Of a stretch of DNA of 39,554 nucleotides, positions 1 to 39,554 are shown piece after piece. Source of the stretch: Verrucomicrobiota bacterium (GTDB taxonomy: Bacteria; Verrucomicrobiota; Verrucomicrobiia; Limisphaerales; J093); assembly GCA_022710935.1 (NCBI GenBank), contig JAKLFY010000061.1, positions 1 to 39,554 of the forward strand. The letters run 5' to 3'. Under the pieces are notes generated by a model. That model saw nothing but the letters and a program-made list of their open reading frames with translations, ran no database searches and had not been told where the DNA came from. The position numbers and the translations under genes were made by a program. The first letter of the stretch is position 1; the number at the start of each line of letters is the position of its first letter.

Positions 1-1
1 C

Positions 2-268
2 GGGAAGGTGGTGCTGGATGCCGAGGAGATCCGGCGTGAGTTGAAGAGGAAGGGGGAGTTGAAGCTGGGAGAGGTGTTGCGGTTGCGGGTGAGGTATTTC
101 AGCGACGGGGTGGTGCTGGGGTCCAGAAACTATGTGAACGAGGTATTTCGGGAGTTCCGGGACCGGTTTGGGGTGAGGCGGCGGGATGGGGCGCGTCCGC
201 TGCGTGGATTGGGAGCGCTGGGGGAGTTGGCGACAATGCGGGATTTGCAGGTCAATGCCGTGGGGTGA
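2..268 (+). CDS. RayT-like (REP-associated tyrosine/IS200-type) transposase, C-terminal part, cut by window edge
   Basis: The frame is open from the first bases, so the 5' part of the gene lies outside the window; about 88 codons are visible, ending in TGA at 266-268. The visible part carries the motif SDGVVLGS followed by YVNEVFREFRDRFG, then a basic RRRDGARPLRG segment and a MRDLQV end. I recognise this as the C-terminal tail of RayT-type transposases common in Verrucomicrobiota. The catalytic HUH and tyrosine motifs lie upstream and cannot be checked. Family knowledge: such proteins are linked to spread of REP palindromes, and this window contains many palindromic repeats, but a link between this gene and those repeats is inference. 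It could be intact or a remnant. Confidence 0.6.
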   Translation, partial: GKVVLDAEEIRRELKRKGELKLGEVLRLRVRYFSDGVVLGSRNYVNEVFREFRDRFGVRRRDGARPLRGLGALGELATMRDLQVNAVG

Positions 269-381
269 GGGGGAACACGGACTGATCTCGGAGGGACGAT
301 CGCGCGGCTGTGGCGTTCCTCAAGGAACACCCGATGCCGTCGGTGTCCGGCCTGGGGAAGTTGCGATGATGGGCTGTGTGT

Positions 382-3300
382 TCATTGAGGCACGAGGGCG
401 ATGGCTGTGATCTGGATGTTGGGCCCGGAATCGCAGGCAGCCTCGAGAGCGAGCCTGCCGTCGAGGCAGTCCTCACGCAGGACGTGGAGGCGCACCCACC
501 GGCCTGTGCCGGTGTGCGCGCCGAGTGTGAACTCGCGCCCCTCGAACCTGATCCGTCCCGTGCGCCCGTTGTCGTTCCAATCGTGGAAATGGACGTGGAG
601 CGTGTATAGATCCGGGCGTGCAATCTTCACCTGAACGCGCAGCGACGGGCTTCCCCACCACGCGGTGCCCGTGCCGTCCTTCCAGACTGCATTGCACTGG
701 ACTTCGTAGCTGAACGAGGCATCGACAATGCGCGCTTTGTCGACCTGCGGCGACCACGGAACGTCTCCGGTGGAGGGATGCCTTGCGCCGGCCTGGACGT
801 ACAACACGGCTTTTTCGAAACCGGGCGGTGGCTCCGCATTGGCCTCGGGGACGACCGGAAAGAGCGCGGCGATTTGCGCGGCGCCGACCTCCGTTTTCGG
901 ATTGAACGAATCGCCTTCGGCGTAGGCCAGGAGGCTGGCGCGCAACTGGCGCGCCGCGGGGCGCTCGTCGAGTCTGCTCGCGATGTCGTATCCGCAGACG
1001 AGCAGGCGTCCGCCCTCCTTCGTCCGCACTTCGAAGATCGTGCCGAGCTTGTCGTTGAAATGGTAGTCGCTGACCGGTTGGACAATTGGGCGGTACGCCG
1101 GGGGGAAACCGTTCAGCACGAAGCCGCGGGCGCCCTCGCAGATGTCACGCCACTGCCAGTCGAGATGATCGTCCGTCGGGAAATCCGCGAGTGCGGGATG
1201 GCTGCTCTGCACGAGCGCGCCCAACGTGTCGCGGTTCTGGCCGGGGAAGAAGCGCGCCGACCAGAACAACGGCATCCAGGCGGCGTGTTTTGCGTCGTCC
1301 GGTCTGCCGAGTCTGCTTGCCAGCAGCAGCACGCGTCGGGATTCTGACAGCGCTTCAAGGGCAGCCTCCGGCGCGTCGCAGACGACGACGTCTGTTGATC
1401 CGGTCGGAGCAACCGCGGGTGGAAAGACCCAGGTGTGCCAGTCGTTGGCGAACGGGGTTCCCTTGATCGCAATCTCGAGGTTGAGGCGCGTGGGATTGTT
1501 GAACGTTGCGAGACTGCACGCGATCTCTCCGAGTGTTGAAACCGAGCCGGGCTGAAGCGTGGCTGGGCCGAAGGTTCCCGCGGCGTGGACCCGGCCGGTC
1601 GGATCGCGAAGCGTCCATGCGACCTTGGCGTTCGAGACGGTCCGTTCTCCCCAGTGCGAAACCTGAACGCGGGCGGAGAAGGTCTCGTCGCTCGTCCAGA
1701 CGAATGTTTTGAAGCGCGCGAGCGGAACCGTGGCGGCGCTGTAGCGTCGAAACTGCCGCGGCGAGACGATGCCCTTGGATTCGTAGAACGTGTCGAGCCA
1801 GCCGACGAGCGCCTCACCCTGTCCGGGGAAGTCCTGCATGCTCAGCCAATTGACGCCCGCGCAACCCGGCGAACGGAGCTGCGCCTCCATTTCGTTCTTG
1901 TAGAGGATACGGTTCATCGCCCCCGACGCCCGCTGGAGATCCGCGCACTGGCCCGCGATGCCGTGATTGCGCGCCTGCTCGCGGAACAGTTCGAGATTCC
2001 TCGCGCGAACCGGACCGGTGTATTTTCTGATTTCGCTCCAGTCCGGGTAGACGGGCATCTGACCCATCTCGTGAGCAATGACCGGAACGGGAGCGCGCGC
2101 GTAGCTGTCCTCGTAATCCCAATCCGTGCCCGGGACGCCGAGGCGGTTCACAACCCCCCCGACACCGGGGATGTGGTGCGTGTCGGAGAAGTCGTCGGCT
2201 GGGGTGATCGCGCGTGCTGTCGATGCCGCGTAGAGGCGGCGCGGATCGCGTTCCTTCTCCTGTTGGATCCACGCGCCCATGGTTTTGAAGTAACTTGACC
2301 CGAGTTCGTTCCCGATGGCGAAGAAGCAGAACGACGGGTGATTCCCGTACGTGTCGAGCATCCGCCGCATCTCGGCCCTGACGTAGTGGTCGATCGTGCG
2401 GTCACCCTTTCCGACGCCTTTCGGATAGCCCGGCGTGTCCATGTCCTTGCGCGGATTCGGCCCGCCCATCCAGCCGTCGATCCAGAGCACCTCGGCCTGA
2501 AGGTAGAAGCCCATTGCGTCCGCCGCCTCGAAGGCGGCCTCTGGCGGACACCACGAATGGAAGCGAATCTGGTTCAGTCCGTGGTCTCGGCAGATGCCGA
2601 GCATCCTTTTCCAGCGTGCGACATCCGTGGGAGGATGCCCGGTCAACGGATACTGCGCGCAGTCCATGTTGCCTCGCAGGAATGTCGGGCGCCCGTTCAC
2701 GAAGAGCATGTTCCCGTTGCGGGTCAGCGAACGGAATCCGAATGTCGTTGTGACCGGTTCCATGTCAGCGATCCGCGCTTCGAGTTCGTGGAGCGCCGGA
2801 GAGAACTCATCCCATGTCGCGGGCGGTGCGGCCAGGGGAATGGTCATCGTGCTTATGGTGGGGTTCGTTGCGCCACGCGCGAACTCGACGGCATCCGAGG
2901 TTGTCCCGATCGTCCGGCCTGACTTCCGCTCCCGCACCGCCAGGTGCGCGGTAGCCATCGGAGGAGCGTCGGGCCCGGCGGCCAGGGTCAATTCCGCCTT
3001 CACCTCGCGTCGCACAGCATCCGGAAAAACGCGCAGCAACTCGATTGTCACCGGCTGACGCGCGCGCAGTTCGATTCGCCCGACCGCGCCGTTCCAGATC
3101 GTCTGGGTGAATTCCGTATAGCAATGGCTGCGGTTGCCGATCGGGTGGATCATCCTGTTATCGATTCGGAGCGTCAGCAGGTGTTGTCCGGGCGAGAGTC
3201 TGCCCAGCCAATGGACGTGCGGTGTGCCGAGCGAATCCTGCGAGCTGGCGGCGACGCCGTCCACCCACACGCGGCTCTCCCACAACACGCGCTCGAGATG

Positions 3301-3630
3301 GAGTTCGACGGGCCGCTTCCGCCACGCTTCGGGAATTTCGAGACGCCGCTGATACCAGGCGGCGCCGACGAACTTGTGCTCGCGCGAAAGGAACCCGGGA
3401 TTCGGATCCGTCTCAGGTTCGCCCAGCCCCGCCCTGTCCGTCGTGCCGGGCAGCTTCATCGAAGTCCCGCCCGCGAGCGGCGCCGCGAACCACTGCGCCG
3501 AAACACCCTCGTCATTCGGGTCCAATCGCACGGACCAGCGGCCGGACAAGTCGATGCGACTCTGTCCGAGGGCGCCCGGCGTCAGCAGGATGGCGGCCAA
3601 CAGAGGAGTCAACGGGCGCAGCGTGATCAT
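382..3630 (-). CDS. secreted glycoside hydrolase family 2 enzyme (beta-galactosidase/glucuronidase type)
   Basis: The 1082-residue protein starts at ATG 3630, preceded by AGGAT about 9 bases upstream. Residues 1-22 form a signal peptide (hydrophobic LLAAILLTPGALG), so the enzyme is exported. Residues about 27-190 match the GH2 sugar-binding jelly roll (DLSGRWSVRLD, WYQRRLEIP), about 195-300 the immunoglobulin-like domain, and about 300-640 the TIM barrel. The barrel has the GNELG motif with probable acid/base Glu442 and AHEMGQ with probable nucleophile Glu521. About 400 further residues form beta-rich accessory domains; the last about 150 (VLYVQAGARHP onward) look like a carbohydrate-binding module. 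GH2 enzymes hydrolyse terminal beta-linked sugars; the exact substrate cannot be told. The gene points the same way as the downstream-facing oxidoreductase but is separated by about 390 bases, so it is probably its own unit. Confidence 0.9.
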   Translation of the reverse strand: MITLRPLTPLLAAILLTPGALGQSRIDLSGRWSVRLDPNDEGVSAQWFAAPLAGGTSMKLPGTTDRAGLGEPETDPNPGFLSREHKFVGAAWYQRRLEIPEAWRKRPVELHLERVLWESRVWVDGVAASSQDSLGTPHVHWLGRLSPGQHLLTLRIDNRMIHPIGNRSHCYTEFTQTIWNGAVGRIELRARQPVTIELLRVFPDAVRREVKAELTLAAGPDAPPMATAHLAVRERKSGRTIGTTSDAVEFARGATNPTISTMTIPLAAPPATWDEFSPALHELEARIADMEPVTTTFGFRSLTRNGNMLFVNGRPTFLRGNMDCAQYPLTGHPPTDVARWKRMLGICRDHGLNQIRFHSWCPPEAAFEAADAMGFYLQAEVLWIDGWMGGPNPRKDMDTPGYPKGVGKGDRTIDHYVRAEMRRMLDTYGNHPSFCFFAIGNELGSSYFKTMGAWIQQEKERDPRRLYAASTARAITPADDFSDTHHIPGVGGVVNRLGVPGTDWDYEDSYARAPVPVIAHEMGQMPVYPDWSEIRKYTGPVRARNLELFREQARNHGIAGQCADLQRASGAMNRILYKNEMEAQLRSPGCAGVNWLSMQDFPGQGEALVGWLDTFYESKGIVSPRQFRRYSAATVPLARFKTFVWTSDETFSARVQVSHWGERTVSNAKVAWTLRDPTGRVHAAGTFGPATLQPGSVSTLGEIACSLATFNNPTRLNLEIAIKGTPFANDWHTWVFPPAVAPTGSTDVVVCDAPEAALEALSESRRVLLLASRLGRPDDAKHAAWMPLFWSARFFPGQNRDTLGALVQSSHPALADFPTDDHLDWQWRDICEGARGFVLNGFPPAYRPIVQPVSDYHFNDKLGTIFEVRTKEGGRLLVCGYDIASRLDERPAARQLRASLLAYAEGDSFNPKTEVGAAQIAALFPVVPEANAEPPPGFEKAVLYVQAGARHPSTGDVPWSPQVDKARIVDASFSYEVQCNAVWKDGTGTAWWGSPSLRVQVKIARPDLYTLHVHFHDWNDNGRTGRIRFEGREFTLGAHTGTGRWVRLHVLREDCLDGRLALEAACDSGPNIQITAIALVPQ

Positions 3631-3719
3631 CGGGGTTCATCCTGCCATGCCGCCTCTGTTTTGGAAGGGACGATTGCGGGAATCGCGCATGGACAGACAG
3701 CGGCTGTGCAGAAGTCAGT

Positions 3720-3951
3720 CCCGAATGGCAGTTTGGGACAGCGTTTGACCGCCCGCGGCTCGCGGCGATCGGGCTACACGTCGGCGGCAATGCCCCGGAA
3801 CAGAGCGTCAAGGAGTTGCTGACGCTGCCGCTGGCGGCGAGCTTGGAGCAAGGCTTCGCCACAGCGGCGACAGGCGGCCAGTGCGCCGGCGAAGCTGAGC
3901 CGGTTCAAGGGGGCGCGATGACGGCGGGCGGCTTCGAGCACGACGCGGCGC
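3720..3951 (-). pseudogene. remnant of an IS4-family transposase C-terminus
   Basis: Reading the minus strand from 3950, the frame gives RRVVLEAARRHRAPLNRLSF, then AGALAACRRCGEALLQARRQ, then RQRQQLLDALFRGIAADV, then an in-frame TAG (3774-3776 on the plus strand), then PDRREPRAVKRCPKLP. This is the characteristic C-terminal region of IS4-type DDE transposases, where the intact family reads on through VPxRPGRREPRAVKRRPKPYPLL. The stop and the decayed end show that it is dead. No upstream transposase or terminal repeats remain. Its upstream edge stops within a few bases of the palindromic repeat at 3955-4022. This fragment occupies most of the 390-base gap between the two flanking genes; nothing else is seen at 3631-3719. 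Confidence 0.7.
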
Positions 3952-3954
3952 ACC

Positions 3955-4022
3955 AGCCCGCATAGCGGACATCATGCGAAATCCGATCGCCTGTGCACTG
4001 ACGGGGTGTCAATATGCGGGCT
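3955..4022. repeat. palindromic repeat, family copy A, overlapping the stop codon of the oxidoreductase gene
   Basis: The ends AGCCCGCATA (3955-3964) and TATGCGGGCT (4013-4022) are perfect 10-base inverted repeats. The interior (GCGAAATCCGATCGCCTGTG, then CACTGACGGGGTGTCAATA) resembles copies at 10325-10360, 26349-26406 and 33999-34067. The last two bases of the repeat belong to the TAG stop codon of the minus-strand gene ending at 4021. Confidence 0.8.
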
Positions 4023-5349
4023 AAACGAACTTCGTGCGGCCAGGCATTGGCAGTGGAGTGATCGGGAAGCTCATGTCCCAGATCAAATTGTCCGGCACGA
4101 GCTTTTCCTGGCTGTTCATGATCTGTTCCCAGGTAATCTCCTGACCCGTGTAGGCCGCGGTCCGCCCCATGATCGCCATGAGCGTGCTGTGGGCCATCCA
4201 AACGCCGTCGTTGATCGGCTCGCCTCTGCGGATCGAGGCGAAGAGCTCGTCATGCTCGGTCTGGTACATGTCGTTCTTGTCGCCGCGGTATTTCCAGGCC
4301 TCCTTGGCCCGGATGATCGGGGCATCCCATCCGCGGATGGTCCCGGTGCCCAGCCCGCCCATGAGATAGTCCGAATTATCGCTGTGGCAGCCGCTGATCT
4401 GGCGCTGCGCCATGAACGCCCGCGCGCCATTCTCGTATTCGTAGAAGACGTCGATGTGGTCGTAGATGTTCCCCTCGTTGTTGGGGATCTGGCGTCCGCC
4501 GTTGCCAACCGCCTTGACCGGCAGCGCCCCATTCATGGCCCAGGCGATCTTGTCGACGCTGTGGCAGGCCTGCTCGACCAAACCGTCGCCGGACAACCAG
4601 GTGAAGTTGTACCAGTTGCGAAGCTGCCATTCGACATCGGTCATCCCGGCGGGGCGGGTGTTGGCGGGGGGCATCGGCTTCACCGGGCCTGTCAGGTACG
4701 TGGCATACACCGCCCGGATTTCCCCCATCTGTCCGTCGTGGACCCGTTTAAAAAACTCGCGGCGGGCGAAGTCGTAGCGCCAGCAGAAACCGGCGACGAG
4801 TGCGAGCTTCTTGGCCTTGGCGCTTGCCACGGATTCGAGCACGGAGCGGACGCCGGGGGCGTCGGTGGCCATCGGTTTCTCGCAGAAGATGTGCTTGTTG
4901 GCCGCGACGGAGGCCTTCAAATGCTCGGGGCGGAAGCCGGGAGGCGCGGCGAGAAGCACGACGTCCACGCCGCTTTCGATCACCTTCTGATATGCGTTCA
5001 GGCCGCTGAAGGTGGTCTCCGGAGTCACCTGAACGCGCTCCTTCAGCGTCGCGTCATTCGTCAACGCCCGGACTGCCCTCTGGCACGCCTCGGGAAAGGC
5101 GTCGCCGACGGCCGTCAGCACCGTGTTGGGGTCGGCCTTGAGCGCCTGGCTGGCCGCCCCGGTGCCGCGTCCGCCGCACCCGATCAACCCGATCTTGAGC
5201 GTGTCCGCGTTCGCGGCGAAGCCGCGTTGGGGGAAGACGAGATTGGCCGCCAGCACACCGCCAAGCGTGGCCGTCGTCGAGGTCTTGAGAAACTCGCGAC
5301 GCGAACTGGAGGACCGGAGAGGTGAATGAGAATTGAGATCGGGGTTCAT
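4021..5349 (-). CDS. Tat-exported Gfo/Idh/MocA-family oxidoreductase
   Basis: The 442-residue protein starts at ATG 5349; an in-frame TTG nine bases upstream is less likely. It has a twin-arginine signal SSRREFLK followed by a hydrophobic stretch ending near FPQRGFAA, so folded protein with bound cofactor is expected outside the cytoplasm. A Rossmann fold begins at LKIGLIGCGGRGTGAA (about residues 51-66) with the dinucleotide-binding glycines. The catalytic-type FCEKPMATD motif (Lys near 158) is present. The C-terminal half is the alpha/beta dimerisation domain (WNLYN-type RNWYNFTWLSGDG, then DHIDVFYEYENGARAF). Such proteins are very abundant in Verrucomicrobiota and Planctomycetota and are presumed to act on sugars or inositols; the substrate is unknown. 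The neighbouring GH2 gene is consistent with carbohydrate use. The stop codon is overlapped by a palindromic repeat. Confidence 0.9.
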   Translation of the reverse strand: MNPDLNSHSPLRSSSSRREFLKTSTTATLGGVLAANLVFPQRGFAANADTLKIGLIGCGGRGTGAASQALKADPNTVLTAVGDAFPEACQRAVRALTNDATLKERVQVTPETTFSGLNAYQKVIESGVDVVLLAAPPGFRPEHLKASVAANKHIFCEKPMATDAPGVRSVLESVASAKAKKLALVAGFCWRYDFARREFFKRVHDGQMGEIRAVYATYLTGPVKPMPPANTRPAGMTDVEWQLRNWYNFTWLSGDGLVEQACHSVDKIAWAMNGALPVKAVGNGGRQIPNNEGNIYDHIDVFYEYENGARAFMAQRQISGCHSDNSDYLMGGLGTGTIRGWDAPIIRAKEAWKYRGDKNDMYQTEHDELFASIRRGEPINDGVWMAHSTLMAIMGRTAAYTGQEITWEQIMNSQEKLVPDNLIWDMSFPITPLPMPGRTKFV

Positions 5350-5374
5350 ATGATTCAAGGCACTGTCTGGGTGG

Positions 5375-5404
5375 AGTAAAGGTCACCCGGGGTCAAGGCG
5401 TCAA
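5375..5404 (-). promoter_or_regulatory. possible sigma-70 promoter for the oxidoreductase gene
   Basis: On the minus strand TTGACG (5404-5399) and TTTACT (5380-5375) are spaced by 18 bases, about 25 bases upstream of the ATG at 5349. The match is moderate and based on sequence alone. Confidence 0.3.
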
Positions 5405-5432
5405 GCTTACTCGTCCGCGTGCAAAATAAATG

Positions 5433-5461
5433 TTGCGGGCGGGCGGGTTTGGGCCTAAATA
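5433..5461 (+). promoter_or_regulatory. possible promoter for rho with a leader of about 140 bases
   Basis: TTGCGG (5433-5438) and TAAATA (5456-5461) are spaced by 17 bases. Transcription from here would leave a leader of about 140 bases before the rho ATG at 5609. rho genes are often autoregulated through their leaders (established for E. coli); whether that holds here is inference. The hexamers are weak matches. Confidence 0.25.
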
Positions 5462-5608
5462 TTGCTCGTCTTAGGTCCAACTGTTCGGCCCTGCAATCCG
5501 GTTCCATGAACCTCTTCGGCCGGCGGTTTTCCCGAAAAATTGAAATTGAAGGCGCAGCCAAGCGGAGCCCCTCCGGCGAGAAATCGACGGGGAGCGAACA
5601 CAAGCATT

Positions 5609-6730
5609 ATGAGCAACAACAGCCACGTGCCGGAAACCGGTTCCGGATATCTCGAAATCTCGGAAAAAGGTTTCGGTTTCCTGCGGACGTCCGAGGGGCA
5701 TTTTCATCCCAAGCCGACGGACGTGTTCGTCACGCCGGACACGATCAAGAAGTGCTACCTGAGGGAGGGCTGCTTTGTGAAGAGCACGCTGCAACCGCCC
5801 CACCGCGGCAGCAGCCCCCAGCTTAAGGAGGTCCTCGAAGTCAACGGACTGCCCTTCGCCGAGTACACGAAGTCGATGCGATTCGAGAACCTGACGACCA
5901 TTGATCCCTTCGAGAAGTTCAGACTCGAGACCTCACCGGACCTGCTGGAGACCCGGATCATCGACCTGGTCACGCCCATTGGGCGTGGAACGCGCGGGCT
6001 CATTGTCGCCCCGCCGCGCACGGGCAAGACCACGATTCTCAAGCAGATTGCCAACGCCGTGACAACCAACCACCCGGAGGTGCACGTCATGGTGCTGTTG
6101 ATCGACGAGCGCCCCGAGGAAGTCACCGACTTCCAGCGCTCGGTGAAGGCCGAGGTCGTCGCCTCCTCGAATGACCAGGACCTCGAAACCCACGTCCGCC
6201 TCTCCCGCTTCATGATCGAGCGCTGCCGCCGCATGGTCGAATCCAAGCGCGACACGTTCATTCTCCTGGACTCGATCACCCGCGTCGCCCGCGCGTACAA
6301 CAGCGTCCATGGCGGAAGCGGCCGCACCATGACCGGCGGCGTCGACGCCCGCGCGCTTGAGATCCCGCGCAAGATCTTCGCCGCCGCGCGCAAGATCGAG
6401 GAGGGCGGATCCCTGACCATCGTGGCCACCGCGCTTGTCGATACCGGATCGCGTATGGACGAGCTGATCTTTCAGGAATTCAAGGGGACCGGGAACATGG
6501 AGCTGGTGCTCGATCGGAAGCTCTCGGACCGCCGGCTCTTCCCGGCCATCGACATTCCCAAGAGCGGCACCCGCAAGGAAGAGAAGCTCTTCCCCCCGAA
6601 CCAGATCGACGCCATCCGCAAGCTCCGGCGCATGATGGTCGACCTCCAGCCGGTCGAGGCCATGGAAACCCTCCTTGCCGCGCTCAAGAAGCACCGCACC
6701 AACGACGAACTGCTGGCCAAACTGCAGTAG
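5609..6730 (+). CDS. rho: transcription termination factor Rho, short form
   Basis: I start at ATG 5609 (373 residues), with GGAG 14 bases upstream; an in-frame TTG at 5540 would add 23 unconserved residues. The protein begins almost directly with the OB-fold RNA-binding domain (GSGYLEISEKGFGFLR to about residue 65) and lacks the N-terminal helical Rho_N domain found in E. coli Rho (419 residues). The RecA-type ATPase follows: Walker A APPRTGKTT (134-142), Walker B VMVLLIDERPEEVTD (Asp166), the Q-loop region with MTGGVDARAL (241-250), and the R-loop/EFKGTGNMEL segment. It would act as a hexameric RNA translocase ending transcription. It stands alone, divergent from the oxidoreductase gene, with a hairpin just after the stop codon. 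Confidence 0.96.
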   Translation: MSNNSHVPETGSGYLEISEKGFGFLRTSEGHFHPKPTDVFVTPDTIKKCYLREGCFVKSTLQPPHRGSSPQLKEVLEVNGLPFAEYTKSMRFENLTTIDPFEKFRLETSPDLLETRIIDLVTPIGRGTRGLIVAPPRTGKTTILKQIANAVTTNHPEVHVMVLLIDERPEEVTDFQRSVKAEVVASSNDQDLETHVRLSRFMIERCRRMVESKRDTFILLDSITRVARAYNSVHGGSGRTMTGGVDARALEIPRKIFAAARKIEEGGSLTIVATALVDTGSRMDELIFQEFKGTGNMELVLDRKLSDRRLFPAIDIPKSGTRKEEKLFPPNQIDAIRKLRRMMVDLQPVEAMETLLAALKKHRTNDELLAKLQ

Positions 6731-6731
6731 G

Positions 6732-6759
6732 GAGGCATTCCCGCCCGCGGGAACACCTC
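6732..6759 (+). terminator. hairpin downstream of rho
   Basis: GAGG-CA-TTCCCGC-CC-GCGGGAA-CA-CCTC is a symmetric interrupted stem starting one base after the rho stop codon. No T-tract follows, so it may be an RNA 3'-end stabiliser or a repeat rather than an intrinsic terminator. Confidence 0.4.
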
Positions 6760-6808
6760 GCGCTCGTGTGTCGCGTTGCCTCCGCGCGGCCGGAAGGTGC
6801 GGGTTGGA

Positions 6809-6914
6809 CCGGACATTTCACACCGCTGCGCGTGATCGGATGTCCGGGCTGTGGCAAAACCGCGCCCAGGCAGGGTCCAGGGGCATCCTGACGGGGGTGT
6901 GAATATGGGGGTTA
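6809..6914. repeat. palindromic repeat block between convergent rho and leuB, family copy B
   Basis: CCGGACAT (6809-6816) and ATGTCCGG (6840-6847) form an inverted pair. The following GGGCTGTGGCAAAACCGCGCC and CCAGGGGCATCCTG are shared with 26223-26275. The right end, on the minus strand TAACCCCCATATTCACACCC, matches the end of copies at 3955-4022 and 33999-34067, and its TAA is the stop codon of leuB. The block lies between two converging genes. Confidence 0.7.
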
Positions 6915-8018
6915 GATCGCCGCAGCGACCAGGTCGCCCACCTGCGACGTGCTGTAGCCCATCTTGCCCGCCGCCAGGCTTTTGATCTTCTCGACGACGG
7001 TTCGAATCACGGCCTTCTCGATTGCACCGGCCGCTTCGGTCTCGCCGAGGAAATCGAGCATCATCTGGCCGGCGCAGATGGCCGCCAGCGGGTTGATGAC
7101 CCCCAAACCCGTGTACTTGGGCGCGCTGCCGCCAATGGGCTCGAACATCGAAGTGCCTGTCGGGTTGATGTTCCCGCCCGCCGCGATGCCCATGCCGCCC
7201 TGGATCATCGCCCCGAGATCCGTGATGATGTCGCCGAACAGATTGTCCGTCACAATCACGTCGAACCACTCCGGGTTCTTCACAAACCACATCGTCGTCG
7301 CATCGACGTGCGCGTAGTCCCGCTTGATGTCGGGATAGTCCTTCTGCCCGATCTCGTGGAAGGCGCGTTCCCAAAGATCGAACGCGTACGTGAGCACATT
7401 GGTCTTGCCGCAGAGGGTCAATTGGGCCTTCCTGCCCGCCGCAACATCGTCCGGTTTGAGCCCCGGCCAAGGCGCGCCCCCGCGCCGCTTGCGCGCAAGA
7501 TCGAATGCGAAGCGAAGGCAGCGCTCGATGCCGCGCCGCGTATTGACGCTTTCCTGCACCGCCACTTCGTTCGGCGTGCCTTTGAAGACGAAGCCGCCCA
7601 CCCCGGTGTAGAGGCCTTCGTTGTTCTCGCGCACCACCACGAAATCGATGTCCTGCGGCCCCTTCTCGCGCAGCGGGCAGAAGCGCTGGTCGTAGAGCTT
7701 CACCGGGCGGAGGTTGATATATTGCTCGAGCTCGAAACGCAAACGCAGGAGAATGCCTTTTTCGAGGATGCCGGGCTTGACGCCGGGATGGCCGATGGCG
7801 CCCAGAAGAATGGCGGGGAACTGGCGCAGCTCGGCGACGGCGCTGTCGGGGAGGACTTCTTGGGTGCGGAGGTATCGGTCTCCGCCGAAGTCGAAATGGG
7901 TGTAGTCGAGGCGGATCGAGAACTTGCGGGCGGCGGCATCGAGGACCTTGATGGCTTCCCGGACAACCTCCGGGCCTGTGCCGTCTCCGCCGATCACGGC
8001 GATATTGTAGCTGTTCAT
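6912..8018 (-). CDS. leuB: 3-isopropylmalate dehydrogenase
   Basis: I start at ATG 8018 (368 residues), where homologues begin (MNSYNIAVIGGDGTGPEV); an in-frame ATG at 8069 would add a 17-residue unconserved tail. The beta-decarboxylating dehydrogenase family is clear: the substrate arginines in LRLRFELEQYINLRPVKLY, the catalytic tyrosine in NNEGLYTGVGGF, the lysine in LCGKTNVLTYAFDLWERAF, and the metal-binding VTDNLFGDIITDLGAMIQGG. The enzyme oxidises and decarboxylates 3-isopropylmalate with NAD in leucine synthesis in the cytoplasm. No other leucine gene is nearby. Related tartrate or isocitrate dehydrogenases share these motifs, but the ILEKGILLRLRFELEQYINLRP signature favours LeuB. Its TAA stop is part of the palindromic repeat end at 6912-6914. 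Confidence 0.88.
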   Translation of the reverse strand: MNSYNIAVIGGDGTGPEVVREAIKVLDAAARKFSIRLDYTHFDFGGDRYLRTQEVLPDSAVAELRQFPAILLGAIGHPGVKPGILEKGILLRLRFELEQYINLRPVKLYDQRFCPLREKGPQDIDFVVVRENNEGLYTGVGGFVFKGTPNEVAVQESVNTRRGIERCLRFAFDLARKRRGGAPWPGLKPDDVAAGRKAQLTLCGKTNVLTYAFDLWERAFHEIGQKDYPDIKRDYAHVDATTMWFVKNPEWFDVIVTDNLFGDIITDLGAMIQGGMGIAAGGNINPTGTSMFEPIGGSAPKYTGLGVINPLAAICAGQMMLDFLGETEAAGAIEKAVIRTVVEKIKSLAAGKMGYSTSQVGDLVAAAI

Positions 8019-8194
8019 GGGTATTCGGCTGCGTGGCGTCCCGCTCGGGGGCGCGACAAAGGCACGCATCGTAGGAACTCGGCGCCTGAGTTCAACCTGA
8101 AAAATCGCGAAGTTTTGCTGGCAGACGACAGGATTTCCCGTACAAAAGCGGCTTTTAGAGAAGACGGATCCAGATTCGAAGCGCTCAAGTGCCT

Positions 8195-10282
8195 ATGAAA
8201 GAGTACGCATCAGCGGACATTCGCAGTTTCGTCATCGGCGGCCACGCGACGTGTGGCAAGACCATGCTCGGCGAGGCCATGCTGGCTTGCAGCGGGGTGA
8301 TCGGACGCCTCGGCAGCATCGCCAACGGCACCACCGTGTCCGACTATCAGGAGAGTGAACAGAAGCGGAAGATCTCCATCCACGCGACCCTGCTCCATAC
8401 CGAGTGGCTCGGGAAGAAATTCAACATCATCGACACTCCAGGTTACATGGATTTCATCAGCGAGGCCATGGCCGCGCTCCGAATCGCCGATTTCGCCCTT
8501 GTCGTCGTCCACCCGATCGACGGCGTCGCCCTGGGCACCAATGCGGTCTGGCAGTACGCGACCGAATTCGGCCTCCCCAAGATGCTGGTCGTCAACATGC
8601 TCGACAAGGAACACACCAGTTTCGACGGCGTCCTTTCGCAACTGCGCGAGCGCTACGGATCCAAGGTGTTCCCCATCACCCTGCCCGTGAATCCCGGCCC
8701 CGGTTTCAACCAGGTTCTTGACGTGATGCGCAGCGTGATCACCACCTACACCACCGACGGCACCGGCAAACAGACCGAGGCTGCCGCCGCCGGCGAGTGG
8801 GCCGAAAAGGCCAAAGCCCTGCACCAGGAGTTGATCGAGCACATCGCCGAGGCCGATGACAAGCTTCTCGAGAAGTTCTTCGAACAAGGCGGCCTCTCGG
8901 AAGACGAGTTGCGCGCCGGCCTGCACGCCGCAATCCAAAAGGGCGAGGTCATCCCCGTGTTCGCCACGTCCGGGGAAACCAACGTCGGCGTCGCGCGCCT
9001 CATGGATTTCATCGCCAAGTACGGGGCGTCGCCTCTCGATCACCCTCAACTCGAGGCGGTCGATGCCAACGATCAGCCGGTTCAGGTCAAGCTCACCGAT
9101 CCTGCGCCCGTGCTCTATGTCTTCAAGACGCTCAACGAAGAGCACATCGGCGAAGTCTCCATCTTCCGCGTCCAATCCGGCACGGTGCGGTTCGGGAGCG
9201 AAATGCTCAATGCCAACCGCAACACGAGCGAGCGGATCGGCCAGATCCTCGTGCTCAATGGCAAGAATCGCCAGAACGTTAACAGCCTCAACGCCGGCGA
9301 CCTCGGCGCCGTGGTCAAGCTCAAGAACACCCACACCGGCGACACGCTCTGCGCGCCGGGCACCAACGTCCGGCTCCCCAAGGCGGCCTTCCCCAAGCCC
9401 AACATCCACGCCGCTCTCAAACTCAAATCCAAGGGCGAGGAAGACAAGATCGCCCAGGGCCTGGCCGCGCTGCACGAGGAGGATCCGACGTTCGTGTACG
9501 CCGTCGATTCCGAGCTGCACCAGACGGTCCTGTCCGGCCAGGGCGAACTGCATCTGCAAGTGATCTCCGAGCGGCTCCGCTCCCGCTACAAGGTCGATTT
9601 CGACCTCGTCGCCCCCCGCATCCGCTTCCGCGAAACCATCAAGGCCAGGGCGGATTCCAAGTATCGACACAAGAAACAGACGGGCGGCGCCGGGCAGTTC
9701 GCCGAGGTCTGGATGCGCATCGAACCTAAACCGCGCGGCACGGGCGTCGAATTCACCCAGAGCCTCGTCGGCCAGAACGTCGACCGCGTCTTCGTCCCGT
9801 CGGTCGAGAAAGGTGTCAATGCCGCCTGCACCGAGGGCATTCTCGCCGGCTATCGGGTGGTCGATCTCAAGATCGATTTCTACGACGGCAAGATGCACCC
9901 GGTGGACTCGAAAGACATCGCCTTCCAGATCGCCGGCAAGGAGGCGTTCCGCGAAGCCTTCGCAGCCGGGCGCCCATGCCTGCTCGAACCGATCCATGTC
10001 GTCGAAATCCGCGTCCCCGACGATGCCATGGGCAACGTGATCGGCGACCTATCGAGCCGGCGCGGCAAGATCCTGGGCATGGACACCGCCGGCGGGTTCC
10101 AGGTCATCAAGGCCACCGTGCCCGCCATGGAACTCTACCAGTATTCGACCGTCCTGCGCTCCCTCACCGGCGGACGCGCTGCCCATACCGAGGATTTCGA
10201 CCACTACGAGGAGATGCCCAGGGAGATGGAGCAGAAAGTCATCGCCGAGGCCAAGAAGGCCAAGGAAGAACAGCAGTCGTAG
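8195..10282 (+). CDS. elongation factor G-like translational GTPase (EF-G paralogue)
   Basis: I prefer ATG 8195 (695 residues) to the GTG two codons upstream. All five EF-G domains are present: GTP-binding domain (P-loop GHATCGKT, residues 16-23; DTPG, 80-83), beta-barrel domain II (VLYVFKTLNEEHIGEVSIFRVQSG), domain III (LAALHEEDPTFVY, LSGQGELHLQV), domain IV (GGAGQFAEVWMRIEP) and domain V (GNVIGDLSSRRGKILGMD). Two G motifs differ from canonical EF-G: switch I reads KRKISI instead of RGITI, and the NKxD motif is NMLD (134-137), with Met replacing the guanine-contacting lysine. These place it in an EF-G-like paralogue group rather than the main elongation factor, so I give no fusA symbol. It is divergent from leuB, 176 bases apart. 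The TAG stop overlaps a palindromic repeat. Confidence 0.9.
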   Translation: MKEYASADIRSFVIGGHATCGKTMLGEAMLACSGVIGRLGSIANGTTVSDYQESEQKRKISIHATLLHTEWLGKKFNIIDTPGYMDFISEAMAALRIADFALVVVHPIDGVALGTNAVWQYATEFGLPKMLVVNMLDKEHTSFDGVLSQLRERYGSKVFPITLPVNPGPGFNQVLDVMRSVITTYTTDGTGKQTEAAAAGEWAEKAKALHQELIEHIAEADDKLLEKFFEQGGLSEDELRAGLHAAIQKGEVIPVFATSGETNVGVARLMDFIAKYGASPLDHPQLEAVDANDQPVQVKLTDPAPVLYVFKTLNEEHIGEVSIFRVQSGTVRFGSEMLNANRNTSERIGQILVLNGKNRQNVNSLNAGDLGAVVKLKNTHTGDTLCAPGTNVRLPKAAFPKPNIHAALKLKSKGEEDKIAQGLAALHEEDPTFVYAVDSELHQTVLSGQGELHLQVISERLRSRYKVDFDLVAPRIRFRETIKARADSKYRHKKQTGGAGQFAEVWMRIEPKPRGTGVEFTQSLVGQNVDRVFVPSVEKGVNAACTEGILAGYRVVDLKIDFYDGKMHPVDSKDIAFQIAGKEAFREAFAAGRPCLLEPIHVVEIRVPDDAMGNVIGDLSSRRGKILGMDTAGGFQVIKATVPAMELYQYSTVLRSLTGGRAAHTEDFDHYEEMPREMEQKVIAEAKKAKEEQQS

Positions 10283-10324
10283 CCCGGTCATTTCATGCAA
10301 TTCGCGCGGAACTGCAACCGGGCT
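10281..10324. repeat. palindromic repeat overlapping the stop codon of the EF-G-like gene
   Basis: AGCCCGGT (10281-10288) and ACCGGGCT (10317-10324) are perfect inverted ends of a 44-base unit. Its first two bases belong to the TAG stop (10280-10282). The adjacent CTTGCGAAGTCTGACCGCCC (10327-10346) is shared with 26367-26386 and 34016-34035 in variant form. Confidence 0.75.
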
Positions 10325-10379
10325 TCTTGCGAAGTCTGACCGCCCTGCGCACTCACGGAGTATGAGAAACATGGGGGTC

Positions 10380-10450
10380 AGCCCGCATTTCTCACCAACT
10401 CTTGACGTCATCTGACCGGTCACCGTCACATTTCACCTCAAATGCGGGCT
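10380..10450. repeat. 71-base palindromic repeat
   Basis: AGCCCGCATTT (10380-10390) and AAATGCGGGCT (10440-10450) are perfect 11-base inverted ends. The outer bases AGCCCGCAT are the same as in the repeat at 3955-4022. Confidence 0.8.
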
Positions 10451-10460
10451 AATCAGAATA

Positions 10461-10528
10461 GACCCGGAAATCTCACCCACGGACCGTCAGGAATGCCGCG
10501 ACCGCTCCACGGGTGAGAATTCCGGGTC
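10461..10528. repeat. 68-base palindromic repeat of a second type
   Basis: GACCCGGAAATCTCACCC (10461-10478) and GGGTGAGAATTCCGGGTC (10511-10528) are inverted with 17 of 18 bases matching. The sequence TAGACCCGGAAATC recurs at 17686-17699. With the two preceding palindromes it fills the gap between the EF-G-like gene and the next gene. Confidence 0.8.
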
Positions 10529-10569
10529 AGGGGGCCTCTTCGCCGGTGGGCAGCGCCGGGGCCAGGCCC

Positions 10570-11448
10570 TCACCAATTTGTTTCCGACGGTGGCGAGGTG
10601 AACACCGGCAACGGGGCCACGGCGGGTGCGAAACCTGCCGGTGTCGAGGAGGTCTCGGTCGCGACAAAGAGGTTCATCTCGACGGCCGCGCCGTCGTCGC
10701 TCAGCTCGATCCTCGGAATCACGTTGAGACTGATGGCGGTTCCTTCAGGGCCTCCAGTTGTGATTTGCGCCTGCCGCCCATCCAGCGTCGCGACCCGGGG
10801 TGCGAACAGCAAGTCCACCCCGCTGGTCGACTCGAGTTGTTGCAGCAGGGCCGCTGCCTCGTCCGCGCCATACGATTGTTGTGCGGCGATGCCGCCTGCG
10901 TGACTCAGGAGATCGCCGAACCCGGCTTCGGCGAAAACGCTTTCCGGCGCCTCCAAAAGGGTGAAGGCGACTGTGATCTGCGATTCGGAATCACCGGCGT
11001 TCGCGATGATCTGAGGGCTCACCATCACGACGCCGCGCCGCCCCTGGGGCGTCGTCCAACCGCCGGTCACCAAAGTCTCTCCATCCCTGACCAGCGCCTT
11101 CATTGGCGCCAGGAGCATTCGCGAAGGCGTCGGCGCCATGTCTGCTTCCCGGGAGGGCTTCGCGGGTTCCGCCGTCTCCGTCGGTGGGTTTTGGCGCCAC
11201 CGGCCGATCTCTCCCCGCAGGCGCAGCAGTTCCAGATGTTCCCCCCGCAGGCGCTCGAGTTCGTCGAAGTCGAGTTTGATCCGCGACAACCGCTCGTTCT
11301 CGACACGGAGGGCGGCCACCGAGGCGGCTTGCCGCCGCAACGTGAGGTTCTCTTCACGCAATTGCTCGAGGGCGGAGTGTTGCAGGGTCAGTACCACCAC
11401 GACCAACACCGCGACCGCTGCGGTCAGAGCCAGTTTGATCTTCATCAT
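10570..11448 (-). CDS. membrane-anchored coiled-coil protein with a secretin-like beta segment
   Basis: I start at the ATG-ATG pair at 11448 (292 residues); the open frame continues far upstream but has no gene character there. Residues about 4-24 are one hydrophobic helix (LALTAAVAVLVVVVLTL), a signal anchor or uncleaved signal. Residues about 27-85 are a heptad-rich coiled coil (ALEQLREENLTLRRQAASVA onward). After a Pro-rich linker comes a beta-rich domain; its DLLFAPRVATLDGRQAQI and LNVIPRIELSDDGAAVEMNL resemble the short core of type II/III secretin domains (L-xxPRVTTL-xGRQA). No full secretin pore or N-domains are present, so it is not GspD. Its job is unknown; a periplasm-facing scaffold is an inference. 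It is divergent from the aminotransferase gene. Confidence 0.65.
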   Translation of the reverse strand: MMKIKLALTAAVAVLVVVVLTLQHSALEQLREENLTLRRQAASVAALRVENERLSRIKLDFDELERLRGEHLELLRLRGEIGRWRQNPPTETAEPAKPSREADMAPTPSRMLLAPMKALVRDGETLVTGGWTTPQGRRGVVMVSPQIIANAGDSESQITVAFTLLEAPESVFAEAGFGDLLSHAGGIAAQQSYGADEAAALLQQLESTSGVDLLFAPRVATLDGRQAQITTGGPEGTAISLNVIPRIELSDDGAAVEMNLFVATETSSTPAGFAPAVAPLPVFTSPPSETNW

Positions 11449-11599
11449 CGTTAGGTAATACCCACTCGAAGCGAATTCCGACAAGAAATCCGTTCGGCGC
11501 GCAGCCGGGCCATGAGCGGATCGGTCTCGGCGTTGCGATCCGGGACCGGGTCGACGGGGATAGAAGGCAACGGGGTCGCATCGAAAGAGCTGATTCGAC

Positions 11600-11680
11600 T
11601 CAGGACTGGGTTTGCAGAGACAGGAGCCCCAGCAGACTCCACTTGTTCCCCACCTGGTCCAGCACGTTGCGGATGGGGCA
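11600..11680 (-). pseudogene. fragment of an HxlR-type winged-helix regulator
   Basis: The minus strand from 11680 encodes CPIRNVLDQVGNKWSLLGLL followed by SLQTQS and a TGA. This matches the highly conserved N-terminal motif of HxlR regulators (CPVRxVLDxxGxKWSLLxL), including the conserved redox-type Cys. The recognition helix and the rest are missing. The remainder of the 420-base gap 11449-11868 shows no convincing gene. Confidence 0.55.
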
Positions 11681-11868
11681 TGCTCGAGTGCCGTGTTGAC
11701 GAATGGGACTCGCGGCGTAGGCTGCGGTCTGCCAGCATGAAGCCTGACGATGGAGCAGTCAGAATGGGGCAGCCCGTCTGCCGAGAGGGGCGCTGAGGAC
11801 TCGAACCGAAGGACCGGCGCGCACCATCCGTCGGGCAGGATCGACAATTCGCATCACCGGAGCGTTGC

Positions 11869-13230
11869 ATGAGAGAACCAGTCACGAACCGCCGCAAGTT
11901 CCTTGGAACCATCGGCACCGCATCGATCGTTGTGGGATCGGGAGTGCCCCTGCGAAACCTCGCCGCCGGGGCGGAGCAGAAGCTCGCGCTCGACGGCGGT
12001 GAGCCGGTGCGAACCTCCCTCCTCGGGGCTCGTCCGTATGGGCCGCAGTTCTACGACGACGTCGAGAAGCAAGAACTCCTGGAAGTCCTCGAGTCGAGGG
12101 TCCCCTTCCGCTGGTCTCGAGGACCATCGTCCAAGGTCCTCGCCTTCGAGAGAGAGTATGCGGCTCACCTCGGCGCGAAGTTCGCCCTCGGGGTGACCTC
12201 GGGAACGACCGCCCTGTACACCGCCATGGCGGCGCTCGAGGTCGGGCCGGGCGACGAGGTGATTCTCCCCGCGTGGACCTGGTATGCCTGCTACGACGCG
12301 ATCGTTCTTTGCGGAGCCCTGCCGGTCTTCGCCGAGATCGACGAGTCCTTCGACTTGGACCCGAACGACATCGAGGGGAAGATCACACCCCAGACCAAGG
12401 TGATCATGGCCGTCCATCTCCAGGGATGCCCATGCGACATGGAGCCTATCCTTGAGATCGCTCGAAAGCACAAACTCCGGGTGCTCGAGGACTGCGCCCA
12501 GTGTGCCGGCGGACGCTACAAAGGGAAATACGTCGGCACGATCGGCGACATCGGCATTAACAGCTTCCAGCTCAGCAAGACCATCACCGCGGGGGAGGGT
12601 GGGGCCGTGATGACGAGCGATCCGAAGCTCTTCGAACGCGCTTTCCGGTTTCACGACTTCGGCACCCTGCATACACCCTACACCGAGGCGCTGGGCGGCG
12701 GGTTGCTCGGCGCGTTCGCCGCGTGCAACTTTCGCATGAATGAGTTCACCGGAGCGGTTCTCCGAGGCCAGTTGCAGAAACTCGAGACCATTTGCCGGGG
12801 CCTTCGCCGCAACGCTCGGAAGGTCCGCGAGGCCATCGCCGATCTCCCCGGACTCAAACTTCGCAAGTCGCCCGATCTTGAAGGCGACCTGGGGGTGGGG
12901 GTGTTCCTTGACTTGGGTACTCAGGAGCGTCGCGACAAGTTCCTCCGGGCCATGAGTGCCGAAGGGGTCTCGGCCTCGGCGCCGGGCGGTTCTGTCATCC
13001 TGCCCACAGCCCCGCGGATCGAGAAGAAGGCGACCGTCCATCCCGCTTGGCCTTCCTTCCAGAGCGCCCGGGGCCAGGCGATCCAATACGGCAGCGAGTG
13101 CTGCCCGCGGACCATCAGTATTCTCAGTCGTGCCGGGGGCGTCATGATGGACCCCAAGTTCAGTGATGAGGATGTCAAGGACATCGCCAAGGCCATCCGG
13201 AAGGTCTACCTGGCCCTTGGCCGAGTCTGA
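11869..13230 (+). CDS. DegT/DnrJ/EryC1/StrS-family PLP aminotransferase with a Tat signal
   Basis: The 453-residue protein starts at ATG 11869 with GGAG 8 bases upstream. Residues 1-32 form a twin-arginine signal (TNRRKFLGTIG then a hydrophobic stretch). The rest is a fold-type I sugar aminotransferase: GVTSGTTALYTAM phosphate-binding region (108-120), LPAWTWYA (133-140), LEDCAQCAGG with PLP-nitrogen-binding Asp208, and SFQLSKTITAGEGG with Schiff-base Lys237. All catalytic residues look intact. Family members transaminate keto-sugars or amino-cyclitols, usually in the cytoplasm; an exported member is unusual, although Tat export suits a protein folded around its cofactor. No sugar-nucleotide pathway genes are adjacent, so the substrate is open. 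The gene is divergent from the coiled-coil protein. Confidence 0.88.
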   Translation: MREPVTNRRKFLGTIGTASIVVGSGVPLRNLAAGAEQKLALDGGEPVRTSLLGARPYGPQFYDDVEKQELLEVLESRVPFRWSRGPSSKVLAFEREYAAHLGAKFALGVTSGTTALYTAMAALEVGPGDEVILPAWTWYACYDAIVLCGALPVFAEIDESFDLDPNDIEGKITPQTKVIMAVHLQGCPCDMEPILEIARKHKLRVLEDCAQCAGGRYKGKYVGTIGDIGINSFQLSKTITAGEGGAVMTSDPKLFERAFRFHDFGTLHTPYTEALGGGLLGAFAACNFRMNEFTGAVLRGQLQKLETICRGLRRNARKVREAIADLPGLKLRKSPDLEGDLGVGVFLDLGTQERRDKFLRAMSAEGVSASAPGGSVILPTAPRIEKKATVHPAWPSFQSARGQAIQYGSECCPRTISILSRAGGVMMDPKFSDEDVKDIAKAIRKVYLALGRV

Positions 13231-13473
13231 CCGGCCTGTGGCCCAAGCCAGAAATGCGAAGTGCGAGCATCGATGGCCGTAGGGTTCAACCCAGTCCCTG
13301 GTCCAAGAAAGCCCCGCCGCGGCAGACGGCAAGTCGCGTTACGTCGTGTCGGACGCCCGAACCTCCAGCGCGGCTGCGGGCGACGACCTTGCGCTTGCCG
13401 GTCATCCGCCTTCGAAACGGATTGAACCCGGTCCATGGCTTGCGCTAGGCTGCGCCGCGTCCGACACCAAACC

Positions 13474-14058
13474 ATGTCGGGCACGCCGTTCTACATCCAC
13501 GGCAGCGGCTATCTTGAAGGGTCGCCGTTTCCGTGGATCGTCAGCGACTTCGGTCTGGTGGACGCCATCGAAAGCGGCATCACCAAAATCCCGCGTTTGC
13601 CAGCCATCGACAACACGGGGCGGCCCGACCCGAAGTACTTCAAACTGTGGGAGCACATCACACGTGACTTGAAGACAGGTGAGCGGTTGACCGGCGGGAA
13701 ACCGAAGCCGGAAGTGGTTTATCGCAAGGCCGAGGATGCGCTCCTCACGCTGGCGGGCGAGTGGAGAGAGCGGTTCGATCAGTTCAACGGGTCACAGCCT
13801 GGCCTGGAGCGAACACCGCCCGTGATGATCGTGGTCTGCGACAACACGCACATCGCGGAGCATTTCCACCGCATGATCTCCGGCGAGCAGATCATCGAGG
13901 CCGACACGCCCGACGACGGGGTGTTCTTGCTTTGTGCCGTCGACGGCCAAGCTCACTATCTGGTTTCTAAGGACAAAGCACTAAAGGATTTGCGAGATAG
14001 TTGTGCGCTGCCTGTCATTGGCATGAGTGCGGAGCTTGGGCCGGTTTTGGGTGCGTGA
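13474..14058 (+). pseudogene. chimeric remnant: internal piece of a type III-like restriction enzyme joined to a PIN-domain end
   Basis: The open frame (ATG 13474, or 13435) begins abruptly with TPFYIHGSGYLEGSPF then WIVSDFGLVDAIESGITKIP and PAIDNTGRPDPKYFKLWEHI, which is an internal region of BPTD_3080-like type III restriction/helicase proteins; PPVMIVVCDNTHIAEH continues that match. From about 13890 the sequence changes to DTPDDGVFLLCAVDGQAHYL then VSKDKALKDL, the C-terminal signature of a PIN-domain nuclease (PDDxxFL...A.YLVSxDxxLL). Base use also becomes more AT-rich there. The helicase Walker motifs and the PIN N-terminal acidic residues are missing, so neither enzyme can work. The short leader 13231-13473 shows no gene. 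Confidence 0.6.
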
Positions 14059-14128
14059 TGCGCGCGAGGTGCCGATTCCAGCGCAGATGGCTCGCTTGCG
14101 GTGTGTCCACGATCTTCATCGCCCGGGT

Positions 14129-14530
14129 TTACGTCCGACATTCGGCTTGGGCGTCCGCCTGCTCCAAAGCCGCTCTCCTGTCCGCCTGGCGGGCCAGTTC
14201 GCGGGCCATCCCGCTGAAGATCAGCGTGTGGATGGGGTAGAGCAGATACCAATCGAGCAGCCCGGCGAGCCCACGCGGACGTCGTGCGGGTCGCGCCACC
14301 CGCGCCGCGGGCCCACTGCGCCCAGCAGGCGGTCCAGGAAACCACGCGCCCACCATGCTCAGTTCGTGCAGAGCCAGCCCGCTTTCCCACCCAACCGGGT
14401 GAAGCCGCCATACACGGCCGCTGCCGGAGCGCGCACGAGCCGCTGACGGCGCTCCAGGATGATGCCTTCCTGCGTCGCCAACACCACCGGTGCGAGGTCC
14501 CCCTGGCTGCTGACGATGCCGGAGGATCCT
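14129..14530 (-). pseudogene. broken SDR/DUF2867-type protein
   Basis: On the minus strand one frame gives VVLATQEGIILERRQRLVRA, PAAAVYGGFTRLGGKAGWLC and TN, then an in-frame TGA, then AWWARGFLDRLLGAVGPRRG and WRDPHDVRVG. The match then jumps to another frame as RGLAGLLDWYLLYPIHTLIF then SGMARELARQ. Intact NAD(P)-binding/DUF2867 proteins read ...EGMIVERRQR...GGxRGWLY..WLWRLRGxLDRL...RDPDELRVGDA... and end ...FxPRGLAGLLYWYxLYPLHxxIF. So there is one nonsense codon, one internal deletion and a missing N-terminal Rossmann part. Confidence 0.65.
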
Positions 14531-14730
14531 CTCCAAGTCCCGCCTCAAAACAGCGAGTCTATCAAGGCGCCGGCTTGCGGCCCACTGCATCGGATGCTGT
14601 GAGCCGAGCATATCTTCGACAATATATCGACATGAGGGCCTTTTGGGTGCGATAAAAACGCACAACAGCATCTGATATCATTGACAATAAGCATATTATG
14701 AATACATAGAAAAACATCATTGGTGAGCAC

Positions 14731-14759
14731 TTGACATTCTACAAAAATGATACAATTAT
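14731..14759 (+). promoter_or_regulatory. promoter of the fasciclin gene
   Basis: A perfect TTGACA (14731-14736) is followed after 17 bases by AATTAT (14754-14759); an alternative TACAAT lies at 14751-14756 with a 14-base spacer. It is inside an AT-rich island (about 14640-14765) that stands out from the GC-rich surroundings. A second TTGACA lies at 14681-14686. Transcription would start near 14766. Confidence 0.55.
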
Positions 14760-14772
14760 TGCACATGTTCGA

Positions 14773-14789
14773 TTGCCGATGGTCGGCAA
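14773..14789 (+). promoter_or_regulatory. leader hairpin of the fasciclin gene
   Basis: TTGCCGA-TGG-TCGGCAA is a perfect 7-base-pair stem with a 3-base loop, a few bases after the predicted transcription start and 40 bases before the ATG at 14829. It could stabilise the mRNA end or be an operator; the sequence does not tell which. Confidence 0.5.
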
Positions 14790-14828
14790 GTGAACGTGAC
14801 AACTGAAACTCAAAAAGATCATCGAACC

Positions 14829-15359
14829 ATGAAAAAGCACCGCATCCTCACCGTGGCAGCCATCGCCGCTGTACTCACCCTCACTCCCAGCCTGATCGCC
14901 GGAGACTGCGCCGCCAGCAAGTGCGCCTCGACCAGCACTTGCACGGCGGGCAAGGACATCGTTGCCGTCGCCTCGGGCGCGGACAACTTCAAGACCCTGG
15001 TTGCGGCCGTGAAAGCCGCGGGCCTGGTGGAAACGCTCCAGGGCAAAGGACCGTTCATGGTTTTTGCCCCGACCGACGCCGCGTTTGCCAAGCTGCCGGC
15101 TGGCACGGTCGAGAGCCTGCTCAAGCCGGAGAACAAGGAGAAGCTGGCCGCCATTCTGAAGTATCACGTCGTCCCCGGCAAGGTGCTTGCGGCGGACGTG
15201 AAGACGATGGAAGCCAAGACCGCGCAGGGTCAGAGCGTGAGGCTCAAGGTGTCCGACGCGGGTGTCACCGTGGATAATGCGAAGGTCGTCAAGACGGACC
15301 TGCTCGCCCAGAACGGCGTGATTCACGTCATTGACTCGGTGATTCTGCCCAAGTCCTGA
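14829..15359 (+). CDS. exported fasciclin (FAS1) domain protein
   Basis: I start at ATG 14829 (176 residues), which gives a clean signal peptide [20 protein letters not shown] ending near SLIAG; a GTG at 14790 is in frame but would bury it. After a short Cys/Ser/Thr-rich stretch ([12 protein letters not shown]) comes one FAS1 domain: [20 protein letters not shown], the H1 box [25 protein letters not shown], and the H2 box [12 protein letters not shown]. The length suits a single-domain secreted FAS1 protein. Such proteins mediate adhesion or surface interaction; the role here is not known. It has its own promoter, leader hairpin and strong terminator, so it is monocistronic and perhaps highly expressed. 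Confidence 0.9.
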
Positions 15360-15371
15360 CTGACTCCTCCC

Positions 15372-15405
15372 ACTGAGGCGGAGAGCCGCCGGCCTCCGCC
15401 TCAGT
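15372..15405 (+). terminator. strong hairpin terminator after the fasciclin gene
   Basis: ACTGAGGCGGAG (15372-15383) pairs perfectly with CTCCGCCTCAGT (15394-15405), with a smaller GCC/GGC stem within the 10-base loop. It lies 12 bases after the stop codon and is followed by the pyrimidine-rich CCTCTTGT rather than a true T-tract. Confidence 0.6.
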
Positions 15406-15444
15406 CCTCTTGTCAGCCGCCCACAAGTCAGGTACTGATCCGCA

Positions 15445-16722
15445 ATGCATCCTCTCCAACTGCATGTCGCGATCCTCCTGGGCGCGACACTTCTTCTCGC
15501 CGGCAGTGCCAGGACCGAGCCTGCCACCTGGCCCCAATGGCGCGGGCCGACGCGTGATGGCCAGGTCATGGGCGCTTTGTGGCCAGGGAAACTCGACACC
15601 AACCATCTTCATCGGGCGTGGAGCGTGGAATTGGGGCCGAGCTATTCCGGGCCGATTGTCGGCCCCGACCTTGTGTTCACCACCGAGACGCGAGACAAGA
15701 AGGTGGAAGTGGTGACGGCCTTTGCGCGCAAGACCGGCAAGCGACTCTGGCGGACGCAGTGGGAGGGCGCACTCAGCGTTCCATTCTTCGCCAGGTCGAA
15801 TGGAGACTGGGTTCGCTCGACCCCGGCGCTGGACGCCGACCGTCTGTATGTCGCCGGCATGCGGGACGTGCTGATCTGTCTCGACGCACGCGACGGGAAT
15901 TTGATTTGGCGGAAGGACTTTGTTCGGGAACTCGGCGAGCCCGTGCCGGACTTTGGTTTCGTCTGCTCGCCCCTCGTGGACGGCGACTCCGTGTATGTGC
16001 AGGCGGGAGCGTCGTTCATTCGACTCGACAAAACGTCCGGCCGGATTGTCTGGCGCGCCCTCGAGGATCAGGGTGGCATGTGGGGCGGCGTGTTTTCGTC
16101 GCCGACCTTCGCGACGCTCGCGGGCAAGCGCCAGCTCGTGGTGCAAACGCGCCTGAAGCTGGCGGGCATCGACCCCGCCGACGGCCGCGTTCTTTGGGAG
16201 CAACCGGTCCCAGCGTTTCGAGGCATGAACATTCTCACGCCGGTCGCGCTCCACGACACGCTTTTCACGAGCACCTACGGCGGCAAGACCATCGGCTTCA
16301 AAGTCGCGCACGCTGACGGCACATGGACCGTCACCGAATCCTGGCGGCACAAAGCCCAGGGCTACATGAGCACGCCGGTGGTGATTGACGGCGTGGCCTA
16401 CAACCACCTCCGAAGCCAGCGCGTGATGGCGATCGAAGTCGAGACGGGACGCGAAGTATGGACGAGCGACGAATCCTTCGGCAAGTATTGGAGTCTCGTC
16501 GCGAGCGGCGAGCGTATTCTCGCTCTTGACCAGCGCGGCGTCCTCTTCCTGATCCGTGCAAACAGAGAGAAGCTGGACGTCCTGGACCGGCGCAAACTCA
16601 CCGACGCTGAGACATGGGCGCACCTCGCCGTGGCGGGCGATCAGTTGTTCGTGCGCGAACTCAACGCGCTGACGGCTTGGCAATGGCGGCCAGAGATGGC
16701 TTCCGTGAAATCACCACTCTGA
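15445..16722 (+). CDS. secreted PQQ-type beta-propeller protein
   Basis: The 425-residue protein starts at ATG 15445 with a signal peptide (LHVAILLGATLLLAGSA). The mature part opens with WPQWRGPTRDGQ, typical of the large Planctomycetota/Verrucomicrobiota group of PQQ-like beta-propellers. Blades are marked by repeated W-x-x motifs: KTGKRLWRTQW, RDGNLIWRKDF, TSGRIVWRALE, ADGRVLWEQPV, ETGREVWTSDE. These resemble BamB and alcohol dehydrogenase blades, but no PQQ-ligand or quinoprotein active-site residues can be identified, so it is probably a binding or scaffold protein rather than an enzyme. It is the first gene after the fasciclin terminator and is followed after 72 bases by the peroxiredoxin gene on the same strand. 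Confidence 0.85.
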   Translation: MHPLQLHVAILLGATLLLAGSARTEPATWPQWRGPTRDGQVMGALWPGKLDTNHLHRAWSVELGPSYSGPIVGPDLVFTTETRDKKVEVVTAFARKTGKRLWRTQWEGALSVPFFARSNGDWVRSTPALDADRLYVAGMRDVLICLDARDGNLIWRKDFVRELGEPVPDFGFVCSPLVDGDSVYVQAGASFIRLDKTSGRIVWRALEDQGGMWGGVFSSPTFATLAGKRQLVVQTRLKLAGIDPADGRVLWEQPVPAFRGMNILTPVALHDTLFTSTYGGKTIGFKVAHADGTWTVTESWRHKAQGYMSTPVVIDGVAYNHLRSQRVMAIEVETGREVWTSDESFGKYWSLVASGERILALDQRGVLFLIRANREKLDVLDRRKLTDAETWAHLAVAGDQLFVRELNALTAWQWRPEMASVKSPL

Positions 16723-16794
16723 CCCACCCTGGACACCGAAAGGGGGGAGCCGCCTTCGCGCTGGCATCACACACACCATGACATCACACCCACT

Positions 16795-17274
16795 ATGAAC
16801 GACACGACAGAGCTCACCGGTAAGAAAGCCCCCGCATTCAAGGCCCCCGTTATTGGAGGCAGCTATGAGGAAGGCGCGACTGTCTCCCTCGCGGACCTCA
16901 GAGGGCAGATGGTTGTGCTCTACTTCTACCCGAAGGACGACACACCGGGCTGCACGGCACAGGCCTGCGCCCTGCGCGACGGGTGGAGTCGCATCCGGAA
17001 AAAAGCCGCGGTTTTCGGCGTGAGTGTCGACCCCCTGAAGAGCCACGCCAAGTTCATCAAGAAGCACGGCCTGCCCTTCCCGCTCATCAGCGATGAAACC
17101 AAGGAGATCGTGCAGGCCTACGGCGTCTGGGTCGAGAAATCGATGTATGGCAGGAAATACATGGGCACCGAGCGCAGCACTGTCATCATCGGTCCGGACG
17201 GCAAGGTGAAAGCCGTGCTTCGCAAAGTGCAGCCCGCGGAGCATCTCGATCTCGTGCTGCAAGCGCTGGGCTGA
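16795..17274 (+). CDS. bcp: thioredoxin-dependent peroxiredoxin, Bcp/PrxQ type
   Basis: The 159-residue protein is of usual family length. The motif FYPKDDTPGCTAQACALRDG holds peroxidatic Cys53 and, five residues later, Cys58 as the resolving cysteine, the pattern of atypical 2-Cys PrxQ enzymes. The rest of the thioredoxin fold follows (VFGVSVDPLKSHAKFIKKHG, FPLISDE, MGTERSTVIIGPDGKV). It reduces hydrogen and organic peroxides using thioredoxin in the cytoplasm. No obvious signal peptide is present. It may be cotranscribed with the propeller gene 72 bases upstream, but an own promoter is not excluded. Confidence 0.93.
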   Translation: MNDTTELTGKKAPAFKAPVIGGSYEEGATVSLADLRGQMVVLYFYPKDDTPGCTAQACALRDGWSRIRKKAAVFGVSVDPLKSHAKFIKKHGLPFPLISDETKEIVQAYGVWVEKSMYGRKYMGTERSTVIIGPDGKVKAVLRKVQPAEHLDLVLQALG

Positions 17275-17292
17275 GCGCAGGAGCCTGGATTA

Positions 17293-17625
17293 AGGGTCTG
17301 TGGAAGAATCAATTCGGATTTTGCTGGAGGGGCTTTGGCTCGCTGGCGAGGACTTCGGCGAGCTCAGCCGAGCCGCGCGACGAAGGAGCATAGCCTTGAC
17401 CTCTGTGACTGAGGAGCAATCCCGCGACGGCGGGACCAGCGAGCCAAAGCCCCCCAGCCCTGCGGGGCGGGGCGGCACCGGGCCATCTGCTTCGTTCCTC
17501 GGTCAGTCGAGTATCTCAACGGATACACTCCCTCCCTCGGGCGACTCGACCGAGCTCGCCGAGGTCCTCGCATCTGACCCGGTGGCGCTCCCGCCAAAAC
17601 CGGAAGTGATTTTTGCACAGACCCT
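17293..17625. mobile_element. 333-base non-coding element with terminal inverted repeats (MITE-like)
   Basis: The ends AGGGTCTGTGGAAGAATCA (from 17293) and, reversed, AGGGTCTGTGCAAAAATCA (ending 17625) match at 28 of 35 positions, the first 10 perfectly. Two further inverted pairs lie inside: an 18-base perfect pair (17329-17346 with 17436-17453) and a 31-base pair with 4 mismatches (17346-17376 with 17541-17571). The two inner pairs interleave, so both cannot form as simple nested hairpins. No open frame of gene character is present. A clear target-site duplication is not visible (TTA on the left, AAG on the right). It fills the gap between the peroxiredoxin gene and the GH38-like gene; 17626-17731 holds only a short match (17686-17699) to the repeat at 10461. 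Confidence 0.65.
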
Positions 17626-17731
17626 AAGTGCAGCACTGGGTGAGCCGCGCCCTTTGAATTCTGAAGGGGTGGGGATGGCGCAGCGTAGACCCGGAAATCC
17701 GTCTCCTCATCCCGGCATGAGCTTCTCCGGG

Positions 17732-20290
17732 CTAGCGTCCCGGCGCGAACAGCCATTTCATCAGGTGCGGATCTTCATTCCCGGCGGGGTTGATGACGAC
17801 AATCGGATCGGATGGCAGGGAGGCGGCCAGCCGATCGACCTGATCGGGGGCCGTCGTTGGCGGCAGCCAGACCAGATCGAACTGGAACTCCATGACGCCT
17901 GACTCGTCGGCGGCGAAGTTGGTATGCCAGAAGTTGTTGTAGACCATCGACAACAGGCGGTGAGGATCCGCCACCGGCGTGCGGCGCCGGGCCAACGCCT
18001 GGGGTGAGCCGAGCGTCAACAGGGGCGCATCCCGGCTGACCCACAGCCAACGCCCCTCGGGTGTGGCATAATCGGCCCAGCCATCCATGGCGAAGTAATC
18101 CCGGCATGTGTCGGTAATCTGGTCGTTGAAGGGCGTGAAGGATTCGCCGCCACAGGTCAGGCGGGGTATCAGGTCGCCTGTGGGCAGCGCGGTCACGATG
18201 TAGAAGATCTCAGGATCGGCTGATGAAATCCGGTTGAGCCGGAAGGTGAGCCTGGCACGCGGACTGCCCTTCCAAATCTCGAGCCGCCGGGTCGCCCAGG
18301 CCAGACGCGGATGATCGAGGCGCTGCGTGAACCGCAGCGTGTGCGCGGTCTCGCTGAACTCGGTTGCAGCCGTCGGTTGCGCCCGAACCTCCCTCAAGCG
18401 TTCGCGTCGCATCTGGTCGCGTCGCGCGTCGTTCCCCCTCTCGTTCATGATGTCCATCGTCACCCAGCGCGGGGCGAAACCGTCGACCTGGACCGCAACG
18501 AAATCGCCGAGCCCAGGCAGGAACAGCGGCTTGGACTGGTCCGGCCATTGGGCGGTCATCGGCCAGCCCTGGCCATCCCGCTCAACCTCGGGGCCTCGCC
18601 CGGTCGGCGCGGCATCCTGCGTCAAGGGCTCGGTGCGCAAGGCGAGGCGCCGAATGGTGTGAGCGGGCAGGGCCTCGACCCAGAACCGGGCAAAGCGCCT
18701 GGGCAGATTGTCGGCGAACGTCGCGGCGGTGTTCTCGTAGGTGAGATCGTCAGGGCGTTGCGGACGTCCCCAAGCCGCGACGCCAGGATCGAACTCGAGG
18801 CGCCGGCGGGCGCCCGATTCGGGGTCGTGCACGGATTGATAGTCCTGGCGCAGGGCGGGCGTCGGGATGCTGACCCAGCCGGTGAACGGCGCGTCGGTCG
18901 GGTTCGCAAGAAACAGTCCTTCGCCGGCGCTCGCGAGCCGGGTGCGGACATGTTGGCTGAGGAGCCATTCGGCCCGCGCCATTGGGCGAAAGGCGAACGA
19001 CGCCTTCTCGTTAAACTGGGCCTGGGTGTCGAGGAGGTACGGCATCCCGATGCTCCAGCTCGAACCCCAGGTGTGCTCGTCGAACAGACAAAGATCGCGA
19101 TACACCGAGTCGACACTCATGCGGACTTCGGACCCGGTCGGTCCCCACAGAGGCGACCGGACCGCGAGCAGCGCGCGTTTGGCGACGCGGCTGGCGGCGA
19201 CTTCGCGCGGCGCGCTGGCCGTGCCGTTGGCCCACCAATCGGTCCATTCCCCCGCGTACTCGGCCGCGGTCGGACCGAGGATCGCTTCCATCTGCGCCGC
19301 GGCGGCGGACGCAGTCGTGAGATGGAGATACGGCTTGAGCCCGAGCCGATTCCAGGTCGCCACGAAATCGGCCAGCGGCGGGAAGGGAGGATCATTGTCC
19401 ATCCGCCAGAGGCTGGTGATCGAGGTGGTCAGAACCGCGTTGGTGTAGCCCCCTTCCTCGATCTGCCTGAGCTTGCCCCGGCAGATCTCGTGCGCCGCCC
19501 GCACCGAGGCCTCGTCGCTGCGCAGGATGTCGCCCGCGCGCGGCGGGCGATAGCGGGTGTCGGAGGCGTACGGGACCGGGCCGCGCCGCCATTCATCCGG
19601 CTCGAACAGGGAGAAGCCGGAGCCGTAGTGCGCATTGAGCCACACGAACATCCGCCGTCCGTCGGGCTGGCGCCACCAGAAGGCCGAGTGCCGGGGAAAG
19701 GGCGCGCCGCCGCTGTCGTCGTTGATTCCCATGAAGAGCCGGTGCACGCCGCGGTCCAGGAGCCGCCGCGCGCCGGCACGGGGAAACCCGTTGACGTCGT
19801 TCTGAATTGCCACCGAAGGTCCCACTGCGCTCCACAGATCCTCCGGCATCCAACGCATCATCGTGTCCCATTGCGCCGCGTCCAGAAAGGGGGTTAGGTT
19901 GAAAGGGAGAGCGGCCACATCCAGAACGCCTGCGCGGACCGCTTCGAGGAACTGGCTGCGGCGCTCGGGCGGCGCGGCCTCCCACCAGTCCGTGACCGCC
20001 AGGGTGGTTTCGGCGGTCCAACAGAGCCGCTTCTCCTGGGGACCATCGAGCCGGGCGAGAACCGCGTCGAGCGCAACGTCCAGATAGCGCCGGTGCAGCT
20101 CGCGCGCCACGGCCGGATGGTCGGTGAAGCCGATGTCCGTGTGGCAAAGATGGACGAGATTCAGCTCCTGGATGAAAGCGGGCGCCGTTTCCTGCGCCTG
20201 AGTCATGCCGGCGCTCACGAGAAGAATCGTCACGCCCCGCAGACCGAGCCGAATGAGTCCGCGGGCAAAGACACTTGGGAATGGCTTCAT
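17732..20290 (-). CDS. secreted GH38-like (DUF5054-type) glycosidase
   Basis: I start at ATG 20290 (852 residues), giving a signal peptide GLIRLGLRGVTILLVSAGMT ending near QAQ; the open frame continues 56 codons upstream without signal or conservation. The N-terminal domain has LNLVHLCHTDIGFTDHP with His50 and Asp52, equivalent to the zinc-binding HxD of GH38 alpha-mannosidases, and AIQNDVNGFP with Asp165 at the nucleophile position. FDEHTWGSSWS supplies a further histidine in the middle. The C-terminal half is a beta-sandwich as in GH38 (LTFRLNRISSADPEIFYIVT). The family is annotated as DUF5054; alpha-mannosidase-type activity is inferred from the fold and residues, not proven. It is probably a periplasmic or secreted enzyme for glycan use, next to a GH43 gene on the same strand. 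Confidence 0.82.
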   Translation of the reverse strand: MKPFPSVFARGLIRLGLRGVTILLVSAGMTQAQETAPAFIQELNLVHLCHTDIGFTDHPAVARELHRRYLDVALDAVLARLDGPQEKRLCWTAETTLAVTDWWEAAPPERRSQFLEAVRAGVLDVAALPFNLTPFLDAAQWDTMMRWMPEDLWSAVGPSVAIQNDVNGFPRAGARRLLDRGVHRLFMGINDDSGGAPFPRHSAFWWRQPDGRRMFVWLNAHYGSGFSLFEPDEWRRGPVPYASDTRYRPPRAGDILRSDEASVRAAHEICRGKLRQIEEGGYTNAVLTTSITSLWRMDNDPPFPPLADFVATWNRLGLKPYLHLTTASAAAAQMEAILGPTAAEYAGEWTDWWANGTASAPREVAASRVAKRALLAVRSPLWGPTGSEVRMSVDSVYRDLCLFDEHTWGSSWSIGMPYLLDTQAQFNEKASFAFRPMARAEWLLSQHVRTRLASAGEGLFLANPTDAPFTGWVSIPTPALRQDYQSVHDPESGARRRLEFDPGVAAWGRPQRPDDLTYENTAATFADNLPRRFARFWVEALPAHTIRRLALRTEPLTQDAAPTGRGPEVERDGQGWPMTAQWPDQSKPLFLPGLGDFVAVQVDGFAPRWVTMDIMNERGNDARRDQMRRERLREVRAQPTAATEFSETAHTLRFTQRLDHPRLAWATRRLEIWKGSPRARLTFRLNRISSADPEIFYIVTALPTGDLIPRLTCGGESFTPFNDQITDTCRDYFAMDGWADYATPEGRWLWVSRDAPLLTLGSPQALARRRTPVADPHRLLSMVYNNFWHTNFAADESGVMEFQFDLVWLPPTTAPDQVDRLAASLPSDPIVVINPAGNEDPHLMKWLFAPGR

Positions 20291-20374
20291 GCGCCCACAG
20301 CGTAGCCATGCCCTTGCAGAGAGGTCCAGCGTTACCGCTCCGTTCTGGTTCAGATCCGACTGATCGAACAATCG

Positions 20375-20535
20375 GCAACTCCGCCGCCGCCGCCATTGGA
20401 ATGCCACGGCGAACACCAGCAGCGGACTGAACACGATCAACCGCCGAGGACTCCGCAAACTGCGGGTTCCTCAGCCTCGGCGCGGCGAGCAGGATGACAT
20501 CGTTGCTCTGATTGCCGCTGCCAATTCCAGCATCC
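20375..20535 (-). pseudogene. possible decayed PEP-CTERM protein tail
   Basis: On the minus strand GSGNQSNDVILLAAPR resembles the NDVVLxAxPEP lead-in of exosortase-sorted proteins, and in another frame VFSPLLVFAVAFQWRRRRSC resembles the following hydrophobic helix and arginine cluster. The PEP motif itself is lost and a frameshift is needed, so this is weak. Confidence 0.25.
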
Positions 20536-20635
20536 GAGCGGCCGAGAATGAGTTGCCAGCAGTGCGGAGATGAAAGACCTCGCTCCTGCAAAACCTGTTG
20601 ACCGGAAAGGTGCGAGTCAAAATGGAGGTTTGACC

Positions 20636-20743
20636 ATGCCGGCGCCATCCACGCCGTTCACCGAAGCTCGCACCGTCGAGTACCCGATCTTGAAGTGGCT
20701 GCGGATCGGTCAACAGGCGGAGCTGTGGGAGGGTGTGTTATGA
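20636..20743 (+). pseudogene. N-terminal fragment of a type I restriction HsdR-like subunit
   Basis: A 35-codon frame starts at ATG 20636 with a perfect GGAGG 7 bases upstream and reads MPAPSTPFTEARTVEYPILK then WLRIGQQAELWEGVL and TGA. The FTEARTVEYPILKWL segment looks like the start of HsdR-type endonuclease subunits; the nuclease and helicase parts are absent. Together with the tail above it is the only content I see in the 594-base gap 20291-20884. Confidence 0.4.
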
Positions 20744-20884
20744 CACCGGAAATTCCGAGACCGTGTGAGCCATTCTGGATGACCTGGTCGGCTTCGTTCT
20801 TTTGGGCGTGGGTGACAAGGGTGAGTTGATCGGCCAGGGCGTGAATTCGCGGGTCTTGAAAGGCGCAGCGAATGGCCGCCGCGA

Positions 20885-21832
20885 TCAGTCGCCGGTCATG
20901 ACGATCGGGCGGATGAGGCCGTCGGGGCCGTACTCGATGCGGTCGATGCAGATCTGGCGCCGGCCGCGATAGGGACCGTCCCCACTCTGATTCTCCCAGC
21001 GGTGGTAAACAATCAGCCAGTCCTCCGTGCCCGGGCGCCGCAGAAAGGAGTGATGCCCGGGGCCTTTGCGGGTCGCATCGCTGACCAGAATGGCGCCGCG
21101 ATAGCGCCACGGTCCGACGGGTCCATCGGCCGTTGCGTAATGCACCGAGTAGGAGGCGTGCTGCCATCCGCCGTGGCTGTAGGACAGATAGTAACGCCCC
21201 TGGCGGCAGTGCATGAAGGCGCCTTCAGTGAACTGCTGCGGGGTCTCCACGGCGATTTCGCGGGCAAAACTGATCATGTCGGGGTTCAACTCGAACACGC
21301 GGAGCTTGGCGCCGGCGCTGCCGCCCGCATAGAGGAACGACTTTCCCGTCTGCGGATCGGTGAACACCATCGGGTCAATCGCCTCGAATCCGCTTCCGCC
21401 CGTCAGCAGGGGTTTGCCTGAATCGCGGAACGGGCCTTGGGGGCCGGCGCCCATAGCGACCCCGATGCGGGAGGGTGTCGGGTTCTGTGGGCCGACCGAG
21501 TAATAGAAGAACCAGGTGCCGTTCTTCTCGAGAGCGGCGGGTGCCCAGGCGTGATGGCGTTCCTGGCCGTCGTCCCTGATCCAGGCGACATCCTCGAAAT
21601 CGAGCACGGGGCCGTGCCGCTGCCAGGTCGTGAGGTTCGTCGAGGAGAAAGCGAAAAACCGCTCCAACCGGCGGTCGCTCCAGGTCGGGTAGATCCACAC
21701 CGTGTCGCCCACGGCCACGGCGTGCGGGTCAGCACCGGGCATGACGGGGTTGGCGGCCTGGAGAAGCCCCGCGGACAACGCGGAGAGCACGATGGCATCG
21801 GCCAGAGCAACGGTGATCTTCATCGGTTTCAT
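20885..21832 (-). CDS. secreted glycoside hydrolase family 43 enzyme
   Basis: The 315-residue protein has a signal peptide (ITVALADAIVLSALSAGLLQ then AA). The five-bladed propeller of GH43 is marked by the three catalytic acids in the expected order: NPVMPGADPHAV with general base Asp35, FEAIDPMVF with pKa-tuning Asp153, and FTEGAFMHCRQGRYYLSYS with acid Glu203. GH43 enzymes cleave arabinose, xylose or galactose linkages in plant-type polysaccharides; the exact specificity cannot be read. It is a single-domain form of usual length. It lies on the same strand as, and upstream of, the GH38-like gene, but they are separated by about 600 bases of debris, so cotranscription is unlikely. Confidence 0.9.
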   Translation of the reverse strand: MKPMKITVALADAIVLSALSAGLLQAANPVMPGADPHAVAVGDTVWIYPTWSDRRLERFFAFSSTNLTTWQRHGPVLDFEDVAWIRDDGQERHHAWAPAALEKNGTWFFYYSVGPQNPTPSRIGVAMGAGPQGPFRDSGKPLLTGGSGFEAIDPMVFTDPQTGKSFLYAGGSAGAKLRVFELNPDMISFAREIAVETPQQFTEGAFMHCRQGRYYLSYSHGGWQHASYSVHYATADGPVGPWRYRGAILVSDATRKGPGHHSFLRRPGTEDWLIVYHRWENQSGDGPYRGRRQICIDRIEYGPDGLIRPIVMTGD

Positions 21833-21933
21833 GGGGTGTGCGTCCGAACGATCCGGCGGGCCTTCAGCGATCGGATCTCGACCCGGACACTCTCGCTTCC
21901 AGACTGCGCCTGGTTTGATGTCCGCATCGCGGC

Positions 21934-23034
21934 CTATCTCCAGCCGAACTGAAGAATCGCGACATCGTCGGGCCGGTTGCGCCGGACGATCGCGGCGTAG
22001 GTCCGGCGGTGGCGTCCCAACCGCGCGTCGACCAGGACTTCGAACGTGCCGCTGGTGACGCCGCAGAGCATGGCGTATCGGGCGGCCAGCTCGGGAATGA
22101 TGCCCGGCACCATCGCCGGGTTGAGGCCGGAGAGGTTCATGAACGGCGTGTCATCCTCGGTTCCCTCGGCGCCATCGGGACCCGCCCGCGCCCGGATGAT
22201 ATTGCCGGCGACATTCTCGTCGACGCCCGGCAGGAGGCGGAGGACGTTGGCGGACGCGGTATTGATGTTGATGCGTCCGCTCGAGAGCGCGGTGAACAGA
22301 TCGACCAATCCAACCGGATACATGGGCAGCAGGTCCGACTCGATGGCGTCCGCATTCGGGTTCAACAACTGGACCTGGTGATGAGGCGCGCCGGGCCCCC
22401 AGTAGATTTCCGGGGTGACACCCTGCACCAGGAGCAGCTCCGCCAGGTCATCGATCGGCCCGTTCTTGGCGAAGTAGGGACGCGGCATCGTGAGGTAGAA
22501 ATCGCTCTCGGTCCCGCTCAGATGCGATGCGTCGTCCGGATCGAGCCAATCGAGGATCGAGTCCTCGATCGTCGCCGAGTCGCCACTGTCGACCCCGACG
22601 ATGGTGGTGAGCGCGCGGGCGAGCACCTGTTTTTTCTCCTGCTCGGGCAGGTTCAGGTTGATGTTCAGTTTGCGTTCGAGATCTTCGATGCGCACCGAGA
22701 ACCGCCCCTCGCCGAGCTGGACGTCGGTGAGGCTGATATCCATGAGCGGGCCGTTGGTCTCGTTGCCGCTGCCCGGGCCGCCCGCCCAAATCTGGTTAAG
22801 CGAGGCGTACGGCTGGCCCATCGATTGCCCGAGGACGTAGCGCGCCAGTTCCACGCCCGAGCGCCCCAGCCATTCGAGTTCGGCGTCGCTGTTGGCGTTG
22901 GCCGCCAGACGGGACTCGACCTTCATGGCCAGGGCGAAGCTTCCCGCCAGAATGGCCAGCGTGAAGATGACGATCAAAACGACGATGATCGCGAATCCGC
23001 CGGAGGCGTGTCGGGACGGGGCGCGCGAGGTCAC
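21934..23034 (-). CDS. gspK: type II secretion minor pseudopilin GspK
   Basis: The 366-residue protein starts at GTG 23034, overlapping the TGA of gspJ by four bases (GTGA), so translation is coupled. The N-terminus is a prepilin-type signal with GGFAIIVVLIVIFTLAILAG; the usual Glu5 is absent, as is typical for GspK. The large periplasmic domain follows, with AELEWLGRSGVELARYVLGQ, the LDWLDPDD calcium-like region and the SGRININTASANVLRLLPGV helix-hairpin-helix segment typical of GspK. GspK caps the pseudopilus tip with GspI and GspJ. It is the last gene of the gspFHIJK operon. Confidence 0.88.
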   Translation of the reverse strand: MTSRAPSRHASGGFAIIVVLIVIFTLAILAGSFALAMKVESRLAANANSDAELEWLGRSGVELARYVLGQSMGQPYASLNQIWAGGPGSGNETNGPLMDISLTDVQLGEGRFSVRIEDLERKLNINLNLPEQEKKQVLARALTTIVGVDSGDSATIEDSILDWLDPDDASHLSGTESDFYLTMPRPYFAKNGPIDDLAELLLVQGVTPEIYWGPGAPHHQVQLLNPNADAIESDLLPMYPVGLVDLFTALSSGRININTASANVLRLLPGVDENVAGNIIRARAGPDGAEGTEDDTPFMNLSGLNPAMVPGIIPELAARYAMLCGVTSGTFEVLVDARLGRHRRTYAAIVRRNRPDDVAILQFGWR

Positions 23035-23837
23035 AGGCCACCCCCTCCCCCGCCGATCCCGCGCACCGGCGATCCGAATCGCTGGTCGATGTTCTGGCGC
23101 TGCGCCTGGTCATTGGGGGGTTGGTTCACGGGTCCGTCCTGTGGCGGCGCGGATGTTCCGGGGCCGGCGGCGCCTTGCGAATCGCGCGGCACCGCGGCGG
23201 ACGGCAGGCTCACGGCGCGCACCGTAACGCTCTTGGGTTTGCCCGTGCCATTGGGCGACTTTCCGAAGGCCAGGGCGAAGCGCACGAGCTTGGGGAGTTG
23301 GTTGGTCAACTGCCACTCCTCGACCCATTCGTAGGAATTGCCGCGCTGATAGCAGAACTCGATCATGAAGGCGCTGAGATCGCGCGCCAGAACGATCGTG
23401 TGCTCGTCGGGATCGAACACGTTCGTCTGGAGAATCGGCATCTGACGGAGCAGCAACTGCAGCTCGCCGCTCGGGGACGGCTCGGCGGTGAACTCGACGC
23501 GCCGCACGACCTGATCGCCAAAATAGCCGCTGCCCGGAAAGGAAGGCGGCAGTCGGGACACGAAGCTGAGGGCCGCAAAATCGCCGCTGGTGTCCGCCAA
23601 GAAGGAATACAAACCCGGGTTGCTGGTGAACATGACGGTGGACACCAGGGCGTCCTCGATCGTGCGGGCGGCGATCCGGCTGCGCTGCATGTCCTCGGAG
23701 GCGTCGCGCCCCGCCCTCGAGGCCCGGAGTATGGCCGACCAACTCGAGTAGATGGCCGTGACGACCATGCCAAAAATCACCACGGCCAGCATGATCTCGA
23801 GGAGGGTGAACCCCCGGTTTGTCCCCCTGGTCGTCAT
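23031..23837 (-). CDS. gspJ: type II secretion minor pseudopilin GspJ
   Basis: I start at ATG 23837 (268 residues), which overlaps the gspI TGA by four bases (ATGA) and leaves a short basic leader MTTRGTNR before the prepilin peptidase site G/FTLLEIMLAVVIFGMVVTAI with Glu5. The globular domain is of GspJ length (SFVSRLPPSFPGSGYFGDQ, VRRVEFTAEPSPSGELQLLL). The C-terminal about 50 residues are Pro/Gly/Gln-rich and low complexity, ending in a run of glycines, which is not typical of GspJ. It would join the tip complex of the pseudopilus. The order I-J-K supports the assignment more firmly than sequence alone. Confidence 0.8.
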   Translation of the reverse strand: MTTRGTNRGFTLLEIMLAVVIFGMVVTAIYSSWSAILRASRAGRDASEDMQRSRIAARTIEDALVSTVMFTSNPGLYSFLADTSGDFAALSFVSRLPPSFPGSGYFGDQVVRRVEFTAEPSPSGELQLLLRQMPILQTNVFDPDEHTIVLARDLSAFMIEFCYQRGNSYEWVEEWQLTNQLPKLVRFALAFGKSPNGTGKPKSVTVRAVSLPSAAVPRDSQGAAGPGTSAPPQDGPVNQPPNDQAQRQNIDQRFGSPVRGIGGGGGGL

Positions 23838-24289
23838 CGCCCCCCCCGCACATTGCGCGACGCGGGCCGGTACAAAAGAATGCTCGCTGTGCGCTGCTTC
23901 ACCAGGCCGTTTTCCGGCCAATCCACCGTGATGTCGACCTGGAACAACCCGTTGGACGCATAGAGCATTGTCTCCGCAATCCAGGAGGCGCCCGGTTTCG
24001 AGTCCCCAAAGTCCCCCGACATCGTCCCTTCCTCGAGGCGGTTGGTCAGTGACAGCTCCGACGCCACGGAACTGAAATCGATCTCCCCCAGGCTCAATCC
24101 CCGCGCGATGCGCAGGTTCTGGGTCACAAGATCCAGAATGGCGAAAATCGCGCCGAAGAAGATCGCCATCGCGATCATCACTTCGAGCAGCGTGAATCCG
24201 CGTCCGGATGAAACTGCTGCGCCCCGCGCGGATCGAGCCTGGGGATCGGGAGCCGATGGGACCCTGGGCGAGGAAGGCAGACGTGTCAT
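23834..24289 (-). CDS. gspI: type II secretion minor pseudopilin, GspI-like
   Basis: I start at ATG 24289 (151 residues), overlapping the upstream gene's TGA by four bases. A rather long basic leader of about 30 residues precedes the prepilin motif GRGFTLLEVMIAMAIFFGAI with Glu5. The short globular domain (SLTNRLEEGTMSGDFGD, LFQVDITVDWPENGLVKQRT) fits GspI, whose usual length is 120-140 residues. Its identity as GspI rests on size and position between gspH-like and gspJ. It would be processed at the inner membrane by a prepilin peptidase not encoded in this window. Confidence 0.78.
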   Translation of the reverse strand: MTRLPSSPRVPSAPDPQARSARGAAVSSGRGFTLLEVMIAMAIFFGAIFAILDLVTQNLRIARGLSLGEIDFSSVASELSLTNRLEEGTMSGDFGDSKPGASWIAETMLYASNGLFQVDITVDWPENGLVKQRTASILLYRPASRNVRGGR

Positions 24290-24858
24290 CGGATCACCTC
24301 GACGATCTCGCGGCCGGTGGTGATTTCGAGCGTGAGACTGCGCTCCTCGTTCTGTTCGGAGAGCAGGTGCGCCGTGAATGCGTCGCAGGTTCCGTTGGGG
24401 TAGAACCGGACACGCGCTTCCGGGGCGTCCATCATGTCCTGGAGATTCACCAGGAGTTTCTTGAAGGCCACGCTCGCCGGGATTCGGGCCCGGAACGGCT
24501 CGACCTCGGCAGGCGTGGCCCGGGCCGGCTGAGGCTCGATTGGGGCGTACGCATTGCCTTCGATGGCGCCCGATTCGGCCGTGGGCGACGGGGCCGAGAA
24601 CGCGCGGGACACGGTGAAGGAGCCTTCCCCGGCGCGAATGACGATTTCCATCGGCTCGCCCTGAAGGATCGCCAGCATGCGGGCGTTTCGGCACGCCTCT
24701 TCGAGGTCGCTCATCGCCTGGCGCATCGGACTTTTCTTGGCTGCCTGGACGACGGACGGGACGCTGATGGTGGCAACGATGCTGAGGATGGCGAGGACGA
24801 CCAGGATTTCGAAGAGGGTGAATCCCCTCGTCCGCGCATTTGTTCCGGCAGCATTCAT
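24286..24858 (-). CDS. gspH: type II secretion pseudopilin, GspH-like
   Basis: The 190-residue protein starts at ATG 24858, overlapping the gspF TGA by one base (TGATG). It has a short leader MNAAGTNARTR and the prepilin helix GFTLFEILVVLAILSIVATI with Glu5. The globular part (MRQAMSDLEEACRNARMLAI, GEPMEIVIRAGEGSFTV, RVRFYPNGTCDAF) fits the GspH/FimT fold, including the xxFxPxG beta-strand motif. It is followed by gspI with a four-base overlap. No major pseudopilin GspG is seen here; this gene is the closest thing to one but lacks the GspG signature. Confidence 0.78.
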   Translation of the reverse strand: MNAAGTNARTRGFTLFEILVVLAILSIVATISVPSVVQAAKKSPMRQAMSDLEEACRNARMLAILQGEPMEIVIRAGEGSFTVSRAFSAPSPTAESGAIEGNAYAPIEPQPARATPAEVEPFRARIPASVAFKKLLVNLQDMMDAPEARVRFYPNGTCDAFTAHLLSEQNEERSLTLEITTGREIVEVIR

Positions 24859-26132
24859 CAGCGGGCAATATTGGCGGTGATGGCGAACATGGCGGAAAGG
24901 ACGCTGAACAGCAGGAAGCCGACGCCCAGGGCCATCACGATGATCATCGCCGGCTCGATGAGATTCGTCATGACGCGCAGGGCGATGCTCAACTCGTTCT
25001 CGTAGGTCTGAGCCACGTTGTTCAGCGCGCCCGGCACATCGCCTGTTTCCTCGCCGATCCGGATCAAATCGATCATCAACTGGGGAAACAGTTTGCTGCG
25101 CGCCAGCGGCTGCGCGATGGTTTTGCCGTCGGTCACCTCTTCGCGCGTGTGGGCGATGGCTTCACGCACCATGCGGTTGGGCATGACCTGCTCGGTGATC
25201 TTCAGGGCGGTCAGCACCGGCACGCCGTTTTGCAGGAGCGTGCCCAGGGTCCGGGCGAACTGGCCGAACAGATTGAGGCGAACCACTTTCCCAAAGACCG
25301 GCGCGTTCATCTTGAACCGGTCAATCGCCCGGCGGCCCGCCTCGGTCGCCTTGTAGCGGTTGTAAATGATGAGCAGCGCCGCCGCCACCAAGGGAATCGT
25401 CCACCAATACCCGGAGAAGAAACGGCTCAGGCCAACCAGAAACTTCGTCGCCGCCGGCAGCTCCATCTTCATGCCGTCGAAGATGGTCATGAAGCGGGGC
25501 AGCATGAAGGTCATGAAGAAGATCATGATCAGCACGCCCACGCAGCAGACGACCGCCGGGTAGATGAGAGCGGATGTGAACTTGTGCTGGACCTCGGCGA
25601 AGCGCTCGAAATGGGTGGCCATGCGCTGCAGCACATCGCCCAGCGCGCCGCTCTGCTCACCGGCGCGGACCATATTGACGTAAAGATCCGAGAAGATGAC
25701 GGGCTGCTTGGCCATGCCGTCGGAGAGGCCCTTGCCTTCCATCACGTCCTGTTTGAGCTGCCGGCTGACCTCGGGCGGGATCCCTTTGGTGCCCAGGTAG
25801 CTCATGCTGTTCAGTGCCGACGCCAGGGGCATGCCGGCCCGAAGCAGGTTGGTCAACTGCTGCGTGAATGTCGCCAATTCCTGCAGCTTCGGACGCCGCT
25901 TGCGCTGGAGCAACTCCCGCAACGCCGGAGGCAGCAGCGCCGCCGATGGACGCGCCCGGCCCGCCGATCGCTCCGCCCGCCCCGCCCCGCTCCCGCGCGC
26001 CGACTCGACCATCACCGGAAACAAGCCCAGACGCTCGATCTGGACCAGGGCACTGGGCCGATCATTCGCCTCGACCACATCCTGGACCAGTTCGCCCGAC
26101 CGCCGGCGCGCCTTGTAAGTAAACTGCGGCAT
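24858..26132 (-). CDS. gspF: type II secretion inner-membrane protein GspF
   Basis: The 424-residue protein begins MPQFTYKARRRSGELVQDVV, the usual start of GspF/PilC. Two GspF domains are seen: one from about 85 (ELATFTQQLTNLLRAGMPLA) and a second from about 290 (QFARTLGTLLQNGVPVLTAL). Each ends in membrane helices (IYPAVVCCVGVLIMIFFMTF, WWTIPLVAAALLIIY, IEPAMIIVMALGVGFLLFSV). The GEQSGALGDVL and GEETGDVPGAL motifs are characteristic. GspF couples the assembly ATPase to pseudopilus growth in the inner membrane. It is the first gene of the operon. A PilC role in type IV pili is excluded by the downstream gspH-K genes rather than by this sequence. The cognate ATPase GspE and secretin GspD are not in the window. 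Confidence 0.9.
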   Translation of the reverse strand: MPQFTYKARRRSGELVQDVVEANDRPSALVQIERLGLFPVMVESARGSGAGRAERSAGRARPSAALLPPALRELLQRKRRPKLQELATFTQQLTNLLRAGMPLASALNSMSYLGTKGIPPEVSRQLKQDVMEGKGLSDGMAKQPVIFSDLYVNMVRAGEQSGALGDVLQRMATHFERFAEVQHKFTSALIYPAVVCCVGVLIMIFFMTFMLPRFMTIFDGMKMELPAATKFLVGLSRFFSGYWWTIPLVAAALLIIYNRYKATEAGRRAIDRFKMNAPVFGKVVRLNLFGQFARTLGTLLQNGVPVLTALKITEQVMPNRMVREAIAHTREEVTDGKTIAQPLARSKLFPQLMIDLIRIGEETGDVPGALNNVAQTYENELSIALRVMTNLIEPAMIIVMALGVGFLLFSVLSAMFAITANIAR

Positions 26133-26183
26133 AGAAATAACACTCTTTGATCACCGCGCTCGGCCTAAAGTTTCCGCATCCCT

Positions 26184-26343
26184 AGCCCGGATGTTTCATA
26201 AAGCTCCGCGGAGTCTCACATCCGGGCTCTGGCAAAACCGCGCCCGGAGATGAATCCAGGGGCATCCTGCCAGTCCTGAAGGCGTTTTGCCAGGGGAACA
26301 GTGTGTTGCACTCCACTGTCCCTCAAGCCTGGCGCGGTTTTGC
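26184..26343. repeat. block of palindromes upstream of gspF
   Basis: AGCCCGGATGT (26184-26194) and ACATCCGGGCT (26218-26228) are perfect 11-base inverted ends of a 45-base unit. GCAAAACCGCGCC (26232-26244) is repeated inverted at 26331-26343, enclosing a hairpin GGGGAACAGTG/CACTGTCCC (26293-26321). Bases 26223-26275 also match 6846-6895. No gene is seen between 26133 and 26588. Confidence 0.75.
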
Positions 26344-26348
26344 TCTTC

Positions 26349-26406
26349 TAACCCGCATAGCAGCCCTCTTGCCAAGTCTGACTGCCCTGTGCACGGACGG
26401 GTGAAA
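26349..26406. repeat. dispersed repeat, family copy D
   Basis: TAACCCGCATAGCAGCCCTC then TTGCCAAGTCTGACTGCCCT and GTGCACGGACGGGTG closely match 33999-34067 and, less closely, 3955-4022 and 10325-10360. Confidence 0.75.
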
Positions 26407-26588
26407 GGACTCTATGGAGCGAGGCGCGGGAGAGGAGAGCGGAAAAACGTTGGGGCTGGTTCGTGATGTCGAGGACGGGGACTGGTCAGAGGCGCGCCTC
26501 GCTGGGGGTTGCATTTCTCCCGAGTCCTGTTTTGCTATCCGCCGCCCGGGACGGGCAATCCGACCGATCAATCCCGAGAACGACACAA

Positions 26589-27458
26589 ATGCGTCACACC
26601 TGGCCAAACGGGCGGACGTTTCTGAGCCTGGCGCGGTTGCCCGGCCTGCCCACTGTCTGGTCCAACTGCCTGGCGGGCTGGCTCCTGAGCGGCGGCGACA
26701 CCCACTCGCCGGGGCGTCTGCTTTGGTGCGGCCTGGGTGCGAGCTGTCTTTACCTGGGCGGGACTTTCCTCAACGACTTCTTCGACGTCGACTTCGATCG
26801 CCAACAGCGTTCCAACCGGCCGATTCCGGCCGGGCTCGTCGCCCGCGATGTCGTCGGCCAGCTCGGCATTCTCTGGCTGATCGCGGGGGGCGCCATCCTT
26901 GTGCTGGGCGCGCGCGCCAACCTGACGCTCGTGTTCATGCTCGCGGTCGCCGTTTTTGTCTATAATCTCATTCACAAGGCGACCGAGCTGTCGCCCCTGC
27001 TGCTCGGTTTCTGCCGTTTCCTGCTCTACCTGCTGGCAGGCGCGACAGCACCCAAAGGCCTCGCAGGCATCAGCATCTGGAGTGGCCTCGCCATCGGATG
27101 CTACGTCGCCGGCCTCAGTTGGTTCGCCCGCCGCCAAGCCATCCGCGGTCCAATCCGACGTTGGCCGCTCATCCTGCTGGCAGTGCCTCTGGGCCTGGCC
27201 TGGATCAGCAATGCCAACGAGCATCGCCATGTGGCGGTGGCCTTGGGCCTCTTGTTGTGCCTCTGGATCATACCCTGGCTCAGCCACGCCTTGCGCGAAA
27301 GAGAACCCAACATCCGCATGACGGTCTCCGGCCTGGTTGCCGGAATCGTCCTCGTCGATCTTCTGGCGGTCGGAGGACATTCCACGATCGTGACCTTGGC
27401 CTTCGCCGCCCTCTTCATGACCGTGCTGCTCGCCCAGCGCTACCTGCCGGAGACGTGA
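26589..27458 (+). CDS. UbiA-family membrane prenyltransferase, EboC-like
   Basis: I start at ATG 26589 (289 residues), where the conserved LSLARLPGLPTVWSNCLAGW begins shortly after; an upstream start at 26463 adds unconserved sequence. The first Asp-rich motif LNDFFDVDFDRQQRSNRPIPAG is the prenyl-diphosphate/Mg-binding NDxxDxxxD. The second is YNLIHKATELSPLLLGFCRF, as in the EboC-like subgroup rather than UbiA proper. About eight to nine membrane helices alternate through the protein. Enzymes of this fold transfer prenyl groups to aromatic or other acceptors; the acceptor is unknown. None of the other genes known from ebo clusters is adjacent; the neighbour is cutA on the other strand, converging. 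Confidence 0.82.
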   Translation: MRHTWPNGRTFLSLARLPGLPTVWSNCLAGWLLSGGDTHSPGRLLWCGLGASCLYLGGTFLNDFFDVDFDRQQRSNRPIPAGLVARDVVGQLGILWLIAGGAILVLGARANLTLVFMLAVAVFVYNLIHKATELSPLLLGFCRFLLYLLAGATAPKGLAGISIWSGLAIGCYVAGLSWFARRQAIRGPIRRWPLILLAVPLGLAWISNANEHRHVAVALGLLLCLWIIPWLSHALREREPNIRMTVSGLVAGIVLVDLLAVGGHSTIVTLAFAALFMTVLLAQRYLPET

Positions 27459-27486
27459 CATCGCGGGACGAACCCCGAAGCCAAAG

Positions 27487-27846
27487 TCAGGTTCTTCGGC
27501 GGCTCTCCGACGACCGGCTCGCGGCGACATTCGCCTCGAGCCAGGCCAAGTACCGCGCGTTGCCCCCGGTGATTGGGCACACCAGGAACTCCGGGGTATC
27601 GTACGGATGTTCGGCCATGATCCGTCGTTCGAGCGCCGGCAATCTCCGGTCGACGGTTTTCATGAGCAACAGGACCTCGCTGCCCGACTCGATCCTGTCT
27701 TTCCACCAGTAATGTGACTCGATGCGTGGGATCAGGTTGGCGCACGCGATCAAACGCGCTTCGAGCGCGACCCGCGCCAGCCGGCGGGCGGTCTTCAGAT
27801 CCGGCGCTGTGACAACAACCATGTGGAATCCGCGTGTTTTCTTCAT
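27487..27846 (-). CDS. cutA: CutA1-family divalent-cation tolerance protein
   Basis: The 119-residue protein begins MKKTRGFHMVVVTAPDLKTA; Met9 is an alternative start matching shorter homologues. The CutA core is complete: ARRLARVALEARLIACANLI, then ESHYWWKDRIESGSEVLLLM with the conserved Trp-Trp-x-x-x-x-E pattern, and HPYDTPEFLVCPITGGNARY. CutA1 proteins form very stable trimers of ferredoxin-like fold; their link to copper tolerance is old and uncertain. It converges with the prenyltransferase gene (28 bases apart) and diverges from ribD (81 bases). No regulator is nearby. Confidence 0.93.
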   Translation of the reverse strand: MKKTRGFHMVVVTAPDLKTARRLARVALEARLIACANLIPRIESHYWWKDRIESGSEVLLLMKTVDRRLPALERRIMAEHPYDTPEFLVCPITGGNARYLAWLEANVAASRSSESRRRT

Positions 27847-27927
27847 GCAGGGAGACTAACAGGCCGCTCCGAAAAACGAAGCACGCCTCTTGCCTTGACG
27901 GTCTGTCCCGGGCTTAATCGCGGAACG

Positions 27928-29400
27928 GTGAGACTCGCTGCCGGCTCGAACGACATCCGTTTCATGCGCCTGGCCCTGCGCCTCGCGTCGCGAGGCTGCG
28001 GCCAGACGTCGCCCAACCCGATGGTCGGGGCCGTGTTGGTCAAGAGCGGACGCGTGATTGGCCGGGGCTGGCATCACCGCGCCGGGCAGCCGCACGCGGA
28101 GATCGAGGCGTTGGACGACGCCGCCCGGCGTGGGCGTTCGGTGCGCGGGGCGACTCTCTACGTGACGCTCGAACCGTGCTGCACCGCGGGACGAACGCCG
28201 CCCTGCACCGAAGCCATCACACGCTCGGGAATTGCCCGGGTCGTCGCCGCGGCAACCGATCCGAACCCGCACCACGCGGGACGAGGCTTCGAGCTCCTGC
28301 GGCAGGCGGGAGTGAAGGTTGGGCACGGGGTGCTTGCCGAGGAGGCGGCGCGGCTCAACGAGTCGTTCAATCACTGGATTGTCGAGCGCATGCCGTTCGT
28401 GACGGTCAAGGCCGCGATGACACTCGATGGCAAGATCGCCGCGGCGACGGGCGAATCGAAGTGGATCACAGGGGCAATCGCCCGCCGCCACGCCATGCAG
28501 TTGCGGCTGGGCGCGGATGCCATCCTGGTGGGCGTGAACACGGTGCTGGCGGATGATCCCGGCCTGACAGCCAGGGGCGCACCTCGGCCCCGACATGGTC
28601 CCGAGGGCGATGTCGGCATCCGATCTGTACGAACTCTCCACTTGCTGAGGAGTCCGCCGCATGCGCGACAAAGCCCCCTCACCCCGTCCCGCTCCCATCC
28701 GATGGGAGAGGGTGCCCCGCCATGCGGGACGGGGGAGGGCGACGGTCTCGCACATCCCACGGATTCCCCTGGAGGCGCCGGGGCCCGAGCCTCCTCGGCG
28801 CCAGTCAAACCGATCCGGCGACTGGTTCTGGATGCCCGCGCGCGCACCCCTCTGGATTGTCGCCTGGTCAGCGATCCCTGGGCGGCCTGGACAACCGTGT
28901 ACGTCGGCCCGATGGCTCCGGAGCATCGCCGGGATGCCCTGGCTCGGCGGGTCAATGTTGTCGTCGCGCCGGAGGTCATGCCACGAAGCGGTGTCCGCGG
29001 CCCGCGGCATCGGGTCGCGGGCCAATCGGCCTGCCGTCCCAAGCTCGATCTCAATTGGATCCTCCGCCAGCTCGGCCGTGAAGAGGTCACTGCGCTGCTG
29101 GTCGAGGGCGGTGGCGAGATCCATGCGTCTCTGTTCGAGTCCGGGCTGGTCCAGCGCGTCGCTTTCTACTACGCCCCGAAGGTTCTTGGCGAGGCAGCCG
29201 GGCGGAAGGCGGTGGCGGGAGCGGGCTTCGGCGATTGGCCTGCAGTGGTCTCGTTGCGGGACATCGAATGGGGCCGCATGGGAACAGACCTTCTCCTGAC
29301 CGCACGCGTTGGACCAGTGCATTTGGAGGTTGTCGATGGGAATCGAGTTTGCGCCGCGTCTGGGCACGCGGCCTGCAGCCGGAGTCCCCATGCGCTGTAG
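27928..29400 (+). CDS. ribD: bifunctional riboflavin biosynthesis protein RibD with an in-frame palindromic insertion
   Basis: I start at GTG 27928 (490 residues); ATG 27964 is an alternative. The deaminase domain is intact: SPNPMVGAVLVKSGRVIGRG, zinc ligands His56 (PHAEIEAL), Cys84 and Cys93 (EPCCTAGRTPPC). The reductase domain follows: MTLDGKIAAATGESKWITG, ILVGVNTVLADDPGLTARG, RRLVLDARARTPLDCRLVSD, LLVEGGGEIHASLFESGLVQ. The two domains deaminate and reduce the pyrimidine intermediate of flavin synthesis. The family is usually 360-400 residues; here about 80 extra residues (about 216-294) separate LTARG from the RRLVLD strand, and they contain a Y-shaped palindrome at 28673-28740 read as SPLTPSRSHPMGEGAPPCGT. 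The frame stays open through it, so the enzyme is probably functional with a surface loop. No FMN riboswitch is visible in the 81-base upstream gap. Confidence 0.9.
   Translation: MRLAAGSNDIRFMRLALRLASRGCGQTSPNPMVGAVLVKSGRVIGRGWHHRAGQPHAEIEALDDAARRGRSVRGATLYVTLEPCCTAGRTPPCTEAITRSGIARVVAAATDPNPHHAGRGFELLRQAGVKVGHGVLAEEAARLNESFNHWIVERMPFVTVKAAMTLDGKIAAATGESKWITGAIARRHAMQLRLGADAILVGVNTVLADDPGLTARGAPRPRHGPEGDVGIRSVRTLHLLRSPPHARQSPLTPSRSHPMGEGAPPCGTGEGDGLAHPTDSPGGAGARASSAPVKPIRRLVLDARARTPLDCRLVSDPWAAWTTVYVGPMAPEHRRDALARRVNVVVAPEVMPRSGVRGPRHRVAGQSACRPKLDLNWILRQLGREEVTALLVEGGGEIHASLFESGLVQRVAFYYAPKVLGEAAGRKAVAGAGFGDWPAVVSLRDIEWGRMGTDLLLTARVGPVHLEVVDGNRVCAASGHAACSRSPHAL
28673..28740. repeat. REP-like palindrome inside the ribD reading frame
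   Basis: The arm CCCTC-A-CCCCGTCCCGC (ending 28692) pairs with GCGGGACGGGG-GAGGG (28724-28739) as 16 base pairs with one bulge. Between the arms is a smaller perfect hairpin TCCCATC-C-GATGGGA (28693-28707). The overall form (CCCTCACCCCG...TCCCAT..GATGGGA...GGGAGGG) is a widespread type of bacterial intergenic palindrome; here it is within a gene. Confidence 0.85.
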
Positions 29401-29420
29401 GCCCGGTGCCCTCACCGGGC
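29401..29420 (+). terminator. hairpin directly after ribD
   Basis: GCCCGGTG-CCCT-CACCGGGC is a perfect 8-base-pair stem starting at the base after the ribD stop codon. No T-tract follows (GGAAGAAC). It may be a terminator, an mRNA stabiliser or another palindromic repeat abutting a stop codon. Confidence 0.45.
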
Positions 29421-29530
29421 GGAAGAACACCGACAACAACCCGATGCACCGTCGCGTGCGCCGCGTTCCAGAGAAATAGTGTGCACCGCGATTCGCGCAA
29501 TGATAGACTGCGGCGAATTCGTTTGTTGAC

Positions 29531-30151
29531 ATGCCAAGCCTGGACACCAGCCGCGCCTCCGCGCGGGAATCGGATCGAGCCCATCCGCTCCGCGCCTTCA
29601 TCACCGAGCTCGCGCGGCATCCTCTCCAAATCGGCGCCGTCTGGCCCAGCTCGCGCGCCCTGGCTCGAGCGATGGCGCGTCCGCTCCCTCGAGACATCGG
29701 GCGGCCTGTGCTCGAACTCGGCCCGGGCACGGGCGTGGTGACCGAGGCGTTGCTGGCGCGCGGACTGGATCCTCGCCGGTTGATCGCGGTGGAGATGTCG
29801 CCCCGCCTGACCGAAGTCCTCCGCAAGCGGTTTCGCGAGGCGCGCTTCGTGACAGGCGATGCCCTCGAACTGGATGCGCTGTTCCCGGGCGAGCGGTTCG
29901 GCGCCGTGGTGTCCAGCCTGCCGCTCAAGAACTTCTCCGCGCACAATGTCGCCCGGCTCGCTGCGTGCATCCGCGCGATCCTGGATCCCGGCGGCTGCTG
30001 GATTCAGTTCACCTATCGGGTTCTCAACGGCCAGCCGCCCTCCGATGCCTTCGAGCAAGTCGGCAGCGAACTTGTCCTCCTCAATCTCCCCCCGGCATTG
30101 GTCTGCGTGTATCGGCCTGTCGCCCTCGATCCCGCTCGAGCGCCGCGCTGA
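29531..30151 (+). CDS. PmtA-like class I SAM-dependent methyltransferase
   Basis: The 206-residue protein has the N-terminal HPLQIGAVWPSSRALARAMA typical of the PmtA/phospholipid N-methyltransferase group, then motif I VLELGPGTGVVTEALLARGL, acidic motif II IAVEMSPRLTEVL, GDALEL, and motif IV AVVSSLPLKNFSAHNV. SAM is bound by the ELGPGTG loop. Family members methylate phosphatidylethanolamine, or are ribosomal RNA adenine dimethyltransferase-like; which applies here is open. There is no membrane helix. It follows ribD on the same strand after 130 bases that include a hairpin, so it is probably transcribed separately. Confidence 0.8.
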   Translation: MPSLDTSRASARESDRAHPLRAFITELARHPLQIGAVWPSSRALARAMARPLPRDIGRPVLELGPGTGVVTEALLARGLDPRRLIAVEMSPRLTEVLRKRFREARFVTGDALELDALFPGERFGAVVSSLPLKNFSAHNVARLAACIRAILDPGGCWIQFTYRVLNGQPPSDAFEQVGSELVLLNLPPALVCVYRPVALDPARAPR

Positions 30152-30287
30152 CAGCCTCGGTCCGGGCGCGGTCCCCGAAGCGCGCACCCGCGCGGCGCCT
30201 GGCGAAGGCCATGACCTCCGGTGGTCCAGGTCGCCGCGCTTTGGTTTGCATGTTCACTCTCGATCGCTAGAGTGACAGCACAACATC

Positions 30288-33134
30288 ATGATCGAGTATT
30301 TGGCCCCTGATCGTTTGGGGCGCGCCATCCTTGCGACGACTCTGTTTGGCGCGCTGTTCTTTCTTCACGCGATTGCCAGCGCCGCAGACGCGCTGCCGGC
30401 GAGTTCGCCCGCGGCGCGGCTGATTGCCCAGCCCGGCCCGCTTGTGATCGCGCATCGCGGCTTCAGCCAGCAGGCCCCCGAGAACACGCTTCCGGCTTTC
30501 CGCCTCGCGCTGGCCGCGCGCGCCGATTTGATCGAACTCGATTATTACCACGCCAAGGATGGTGTGCCTGTTGTGATCCACGACGGGACACTCGATCGGA
30601 CCACTGACGCCACCAACCGCTGGGGCGGGAAGGGGATCGCCGTCACCTCGCGGAACGCGTCCGAGCTCACGTGCCTCGATGCCGGGCGCTGGTTCTCTCC
30701 CGCGTACGCCGGCACGCCGCTGCCCACTCTGGTCGAGTCGATCGAGACCATTCAGGCGGGCGGCGTCACCCTGATCGAACGTAAAGGAGGAGACGCGCCA
30801 GCCCTGGTCCGCCTGCTGCGCGAGCGCGGTTGGCTCAATGATCTGGTGGTCCAGTCTTTCGACTGGGGATTCGTCCGGGACGCCCGCCGCGTCGCGCCGG
30901 ACCTTGTCCTGGGCGCGTTGGGGCCGCCTTCGAGCCGCAACGGACGCAAGCTCACGGACCAGGAGAAGGTTCTCGGCCCCGAGTTCATCGCCGACATCGA
31001 GCAGCTCGGAGCCCAGTTGGTCGTCTGGAACCGCCAGGTCAACGCGGACGCCATCGCGCACGCGCACCAGCGCGGGCTGCGCGTCTGGGTCTACACCATC
31101 AACGACCCCAACGAGGCCGCCCAGCTCGTGCGCCTCGGCGTCGACGGCATCATCACGGACAACCCGGCGGTCATCCGCGCCCGCCTCCATCCGCAGGCCG
31201 ACGAGTCGCCGGATGCCCCTTCGACACGGGCGATCCCCAAGCCGTTGCCCGAGCATCCGGGCAACATCTATCTCGAAGGAGAAACGGTTCAGGTGCGGTT
31301 GCCCGAGGGGCTGCCCGATACGGCCACAGGCTGGCGTCTGCTCGACGATCAGGCCCGGGTGCTGCGCTCGGGCGCTCTCGGCGCCGAGGCGGTGCGGGCG
31401 CGCGCGCCCATCGCCGCGGGCGATCTGGGCATTGGCTGGTATCGCATCGAGTTCGATGCGCCGGAACGGACGAACATCCTGTGGACGACCGCGGCGGTGA
31501 TCAGACGGCTGGCGGCTCCCGTGCCGGGCGATTCACCCGTCTGTGTCGACTCGGCGACCGCGTGGTTCGCCCGCAACGACCCCGTTCAGCAACAGCGCTT
31601 CGCGAACCTGGCGGCGCTCGCCGGCGTCAATTGGGTCCGCGATCGCCTCCGTTGGAGTGACATTCAGCCCGAGCCCGGCGCCCTCGTGCCGGCGGGCACG
31701 ACCTACGATACTGCCGCCGAGGCGCAGCATGCCGCCGGTCTCAAGGTGTTGCAGGTGTTCCATGACACCCCGTCCTGGGCTCGCGAGGTGCCCAACGCGG
31801 GCGGGCGTTTCGCACCCGATTTGCGCCATGCTTTCGACCTCGGCCGCGCATTGGCTGCCCGATTCAAGGGGCGCGTTGCGGCCTGGGAACCGTGGAACGA
31901 GGCGAACGTATCCACGTTCGGCGCGCACACGGTCGATCAGATGTGTTCCTGGCAGAAGGCGGCGTGGCTCGGATTCAAAGCGGGCGATCCCGAGGTGATC
32001 GTCGGTTGGAATGTCACGACGACCGCGCCGACTCCCGCCCAGACCGAGGGTGTGCTCGCGAACGAAATCTGGCCTTACTTCGACACCTACAACATCCACA
32101 CCTACGACTGGTCGCACTCCTATGCCCAGCTCTGGAAACCGGCGCGCGAGGCCGTGAGCGGACGACCTCTCTGGGTCACGGAGGCCGACCGCGGCACCCC
32201 GCATCTCAAACAGGGGCCGTGGTACGACCAGGATCCGCGGCTCGAACGGCTCAAGGCCGAATGGCTGGCGCAATCCTACGCCAGCAGCCTGTTCGCCGGC
32301 ACCCGACGCCATTTCCACTTCATTCTCGGCCATTACCACGAGCCCAATGGCGTCCAGTTCGGCCTCCTGCGCCTGGACATGACGCCGCGTCCGGCCTATG
32401 CGGCCCTCTCCGCAGCGGGCCGATGTTTGGCGGGCGCACGTTCCCTGGGCCGCTTCCAGCCCGGTGGGGACGTCCATGTCTACGCTTTCCGCGCCAAGCC
32501 GGACGGCCAGGAGCGTGACGTCCTTGTCGCGTGGGCCGAGAAGGAGATTGACTGGGACGGACGCGGCCAGACCGCATCCGCCTGGCAACCGCCGGTCAAC
32601 CTCGACGTGCAGGGCGTGGTCGATTACCTCGGACGTCCCGCCGGCAAGGCTCTCCCCGAGCGACTCACATCGGCGCCGGTGTTCGTTTTTCTGCCGGCGG
32701 GTCAGGCGGCGACCCTGCCGCTCGAACCCCCGCCCCCCCTCGCCACCCCTCGAGCCGGCACCGTCTCGCCCGTCGTGCTCCAACTGTCTCTGCCGCGCAG
32801 TGCCACCGCGCGCGTCCAGGACATCCCGTGGTCCGAAGGCTACGTGTATTCCGTCAAGCCGGGGCAATCGTTGGCCCTCCCCATTCACGCTTACAACTTT
32901 GGCACGGCCGGCGCCAAAGGACGGATCCGGATCGAACGCCAGCCGGAAGGCTGGGAGGTGCAAGTGCCATCGACCGAAATGGCGGTCGGGCCGCGCGATC
33001 GCGTCGCGCTCGAGGCCAGGCTGCGCGTGCCTGCGGACGCCGTCTGCCGCGACGGTTGGGTCGTGCTTCGGGCCGACTGTGCCGACCAGGGCCGTTCGGT
33101 ATTGGCGTTTCGCGTTCTGGCCAAGGAGGAGTGA
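30288..33134 (+). CDS. secreted fusion of glycerophosphodiester phosphodiesterase and clan-A glycoside hydrolase-like domain
   Basis: The 948-residue protein has an N-terminal signal or anchor helix (AILATTLFGALFFLHAIASA). Residues about 50-300 are a complete GDPD domain: VIAHRGFSQQAPENT with His56, IELDYYHAKDGVPVVIHD with metal ligands Glu83 and Asp85 and catalytic His98, and LRVWVYTINDPNEAAQLVRL plus VDGIITDNP at the end. After a beta linker (about 320-410), residues about 415-720 are a TIM barrel like GH39/GH5-type enzymes: WVRDRLRWSDIQPEPG, AAWEPWNEANVSTFG with acid/base Glu538, YNIHTYDWSHS, and LWVTEADRG with probable nucleophile Glu632. The C-terminal about 200 residues are beta-sandwich. 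Known GDPDs cleave glycerophosphodiesters and some lipids or teichoic acids; the joined glycosidase suggests attack on a glycosylated glycerophosphate polymer or lipid, which is inference. thiD follows after 37 bases. Confidence 0.85.
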   Translation: MIEYLAPDRLGRAILATTLFGALFFLHAIASAADALPASSPAARLIAQPGPLVIAHRGFSQQAPENTLPAFRLALAARADLIELDYYHAKDGVPVVIHDGTLDRTTDATNRWGGKGIAVTSRNASELTCLDAGRWFSPAYAGTPLPTLVESIETIQAGGVTLIERKGGDAPALVRLLRERGWLNDLVVQSFDWGFVRDARRVAPDLVLGALGPPSSRNGRKLTDQEKVLGPEFIADIEQLGAQLVVWNRQVNADAIAHAHQRGLRVWVYTINDPNEAAQLVRLGVDGIITDNPAVIRARLHPQADESPDAPSTRAIPKPLPEHPGNIYLEGETVQVRLPEGLPDTATGWRLLDDQARVLRSGALGAEAVRARAPIAAGDLGIGWYRIEFDAPERTNILWTTAAVIRRLAAPVPGDSPVCVDSATAWFARNDPVQQQRFANLAALAGVNWVRDRLRWSDIQPEPGALVPAGTTYDTAAEAQHAAGLKVLQVFHDTPSWAREVPNAGGRFAPDLRHAFDLGRALAARFKGRVAAWEPWNEANVSTFGAHTVDQMCSWQKAAWLGFKAGDPEVIVGWNVTTTAPTPAQTEGVLANEIWPYFDTYNIHTYDWSHSYAQLWKPAREAVSGRPLWVTEADRGTPHLKQGPWYDQDPRLERLKAEWLAQSYASSLFAGTRRHFHFILGHYHEPNGVQFGLLRLDMTPRPAYAALSAAGRCLAGARSLGRFQPGGDVHVYAFRAKPDGQERDVLVAWAEKEIDWDGRGQTASAWQPPVNLDVQGVVDYLGRPAGKALPERLTSAPVFVFLPAGQAATLPLEPPPPLATPRAGTVSPVVLQLSLPRSATARVQDIPWSEGYVYSVKPGQSLALPIHAYNFGTAGAKGRIRIERQPEGWEVQVPSTEMAVGPRDRVALEARLRVPADAVCRDGWVVLRADCADQGRSVLAFRVLAKEE

Positions 33135-33171
33135 GGCTTCGGCGTGTTGCGTTGAAGGGACAGAGGTTCTT

Positions 33172-33972
33172 ATGACGACCCGATCGAGTCAGCCCGTGGC
33201 GCTCACCATTGCCGGGTCCGACAGCGGCGGTGGCGCCGGCGTTCAGGTGGACTTGAAGACCTTCGCCGCCTTTCGAGTGCACGGGACGAGTGCCATCACC
33301 TGCCTGACGGCCCAGAACCCGCGCGCTGTTTTGGGGATCCACCCGGCGCCGCCCGGCTTCTTGCGCCAACAACTCGAAGCTCTCTTCGCCGAACTGCCGC
33401 CCTCTGCCGTCAAGACCGGCATGCTCTTCTCGCGCGCCAATATCCGGGTGGCGATCGATTGGTTCCGCGCGCCCGGCCGCCCCCCCCTGGTGGTCGATCC
33501 GGTCATGGTGGCGAGCAGCGGCGCCCGGCTGCTGCGTCCCGCGGCGATCCAGGCGCTGATCGAGGGCCTGCTGCCGCTGGCCCGACTCGTGACGCCGAAC
33601 CTCGACGAGGCCCAAATCCTGGTCGACCGACCGCTCCGGTCGATCGAGGATTTGCGCACGGCCGCCCGCGAGATTCATCAGGCCTATGGCTGCGCCGCGC
33701 TGGTCAAAGGCGGCCATCTGCGTCCGATGCGCGAGGCGGTGGACATCTTCTATGACGGACGCGAGGAATTGTTGCTGACGGCCCCGTTTGTGCGCGGGGT
33801 CACGACCCATGGGACGGGGTGCACCTATTCGGCGGCGATCACCGCGTGTCTGGCGATGGGGCATCCGTTGAGCAAGGCCGTGCGCCTGGCAAAGGAGCAC
33901 ATCACGGGCGCGATCGCGCATTCGATCCAGATCGGGCGGCACAGCACCCTCAATGCGTTCTGGAGGCGTTGA
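33172..33972 (+). CDS. thiD: hydroxymethylpyrimidine/phosphomethylpyrimidine kinase
   Basis: I start at ATG 33172 (266 residues), with AGAGG about 6 bases upstream; the longer open frame upstream overlaps the preceding gene and is not conserved. The ribokinase-fold signatures are complete: LTIAGSDSGGGAGVQVDLKT for substrate binding, VKTGML, PLVVDPVMVASSGARLL, TPNLDEAQIL, VKGGHL, and THGTGCTYSAAITACLAMG with the catalytic GTGC anion hole. The enzyme phosphorylates hydroxymethylpyrimidine twice in thiamine synthesis in the cytoplasm. No TPP riboswitch fits in the 37-base upstream gap. It may be cotranscribed with the GDPD fusion only because of proximity. It converges with the helicase gene. 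Confidence 0.94.
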   Translation: MTTRSSQPVALTIAGSDSGGGAGVQVDLKTFAAFRVHGTSAITCLTAQNPRAVLGIHPAPPGFLRQQLEALFAELPPSAVKTGMLFSRANIRVAIDWFRAPGRPPLVVDPVMVASSGARLLRPAAIQALIEGLLPLARLVTPNLDEAQILVDRPLRSIEDLRTAAREIHQAYGCAALVKGGHLRPMREAVDIFYDGREELLLTAPFVRGVTTHGTGCTYSAAITACLAMGHPLSKAVRLAKEHITGAIAHSIQIGRHSTLNAFWRR

Positions 33973-33998
33973 GATCGGTCGCGTCGCCGCCTTTGCTC

Positions 33999-34067
33999 AT
34001 CCGCATCGCAGTCCTCTTGCGAAGTCCGACCGCCCTGCGCGCGGACGGGGTGTGAATCCGCGAGTCA
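33999..34067. repeat. dispersed repeat, family copy E, between converging thiD and helicase genes
   Basis: ATCCGCATCGCAGTCCTCTT then GCGAAGTCCGACCGCCCTGC and GCGCGGACGGGGTGTGAATC match the copy at 26349-26406. GTCCG and CGGAC form an inner stem. On the minus strand the unit begins at the TGA stop codon of the helicase gene (34065-34067). Confidence 0.75.
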
Positions 34068-36197
34068 CACGACTTCGACCGGGCACTTGGGCAACGCGTC
34101 GAGAAACGCCTTCCCGTAGCGCTTGGTCAGAATCCGATTGTCCAGCACCACCACGATGCCGCGATCGGTCTTGGTCCGAATCAGGCGCCCGACGCCCTGC
34201 CGGAACTTGAGAATGGCCTCGGGGAGGGAGAAGTCCATGAAGGCATTGCCGCCGCCAGCTTCGATCGACTCGATGCGCGCCTCGGTCAACGGATGGTCGG
34301 GCACGGCGAAGGGGAGGCGGGTGATGATGACGTTGCTGAGCGATTCGCCCGGCACGTCCACGCCCTGCCAGAAACTGGCGGTGCCGAACAGCACCGAATC
34401 GACGTCCTTCTTGAACCTGTCGAGCATGACGGATCGGGGCGTGCCGGTGCCCTGGACGAAGCAACTGACACCGAGTTCGTCCATGAAAGGCGCCATCTCC
34501 TCGCCGATCTCCTGCATCAGCTTGCTGTTGGTGAACAGGACGAAGGCCTTGCCATGCGTCTGCCGGATGAAGTGCTCGATCCACCGCACCAGCGCCGCCC
34601 GATAGGCCGCATCGCGCGGGTCGGGCATCCTCCCCACCACGTAAAGACGCATCTGTTCCTGGTAATCGAAGGGCGACCCGACCTGGAGCAACGTCGCCTC
34701 GTCGGCGCCAACACGGTTGACGAAGTAATTCAGGCCGTCCTTGCGTCCGCGCTCGGCCCGGACCGGCTCGCCGAGGCGCTTGACATCCATCCCGAGCGTC
34801 GCGCTGGTCAGGATCACCGAGGTGTCGCACGCGAAGAGACGGCGTCGCAGGAAATCGGCAATGTCGACAGGCGCCGCATTGAGCGCGAGCTGCTTCTGTC
34901 CGCGTCCGCTCCGCTCGACCCAGTACACATGGCCGTCGGCACTCTGGCTCAAGAAGGTGGCGATTGCCTCGCGCAACTCCCCCAGCCGCCGGTTGCACTC
35001 GAGCAACTCCGTCCCCATGTCCGAGTCTTTGGACAGCTTCACCATCTCGCTCACCGCTTCGCGGACACGGGCAAGCGGCAGCGTGAGACTGTCCGCGACC
35101 AGATCGGGCCGGCGAATCCGCAGCTCGGACCAGGCGCGGCCGGGAGTCGGGGATGCGGCCTCGGCCGTGCCGGGCGGGGTGAAACCGGACCCGCGCTTCC
35201 GCATCTGGTGGTGCAGCGCATCACACGCCCCTTCGACCGCGTCGAAAAACTTGCTGCCCTGCTCGTAGGCGTCGGCGACCAGGTTGACCGCCGAGCCCTG
35301 GCGCAGCGTGGCCAGCAGACCCTTGCCGGTCCGCTCGTTCCAAAGACGCTGGAGATTGAATCGGAGCTGGGCGTTCGAGACGCTGAGGCCGATGTGCCGC
35401 GCCGCGACCTCCTCGACCGTGTGCGCCTCGTCGAAGATCACAAAGTCGTTCTTGAACAGGACACCCGTGTCGTCCGTGTCTTCCTCGAGGCCGCCCAGGT
35501 GCATGAAGAACAGGGTGTGATTCAACACCAGCACATCGGCCGACATGATCCGGCTGCGCACGCGCTGAAAAAAACAGGGGGCGCCCCCGGCCTTCGCGAA
35601 ATCCGAGTCGGCTCCGCATTTCTTGGGCGAGCACAAGCCGCGCTCGGAACAGACCTGCGCCCACACCTTGGGATCGGGCTCATTCTCGAAGTCCGACAGG
35701 CTGCCATCCTCGGTTGTCTTCGACCACTCGTAGATCCGTTGCAGCTCCTGAGTCTCCGGCGTCGTGAACAGGCTGTCCGATTGCTGCATGGCCTTCTCGA
35801 GCCGCCGGGTGCAGAGGTAGTTCTGCCGCCCCTTGAGCATCATGAACTTGAACCGGACGGGCAGGACGCGTTCGAGCAGCGGCAGATCTTTCTGGGTGAG
35901 CTGTTCCTGCAGGTTGATGGTATGCGTCGAGATCACCGCCTTCTTGCGCTGCTCGACGGCGTGGAAAACAGCCGGGACGAGGTAGGCCAGGCTCTTGCCG
36001 ACACCGGTGCCGGCCTCGACCACCAGATGCTCGCCGTATGCCAGCGCGCGGGCCACGGCCGTCGCCATCTGCTGTTGCTGCGGGCGGTACTCGAAACTCC
36101 GCGCTTTGGCCAGGATGCCCCGGGGCGAGAATAAGTGATGCACCCGTTCCACTAAGTCCGTGGCTCCCGCCGGGGTGTTCTCGACTGTGCTGATCAT
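34065..36197 (-). CDS. dinG: DinG/XPD-type ATP-dependent DNA helicase
   Basis: The 710-residue protein starts at ATG 36197 with GGGAGG three bases upstream. Superfamily 2 motifs are complete: Walker A EAGTGVGKSL (61-70), STHTINLQEQL, DEAH box FDEAHTVEE (256-259), VILTSATLG, FWQGVDVPGESL and the arginine-finger motif QGVGRLIR. The iron-sulphur domain has cysteines at 129, 183, 189, 194 and 208, of which four would hold the cluster as in XPD and DinG. It unwinds 5'-tailed or R-loop-containing DNA in repair. There is no N-terminal exonuclease domain, unlike the Gram-positive DinG form. It stands alone, converging with thiD; its stop codon abuts a palindromic repeat. Confidence 0.92.
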   Translation of the reverse strand: MISTVENTPAGATDLVERVHHLFSPRGILAKARSFEYRPQQQQMATAVARALAYGEHLVVEAGTGVGKSLAYLVPAVFHAVEQRKKAVISTHTINLQEQLTQKDLPLLERVLPVRFKFMMLKGRQNYLCTRRLEKAMQQSDSLFTTPETQELQRIYEWSKTTEDGSLSDFENEPDPKVWAQVCSERGLCSPKKCGADSDFAKAGGAPCFFQRVRSRIMSADVLVLNHTLFFMHLGGLEEDTDDTGVLFKNDFVIFDEAHTVEEVAARHIGLSVSNAQLRFNLQRLWNERTGKGLLATLRQGSAVNLVADAYEQGSKFFDAVEGACDALHHQMRKRGSGFTPPGTAEAASPTPGRAWSELRIRRPDLVADSLTLPLARVREAVSEMVKLSKDSDMGTELLECNRRLGELREAIATFLSQSADGHVYWVERSGRGQKQLALNAAPVDIADFLRRRLFACDTSVILTSATLGMDVKRLGEPVRAERGRKDGLNYFVNRVGADEATLLQVGSPFDYQEQMRLYVVGRMPDPRDAAYRAALVRWIEHFIRQTHGKAFVLFTNSKLMQEIGEEMAPFMDELGVSCFVQGTGTPRSVMLDRFKKDVDSVLFGTASFWQGVDVPGESLSNVIITRLPFAVPDHPLTEARIESIEAGGGNAFMDFSLPEAILKFRQGVGRLIRTKTDRGIVVVLDNRILTKRYGKAFLDALPKCPVEVV

Positions 36198-36271
36198 GTT
36201 CCTCCCACGCCACTGTTGCCCAAACCGCCCGCATTCTCAACTGCATTCGCGACACTGCATTCGCCGAGCGT

Positions 36272-37012
36272 TCACGCGGCGTCGCTTCCCAATCCGGATG
36301 GGGTTGCTCCCGAGGCGTTCGACGGACCCGGATGAGGCGGGCACCGCACAACCACTTCCACCTGCGCCCGGTTCTTCGCGATGCCCCCCGCGGCCAGTGC
36401 GCCGCGCCAGCTCACGTTCGGGTACACCAGTGTGTCTCGGCCCAGGATGGTCCCGGGGTTCAACACGGCGTTGCAGCCCACCTCCGCACGGTCGCCCACC
36501 AGGGCCCCGAACTTCGCCAGGCCCGTGTCAATCCGGTTGCCTCGCACCTCGACGATCACGCGGCCCGGGAGAATCTTCACGTTCGAGATCTTGACGCCCG
36601 CGCCCAGATGGCTGCGATACCCCAGGATCGAGTCGCCCACGTAATTGAGGTGGGACAAATGGGTGCGGTTGAAAAGCAGGACGTTCTTCAGTTCGCACGC
36701 GTTGCCCACGACGCAGTCGTCCCCCACGATCACATTCTCGCGCAGATAGGCGTTGTGCCGGATCTGGCAGTTGCGCCCGATGATCGCCGGCCCCTTGATC
36801 ATGACACCATCCTCGACCACCGTGCCTGCGCCGATGTAAACCCGCTCGCCAATGTACGCCACGCCCTCGCACCGGTTCCGCAGTGCCGGGCGCACATGGG
36901 CGCCAATGTAGGCAGCGAGCCCCTTGAGGGCGTCCCATCCGTGGGCACACCCCTCAAACAGCCCGGCATGGTCGGTCTGGCTCAGGTCAAACAAATCCGC
37001 CGGTTCGAACAT
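36272..37012 (-). CDS. left-handed beta-helix protein, GlmU C-terminus-like
   Basis: The 246-residue protein consists of hexapeptide repeats (I/V-G-x-x-x-x) from about residue 50: GVAYIGERVYIGAGTVVEDG, AIIGRNCQIRHNAYLRENVI, VGDDCVVGNACELKNVLLFN, VGDSILGYRSHLGAGVKISN, VGDRAEVGCNAVLNPGTILG. The N-terminal FDLSQTDHAGLFEGCAHGWDALK helix is shared with UDP-N-acetylglucosamine pyrophosphorylase-like proteins that lack the nucleotidyltransferase domain. Trimeric acyl- or acetyltransferase activity is likely from the fold; the substrate, perhaps a nucleotide sugar, is inferred. The C-terminal tail is Pro/Ser/Gly-rich. Together with the downstream helicase gene it lies on the minus strand, 74 bases apart. 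Confidence 0.8.
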   Translation of the reverse strand: MFEPADLFDLSQTDHAGLFEGCAHGWDALKGLAAYIGAHVRPALRNRCEGVAYIGERVYIGAGTVVEDGVMIKGPAIIGRNCQIRHNAYLRENVIVGDDCVVGNACELKNVLLFNRTHLSHLNYVGDSILGYRSHLGAGVKISNVKILPGRVIVEVRGNRIDTGLAKFGALVGDRAEVGCNAVLNPGTILGRDTLVYPNVSWRGALAAGGIAKNRAQVEVVVRCPPHPGPSNASGATPSGLGSDAA

Positions 37013-37118
37013 GTCGCCAGAGTAGTGGAACCCTGTCCTTGAGCAAGCGCCGACCGCGACAGCCCTGCCCCCGCAACCTCCCCTCGGATTGTCAGGTCCG
37101 CGGCGCGGCTCGCCAGCC

Positions 37119-37589
37119 TCACGGAAGGTCCGGCGCCTCCTGAAGTTGCGCCACCTGGGCTCGGACGCGATCGAGCAGTTCCTGGTACGGCCCTTTGCGG
37201 CGAATCCGGAATTCCTCCTCCATGACGCGATCCCCCGGGTACTGGACCGTGAACGCCCTGCAGTCGAGTTGGTAGGTCTCCGGTCCGACCGGGGTCACGC
37301 GCACCCGCACCCGCTCGATCGTCTTGCCCGACAACAAGCCGCCGCGCAGCAGACTGTCGCCCAGACTCCCCCGCCGCTCGAAGACCATCTCGGGGTCGAA
37401 AACCGACTTCCCCTCGAAATGCTCGGCCTCGAAGACCTTCATGACTGCCAGGCGCACCCGCGTCGGATGGGGAGACACGATCGTCATCGAGACCAGCGCG
37501 TCGGATCGCGACTCGGCCGGCGACTGGCAGCCGACCTGGGCCGACAGGCACGCCAGGAGCAAACCGAGCCGGCTGGCAAGCTTGCGCAT
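37119..37589 (-). CDS. hypothetical exported protein, possible lipoprotein
   Basis: I start at ATG 37589 (156 residues), giving a basic start and hydrophobic stretch MRKLASRLGLLLACLSAQVG followed by Cys; the box QVGC is a poor lipobox because the -3 residue is Gln. The mature part has a mixed alpha/beta pattern (MTIVSPHPTRVRLAVMKVFE, IERVRVRVTPVGPETYQLDC) with no family I recognise. It is divergent from the LysR gene with 144 bases between the starts, so it is a candidate target of that regulator; this is inference from position only. Confidence 0.65.
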   Translation of the reverse strand: MRKLASRLGLLLACLSAQVGCQSPAESRSDALVSMTIVSPHPTRVRLAVMKVFEAEHFEGKSVFDPEMVFERRGSLGDSLLRGGLLSGKTIERVRVRVTPVGPETYQLDCRAFTVQYPGDRVMEEEFRIRRKGPYQELLDRVRAQVAQLQEAPDLP

Positions 37590-37733
37590 GCGCGACAGTG
37601 TCGGAACAGGGCGGACGCCGTTCAAGCCCCGGGCCCCGCCGCGGCTCCCGGAGATCGGACAGGGGAAGCAAATATCGGAATGCATGGCATTAACAGCATT
37701 GACTTCCAGAAGTTTTTATCTTTATCTTACCTC

Positions 37734-38615
37734 ATGCAAATCGAAAGTCTGAAAGTCTTCTGTGATCTGACGGAGACGGAGAGTTTCACAAAAGCGGCGC
37801 AAATCAATCACATTACCCAATCTGCCGTCAGCCAGCAGATCAGCTCGCTCGAGCGCCAGTTCAAGTCGCTCCTGATCGAGCGGAGCAAGAAGAAGTTCCG
37901 ACTCACGCGCGAGGGGCGGGTGCTGTACGAGGCCAGCAAACAGATCGTGCAGACGTACGAATCGCTGCATAGCCGGCTGCAGGAACTCAAGGACGTCATC
38001 TCGGGGACGATTCGGATTGCGACCATCTACAGCATCGGGCTGCACGACCTGCCGCCGTATATCAAGCGCTACCTGAAAAGCTATCCGACGGTGAACGTGC
38101 ACGTCGAGTATCGCCGCGCCAATCAGGTGTACGAGGACGTGCTTGGCAACATCGTCGATCTGGGCCTCGTGGCCTATCCCACCCGGGACTCGAAGCTGGA
38201 GATTGTGCTGCTCAAGAAGGAGCCGATGGTCCTGATCTGTCACACCCAGCATCCCCTTGCCAAGACCAAGTCGGTCAAAATCAGCGCCCTCGCCGGCCAG
38301 AAATTCATCGCGTTCGAGCCGGACATTCCAACACGCAAGGCCATCGACAAGGTCCTGAGGGAACATGGCGTCCACGTGCTCCCGGTCATGGAATTCGACA
38401 ACGTCGAAACCGTCAAACGGGCTGTCGAGATCGACGCCGGCATTTCCATCGTGCCCCTGAGCACGGTGACCCAGGAAGTGCAGCAGGAGACCCTCGCCGC
38501 CATGCCCATCGACGATGCTGAACTCCATCGCCCCATCGCCGCGATCCACAAGAAATCCAAGGTGTTGTCCCTGGCGATGAAACACTTCGTCGCGATGCTG
38601 AGGGAAACGGAGTGA
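37734..38615 (+). CDS. LysR-family transcriptional regulator
   Basis: I start at ATG 37734 (293 residues), where LysR proteins begin (MQIESLKVFCDLTETESFTK); the frame is open far upstream but not conserved. The winged-helix domain (AAQINHITQSAVSQQISSLE, LIERSKKKFRLTREGRVLYE) is followed by the linker helix and a substrate-binding domain of CysB/CbbR type (GTIRIATIYSIGLHDLPPYI, LVAYPTRDSKLEIVLLKKEP, VKRAVEIDAGISIVPLSTV). A weak promoter TTGACT (37699-37704) and TATCTT (37723-37728) with 18-base spacing lies just before the ATG; used as such it would give an almost leaderless mRNA. The effector is unknown. The likely regulated target is itself or the divergent exported protein. Confidence 0.92.
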   Translation: MQIESLKVFCDLTETESFTKAAQINHITQSAVSQQISSLERQFKSLLIERSKKKFRLTREGRVLYEASKQIVQTYESLHSRLQELKDVISGTIRIATIYSIGLHDLPPYIKRYLKSYPTVNVHVEYRRANQVYEDVLGNIVDLGLVAYPTRDSKLEIVLLKKEPMVLICHTQHPLAKTKSVKISALAGQKFIAFEPDIPTRKAIDKVLREHGVHVLPVMEFDNVETVKRAVEIDAGISIVPLSTVTQEVQQETLAAMPIDDAELHRPIAAIHKKSKVLSLAMKHFVAMLRETE

Positions 38616-38639
38616 GAGACCGAACGGAGCGCCCGAGGG

Positions 38640-38725
38640 TGGTGGTGGGAACTGGATTCGAACCAGTGTAGGCATAAGCCAGCAGATTTACAGTCTGCCC
38701 CCGTTGGCCGCTTGGGTATCCCACC
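38640..38725 (-). tRNA. tRNA-Tyr (anticodon GTA)
   Basis: On the minus strand the acceptor GGTGGGA (38725-38719) pairs with TCCCACC (38650-38644), followed by discriminator A and an encoded CCA (38642-38640). The anticodon arm GCAGA-CTGTAAA-TCTGC has anticodon GTA (38691-38689). The variable arm is long, as expected for a class II tyrosine tRNA, and the T arm is ACTGG-TTCGAAT-CCAGT. Confidence 0.96.
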
Positions 38726-38898
38726 CGCCAACACTCAAGGGACGTACTATGCCCGAGTCGAAGTTGGACGCAAGACCATTCGTGACCAGATCAGGCCGCG
38801 ACATCTCAGAACTTCAAACACAAAGCACTCCAGGCGATCAGCAGGCTGAGGTTCTCGCGCATCGATCCTCATAATCTGTCGTTTCCGCTCCGTTTGTC

Positions 38899-38938
38899 AC
38901 CGACGCACCAACGCACCGACGCATCGGCGCTCCGATCT
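38899..38938. repeat. 8-base tandem repeat
   Basis: ACCGACGC, ACCAACGC, ACCGACGC, ATCGGCGC and TCCGATCT follow each other with an 8-base period, decaying to the right. No coding frame is associated. Confidence 0.6.
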
Positions 38939-39050
38939 CAGAACTCCAATCTTCGTCGGCAAGTTTACGCGAGGCCCCCTGACCTCTCTGGACACCCCCC
39001 CATACAAAGATCTGGCAGAATTGCAGCGGGTGGCTGCCTTTGGGGAACGA

Positions 39051-39128
39051 GTTGATGGGGGATGGTTGAGGGTTGATGGGCAAGTGGTTGAACGTTGGAA
39101 GTTGAGCGTTGCACGTTGAGCGTCAAGG
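39051..39128. repeat. imperfect short repeats of the GTTGA type
   Basis: The stretch repeats GTTGA/GTTGG units (GTTGATGGGG, GGTTGAGGGTTGATGGG, GGTTGAACGTTGGAAGTTGA, GCGTTGCACGTTGAGCGT). On the minus strand it reads as a repetitive NVQRSTSNVQ peptide, which I know as a common simple repeat in Verrucomicrobiota intergenic DNA rather than a gene. Confidence 0.6.
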
Positions 39129-39416
39129 ACTCAGATGATCGCCCAACCCACCCTTGGCCGGCGAAGGGGCCTGACGCTGACTGCGTGTCGGGACCCGAAC
39201 GGCCAACATACAACTCTCAAATGCAACGGTGCAGGTCCCATCGTGTGACTGGCGGGGCTCGCGATCTGCGCTCTTCGGGGCTCCGCCTTCGTCCTTCGAT
39301 CTACGCCGCGAGGAATCCCCGCGCAAACGGGGTTGACACTGGGCGACGGTGAGGAGGGAATATGCGGGTCGGCTCGATGCGCGATTGCTTCGCTCAAAGT
39401 CATTGAGCGAGATCAT

Positions 39417-39554
39417 ATGAGCAAGAAGAAATCAGCACCGTTGATCCGTTGGTCCGCCGGCCTGCATAAGCTGAAGGCCATCACCATTCGCCAGCCCTGG
39501 GCCTGGCTGGTCGTGAACGGCTACAAGGACATCGAGAACCGCAAATGGGCGACG
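39417..39554 (+). CDS. ASCH-domain protein, 5' part, cut by window end
   Basis: ATG 39417 is preceded by GAGCGAGA about 6 bases upstream. The 46 visible residues include KLKAITIRQPWAWLVVNGYK then DIENRKWAT, the N-terminal signature of ASCH (PUA-like) domain proteins, thought to bind RNA. The rest of the domain lies outside the window. Nothing can be said about function beyond the fold. Confidence 0.75.
   Translation, partial: MSKKKSAPLIRWSAGLHKLKAITIRQPWAWLVVNGYKDIENRKWAT

Follow-up and report, generated by a model that had tools for sequence, protein, structure and literature searches.

A palindromic MITE-like element inserted in frame in the RibD reductase domain of a Verrucomicrobiota bacterium is probably tolerated rather than domesticated

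Results

The analysed window, a stretch of 39,554 nucleotides from an uncultured bacterium that constitutes contig C218 of a 7.5-Mb draft genome in 259 contigs (G000), harbours ribD (Table 1), the frame of which spans 490 codons from the GTG at 27928 to the TAG at 29400 and includes two mobile-repeat insertions. It carries the zinc and reductase catalytic residues as well as the two-domain fold of RibD, and the best Foldseek match of the predicted structure is B. subtilis RibG (4g3m, TM 0.88 by target), with E. coli RibD also matched. The nearest relatives of the protein are from Verrucomicrobiota MAGs, among them Pedosphaera and Limisphaerales. For comparison we used a single congener genome (G001), whose RibD contains no stop and shows 89% identity over residues 1-237 and 85% over residues 282-464. 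A standalone RibD_C-type reductase gene is located elsewhere in the genome (L293, G000:C180:46814-47464), with an orthologue in G001.

Table 1 Features of the ribD locus, with positions given in the window.
Feature	Position	Strand	Evidence
ribD, bifunctional riboflavin deaminase/reductase	27928..29400	+	Pfam dCMP_cyt_deam_1 and RibD_C; Foldseek; G001 orthologue
5' part of genus-level long loop	28572..28642	+	alignment: common to G001, without palindrome
MITE 1, 131-bp palindromic element with TA-like ends	28643..28773	+	insert-free G001; covariance model; family alignment
Left terminal inverted repeat of MITE 1, TGCTGAGGAGTCCGCCGCATGCGCGACA	28643..28670	+	family alignment; pattern search
Core Y-shaped palindrome, 68 bases	28673..28740	+	original prediction; similar core-only matches in other genera
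Right terminal inverted repeat of MITE 1, family form TACAGAGGAATCCGTGGGATGTGAGACA	28746..28773	-	family alignment; pattern search
3' part of genus-level long loop	28774..28811	+	alignment: common to G001
MITE 2, 137 bp, CAGTGCATCTGGAGG...CCAGATGCACCG	29315..29451	+	absent from G001 ribD; many genome copies
ribD stop codon TAG, inside MITE 2	29398..29400	+	sequence

The original prediction, made from the DNA letters, held that ribD stays open through a palindromic repeat within the reductase domain, and both points are borne out, the insertion being placed between the ADDPGLTAR and RRLVLD segments. Its extent was overestimated, at about 240 bases and 80 residues. The ribD DNA alignment contains a single internal segment present in the window and absent from G001, and exactly 43 window residues are missing from the G001 protein, so that the inserted DNA amounts to 131 bp with a net gain of 129 bp, or 43 codons. 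The condition that the original prediction named as refuting it, relatives sharing the extra residues in the absence of a palindrome, holds for about 25-30 of the roughly 80 additional residues, which the congener loop shares, but not for the 43 residues of the element. The element, termed MITE 1, is read in frame as residues 238-281 (numbering from the AGA at 27931), with QSPLTPSR and SHPMGEGAPPCGTGEGDGLAHPTDSPGGAGAR among the predicted peptides. A covariance model based on 15 members of the family, one of them the ribD copy, returns the element end to end, over 131 positions, and also retrieves the family from both G000 and G001. The outer arms, 28649-28692 and 28724-28767, also pair, and the previously noticed palindrome is merely the core of this longer element. 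Both ends were recovered by pattern search; they have decayed to TG/GA instead of TA/TA, for which reason a TA duplication is not literally visible in ribD. The insertion is carried by one genome only, and its unit is unlike every other copy found.

BLAST matches to the palindrome, of which 23 further ones come from this genome and 45 from the congener, demonstrate that it is not due to chance. Full-length matches number about 15-20 in G000 and about 30 in G001; G004, which belongs to a different genus of the family, has about ten of good quality, and the core hairpin alone yields shorter matches in further genera. The aligned copies extend from TACTGAGGAGTCCGCGGCATACGCGACA to TGTCTCACATCCCACGGATTCCTCTGTA and have the palindrome at their centre, while a second subfamily runs TACTGCCGAGTCGGCTGGATACGCTACA...GTAGTGCATCCCGGTGATTCCTCAGTA. 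The ends form imperfect inverted repeats, with TA at both ends in many copies, and the net gain equals the element length minus 2 (131/129 in ribD and 155/153 in the G001 Sm_multidrug_ex gene), as a 2-bp target duplication predicts. Short, present in tens of copies in both G000 and G001, bounded by terminal inverted repeats, without a transposase gene, and with insert-free sites in the other of the two species for ribD, PGM and Sm_multidrug_ex, the element fits a MITE with a REP-like core, as judged from these sequence features. The earlier description as a REP-type repeat is not supported for the whole TIR-bounded element, although the core hairpin occurs alone elsewhere; REP identity of the whole was rejected on account of its 131 bp, its TIRs and the lack of GTAG at the ends. 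GACG, equivalent to CGTC in reverse, is found one base outside the core in many copies and is suggestive only.

Around the single ends that were inspected, no transposase sharing the MITE 1 ends was detected up to a distance of 1.5 kb, and a pattern search for an autonomous partner recovered only MITE copies and single degraded ends, with no paired ends around a longer element at the inspected loci; the evidence for mobility therefore consists of the family structure and the insert-free sites. Element lengths are skewed towards 2 mod 3 (28 of 42 copies), which was discounted, as the copies share ancestors. We note that many congener copies (L070, L071, L080 and others) carry a nested palindrome of about 30 bp, CCTGCCTGCCGAAGCC...GCAGGCAGG, in the first hairpin loop, i.e. 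small palindromes insert into palindromes.

MITE 1 was identified in frame in four further genes, based on Pfam and homologues without the segment. In G001, a 155-bp copy is located between domains I and II of a PGM/PMM gene and another copy near the N-terminus of the Sm_multidrug_ex gene, and the corresponding G000 sites on C244 and C213 are empty, the latter reading TTTTCCA/CAAACG across the junction. In G000, a DUF4434 gene contains the element and its 51%-identical homologue in G013 does not, and a propeller gene on C22 is entered in reverse orientation, the G001 and G005 homologues joining query residues 61 and 109 with few bases between them. The same element reading frame is used in ribD, PGM/PMM, Sm_multidrug_ex and DUF4434. 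Including ribD, five unrelated conserved genes with insert-free homologues consequently carry the element in frame, in agreement with the proposed parallel to the Rickettsia elements. An 880-aa frame at G001:C170 was discarded as spurious, having no Pfam match.

Further coding repeats were observed in the congener. Several translated core hairpins (PLPTAWGEGRGEG and similar) are present in its propeller paralogues, and its propeller proteins contain tandem coding core palindromes (L306 188-4249 and 4265-5524; L307 458-1999, reverse) as well as near-identical blocks about 219 bp apart. MITE 1 also lies in frame just upstream of the signal peptide of an outer-membrane efflux protein (L134, G001 C56) and of an ADP-ribosylglycohydrolase (L149, G001 C178); for the latter, a GTG that belongs to the element might serve as start codon.

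The 3' end of ribD is occupied by another element, unrelated to MITE 1 and unmentioned in the original prediction. From 294 first-look candidates, 40 good full matches were obtained, and about half of 20 aligned copies are flanked by 9-bp target duplications (8 or 9 of 9 positions matching), which identifies this segment as a second MITE. It replaces the congener C-terminal AQEK by a longer tail and provides the ribD stop. No 9-bp target duplication is recognisable around the ribD copy.

With respect to the protein, all residues that are invariant in an alignment of 62 sequences are maintained in the window RibD, including the zinc ligands and K160, W178, R192, D208 and E392; the nearly invariant T180 and R215 are likewise present. 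Structure prediction of the loop, as suggested at the outset, was performed using AlphaFold: pLDDT values exceed 90 throughout most of both domains, whereas residues 221-286, which cover the insert, and 471-489 score below 50. The 43 inserted residues are thus predicted to form a probably floppy or disordered loop. Judged from the order of secondary-structure elements, the insert appears to be positioned in the alpha8-beta8 loop, with the reductase substrate bound between it and one other loop (PMC3668577). RibD with the insert probably still works.

The loop is variable in other genomes. The distance from ADDP to the next strand comprises 19-30 residues in most other RibD, 50 in G001 and 93 in the window. 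Translated tandem arrays with 7-bp units occupy this loop in other Verrucomicrobiota RibD, namely AACATCC/AACATTC, read NIQHPTSNIQH (L188, L191, L202, L013 and L199), a GTCAGAG-like unit (L197, L003 and L022) and AGTCCAA (L004). Within G015, the AACATTC array is also interspersed at other positions, with 24 matches at about a dozen places compared to one match for the pattern read backwards. The ribD locus of a Pedosphaera MAG from Baikal has a second 7-bp tandem array, AATCATC, within the same stretch (L188 2872-2900). As translated repeats of other kinds are found in the same loop, it looks like a tolerant site, and the different repeat units at one position suggest separate gains.

Discussion

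Based on the comparison to the congener and the analysis of the element family, we propose that a non-autonomous MITE inserted into a RibD loop after the split from the congener, that the frame was kept and that the insertion is tolerated rather than domesticated, a reading to which we assign a probability of about 0.86. The 131-bp element, with its imperfect TIRs and TA-like ends, would have entered the alpha8-beta8 loop following the species split, likely mobilised by a TA-targeting transposase, and a 2-bp target duplication would give the net gain of 129 bp. This whole-codon gain, in combination with an element frame that is stop-free at that register, would have allowed the reading frame to survive. 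The 43 residues are then presumably translated within a disordered loop next to the site of the reductase substrate, and the insertion may be neutral or mildly costly, with RibD activity likely retained and probably no benefit gained. That RibD probably still works points to tolerance, the most likely state of the insertion.

Alternatively, the insertion may have damaged the reductase domain of a gene that is now decaying, its role having passed to the standalone RibD_C and RibD still being needed for the deaminase half alone. The second RibD_C gene, present on C180 and as an orthologue in G001, could make the reductase step of RibD partly redundant, the second MITE has replaced the RibD C-terminus, and dN/dS between the window and G001 ribD is about twice as high after the insert (0.44) as before it (0.23). 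However, the downstream value is still below 1, and polarisation with outgroups assigns nine substitutions to the window branch and ten to that of the congener; only two affect conserved columns, both of them in the congener. The reductase catalytic residues all remain. Moreover, the standalone gene is found in both species and therefore does not track the insertion. Neither dN/dS nor the polarised substitutions reveal any decay of ribD after the insertion, and we consider this scenario improbable.

The hairpin could instead act mainly at the RNA level, through RNase III cleavage, pausing or attenuation in the ribD mRNA, thereby lowering or splitting the product. The predicted fold of the insert is very stable (-67.7 kcal/mol, z = -2.6, below 98% of shuffles), and MITE hairpins of Neisseria are RNase III substrates (PMC2229807). 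Nevertheless, such a role does not require an in-frame, stop-free insert, rendering it quite improbable as the main effect.

Domestication, as the original prediction had it, would imply that the translated palindrome is kept because the loop benefits RibD by way of regulation, an interaction or a change in affinity. The reading frame and the catalytic residues are indeed intact, a change in a loop bordering the reductase substrate site could alter kinetics (PMC3668577), and several lineages retain long repeat-derived loops at the same position. Conversely, the insert is found in one species only, is predicted to be disordered and differs from the subfamily consensus at 13 positions without sign of constraint. 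In addition, two of the six frames of the consensus are open, which equals the dinucleotide-shuffle expectation (P ~0.5), and no selection for coding is thus evident. Neither a function nor selection for the insert was found, making this reading very unlikely. An assembly or sequencing artefact joining two genome places at the repeat, conceivable for an element repeated in a 259-contig draft, is hardly credible, since the two flanks are the halves of a single ribD and are collinear with that of the congener, the net length is in whole codons and no other copy found has an identical unit.

Protein-coding palindromes and in-frame MITE fusions are already established (PMC10969869, PMC2229807). 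Rickettsia palindromic elements, which are tolerated in an enzyme, gmk (reviewed in PMC2229807), resemble MITE 1 in being palindromes of 100-150 bp that occur in frame in conserved genes, with one frame recurrently used. They differ in that MITE 1 resides in another phylum, has TA-like ends and imperfect TIRs, and has fewer genic copies, the translation of which is predicted from sequence rather than proven. Intragenic REPs with GTAG or CGTC tags, described also in Opitutus terrae, a verrucomicrobium of the same phylum, similarly form protein inserts from palindromes in housekeeping genes (PMC3733652). REPs, however, are 20-40 bp long, carry a GTAG or CGTC tag and are associated with RAYT transposases, unlike the 131-bp, TIR-bounded MITE 1 without GTAG at its ends. 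Among the in-frame MITE fusions, the 107-bp Correia, ERIC/RU-1 and YPAL/RU-2 elements (PMC2229807, PMC10969869) are likewise small TIR elements, some of them with a terminal TA, and their stop-free frames are joined in frame to those of host genes; in contrast, MITE 1 is a new sequence family in Limisphaerales with insert-free homologues for five genes. What is new here is accordingly a MITE family with unusually good insert-free sequences, whereas the phenomenon itself is already known.

A more far-reaching view is that the alpha8-beta8 loop of Limisphaerales RibD is a recurrent landing place, in which unrelated repeats, a MITE as well as three or more kinds of 7-bp tandem repeat, independently became protein, and that the genus regularly sources protein segments from palindromic repeats, some of them now functional; we regard this as doubtful.

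In conclusion, two close species provide clean before/after pairs, in both directions, of mobile palindromes made part of conserved enzymes, in a phylum, the Verrucomicrobiota, with few studied cases of translated palindromes. Owing to these pairs, it becomes testable whether such inserts, once translated, amount to neutral noise or serve as raw material from which proteins gain new segments. They also caution against taking the palindromic repeats of these genomes to be intergenic.
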